From Candidatus Bathyarchaeota archaeon (lineage in GTDB: Archaea; Thermoproteota; Bathyarchaeia; Bathyarchaeales; SOJC01), in NCBI GenBank assembly GCA_030641425.1, contig DAOWHM010000028.1:1-14584 (forward strand): a DNA stretch of 14,584 bases, given 5' to 3'. Each line of letters opens with the position of its first letter. Position 1 is the stretch's first letter. The notes under the pieces are model-generated. The model did not search any database. It saw nothing but the letters and a program-made list of their open reading frames with translations, and had not been told where the DNA came from. The translations under genes were made by a program, and so were the position numbers. Below, in pieces: positions 1 to 14,584 of the stretch.

Positions 1-965
1 ATTGTTCCAACAGCCATCGGCATCTCCAGTGATCCTACTAAGTCTCCATCACGATTCTTCTCCCAATGAGACAAGACTGTATATCGTCCTGTGCGAGCTG
101 CATAGGCGTGGGCACCCGCCTCTATGGCGCGATGGTCGTTGCACGTGGCTAATACAACTGCAACCACTCCGTTAAGTATGCCTTTGTTGTGTGTTGCTGC
201 TCGATAGGGGTCAGCAGCTGCGAAGTAGTATGCTTGAACTATGCCATCGACAACTTCTTCGCCTCCCACAGATTCCTTGGGAATCGTCACATAAGCTCTC
301 ACTAGTCGTCGTGTGGCTAGATTGCTAATAATGCGCAGACAAACTCGTCCTCCAGTTATGCGCTCAACCATAGGCGCTACTGCCTCTGCCATGGTGTTAA
401 CAGCGTTGGCACCCATAGCGTCTCTGCAATCAACGTAGAGTTCGGTTATAAGCATAGGTCCTTTTGGGGTGTTTATGACTTTTGCATCTAGATCCTTAGC
501 TCCGCCTCCTACTGAAATCAGAACTGGGTCTTGTTCGTTAGCCTTCTTCAATATGTTTTCTTTATTTGAGTAGATAGCCATCTGAGCTCGGTATGGATCC
601 TTTACATCCACTGCCTGAATTTGCCCTATCATTATAGGCATTGTACTACTAGTGTGAAAGCCACCACCTTCGCGTGCCATCTTTGCAGCGTAGCTTGCTG
701 CTGCCACAACCGAAGGCTCCTCTATAGCCATTGGGATAAGGTAGTCACGCCTGTTAATGAAGAAATTAACTGCTATTCCCAGCGGCACTGGGAAAACTCC
801 AACAACATTTTCAATCATACGATCAGCAATGTCAACGGGCAAAGCGCCTGTGCTTCTGAGCATACCTACTTCTTCATCAGTCAGATTCGCGTAGCCACGG
901 ACAATTTGAAGCCTTTCTTCTACTGAAATCTTGTAGAAGCCTGTAAGCGCTGAAGTTCTACTCAT
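1..965 (-). CDS. mvaA: Class II hydroxymethylglutaryl-CoA reductase, C-terminus cut by window edge
   Basis: Reduces HMG-CoA to mevalonate, the committed step of the mevalonate route to archaeal isoprenoid lipids; cytosolic. The ATG at 965-963 follows a clear GGAGG ribosome site about seven bases upstream and opens 321 codons that run off the window edge. My translation shows the class II landmarks: ENVVG with catalytic Glu52, the DAMGAN motif at residues 182-187, HNKGI with catalytic Lys261, and CNDHRA with catalytic Asp277. The catalytic His near the C-terminus lies outside the window. The family is about 425 residues, so roughly 100 are missing. ENVVG followed by [11 protein letters not shown] and the DAMGAN spacing match the Pseudomonas mevalonii type rather than the class I enzyme of most archaea. 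It is transcribed away from uL2. Identity is nearly certain; the NADH or NADPH preference cannot be told. Confidence 0.95.
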
Positions 966-1354
966 ATCAGAACCTCCTGAACTACTACAACACCATGCAA
1001 ATAAGAGTTTAACGCAGAAAGAACTCGCACATCATTCTATAGGTGTTGACTCAAACTTTTAGTGTGGACATCTTGGTTGTCGTCTCAGTTGACAGTGCTT
1101 ATGGAACACGAAAAGATGAAAGACAGCACATCCAAATAGTGAATCAACGAAGGCGAAGAAATCGACGTATTCGATGTTGTGAAAATGCATCAATGCATAC
1201 ATCAAAGTTCGCGGTGTTTAGGAGACCTCAAAGCTGGGTTTAATCATCACTAATCAGTTTCGCTGCCACATCATTGGTCCAAGTTATTTAAAGAAACGCC
1301 GGTTTAAAACGGTTGTTAAATATCTCCACGAACAATCTGTGAATACGAATACTA

Positions 1355-1418
1355 AATCCCGTTCGGGATTCAATTAATTGAAGCTATAAAATATGATGTT
1401 TTTCCGAGTCTATTCGGA
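1355..1418 (+). repeat. Cluster of three inverted repeats upstream of uL2
   Basis: AATCCC-GTTC-GGGATT (1355-1370) is a perfect 6-bp stem with a four-base loop. It abuts the perfect 10-base palindrome CAATTAATTG (1371-1380). After a TATA-like CTATAAAATA comes TCCGA-GTCTAT-TCGGA (1403-1418), a 5-bp stem. The two dyads before the TATA-like box could be operators; the third would lie near the start of a transcript. No function is assigned. Confidence 0.5.
1384..1393 (+). promoter_or_regulatory. Candidate TATA box for the uL2-uS19 transcript
   Basis: CTATAAAATA would place a transcript start near 1415 and a leader of about 70 bases before uL2. A second candidate, CATTTAAAC at 1442-1450, would give a start near 1470 and a leader of about 15 bases. 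The sequence alone does not decide between them. Confidence 0.4.
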
Positions 1419-1453
1419 TGGTTTCTGAAGTTAGGGTAAAGCATTTAAACTGC

Positions 1454-1473
1454 CCTTCTCCTTCACTAGAAGG
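1454..1473 (+). promoter_or_regulatory. Hairpin covering the uL2 ribosome binding site
   Basis: CCTTCT (1454-1459) pairs with AGAAGG (1468-1473) around an eight-base loop. The 3' arm is part of the presumed ribosome site AGAAGGCGG before the ATG at 1485. If transcription starts at the upstream TATA box, the hairpin would be in the leader and could hide the ribosome site. If it starts from the TATA box at 1442, the 5' arm would not be transcribed. Confidence 0.35.
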
Positions 1474-1484
1474 CGGTTCGAGTC

Positions 1485-2213
1485 ATGGGCAAGCGAATTA
1501 GAGTGCAGAGACGCGGTCGTGGAGGACCAACTTACCGAGCTTCCACCCACAAACGTATAGCACCAGTCAAGTATCCTCCGGTAGGAAAGGAAGTTCCTAG
1601 CATTGTTGAAGGTGCGGTGGAAAGCCTTCTTCACGAGCCTGGTCGAGGAGCACCTCTTGCCAGAATAAAACTCGAAACGAATCAAAATTACATCTTTGTC
1701 GCCCCAGAAGGAGCATATGAAGGACAGAGAATTCAGATTGGAAGCCAAGCATCTATAAATGTTGGCAATGTTCTGCCCTTAGACAACATACCAGAAGGAG
1801 TTATGGTCTGCGGGATTGAGCTTTCACCTGGTGATGGAGGAAAGATTGCGCGGTCTTCTGGAGCCTTCGCAACCGTTGTCGCCCACACTCCTCAAGGAAC
1901 CATGATTGAGTTCCCCTCAGGAAAAACCAAATATGTGAGCAATCTATGCCGAGCTACCATAGGAATTGTGTCAGGAGCTGGACGACTTGAAAAACCATTT
2001 CTAAAAGCTGGCAAAAAATACCACCAGAAAAAAGCGAAAGGACATAAGTATCCTCGCACAAGAGGCCGCGCCATGGTTGCAGCTTCTCATCCCTATGGAA
2101 GCAGCAAAAAAGGTGGTCGAAAGGTAACTACAGTCGCGCGTGGCGCACCTCCAGGCAAGAAGGTAGGCTTGATTGCAGCCAGAAGTGCAGGAAGGAAAAA
2201 AAGGAGACGGTAG
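1485..2213 (+). CDS. rpl2: Large-subunit ribosomal protein uL2 (L2)
   Basis: A core protein of the 50S subunit near the peptidyl transferase centre, needed for subunit association and tRNA binding. The 242-residue product has the usual archaeal length. It shows the basic N-terminus GKRIRVQRRGRGG, the RYKHR-like region around residues 20-30, the central SH3-like part (PEGAYEGQRIQIG, residues 74-86), NIPEG at 101-105, and the C-terminal KGHKYPRTRGRAM block with His202 in SHPYG. The start is the ATG preceded by AGAAGGCGG. The loop normally written HPHGGG is HPYGSSKKGG here, a departure also mentioned in the findings. uS19 follows after 58 bases. The genes that normally precede it in the S10 operon (uL3, uL4, uL23) are absent; a non-coding spacer and HMG-CoA reductase lie upstream instead. 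Confidence 0.97.
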   Translation: MGKRIRVQRRGRGGPTYRASTHKRIAPVKYPPVGKEVPSIVEGAVESLLHEPGRGAPLARIKLETNQNYIFVAPEGAYEGQRIQIGSQASINVGNVLPLDNIPEGVMVCGIELSPGDGGKIARSSGAFATVVAHTPQGTMIEFPSGKTKYVSNLCRATIGIVSGAGRLEKPFLKAGKKYHQKKAKGHKYPRTRGRAMVAASHPYGSSKKGGRKVTTVARGAPPGKKVGLIAARSAGRKKRRR

Positions 2214-2271
2214 CCTTCTGGAGAAAGGTTAATAACCCATTTGATTAGGATTTAGCTGAGTGTAGATAGAA

Positions 2272-2676
2272 ATGCCGAAGGAGTTTACATATCGCGGATA
2301 CAATTTTGAACAGCTTCAAAACTTGTCCATGGACGAGTTTATTCTTTTGCTGCCATCTCGACATCGTAGAAGCCTACAGCGAGGACTAAAAAGGAACCAG
2401 AGAATCCTTTTGGAGAAAGTGAGGGCCGCAAAAGCCGCGTTGGACAAAGGACAGAGTGTGATAGTTAAGTCGCACGCTAGGGATATGGTTATTATCCCTG
2501 AGATGGCGGGAGTAACCATCTTGCTTCACAACGGAAAGGAGTTCGCAACTGTTGAGATTAAACCACAGATGATTGGACATTATCTTGGAGAATACGCGAT
2601 AACTAACAGACCTGTGAAGCATGGTCAACCGGGTATTGGAGCTTCAAGGTCATCAATGTATGTGCCGCTGAAATAG
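2272..2676 (+). CDS. rps19: Small-subunit ribosomal protein uS19 (S19)
   Basis: A 30S head protein that, with uS13, lies at the subunit interface. The 134-residue product has the archaeal/eukaryotic N-terminal extension (FTYRGYNFEQLQNLSMDEFI). The RRSLQRGL segment at about 33-40, the conserved core with KSHARDMVIIPEMAG (66-80), HNGKEFATVEIKPQMIGHYLGEYAIT and the end KHGQPGIGASRSS follow. It lies 58 bases after uL2 on the same strand, so co-transcription is likely. No strong ribosome site precedes the ATG. In most archaea uL22 and uS3 follow. Here the next gene is convergent, and its stop codon lies 14 bases away. Confidence 0.96.
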   Translation: MPKEFTYRGYNFEQLQNLSMDEFILLLPSRHRRSLQRGLKRNQRILLEKVRAAKAALDKGQSVIVKSHARDMVIIPEMAGVTILLHNGKEFATVEIKPQMIGHYLGEYAITNRPVKHGQPGIGASRSSMYVPLK

Positions 2677-2690
2677 AACTGTCGCTTCAC

Positions 2691-3110
2691 TTAAGCTCTG
2701 TATGTAGGTTCAGTTCTCTTCTTCCCGATGCCTTTCAAGGGTACTTTAGGAAGTGGAACAGGCGGTGGAATATTTATAGTTCGGGATATGAGAACAGATT
2801 CTAGGAAGACAACGTTAGAAATTGTCTGTACAATTAGCGGTGATGGCACCTTCTTCTTTCGATAGGAATCAAGTATTTCTTTAAGCTCTTCTTCTTTCGC
2901 TGTAACGTGTGCCTTGCCTTTTACGCTGATTTGAGCCACTGATGGATTATAGCTTATTGTAAAAACGAAAGGAACTTCCAGCAAGTTGTCATCTGACATG
3001 TCTATGCTTACTAGATTTAGATTCGTAGAGATCTTGACTGGAGGTAGAGGTCGCCTTATATCCAAGAAGCGTTCAGCGGAGATATTGTTTATGAAAACGT
3101 GAACTCGCAT
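2691..3110 (-). CDS. Conserved protein with SecB-like fold (putative chaperone-like)
   Basis: A 139-residue product, last gene of the minus-strand cluster, 38 bases after eS31. I chose the ATG at 3110 (MRVHVFINNIS) because the longer frame, from 3191, overlaps eS31 and adds a basic segment that looks non-coding. The predicted order is four beta strands (VHVFINNISAERFLD, ISTNLNLVSID, VPFVFTISYNP, AQISVKGKAHVTA) and then a long helical part (about residues 74-110). It ends in NIPPPVPLP. This order, and the proline-rich stretch after the last helix, resemble the SecB chaperone family; SecB-like proteins have been noted in a few archaea. The resemblance is by eye. Function is unknown: a role in holding unfolded or exported proteins is speculation. 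The tail is basic (KVPLKGIGKKR). Confidence 0.7.
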   Translation of the reverse strand: MRVHVFINNISAERFLDIRRPLPPVKISTNLNLVSIDMSDDNLLEVPFVFTISYNPSVAQISVKGKAHVTAKEEELKEILDSYRKKKVPSPLIVQTISNVVFLESVLISRTINIPPPVPLPKVPLKGIGKKRTEPTYRA

Positions 3111-3148
3111 CTTCTTTTTTGAGTAGGCCAGTTTCTTTGACCTCTTAG

Positions 3149-3412
3149 CTACGGGTTTTGCTTGTATCGCGTGAAGCCACAGTGACCACATGTGAAACGG
3201 TTACCATGATCTGCCATGAAGTACCCTGGACCACACCGCTCACAGAATGGTCGTTGACGTGTTATGGTTTCATTGTCAATCTTGTAGTAACTGAAGACGC
3301 CCTTCTCTTTTTTAATTCTTTTTTTGGGTTTTTCTCTTTGTTCTTCGGGCTCCTCAACAGTTCCTTCAGCGTCAGGAGCCTGCGTTTCAGACTCATCTGA
3401 TTCTTTGAACAT
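3149..3412 (-). CDS. rps27ae: Small-subunit ribosomal protein eS31 (S27ae), with acidic N-terminal extension
   Basis: A zinc-ribbon protein of the 30S head; in eukaryotes its homologue is made as a ubiquitin fusion. The 87-residue product keeps the core from about residue 34: VFSYYKIDNETITR, then Cys57-x2-Cys60 and Cys75-x2-Cys78 forming the zinc site. Archaeal members are usually 50-65 residues. The extra 25-30 residues at the start are mostly Asp, Glu and Pro, followed by a Lys/Arg patch (28-37). The ATG lies three bases after the eS24 stop, as expected for translational coupling. A later start would lose the extension, but no ATG follows until within the zinc ribbon (Met66), so the extension is probably real. 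Confidence 0.93.
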   Translation of the reverse strand: MFKESDESETQAPDAEGTVEEPEEQREKPKKRIKKEKGVFSYYKIDNETITRQRPFCERCGPGYFMADHGNRFTCGHCGFTRYKQNP

Positions 3413-3415
3413 CTA

Positions 3416-3859
3416 CTATTCCGTCCCTTCTTCTTTCTCCTTAGGCGCTTCTGGTTTCTCCTCTTTCTCCTTAGGCGCTTCTGGTTTCTCCTCTTTCTCG
3501 GTGTCTATTTTGTTTGCTCCTTCTTTCATCTGTTCCTCTTTAGCAGGTTCTTCTGACTTCTCTTTCTCAGGCTCTGCTGGTGGAGAGTTTCGTGCGATGA
3601 TGTGTTCTCGCTCGACAAGTTTTGCTTGTTCAGCTGATTCGTAGATGTTAGCTTGACCTTGGGCTAGGGTTGTGCCGGTTTTGGTCTCAAATTTCTCAAC
3701 AAATAAAAGGTCAGGTTTTACCTTGAGTCTATCTGCAAGTTTCTCTTTTAATTCTAGACGCGAGGAGGTTCGTCCTTCTTCCGAGTGATCGAGTTCAAAA
3801 TCTACTTCTTTCCTCCTTAGTAGAGGGTTAGATTTCTCCGATTTAATTTTTATCTTCAA
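3416..3859 (-). CDS. rps24e: Small-subunit ribosomal protein eS24 (S24e), with repeated acidic tail
   Basis: A 30S subunit protein. The core runs from LKIKIKSEKSNPLLRRKEVDFEL through EKLADRLKVKPDLLFVEKFETKTGTTLAQGQANIY and the EQAKLVEREHI helix. I chose the TTG at 3859 because eS24 proteins begin exactly at this first strand. A TATA-like CTTTATAAGG lies about 60 bases upstream (3913-3922), and GGAAGAAG precedes it. The frame stays open to an ATG at 3931, which would add 24 residues unlike the family; that start is possible. The last 60 or so residues are Glu/Lys/Pro-rich and contain a ten-residue unit (EEKPEAPKEK) in tandem, coded by a perfect 30-base repeat. It sits 93 bases (or 21, with the earlier start) after the dephospho-CoA kinase gene and three bases before eS31. 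Confidence 0.92.
   Translation of the reverse strand: MKIKIKSEKSNPLLRRKEVDFELDHSEEGRTSSRLELKEKLADRLKVKPDLLFVEKFETKTGTTLAQGQANIYESAEQAKLVEREHIIARNSPPAEPEKEKSEEPAKEEQMKEGANKIDTEKEEKPEAPKEKEEKPEAPKEKEEGTE
3432..3499. repeat. 30-base tandem repeat inside the eS24 tail
   Basis: The 68 bases repeat perfectly with a period of 30 (about 2.3 copies). They keep the reading frame and encode the ten-residue unit EEKPEAPKEK. Lack of any base change, even at silent positions, points to a recent duplication or ongoing slippage. Confidence 0.9.
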
Positions 3860-3912
3860 TTCTACACTTCTTCCGTTGGTAAGGAGTACGGCACGAAAAG
3901 AGGCGTTTTTCC

Positions 3913-3922
3913 CCTTATAAAG
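3913..3922 (-). promoter_or_regulatory. Candidate internal promoter (TATA box) for eS24-eS31
   Basis: Read on the minus strand it is CTTTATAAGG, 25 to 30 bases before a likely transcript start near 3890. That fits translation of eS24 from TTG 3859 with a leader of about 30 bases. If eS24 starts at the ATG at 3931 instead, this sequence is coding and the promoter call weakens. Confidence 0.4.
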
Positions 3923-3952
3923 TTTCATCATAATAATAGGGGTTCTTCATCA

Positions 3953-4492
3953 TTAACCTCTTGGAGGCTGTGAGATGTTTTTCATCGCATTGACGATCTT
4001 TCGGACTTTCTGCTTCATTGCTTCTGTTGCTTCAATGACTACGACACCTTCATGAGGTTGACCGTAGACAACCAGCGATCCTTCTGGTGCACTAATAATT
4101 GCTGGTAACGTCAGCAGGTCCTCTTCTCCATCTACCACGATTTTTGTACTTCGAGAGCTCTTCATTGCCTTCATTATTGCCTTCCAAGCTTGATCTGTGA
4201 TCGTTCCGGGAGGATTCTTGACAGTCATTATTCGATCTGCTGTAGCGGAGATTGGACAAATCGTTTTTCTCATTATTCTGTTGTCGACTATCAGAAGGTC
4301 GGGTTGTAGAGAATTACAGGTTAAGTCTTCGGAGACTTTATCTCCCACAGTTACTATTTTTGGAGGTTTCTCTTTTCTGATAAGAGTTTTTATTTGCTCT
4401 ACTATGTCTTGGGTGGATCCTTGGAGTACTATTCCAAGAGGTCTCTTCAGTTCCCTTCGAAGTTGAGGGGTGAGATAACGAATGCAGATCAC
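3953..4492 (-). CDS. GTP-dependent dephospho-CoA kinase (DUF359 family)
   Basis: Catalyses the last step of coenzyme A synthesis in archaea, phosphorylating dephospho-CoA with GTP (function known from the Thermococcus homologue TK1697). It is unrelated to bacterial CoaE. The 179-residue product has the family's usual length and motifs: VGDKVSEDL (49-57), PDLLIVD (64-70), VKNPPGTIT (91-99), VDGEEDLLTLPAI (120-132) and the nearly invariant VYGQPHEGVVVIE (142-154). The start is GTG, whose GTGA overlaps the TGA stop of the Cys-rich gene upstream by four bases, a sign of coupled translation. Its place between Spt4 and eS24 is the standard one in archaea. Confidence 0.93.
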   Translation of the reverse strand: MICIRYLTPQLRRELKRPLGIVLQGSTQDIVEQIKTLIRKEKPPKIVTVGDKVSEDLTCNSLQPDLLIVDNRIMRKTICPISATADRIMTVKNPPGTITDQAWKAIMKAMKSSRSTKIVVDGEEDLLTLPAIISAPEGSLVVYGQPHEGVVVIEATEAMKQKVRKIVNAMKNISQPPRG

Positions 4493-4695
4493 CTATTTGT
4501 TGCCAGAAATCTTGCTAGAGATCTATCATAGGTTCGTTCTATTTCTGGCGGAAATAAACATCCTGGCAGTTCGTTTCTTCCTCTGTGGAAACGAATGCAT
4601 TCGCAACATCTGCCTTTCCTGTCACATGACAAGTAGGTGCAGCCACAGTCCTTAAGATTTTTCTCTAGATTAGAACAGCCTTCTTCCTTGCTCAA
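4489..4695 (-). CDS. Small Cys-rich protein, DUF6485-like
   Basis: A 68-residue product with eight cysteines: Cys7, 17, 19, 24, 30, 31, 33 and 46, in the pattern CGC-x4-C-x5-CCEC, followed by IRFHRGRNELPGC and ERTYDRSLARF. From memory this matches the DUF6485 family of small bacterial and archaeal proteins. The spacing could hold a metal or an iron-sulfur cluster, but no function is known. The start is TTG with GAGGG eight bases upstream. It ends in a four-base overlap with the dephospho-CoA kinase gene and begins 47 bases after Spt4, so it is in the operon. It is not a usual member of this cluster. Confidence 0.82.
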   Translation of the reverse strand: MSKEEGCSNLEKNLKDCGCTYLSCDRKGRCCECIRFHRGRNELPGCLFPPEIERTYDRSLARFLATNR

Positions 4696-4742
4696 AAAAA
4701 ATCCCTCTTTTGCCCTTATTCGATTTTTAGTCCAACGAATCT

Positions 4743-4928
4743 TTAGCGTACACGCAGTGCATATCGACCTTTTTCATCGATTTTCATTACTTTCGCTATC
4801 TCAGATTCCCCAGGATCGAGGATGACGACAAGACCACTGAAGTCATCACTCAAAGACGCATTTTTGCACCTTGGACATGTAGCGCCTATTGTGAGCTTAT
4901 GGCATTCTCTGCATGCTTTCTCAGTCAT
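4743..4928 (-). CDS. spt4: Transcription elongation factor Spt4 (RpoE'')
   Basis: Pairs with Spt5 (NusG-like) to keep RNA polymerase processive by closing the clamp over DNA. The 61-residue product is full length for archaea: zinc ribbon Cys6-x2-Cys9 and Cys18-x2-Cys21, then the acidic SLSDDFSGLVVILDPGESEIAKVM region that contacts Spt5, ending at YALRVR. The ATG overlaps the end of rpo7 by eight bases, the arrangement found in many archaea. Confidence 0.95.
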   Translation of the reverse strand: MTEKACRECHKLTIGATCPRCKNASLSDDFSGLVVILDPGESEIAKVMKIDEKGRYALRVR

Positions 4929-5532
4929 TGCGGGGCTTCTCCTGCCCTTTGCCTTTCTGCTTCAATTTTTCTTCAATTTTTTTCTCTATCTTTTTCACTT
5001 CTTCTTTCAACCATTCAAGTTTGCCGAGAAAAGGTTGCCTCGCGGTCATTCCAATCTTACCAGATCCTCCGCCACTAGGCAGTGAAACTGCAGTTATCCG
5101 GGCTCTGACCCGGTCTCCCGACGAGAGTCTTCTTCTTGTCTCTTTGCCCATGAGTACACCTTGCTTCTCGTCATAGGAGATAAAATCGTCCATCATTTGG
5201 GACACGTGCAGTAGGGCGTCAATTGGTCCAACTCTTATGAACGCGCCAAAGTCTGCGGTTTCCACGACTTCGCCCTCAATGATCTCTTGGATTTTCGGAT
5301 AGAAAGTTAAGATAGAAAAGGTGACTTTGTGATAAGTAGCACCGTCGCCTGGAATAATTTTTCCTGTTGGGTTGACTTTGATGTCAGTTACAGCCATCAC
5401 ATACCCAAGTTTATCATCTACCATTCCTGCATATTTCATCCTTAACTGTTCGTGACCTGCCTCGGTGATCGGGTCACCAAACTTGTTTGGGGGTATTCGA
5501 ATTGTGTCTTCAAGAACCAGAAGTTTAAACAT
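4921..5532 (-). CDS. rpo7: DNA-directed RNA polymerase subunit Rpo7 (RpoE')
   Basis: With Rpo4 it forms the stalk of archaeal RNA polymerase, which binds nascent RNA and helps promoter opening; homologue of eukaryotic RPB7. The N-terminal tip domain covers about 1-80 (FKLLVLEDTIRIPPNKFG, then GDGATYHKVTFSILTFYPK). An S1 RNA-binding domain covers 82-165 (GEVVETADFGAFIRVGPIDALLHVSQ). The end, residues 175-203, is a Lys/Glu-rich, probably helical tail that makes it somewhat longer than most. The start ATG has AGAGG ten bases upstream. A candidate promoter lies about 60 bases before it, so it may be transcribed separately from the genes upstream as well as with them. Confidence 0.96.
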   Translation of the reverse strand: MFKLLVLEDTIRIPPNKFGDPITEAGHEQLRMKYAGMVDDKLGYVMAVTDIKVNPTGKIIPGDGATYHKVTFSILTFYPKIQEIIEGEVVETADFGAFIRVGPIDALLHVSQMMDDFISYDEKQGVLMGKETRRRLSSGDRVRARITAVSLPSGGGSGKIGMTARQPFLGKLEWLKEEVKKIEKKIEEKLKQKGKGQEKPRND

Positions 5533-5587
5533 TCTGTTATTTCCTCTGCCTTCAATAGGCTTGTGTCTTACATAAGACCTTATATGG

Positions 5588-5599
5588 ATTTTAAAAAGC
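5588..5599 (-). promoter_or_regulatory. Candidate TATA box before rpo7
   Basis: In the 114-base gap between the PIN-domain gene and rpo7, the minus strand reads GCTTTTTAAAAT. This suits a start near 5570 and a leader of about 38 bases that contains the rpo7 ribosome site. Confidence 0.45.
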
Positions 5600-5646
5600 T
5601 TTTGAAACGTTCCGGATTCTAGTTACCAAGGCTATCAATCAATTAC

Positions 5647-6063
5647 TCACATCCATGTGTTTCCTTCTATGGCCAAGTGTGATTTTTGTCTTAGATAGAC
5701 AACTGGCACGTTCTCTCTTCGTAGTCTTCTCTTTAGGACTCTGTCGTTGGTTGCAACGCACCATTTCTCTTTTGAGGCTACTCTGAGGATCACATCGTCA
5801 TATGATTCCTTAGGGTCCTTTTCTACAGCTATCTCACTGCATCTCGAAGCAAGCTTCAGGGCGAAGGCTGCTTGTCTTTGCAGTTTCTGTGATTTAGTTT
5901 GGGATACTCTATGTAATTCTGTGAGAGTTGGAGAGAGCAAAATTGGTTCAAAACTTTGGTTTAAAACCTTTCCAAGCTCTTGAAAGATATCTATTGAAAA
6001 TTTAGATGGAATAAAAAGAAAATTCGAATCTAATATGACTTTTAACGGTTTATCCCTTGGCAA
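5647..6063 (-). CDS. Fcf1/Utp24-like PIN-domain endonuclease
   Basis: The 138-residue product is a single PIN domain of the Fcf1 type; in eukaryotes Fcf1/Utp24 cuts pre-18S rRNA, and the archaeal relatives are presumed rRNA-processing nucleases. Visible metal-binding acids are Asp12 (VILDSNFLF), Glu49 (LTELHRV), Asp89/Asp90 (SYDDVILRVA) and Asp107 (VATNDRVLKRRLR). The C-terminal PVVYLRQKSHL is typical of the family. Its place directly after aIF2-gamma is conserved in archaea and argues against a toxin (VapC) role; no antitoxin gene is adjacent. The start is TTG, with AAAGGGG upstream at a rather long spacing. Confidence 0.88.
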   Translation of the reverse strand: MPRDKPLKVILDSNFLFIPSKFSIDIFQELGKVLNQSFEPILLSPTLTELHRVSQTKSQKLQRQAAFALKLASRCSEIAVEKDPKESYDDVILRVASKEKWCVATNDRVLKRRLRRENVPVVYLRQKSHLAIEGNTWM

Positions 6064-6118
6064 AACTTTGCCATCCCCTTTGTGCGTCCGAAGAGGTTTG
6101 AACCTCAGCCCTCTCTGA

Positions 6119-7366
6119 CTATTTCACTATGCCGTAGCCTATGAGTCGCCATCTACCGGAAATTTTTCTACTCAAAGCGGCTCTCATTCCTTTTTCGACA
6201 CATACTGGACGGCTGAGTTTTATGGTTGCTTCATCTTTTTTTGTTGAGGTAACAGGCCCTGTGGTTATAGTGGTACCCACATCTAAGAGAAGGCTTTCGT
6301 TAGGTCGTATAGAATCTATGGCAACCAGTTCCTTGGTTCCGACTGCGCGTTCGAAGAAGTGGGTTTCTATTTGGAGTTCGAAAATCGTTTGAGGAAGTTT
6401 TCCAGGGAGCCCGACTAGGTTGCCGGTTAGACTATCTGCCCTTGTCAGGGACGGGTCAAGCTGCGTTCCTATCCCAACTAGTCCTCCACAATGTACTTCG
6501 TCGAAATCTTTTCCGCCAGCTCTTAGACCGATGATCTCAGTGAACAGAGGTTCATATTTTCCTTGACCTTGCTTCTCCTTTCCTACGCCTGGACGGATTT
6601 CTACTTCGTCACCCAGTTTGAATTTACCTTGAATTATGCTACCCCCCATGACGCCACCTGAAAGATCTTCGATGGTCGTTCCAGGTTTGTTGATGTCGAA
6701 GGATCGAACGATATACATCAAAGGTGGCTTTGTCCTGTCACGAGAAGGAGTAGGCAAGTGCTCTTCCATTGCTTGAATTAGGGCGTCGATGTTAGCTGCA
6801 TGTTGAGCTGAAATTGGGATGATTGGAGCGTCCTCCGCAACGGTGCCTTTGACGAATTCATTGATCTCACGATAACTCTCGAAAACCCTCTTCTCATCAA
6901 CGATGTCGATCTTGTTTTGGGCGATGACGATTTTATCTATACCAACAACTTCTATCGCTGCCAGATGCTCTCGAGTTTGAGGCTGTGGACAACGTTCATC
7001 TGCAGCTATCACTAGAATAGCACCATCCATAACTGCAGCGCCTGAAAGCATCGTTGCCATGAGAGCTTCATGTCCAGGAGCATCTACAAAACTTACTACT
7101 CGCTGCAACTCACAATTATTACTGCACACTGGGCATTTGGATTCCGTTGAATAGCACTCGGGTGCATCACAATTGGGACACTTGTAAATCATTGCATCTG
7201 CATACCCAAGTTTGATTGTTATGCCCCGTCTTAGCTCTTCACTGTGTTTGGCAGCCCAAACCCCAGATAAAGCTTGAACAAGCGTTGTCTTTCCGTGGTC
7301 AACATGACCAATCGTACCAATGTTGACTTCGGGTTGAATGGGCAGAGTTGAATTTTCCTCAAGCAT
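6119..7366 (-). CDS. eif2g: Translation initiation factor aIF2, gamma subunit
   Basis: The GTPase core of the aIF2 heterotrimer, which brings initiator Met-tRNA to the small subunit. The 415-residue product is full length. The G domain shows GHVDHGKT (20-27), RRGITIKLGYA (switch 1), DAPGH (95-99), NKID (151-154) and SAQH (186-189). The zinc knuckle inserted between switch 1 and DAPGH is present (Cys63, 66, 78, 81). Domains II and III follow (VRSFDINKPG; GTGLVG-like KLPQTIFELQIETHFFERAVG), ending LSRKISGRWRLIGYGIVK. Downstream are the PIN gene (55 bases) and upstream eS6 (80 bases), the usual archaeal order. Confidence 0.97.
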   Translation of the reverse strand: MLEENSTLPIQPEVNIGTIGHVDHGKTTLVQALSGVWAAKHSEELRRGITIKLGYADAMIYKCPNCDAPECYSTESKCPVCSNNCELQRVVSFVDAPGHEALMATMLSGAAVMDGAILVIAADERCPQPQTREHLAAIEVVGIDKIVIAQNKIDIVDEKRVFESYREINEFVKGTVAEDAPIIPISAQHAANIDALIQAMEEHLPTPSRDRTKPPLMYIVRSFDINKPGTTIEDLSGGVMGGSIIQGKFKLGDEVEIRPGVGKEKQGQGKYEPLFTEIIGLRAGGKDFDEVHCGGLVGIGTQLDPSLTRADSLTGNLVGLPGKLPQTIFELQIETHFFERAVGTKELVAIDSIRPNESLLLDVGTTITTGPVTSTKKDEATIKLSRPVCVEKGMRAALSRKISGRWRLIGYGIVK

Positions 7367-7446
7367 TTTTATTCTTATCCGTAGTTACGGTGTAGGAAAT
7401 TAGAGCTCTTTGCTAAAAAGGCTTCTGCGCTATTTAGGTTTTAAGA

Positions 7447-7977
7447 CTATGTCTTTCCAGGTGCAGGTTGGATTTCTTGAGTTGGCAGGTTTGATTTTTC
7501 TACTTTGTCGACCTTGGGTTCTTCCTTCTCACTCTTTGATTCCTCAGCTTCCTTAGGTTTTTCAGCCGCTTCGCCGCTTTTCTTCTCTTTCTTTTGGGTC
7601 TCAGATTTCTCTGGTTTCTTTGGCTTCTTAGGTTTCTCAACTATCTTCATGTTGATCTGCGTTATTTCCTCAGTGATTACGTTGCCTCGCAGGGTTCTTC
7701 TTTTACGTTCGCCCTTTTCAGTTGAATGGAATCCGACTCCGCCGGTAAGTATTACACGTGTCTTTACTCCACCATGGATATCGGGTCGCATTGGAAACCC
7801 ATCTTTATCTGAACCACCTGCAATTTTGATCTTGTGTCCTCCCAGTCCAATGGTAGCTCCATCTATTGTTTCGCCAAGTTTTCTTCCTATAAGGGGTACG
7901 GCTTTAGGACCTTCAACTTCGACTGTTTGTGACTTTCCTGTTTCCGGATCTGAAAGGACTATTTTGAACTTGGCCAT
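7447..7977 (-). CDS. rps6e: Small-subunit ribosomal protein eS6 (S6e), with Lys/Glu-rich tail
   Basis: A 30S protein; in eukaryotes its C-terminal tail is phosphorylated. The core (about 1-117) is archaeal eS6: KFKIVLSDPETGKS, IGRKLGETIDG, GHKIKIAGGSDKDGFPMRPDI, GGVGFHSTEKGERKRRTLRGN, ITEEITQINMKIVE. The remaining 60 residues are nearly all Lys, Glu, Pro and Ser. Many archaeal eS6 proteins stop near 125 residues, so the tail is an addition. The start ATG has GGAG seven bases upstream. The gene opens the minus-strand cluster and diverges from EF-2. Confidence 0.95.
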   Translation of the reverse strand: MAKFKIVLSDPETGKSQTVEVEGPKAVPLIGRKLGETIDGATIGLGGHKIKIAGGSDKDGFPMRPDIHGGVKTRVILTGGVGFHSTEKGERKRRTLRGNVITEEITQINMKIVEKPKKPKKPEKSETQKKEKKSGEAAEKPKEAEESKSEKEEPKVDKVEKSNLPTQEIQPAPGKT

Positions 7978-8279
7978 ATAGAGACTCCATAAAGGTATTG
8001 AATATGGATTGTGTAACGTGTTCTTAAAGCTTCCTTTTTGACATTAGGAAAGTTTATCGATATAGTCTCACTCTTCAGTTGCACATTCACTCAATAGTTA
8101 GTTCCTTCGAATGCATGTATAAATTCCAAAGTATGCTATGTTTGTTTCAAGATTTATTTTGCAGATTCAAAACAATTCAGAGTTTTCCCAAAGTTGAGGA
8201 GTTTATTTCACTCAGCAAAGTTAATAGGAGACATTATTTACAACCATGTAAGTTCACGACAACAAAGGAAGCCTCAATC
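7978..8279. other. 302-base divergent promoter region of eS6 and EF-2
   Basis: For eS6 (minus) AAGCTTTAAGAA at 8022-8033 suits a start near 8000 and a leader of about 23 bases. For EF-2 (plus) there are several TATA-like boxes: GTATAAATT at 8117-8125, GTTTATTTC at 8201-8209 and ATTATTTAC at about 8233-8241. The EF-2 reading frame stays open leftwards to a TTG at 8079, giving 67 codons of Phe/Cys/Ser-rich translation with no resemblance to EF-2. I treat this as untranslated leader. Confidence 0.5.
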
Positions 8280-10490
8280 ATGCCGAAATTTAAACAAACT
8301 GCGGAAATCCTCAAACTTATGCACAAAAAAGAGAATATTCGAGATATTGGAATCATTGCTCACATCGATCATGGGAAGACTACGATGACAGATAGTCTTC
8401 TTACAGAGGCAGGTCTTCTCAGCCCTAAGTATGCAGGTAAAGCCCGGCTTCTAGATTACTTGGAGGAGGAACAGAAAAGGGGAATCACCATAAAGACAGC
8501 AAACATCAGTCTTCTCCACGTAGAGAAGGAAACGTCATATCTTATCAACCTCGTCGATACGCCTGGACACGTGGATTTCACTGGGAAGGTCACGCGAGCT
8601 CTAAGAGCGATTGATGGGGCGGTCGTTGTGGTTGATGCTGTTGAAGAAGTGATGGTTCAAACAGAAACAGTTACTCGTCAGGCTCTTAATGAACGTGTGA
8701 GACCCGTATTATTCATCAACAAAGTTGACCGTCTAATTAAGGAGCTGAGACTAGGTCCCCAAGAAATTCAAGAGAAACTAGCGCGTATAATACGGGATTT
8801 TAACAATTTAATCGCGTTGTATGGTGAACCTGAGCAGAAAGAAAAATGGCAGGTGGAAGCGGGGAATGGCAGTGTAGCCTTCGGGTCAGCTTTGCATCGG
8901 TGGGGGTTCACTGTTGATATTGCCAAGGAGAAGGGTTTGAGATTCAACGAGATAATTGAGGCTTACAAGAATGATAAAGTGGAAGACTTAATGGAGCAGT
9001 TACCTCTTCATAAGGCCATTCTTGCGATGGTTGTAGATCATCTGCCAAATCCCGTTGATGCTCAAAAGTATAGAATTCCGAAGGTGTGGAAAGGTGATGT
9101 TGACTCCGAGATTGGGAGAGCTATGCTTAGTGCTGATCCTAAGGGTCCAATAGTAATCTGTATAACATTGACGCAGATGGATCCTCATGCTGGACTTGTA
9201 GCTACCGGACGTCTCTTTTCTGGAGTTGTGAAGGAAGGAGCGCGGGTTTACCTTGTGGGGGCTAAGCAGGAGTATCGTATTCAACAAGTTTCAATGTACA
9301 TGGGCGCCTTCAGAGAGGGTGTAGATCAGATAGATGCTGGGAATATAGCGGCACTCCTAGGTCTTGATAAAGCAAGGGCAGGCGAAACCCTCGTGAGTGT
9401 TAGTCACAAAGATGCCATGATTCCTTTCGAACGCATAAAATACGTATCTGAACCTGTCATCACAATCGCTATCGAACCGAAACATCCTAGAGATCTGCCA
9501 CGTTTGATCGACGTAATGGGTCGCTTGGCAATTGAAGACCCTAACCTTGTTACGAGCATCAACAAAGAAACTGGCGAATACTTGCTTAGCGGTATGGGTG
9601 AACTACACTTGGAAATCGCAGTCAAGTTCCTCAAGGAATATGCCGGTGGAGGACTTGAGATAATCACCTCAAAGCCACTTGTGGTTTACCGAGAGTCAAC
9701 TCTGACGCAAGGTGTAGTGGCTATGGCCAAAAGCCCCAACAAACACAGTAAATTCTGGATACAAGTAGAACCTCTCGAAGAAAAAATCATCCAGATGATA
9801 GAGAAAGGTGACCTAGCAGAAGAGATGGGGAGAAAGAGGTTGGGACCCATATTGAAAGAAGCAGGATGGCCTACAAATCACGCAAGAAACGTTTGGACAC
9901 TAGAAGAGCATAGAAATATCTTGGTTGATTTGACGAAGGGAGTACAATATCTCCGTGAAGTCCGAGATATGGTGATTGCCGGTTTCAGATGGGCATGCAG
10001 TAATGGTCCTCTCTGCGAAGAACCAATGCGTGGATTAAAGGTTACACTCACTGATGCCTCATTACATGAAGACCCTGTTCACAGAGGACCAGCGCAGATA
10101 ATGCCAGCCACACGACGAGGGATCCTAGGATCTTTCTTATCTTCAAACCCCATCATCCTTGAACCCGTCTACAAGATCGGTGTATCAGCATCCACGCAGT
10201 GGATAGGAGAAGTTGCCGGTTTGATTACAAGAAAGAGAGGGCGCATCATATCTTCAGAGCAGAAAGGTCCTTTGACAATTGTTACAGGTTACATACCGGT
10301 GGCTGAAACTTTCGGACTATCAGCAGAGATGCGATCAGCGACTTCAGGACATGCGTTCTGGCAGACAGCCTTTGACCACTGGGAAAAAGCACCTGAAAGC
10401 GTCGCCGCAGAGGTTATCCAAGCGACTAGAGAAAGAAGAGGTCTATCTCCGGACATACCAGGCATAAGCAGATTCATTGACAAAGCATGA
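8280..10490 (+). CDS. fusA: Translation elongation factor EF-2
   Basis: The GTPase that moves tRNAs and mRNA through the ribosome. From the ATG at 8280 (MPKFKQTAEILKLM, preceded by AAAGGAAG) the product is 736 residues, the normal archaeal length. G-domain motifs are AHIDHGKTT (27-35), KRGITI (66-71), DTPGHVDF (93-100) and NKVD (147-150). The last domain has the diphthamide loop LHEDPVHRGPAQIMPATRR, with the target His at residue 601. A diphthamide pathway is therefore expected elsewhere in the genome. Domain IV and V end with GYIPVAETFGLSAEMRSATSGHAF, typical of archaeal/eukaryotic EF-2. It stands alone, diverging from eS6. Confidence 0.97.
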   Translation: MPKFKQTAEILKLMHKKENIRDIGIIAHIDHGKTTMTDSLLTEAGLLSPKYAGKARLLDYLEEEQKRGITIKTANISLLHVEKETSYLINLVDTPGHVDFTGKVTRALRAIDGAVVVVDAVEEVMVQTETVTRQALNERVRPVLFINKVDRLIKELRLGPQEIQEKLARIIRDFNNLIALYGEPEQKEKWQVEAGNGSVAFGSALHRWGFTVDIAKEKGLRFNEIIEAYKNDKVEDLMEQLPLHKAILAMVVDHLPNPVDAQKYRIPKVWKGDVDSEIGRAMLSADPKGPIVICITLTQMDPHAGLVATGRLFSGVVKEGARVYLVGAKQEYRIQQVSMYMGAFREGVDQIDAGNIAALLGLDKARAGETLVSVSHKDAMIPFERIKYVSEPVITIAIEPKHPRDLPRLIDVMGRLAIEDPNLVTSINKETGEYLLSGMGELHLEIAVKFLKEYAGGGLEIITSKPLVVYRESTLTQGVVAMAKSPNKHSKFWIQVEPLEEKIIQMIEKGDLAEEMGRKRLGPILKEAGWPTNHARNVWTLEEHRNILVDLTKGVQYLREVRDMVIAGFRWACSNGPLCEEPMRGLKVTLTDASLHEDPVHRGPAQIMPATRRGILGSFLSSNPIILEPVYKIGVSASTQWIGEVAGLITRKRGRIISSEQKGPLTIVTGYIPVAETFGLSAEMRSATSGHAFWQTAFDHWEKAPESVAAEVIQATRERRGLSPDIPGISRFIDKA

Positions 10491-10556
10491 AGAAAACGAG
10501 AAGCAATATTTCCCAATCTCTTCTTTCACACAGCAAAAAACTCTGAAGCGCACAAA

Positions 10557-10620
10557 TACCCTAAGAAAGGGTATGAGTGATTCCCCTCTTAAGGGGATGC
10601 ACACTTTTCGCGCTATGCGC
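10557..10620 (+). repeat. Three successive small hairpins after EF-2
   Basis: TACCCT-AAGAA-AGGGTA (10557-10573), TCCCCT-CTTA-AGGGGA (10582-10597) and GCGC-TAT-GCGC (10610-10620), each a perfect stem of 4 to 6 pairs, lie within 64 bases. A short T run (TTTT) falls between the second and third. They may end or stabilise the EF-2 transcript, or belong to a small RNA. Confidence 0.45.
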
Positions 10621-10700
10621 TTACTACCACAACATAGATTAAAACAATATTAAACTTATGAAGTGAGAATACACATTCAGACTCAAGTTGGAGCTATTAC

Positions 10701-10710
10701 TTTTAAATTT
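10701..10710 (+). promoter_or_regulatory. TATA box for the ABC transporter operon
   Basis: TTTTAAATTT lies about 31 bases before the GTG at 10737, and no ribosome site separates them. This spacing predicts a transcript that begins at or within a few bases of the start codon, a leaderless mRNA of the kind common in archaea. Confidence 0.55.
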
Positions 10711-10736
10711 GGGAACTGACATTTCTCCTTTGACCG

Positions 10737-11480
10737 GTGATTAGAACTTTGAGTTTTGCCGTAGAAGCAGATGGACTTGTAAAGGTTTTTGGTAACATTC
10801 GAGCATTAGATGGTTTAAGCTTCAATATCAAGTCTGGCGAGATTTTTGGGATCATTGGACCTAATGGAGCAGGGAAGACGACAGCCCTCAGAATTATAGC
10901 CACATTGATCTTGCCGACCTCTGGGTCTGCCACTGTTTTTGGTCGCTCTGTGACTGCAGATGCGTCAGAAGTTCGCCGACTGATAACTTATCTTCCGGAG
11001 GAAGCTGGAGCTTACAAGAATCTTTCAGGAATTGAATATCTCAAATTCATGGGGAAATTCAACGTAAAAATTAAGGGAAAACTTGAAGAGGTCATCGAAG
11101 ACGCAGGAGATATCTCCGGTTTAGGTGAGCGTTTACATGACAAAGTGAAAACGTATAGTAAAGGTATGAAGCGGAGGCTCCTTGTAGCTAGAGCTCTCAT
11201 GACAAAGCCGAAGTTGGCGATTCTGGATGAACCAACGAGTGGCTTAGATGTTCTACATTCTGTTCACGTAAGGAAGATCATCAAGAATTATGTGGAAAAG
11301 CATGGTGTTACTGTTTTGCTTTCCAGTCATAATATGTTGGAAGTGGAATTTCTATGTGGAAGGGTAGCTTTGATTAATCGGGGGAAAATGGTGGCAGAAG
11401 GTTCCCCTGAGAACTTGAAACTAGAGAGCAAGGCTGCAAATCTGGAAGAAGTTTTCGCGAAGGTGGTAGGTTTTGTTTAG
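10737..11480 (+). CDS. ABC-2 type transporter ATP-binding protein
   Basis: The ATPase of an exporter; with the overlapping permease it should form a NatAB-like transporter in the cytoplasmic membrane. The substrate is unknown (sodium, drugs or lipids are transported by relatives). The 247-residue product has Walker A GPNGAGKTT (41-49), signature YSKGMKRR (140-147), Walker B LAILDEP (160-166) and the switch His198 (SSHNM). At the Q-loop the sequence is YLPEEAG, with Glu88 in place of Gln, as in many members of this subfamily. The start is GTG without a ribosome site, explained by the TATA box 31 bases before it. The next gene overlaps it by eight bases. Confidence 0.93.
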   Translation: MIRTLSFAVEADGLVKVFGNIRALDGLSFNIKSGEIFGIIGPNGAGKTTALRIIATLILPTSGSATVFGRSVTADASEVRRLITYLPEEAGAYKNLSGIEYLKFMGKFNVKIKGKLEEVIEDAGDISGLGERLHDKVKTYSKGMKRRLLVARALMTKPKLAILDEPTSGLDVLHSVHVRKIIKNYVEKHGVTVLLSSHNMLEVEFLCGRVALINRGKMVAEGSPENLKLESKAANLEEVFAKVVGFV

Positions 11481-12747
11481 GGATTTAAGGAACATTGTGT
11501 CCAAGGAACTGAAAGAGCTGCTTCGAGACCCAAAGATTCTCATCGGTATGATTGTCGTTCCCCTAGTTATGTTTCCCATAATAGGGTTAGTTATTAGAGG
11601 ATCAATGGAATCAACTCAGCAACGCCTACAAAGACTCGAAGTAGGCCTCCTCAACTTTGACAAAGGCTCTATTGCTGAAGATTTGACTGAATTCCTAAGC
11701 ACGTACATTATTGTGAAGGCCATCAATGCTTCGAGTGTGGAAGAAGCCGGTGAGATCATGCAATCCGAGACAAATGCAACAGATCTTATAGTGATTCCGT
11801 CAGGGTTCTCGGAGAATGTTTCAGTGGAAGCAGAAGCTTTCATCGATGTATATAGTATCTTCTCAGGTACCGGAGGATTCGCTGAAACTGCCAGCTCATC
11901 TGCTGTAGCAGGATACCTAGAGTATTACAAACGCCAGCGTGCGCCTGACCCATTTCAGACTGTATCCAAATCGATAATTAAAGGAAAACCAACGGATGTT
12001 CCCCCCAGTATGCTCTTTACCATAATGTACTCTCAAGTCTTTGCTTTGCCTGTGACAATTAGCGTCTTGCTAATTTTTTCGATGCAGATTGCTGCAACCT
12101 CGGTCGCTTCAGAGAAAGAAGAGAAAACTTTGGAAACTTTACTCAGTTTGCCGATAAGCAGGTTCACTATTCTGTCTGGAAAGCTTATTGGATCAATAAT
12201 AGTGGCTGCTGTAGGAGCTGTGGCCATCATTGTAGGGCTCAACTATTACATGGGGTCCTTCATGTTGATGGGTGACATTGTGGGTTCCGTAGATCTTGCA
12301 GCTGTGGGGCTCGCTCCAACTCTTGTGGGCTACCTGGTCTTAGGTGCATCTGTTTTCATGGCTCTGCTGTCAGCTCTAGCGTTGGCGATAATCATTTCAG
12401 CTTTTGCTGATGATGTTAGAGGAGCCCAGTCGATTGTAGGCTACCTTTACACTGTGATAATGCTTCCAATGCTCGTTATCATGTTCGCTGACTTCAACTC
12501 TCTACCTTTGGCAGCCAAAATAGTGTTACTCGCTATTCCTTACACTCATCCGATGTTAGCAGCTCAAGCGAGTCTCACAGGCGATTACCTTACCGCAATT
12601 CTCGGAGTAGGCTATCTAATCCTCTTCACGATCGCCTTACTTTACATCGCTGCAAAACTTTTCTCCACAGAGAAAATTTTAACGGTTAAGTTGAAGTTGA
12701 GAGGTCTAAGACTAAGAAGGAAAACTCGCTCTCCACGTGAGGTTTAA
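11473..12747 (+). CDS. ABC-2 type transporter permease (NatB-like)
   Basis: The membrane part of the exporter, 424 residues. A first membrane segment lies at about 20-42 (ILIGMIVVPLVMFPIIGLVI). A roughly 140-residue external domain rich in Ser, Glu and Asn follows, then five or six more segments from about residue 190 (FALPVTISVLLIFSMQIAAT onwards) and a basic cytoplasmic end (KLRGLRLRRKTRSPR). The motif VASEKEEKTLETLLSLPISR after the second segment is the hallmark of ABC-2 permeases. The start is TTG, preceded by AGGTGGTAGG, inside the end of the ATPase gene. The RNase P RNA gene starts 24 bases after the stop. Confidence 0.92.
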   Translation: MFRDLRNIVSKELKELLRDPKILIGMIVVPLVMFPIIGLVIRGSMESTQQRLQRLEVGLLNFDKGSIAEDLTEFLSTYIIVKAINASSVEEAGEIMQSETNATDLIVIPSGFSENVSVEAEAFIDVYSIFSGTGGFAETASSSAVAGYLEYYKRQRAPDPFQTVSKSIIKGKPTDVPPSMLFTIMYSQVFALPVTISVLLIFSMQIAATSVASEKEEKTLETLLSLPISRFTILSGKLIGSIIVAAVGAVAIIVGLNYYMGSFMLMGDIVGSVDLAAVGLAPTLVGYLVLGASVFMALLSALALAIIISAFADDVRGAQSIVGYLYTVIMLPMLVIMFADFNSLPLAAKIVLLAIPYTHPMLAAQASLTGDYLTAILGVGYLILFTIALLYIAAKLFSTEKILTVKLKLRGLRLRRKTRSPREV

Positions 12748-12750
12748 GAA
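12743..12750 (+). promoter_or_regulatory. rnpB: TATA box for RNase P RNA, over the permease stop codon
   Basis: TTTAAGAA includes the permease TAA stop (12745-12747) and is centred about 25 bases before the predicted 5' end of RNase P RNA at 12771, the standard archaeal distance. Confidence 0.55.
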
Positions 12751-12770
12751 GGACCTTTCTCAATTCTCTT

Positions 12771-13092
12771 CTGGGGTTGGTGAGCTGGCGGACAGCTCCG
12801 AGCTTTCGAAGCTTGAGGAAACTCCGTCCACCATGTAGAACTGCATCATCCGTAAGGATGAAAGGCGAGAGCTTTGGCAACAGAACAGAAACGAAACGTC
12901 CATCCACGCAGTTGACGATGATGCATGATAAGTTGTTGAAGGATGCTGGATGCGAAACGGTGAAACGGCTGTCCTGCAGGGTGTAAGGGCAAATAGGCGC
13001 CCATGAAGAACTGCAAGAGGCGCGGGTAGCCCGAATAGCTGAATGCTGTCTATGAACAGAAGGCGGGTTACGTCCAGCACACCATGCCCCAG
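12771..13092 (+). ncRNA. rnpB: RNase P RNA
   Basis: The catalytic RNA of RNase P, which makes tRNA 5' ends. Evidence: a conserved region I sequence, GAGGAAACTCCGTCCACC (12815-12832); the GGCAACAGAACAGAAACG segment (12875-12892); GGTGAAACGG (12959-12968); CGGGTAGCCCGAATAGCTG; and a conserved region V, ACAGAAGGCGGGTTACG (about 13057-13073). The two ends pair as helix P1: 12771-12788 with 13074-13092, 17 pairs with one bulge and one mismatch. A P3-like hairpin GAGCTTTCGAAGCTT lies at about 12800-12814. At about 322 bases the size is normal for an archaeal type A RNA. Reading frames inside it are not genes. Its 3' end overlaps the first codons of the tyrosine recombinase, and no T run ends it. 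Confidence 0.93.
13039..13056 (+). repeat. Direct repeat, copy 1, in RNase P RNA 3' region
   Basis: CTGAATGCTGTCTATGAA. A second copy lies 57 bases (19 codons) further on, in the integrase gene, with 16 of 18 bases the same. Read in the integrase frame this copy would spell LNAVYE. It may be part of an attachment site. Confidence 0.65.
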
Positions 13093-13998
13093 CAACTGAA
13101 TGCCGTCTATCAAAACGGAAAAATCGTTAAAATCCTCTGGGAAATGAAGAAGAACGGCAAAGCAAACGCAACAATCAAAAACGTAGGCAAAGCACTACGA
13201 GTCTTAGACCGCAGTTGCAATTTAGACAAACCCGAAACAGTAAGAACATTCATAGCAACTCTCGACCGCAAGAACGGATACAAAAGACAACTATGCTACT
13301 CCTACAACGTTTATGTAAAAATTCACGGCTTGCAGTGGACAAAACCAATATACTATCAAATCGCAAAAATGCCCAAAATCCCAACAGAAGCAAAAATTAA
13401 TTGCATTATAGCAAACGCATCTAAAAAACTTGCAACAGCCATACCCATGTCAAAAGACACAGGACTCAGACCAATAGAACTAATGAACCTCAAGCTAAAA
13501 GACTTAGACTTTCAAAAAGGAGCAGTATATCCCGAAACTGCAAAACACGGTAGCCCAAGAGTACTAAAACTCAAGAACAGCACGTTAAACATGCTAAACA
13601 AATACCTCGCAGACCGCAACATCGGACTTAATGATAAAATATTCGGTTGGTGGAACAGCGATATTTACGGCAACAGATTTAGAAAGACTCGAAACAGAGT
13701 AGCCAAGAAAATGTCCGACATATCAATAAAAACCATTAGACTTTACGACTTACGACACCTCTTCGCAACAATGACATACCACAGAACAAAAGACATTCTA
13801 TTCGTCAAACAACAAATGGGGCACAAAAAAATCGAAACAACCCTAATCTATACACAACTACTCCAATTCGACAAAGACGACAACTACACATGCAAAATAG
13901 CCCAGAACGCAGAACAAGCCACAGAACTAATAGAAAACGGATTCGAGTATGTCACAACAACACCAGACGAACTAATGCTATTCCGAAAACGCAAATAA
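13084..13998 (+). CDS. Tyrosine recombinase (integrase) of an element at the RNase P RNA gene
   Basis: Cuts and rejoins DNA at attachment sites. The 304-residue product has a core-binding domain (about 12-95) and a catalytic domain with Arg129 (DTGLRPIEL), Lys154 (AKHGSPR), Arg224 with His225 (YDLRH), His247 (QMGHKKIETT) and the nucleophile Tyr256 (LIYTQ). The usual first His of the HxxRH box is Tyr221. The ATG at 13084 lies inside the 3' P1 strand of RNase P RNA. No other start codon precedes the core-binding domain, and no ribosome site is visible. The gene has the same direction as rnpB and abuts its 3' end, the usual place of an int gene next to its attachment site. Base use is odd: much A and C, little G and T on the coding strand. 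A T run follows the stop. Confidence 0.9.
   Translation: MPQQLNAVYQNGKIVKILWEMKKNGKANATIKNVGKALRVLDRSCNLDKPETVRTFIATLDRKNGYKRQLCYSYNVYVKIHGLQWTKPIYYQIAKMPKIPTEAKINCIIANASKKLATAIPMSKDTGLRPIELMNLKLKDLDFQKGAVYPETAKHGSPRVLKLKNSTLNMLNKYLADRNIGLNDKIFGWWNSDIYGNRFRKTRNRVAKKMSDISIKTIRLYDLRHLFATMTYHRTKDILFVKQQMGHKKIETTLIYTQLLQFDKDDNYTCKIAQNAEQATELIENGFEYVTTTPDELMLFRKRK
13096..13113 (+). repeat. Direct repeat, copy 2, in the 5' end of the integrase gene
   Basis: CTGAATGCCGTCTATCAA, differing from copy 1 at two of 18 positions. It encodes LNAVYQ, residues 5-10 of the integrase. Confidence 0.65.
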
Positions 13999-14002
13999 AC
14001 AA

Positions 14003-14015
14003 CCCCTCTTTTTTC
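14003..14015 (+). terminator. T-run terminator candidate after the integrase
   Basis: CCCCTCTTTTTTC, with six T in a row five to ten bases after the integrase stop. Archaeal termination often needs only such a T-rich stretch. Confidence 0.4.
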
Positions 14016-14088
14016 TGCATCAGCAAGTCATTCTTTCTTGGGCTCGTGTCGCTTCGCTCCACTCGCCTTTAAAACCAGAGAACAACAA

Positions 14089-14223
14089 ACTCATGCATGC
14101 ATTAGCAGACGTATGCATGCTAAAACACAGAGCGGTTCCAAAAACAAAACATTTCTCTGAATCAGACGTTCCTGTAAAACACGCAACTCTAAATCTGTCC
14201 TCTAGAAAAGACTCATGCATGCA
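14089..14223. repeat. ATGCATGC palindrome repeats
   Basis: ACTCATGCATGCA occurs identically at 14089-14101 and 14211-14223. A third ATGCATGC is at 14113-14120. Between the first two, TTAGCA (14102-14107) and TGCTAA (14118-14123) form an inverted repeat. This could be operator or recombinase arm sites; no proof. Confidence 0.55.
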
Positions 14224-14283
14224 CATGGAAGCTTCTTCTATAGATTTTTATACATCCCATAGAATATTACATTAGCAGGAGAC

Positions 14284-14565
14284 TTGGAGAGAATTAGATT
14301 GGAGAGAAAACTTGTCTTTCTCACGTTTCTGGTGATTCTTCTCTCGAATTTGTTGGGTATAGCAATTAAAGTTGAGAAGGTGAAAGCAAGCGGAACCATC
14401 TACATCAGAGCTGATGGAAGTATTGATCCGCTAACAGCTAACATCACGAGTGTCAATAATGTTACTTATATCTGCACTGGCAACAATTATGACGAGATTG
14501 TTGTCAAGAGAGACAACATCCTCCTCGATGGGCAAGGTTACCTCCTTCAAGGAACAGGTAGCTGA
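14284..14565 (+). CDS. Secreted beta-helix (NosD-like) protein, N-terminus; interrupted by TGA
   Basis: A 93-codon frame with a signal peptide: basic start, hydrophobic stretch VFLTFLVILLSNLLGIAI (residues 11-28) and a likely cleavage near VKASG. The mature part starts GTIYIRADGSIDPLTANITS and goes on with YDEIVVKRDNILLDGQGYLLQGTGS, the opening of large secreted right-handed beta-helix proteins common in Bathyarchaeia and methanogens. Those proteins are many hundreds of residues long. Here a TGA follows GTGS, and the same frame continues beyond it as YVSGFG to the window edge, so one base change (GGA to TGA) may have broken the gene. The start may be TTG 14284 or, with a better-spaced GGAGAG, TTG 14299. 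Whether it belongs to the integrated element is unknown. Confidence 0.65.
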   Translation: MERIRLERKLVFLTFLVILLSNLLGIAIKVEKVKASGTIYIRADGSIDPLTANITSVNNVTYICTGNNYDEIVVKRDNILLDGQGYLLQGTGS

Positions 14566-14584
14566 TATGTAAGCGGATTTGGAC

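Follow-up and report, generated by a model that had tools for sequence, protein, structure and literature searches.

The 3' end of the RNase P RNA gene as probable attachment site of a family of small integrative elements in Bathyarchaeales

Introduction

Elements that integrate at the 3' ends of RNA genes are of a known kind, and the locus described here resembles several of them. Islander tRNA/tmRNA islands carry an integrase gene, restore the target with their own sequence and leave a displaced fragment that marks the far end, and they occur in arrays whose members each possess an integrase and a fragment of their own (PMC4383910). Our locus and its relatives share these features; unlike those of the Islander islands, the target is the RNase P RNA gene (rnpB) and the integrase frame overlaps it. 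The elements of Haloferax gibbonsii LR2-5 are likewise bounded by terminal direct repeats of the target's 3' part and have a XerC/D-type integrase beside a complete target copy, but all three lie at tRNA genes, and in the text available to us RNase P RNA figures only in a gene count (PMC7921747). Classical and suicidal integrases are tyrosine recombinases of archaeal elements, and the suicidal ones overlap their target, as here; according to the portions consulted of a review, the suicidal (SSV-type) integrase is split into int(N) and int(C) and has the profile PF16795, whereas the integrase described here is unsplit and matches PF00589 (PMC8371274). Integrated elements of thaumarchaea also have direct-repeat att sites and form arrays by re-use of a site; in the sections consulted, 39 of 68 are placed in tRNA genes, 15 in intergenic regions and 14 in protein genes (PMC6563490). 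The term 'RNase P' occurs zero times in the last two sources. Integrases at tRNA 3' ends within the same archaeal order belong to the same protein family and have the same geometry as those at rnpB, and differ in the target gene.

We found no description of rnpB as an integration site among the open-access papers that our searches listed; wider target surveys could list it. One study reportedly maps many integration targets, and rnpB could be among them. As far as this search goes, the remark in a first-pass annotation of the DNA that RNase P RNA is an unusual target holds, and rnpB would be a new target for a known kind of element. In the consulted parts of other papers (PMC4383910, PMC7921747, PMC5462765, PMC2824730, PMC2705793, PMC8776855, PMC3541175, PMC2516327, PMC3675131), rnpB appears only in reference titles, gene counts, annotation, phylogeny or as a promoter, not as an att site. 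Additional rnpB copies are predicted in mycobacteria and are not called att sites in the corresponding part of that paper (PMC9569102).

Results

An integrase gene overlaps a complete RNase P RNA gene

The stretch of DNA analysed, here called the window, is the whole of contig C11 (14584 b) from a metagenome-assembled genome (MAG, G000) of 1.0 Mb in 145 contigs that is 79.5% complete. Its features are as follows.

10737..12747, + strand: chromosomal left flank, ABC ATPase and ABC-2 permease (Pfam; shared families F2 and F10)
12771..12788, + strand: 5' strand of helix P1, pairing with 13074-13092 (17 pairs, counted by hand)
12780..13092, + strand: rnpB, archaeal RNase P RNA gene, complete (Rfam match 12780-13082; 3' strand of P1 to 13092)
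13039..13092, + strand: overlap, the rnpB 3' end being also open in the integrase frame (reading-frame analysis)
13064..13084, + strand: putative attachment core (attL) CGGGTTACGTCCAGCACACCA; relatives carry a second copy of the matching stretch where their elements end distally
13084..13998, + strand: tyrosine integrase, 304 aa from the first ATG (PF00589; frame open back to 13039)
14284..14565, + strand: 5' part of a surface-type or secreted-protein-like ORF, with TGA six codons before the contig end (stretch 14284-14583)

The ABC ATPase and permease pair also lies 5' of rnpB in the relatives G002, G003, G007 and G012. The contig ends 586 nt beyond the integrase stop, and the ORF at its right end could be either element cargo or chromosome. 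By eye, an ORF resembling it lies 3' of rnpB in G055.

The rnpB gene matches RF00373 with 213.1 bits over the full model (1-288; window 12780-13082). By hand count its P1 has 17 pairs, one of them G.U, together with one A.A mismatch and one bulged base, which bears out the earlier statement that the gene is complete and closed by 17 pairs. A window-wide search returned no tRNA and no tmRNA; the target there is RF00373, and a tRNA- or tmRNA-targeting island was accordingly rejected. The window thus holds an integrase at the 3' end of an intact target gene.

The integrase belongs to the tyrosine recombinase family (PF00589, 63.6 bits against a cut-off of 27.1, E 2.6e-17). R129, K154, R224, H247 and Y256, which we take to be its catalytic residues, are invariant in 12 of 12 aligned integrases. 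An AlphaFold model (pLDDT 84.3, pTM 0.59) shows four helices at the N-terminus, starting from residue 8 and all encoded 3' of the core, and on this prediction the N-terminal domain is complete. Foldseek gives XerA as the best match of the model (E 2.4e-11, TM 0.46), the closest solved structures being XerA and other tyrosine recombinases; in a viral collection the best relative has 42% identity over half of the protein.

The first-pass annotation had the integrase begin exactly at the rnpB 3' end, without spacer. Adjacency and shared direction stand; the exact abutment does not. The frame is free of stops from 13039, which is 54 nt short of where P1 ends, and its first ATG (13084) falls in the 3' strand of that helix; the genes therefore overlap rather than merely abut. 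The claim that the integrase differs in composition from the genes on its left is true as a strand asymmetry: A+C on the coding strand is 0.67 against 0.45-0.54 in five left-hand genes, and GC is 0.40 against 0.43-0.49. High A+C also occurs in other integrases (0.58-0.71 in eight rnpB-linked relatives and 0.61 in one tRNA-linked relative, with a lower 0.53 in a zinc-ribbon integrase), which makes the difference mostly a trait of the integrase family.

By eye, two near-identical 15-nt stretches, CTGAATGCyGTCTAT, lie 57 nt apart at 13039-13053, inside rnpB, and 13096-13110, inside the integrase gene, both in frame (LNAVY twice); the pair is absent from the repeat-search output for the window. 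A first idea, that this repeat is a remnant of a displaced rnpB end, was set aside: 'GAATGCC' 3' of rnpB in several relatives may be start-codon context.

Second copies of the rnpB end bound elements in six relatives

Six other genomes of the order have a related integrase at the 3' end of rnpB and, 3.3-8.2 kb downstream, a second copy of the rnpB end in the same direction. Both ends of each element are on one contig, with these core-to-core lengths and exact direct repeats.

G009: 6570 bp, repeat of 19 nt
G036: 5055 bp, repeat of 20 nt
G017: 4909 bp, repeat of 25 nt
G136: 8155 bp, repeat of 8 nt
G051: 6678 bp, repeat of 22 nt
G045: 3288 bp, repeat of 23 nt

The distal copy that the first-pass annotation had proposed to look for to the right of the integrase is therefore present, on the same strand, in these six relatives; in the window and its 1.0-Mb, 79.5% complete assembly a search allowing up to 3 mismatches returned only the rnpB copy. 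The putative attachment core of the family is the last ~25 nt of rnpB, CGGGTTACGnCCAGCACACCAGCC, which is largely the 3' strand of P1; its last bases are CACCATGCCCC in the window as against CACCAGCC in other family members. Identity between the two copies begins at the same base, the C of CGGGTTAC, in five of the six elements, and the G036 repeat (20 nt) begins 3 nt further left than those of G009, G017, G051 and G045. The two G136 copies have 3 mismatches in 25. In G009, G017, G051 and G045 the variable core bases track the host's own rnpB, as with ACAGCCAGCACGCC in both G051 copies.

A sequence-only model of the rnpB 3' end (R1), built from 31 sequences, matches in at least 128 of 162 genomes of the order, with short extra copies besides rnpB among the matches listed. 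Class-wide, 185 of 256 genomes match at E <= 1e-4; in 25 of the 185 there is more than one match, which in some may reflect one gene split over contigs. We collected 40 core copies with at most two mismatches from 25 loci; ten of these copies are rnpB or were treated as rnpB, the one in G137 being interrupted by the contig end. An element-end motif like ATTACTAAGG (also ATTACTAAG-like) lies at most 34 nt before 15 of the 30 non-rnpB copies and before none of the 10 rnpB copies; the other 15 extra copies lack it, and two of the 30 stand at the very beginning of a contig, where it could not be seen. Searched as one pattern, motif plus core matched in five of 12 chosen genomes, some matches being two mismatches off, and the backward control matched one genome. 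The pattern had no match in G000 or in G001 of the same genus; the latter is uninformative, since its contig stops inside rnpB and R1 has no match in that genome. Longer displaced rnpB copies, 58 to about 106 nt, occur in G055, G086 and G036 (contig C19); of two long copies in G086, only one is the whole rnpB. Together with the extra copies that lack the motif, they do not all fit one crossover site, and these sequences suggest that more than one crossover place within rnpB may be in use.

Perfect or near-perfect rnpB cores also occur at six loci (L108, L117, L118, L131, L133, L134) with no integrase of the rnpB-linked family in the stretch fetched; the end motif is present at five of them. 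At L139 (G007, contig C10), an rnpB-clade integrase lies away from rnpB near 9450, flanked to the left by half a core and to the right by motif plus core (11951-11980), perhaps an insertion at a secondary site.

Occupied, decayed and empty sites

A full-length integrase whose conserved part starts at most 110 nt 3' of the rnpB end was found in 11 of 53 genomes, the window's included. The 53 comprise 30 initial loci, loci among the 30 best R1 matches and stretches chosen as interesting, so that 11 of 53 is not a frequency; G001, G010 and G044, in which the rnpB end is cut or masked, were left out. The 10 occurrences in the 52 other genomes, a non-random sample, argue that the adjacency in the window is not a matter of chance. 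The first rnpB search gave 44 rnpB-bearing genomes out of 61. The comparison covers 34 of the 44, the remainder being 3 with a cut or masked rnpB end and 7 outside the comparison; an intact integrase lies at rnpB in 7 of the 34. Scanning for remnants with queries trimmed of rnpB-encoded residues gave a decayed integrase at rnpB in G003, another in G137, where the copy that it follows is diverged and has lost its rnpB body to the contig end, and weak, doubtful matches about 390-540 nt from rnpB in G007, G012 and G035. No integrase was found at rnpB in 37 of the 53 genomes, 27 of them with at least 1000 nt of sequence, so the integrase does not lie beside rnpB in all relatives, the pattern that would have spoken against an element. 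Within the window's own family of 13 genomes, the integrase is intact in G000, G002 and G009, a remnant in G003, absent in G006 and doubtful in G007 and G012; the rnpB end is cut or masked in G001 and G010, and rnpB was not found in four.

Tandem arrangements occur in two genomes. In G036, two non-rnpB core copies are each followed directly by an intact integrase, and in G009 one such copy is followed directly by an integrase remnant. Beyond the last displaced rnpB copy, G036 and G137 both have family F6.

A related genome lacking the element, one of the checks that the earlier reading called for, is available between genera, rather than between strains or within the window's genus. In G061 the site is empty and the gene block F6-F8 lies 1.1 kb 3' of rnpB; in G051, of the same family, a 6.7-kb element stands between rnpB and F6-F8, and the block starts about 1.0 kb after attR. 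With the element subtracted, G051 has the gene order of G061. The stretches between att and F6 cannot be aligned base by base, the two being of different genera.

The genomes compared are MAGs, and parts of some are masked. Contigs end inside the rnpB 3' region in G001, G044, G074, G122, G137, G146 and G155, and one starts there in G072. These breaks are suggestive of the effect that repeated rnpB ends are expected to have on short-read assembly.

Element cargo

Gene content varies between genomes. Three of the six elements share a cysteine-rich protein of 325-344 aa with an H-x-H motif and 43-56% mutual identity, and two genomes carry candidate anti-phage defence genes.

L107:5040-6014, L125:3714-4745 and L126:6067-7089: H-x-H protein family, one per element
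L109:5846-6607, - strand (G036): TIR protein (PDC-S35, E 1.6e-62), candidate defence gene
L116:8182-9252, - strand (G017): AbiLi-like ATPase (E 3.3e-36), candidate defence gene

Among 39 homologues of the H-x-H protein the second H is invariant and the first at least 90% conserved. It has 367 homologues at E <= 1e-5, and those with a source name are mostly 'hypothetical protein'. Searches gave no Pfam match above cut-off, no PHROG, no PDB entry by sequence and none by fold at E <= 0.001. Against viral models there were 14 unnamed matches at E <= 0.001, and microvirus replication initiators followed at 1.9e-3 and 3.4e-3, a weak structural similarity. Our guess is that the protein may be a rolling-circle (HUH) replication initiator. 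Integrase P0001, 89% identical to that of the window, and the H-x-H relative P0131 are each reported on an ENA contig of 8388 b, perhaps the same one.

G017 has a TATA-binding protein gene in the stretch from rnpB to attR (L116:6856-7410, - strand), and G036 has one upstream of a core copy (L110, near the first core copy of that locus); these could be either cargo or a trapped host gene. G036 also has a C-terminal integrase piece within the element, beside the intact integrase (L109:6595-6957, + strand).

Integrase phylogeny and choice of target

The window's integrase is 76% identical to that of G036, from another family, versus 60% and 47% to those of G009 and G002 from its own, so the integrase has not spread vertically. 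Within its integrase family, each of the eight nearest loci that have a name bears the label Candidatus Bathyarchaeota or Bathyarchaeum.

A tree of 39 rows groups 12 of the 14 integrases linked to rnpB or to a core copy into a single clade (95/97), which has four further members; among these four, by eye, G007 has half a core upstream and G054 and G062 have core-like scraps. With unlabelled rows left aside, a single change suffices for the rnpB label in this tree. A larger set comprises 74 integrases: 12 adjoin rnpB and 3 a core copy, 10 lie at the 3' end or T-arm of a tRNA and 6 close to a tRNA on the opposite strand, 3 adjoin a GGGGTCTG stretch, and the other 40 lie at no recognised feature. 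Its tree recovers the same main clade (16 rows, SH-aLRT 97) and places G144 with G147, and also L209, in the other half, among zinc-ribbon integrases. L209 is from Crenarchaeota archaeon 13_1_40CM_3_52_17, and its contig starts inside rnpB; Rfam confirms rnpB for G144 and G147, and not for the truncated L209. The rnpB label now needs three changes, or at least two judged by starred branches, and a constraint uniting all 15 rnpB rows is rejected (AU p 2e-69; 4e-38 without L209; a quick tree, with two trees compared). A single origin of rnpB use, allowed by the 39-row tree, was therefore rejected. The placement of G144 and G147 and the AU result make more than one origin likely, and from these alignments rnpB was probably adopted as a target more than once, L209 being tentatively a further separate case.

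The rnpB-linked clade lies near clades found at tRNA 3' ends, and the related tRNA-end integrases of the order show the same geometry. Mimicry of tRNA was considered as the cause of the switch and rejected. The rnpB 3' end is the most tRNA-3'-end-like 28-nt window in 9 of 31 rnpB genes and in the top 5% in 11 of 31, the first five genes having given four of five. This is weak, and we do not use it as evidence.

By eye, four integrases of one clade (L053, L061, L111, L137) lie 3' of a shared stretch of the GGGGTCTG type, GGGGTCTGyCCGTC...CTGGGACGGC..CATCATCCCCC, possibly another RNA gene that serves as a target; an Rfam search of L053, L061 and L111 gave no match.

Discussion

Is the window, then, one end of an integrated element? 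We consider it highly likely that the window contains the attL of such an element, and that this element belongs to a family of small integrative elements in which the integrase recombines attP with the last ~25 nt of rnpB. The integrase would recombine the element's attP with the 3'-terminal core of rnpB, the crossover would fall inside the core (CGGGTTACGnCCAGCACACC), and the host's rnpB end would be swapped for the element's copy. Part of the P1 3' strand (13074-13092) would then come from the element, which, by supplying its own rnpB end, would leave P1 and the ribozyme whole, and the host's original end would be displaced to the far side as attR. As read from their sequences, the relatives show the geometry, the direct repeats, the element-end motif, the tandem arrays and a pair of empty and occupied sites. 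For the family, the second copies in six relatives and the empty and occupied pair thus support the original proposal of an integrative element with rnpB as its attachment site. The reaction is presumably carried out by the integrase, and we infer that the copy in the window is or was mobile and is, or once was, paired with a distal site past the contig end.

The window could instead hold a stranded integrase, left when an element once at rnpB lost its distal end by deletion or decay, with nothing mobile remaining. We think this unlikely, if with some weight: the window's assembly has no second core copy and decayed integrases do occur at rnpB (G003, and another in G137), whereas the window's frame is intact with the family's invariant residues and the contig ends 586 nt on, in a genome 79.5% complete and in 145 contigs. 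The open frame that runs past the core into rnpB in 10 of the 11 intact cases (not in G045) recalls SSV-type elements, in which attP lies within the integrase gene and integration splits it; the window would then hold the int(C) half, overlapping rnpB. This is very improbable and was rejected. In the AlphaFold model all four N-terminal helices are encoded after the core, and in the attR of G009, G017 and G036 (C19) a TGA stands directly before the core in the RVTxST frame, so that no int(N) is fused in that frame. The frame through the core also differs between members, all three being used, and the Pfam match is to PF00589, not to the PF16795 named for that type in the part of the review consulted (PMC8371274).

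That the recombinase is simply the host's own, kept beside rnpB by descent with no mobile element, could draw on the recurrence of the adjacency across families. We give it very little credence: the integrase was not found at rnpB in 37 of the 53 genomes, there are tandem copies and distal repeats, its tree is at odds with host families, and its kin lie at tRNA genes. An assembly chimera of rnpB and an unrelated integrase has a negligible probability; the source is a MAG and its contig ends nearby, but the same type of junction recurs in independent assemblies, two of them single-contig (G002, G045).

Residues encoded by rnpB were found by regular expression at the N-terminus of 14 of the best 120 of 1153 homologues, with a few more by eye. 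The 14 split over three frames (7, 2 and 5, one of the five in an attR-like context); since all three occur through the core, the frame through rnpB is not conserved. In G009 and G017 no ATG, GTG or TTG precedes the first integrase helix except inside rnpB, where a conserved GAATGCC would give MPSLN(R/K)RRVT.... In the free form of these two elements, the TGA just before the core in that frame would mean that full-length integrase arises only upon integration. rnpB might accordingly complete the integrase gene, with integration creating the full-length protein, perhaps from the rnpB promoter, and the excision enzyme being made only while the element is integrated in rnpB. We find this rather doubtful: G002, G111, G144 and G147 (4 of the 11 intact cases) lack any standard start before the first helix, rnpB included, and G000, G036 and G051 each supply their own ATG, at the end of the core or shortly beyond it. 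If it were true, RNase P RNA and the integrase would have a transcript and sequence in common.

RNase P RNA is essential and usually encoded by a single-copy gene, and the 3' end of rnpB used here is the closing helix P1 of that RNA. That related integrases use it repeatedly, probably after more than one adoption, suggests that mobile elements can find a safe harbour in further small structured RNA genes whose 3' ends are conserved, beyond those of tRNA and tmRNA. Two of the rnpB elements carry candidate defence genes. In these archaea, here seen as MAGs, second copies of the rnpB end offer a search marker for elements, and rnpB-targeting elements may account for contig breaks at rnpB. The switch from tRNA genes to rnpB as target becomes testable within one integrase family.
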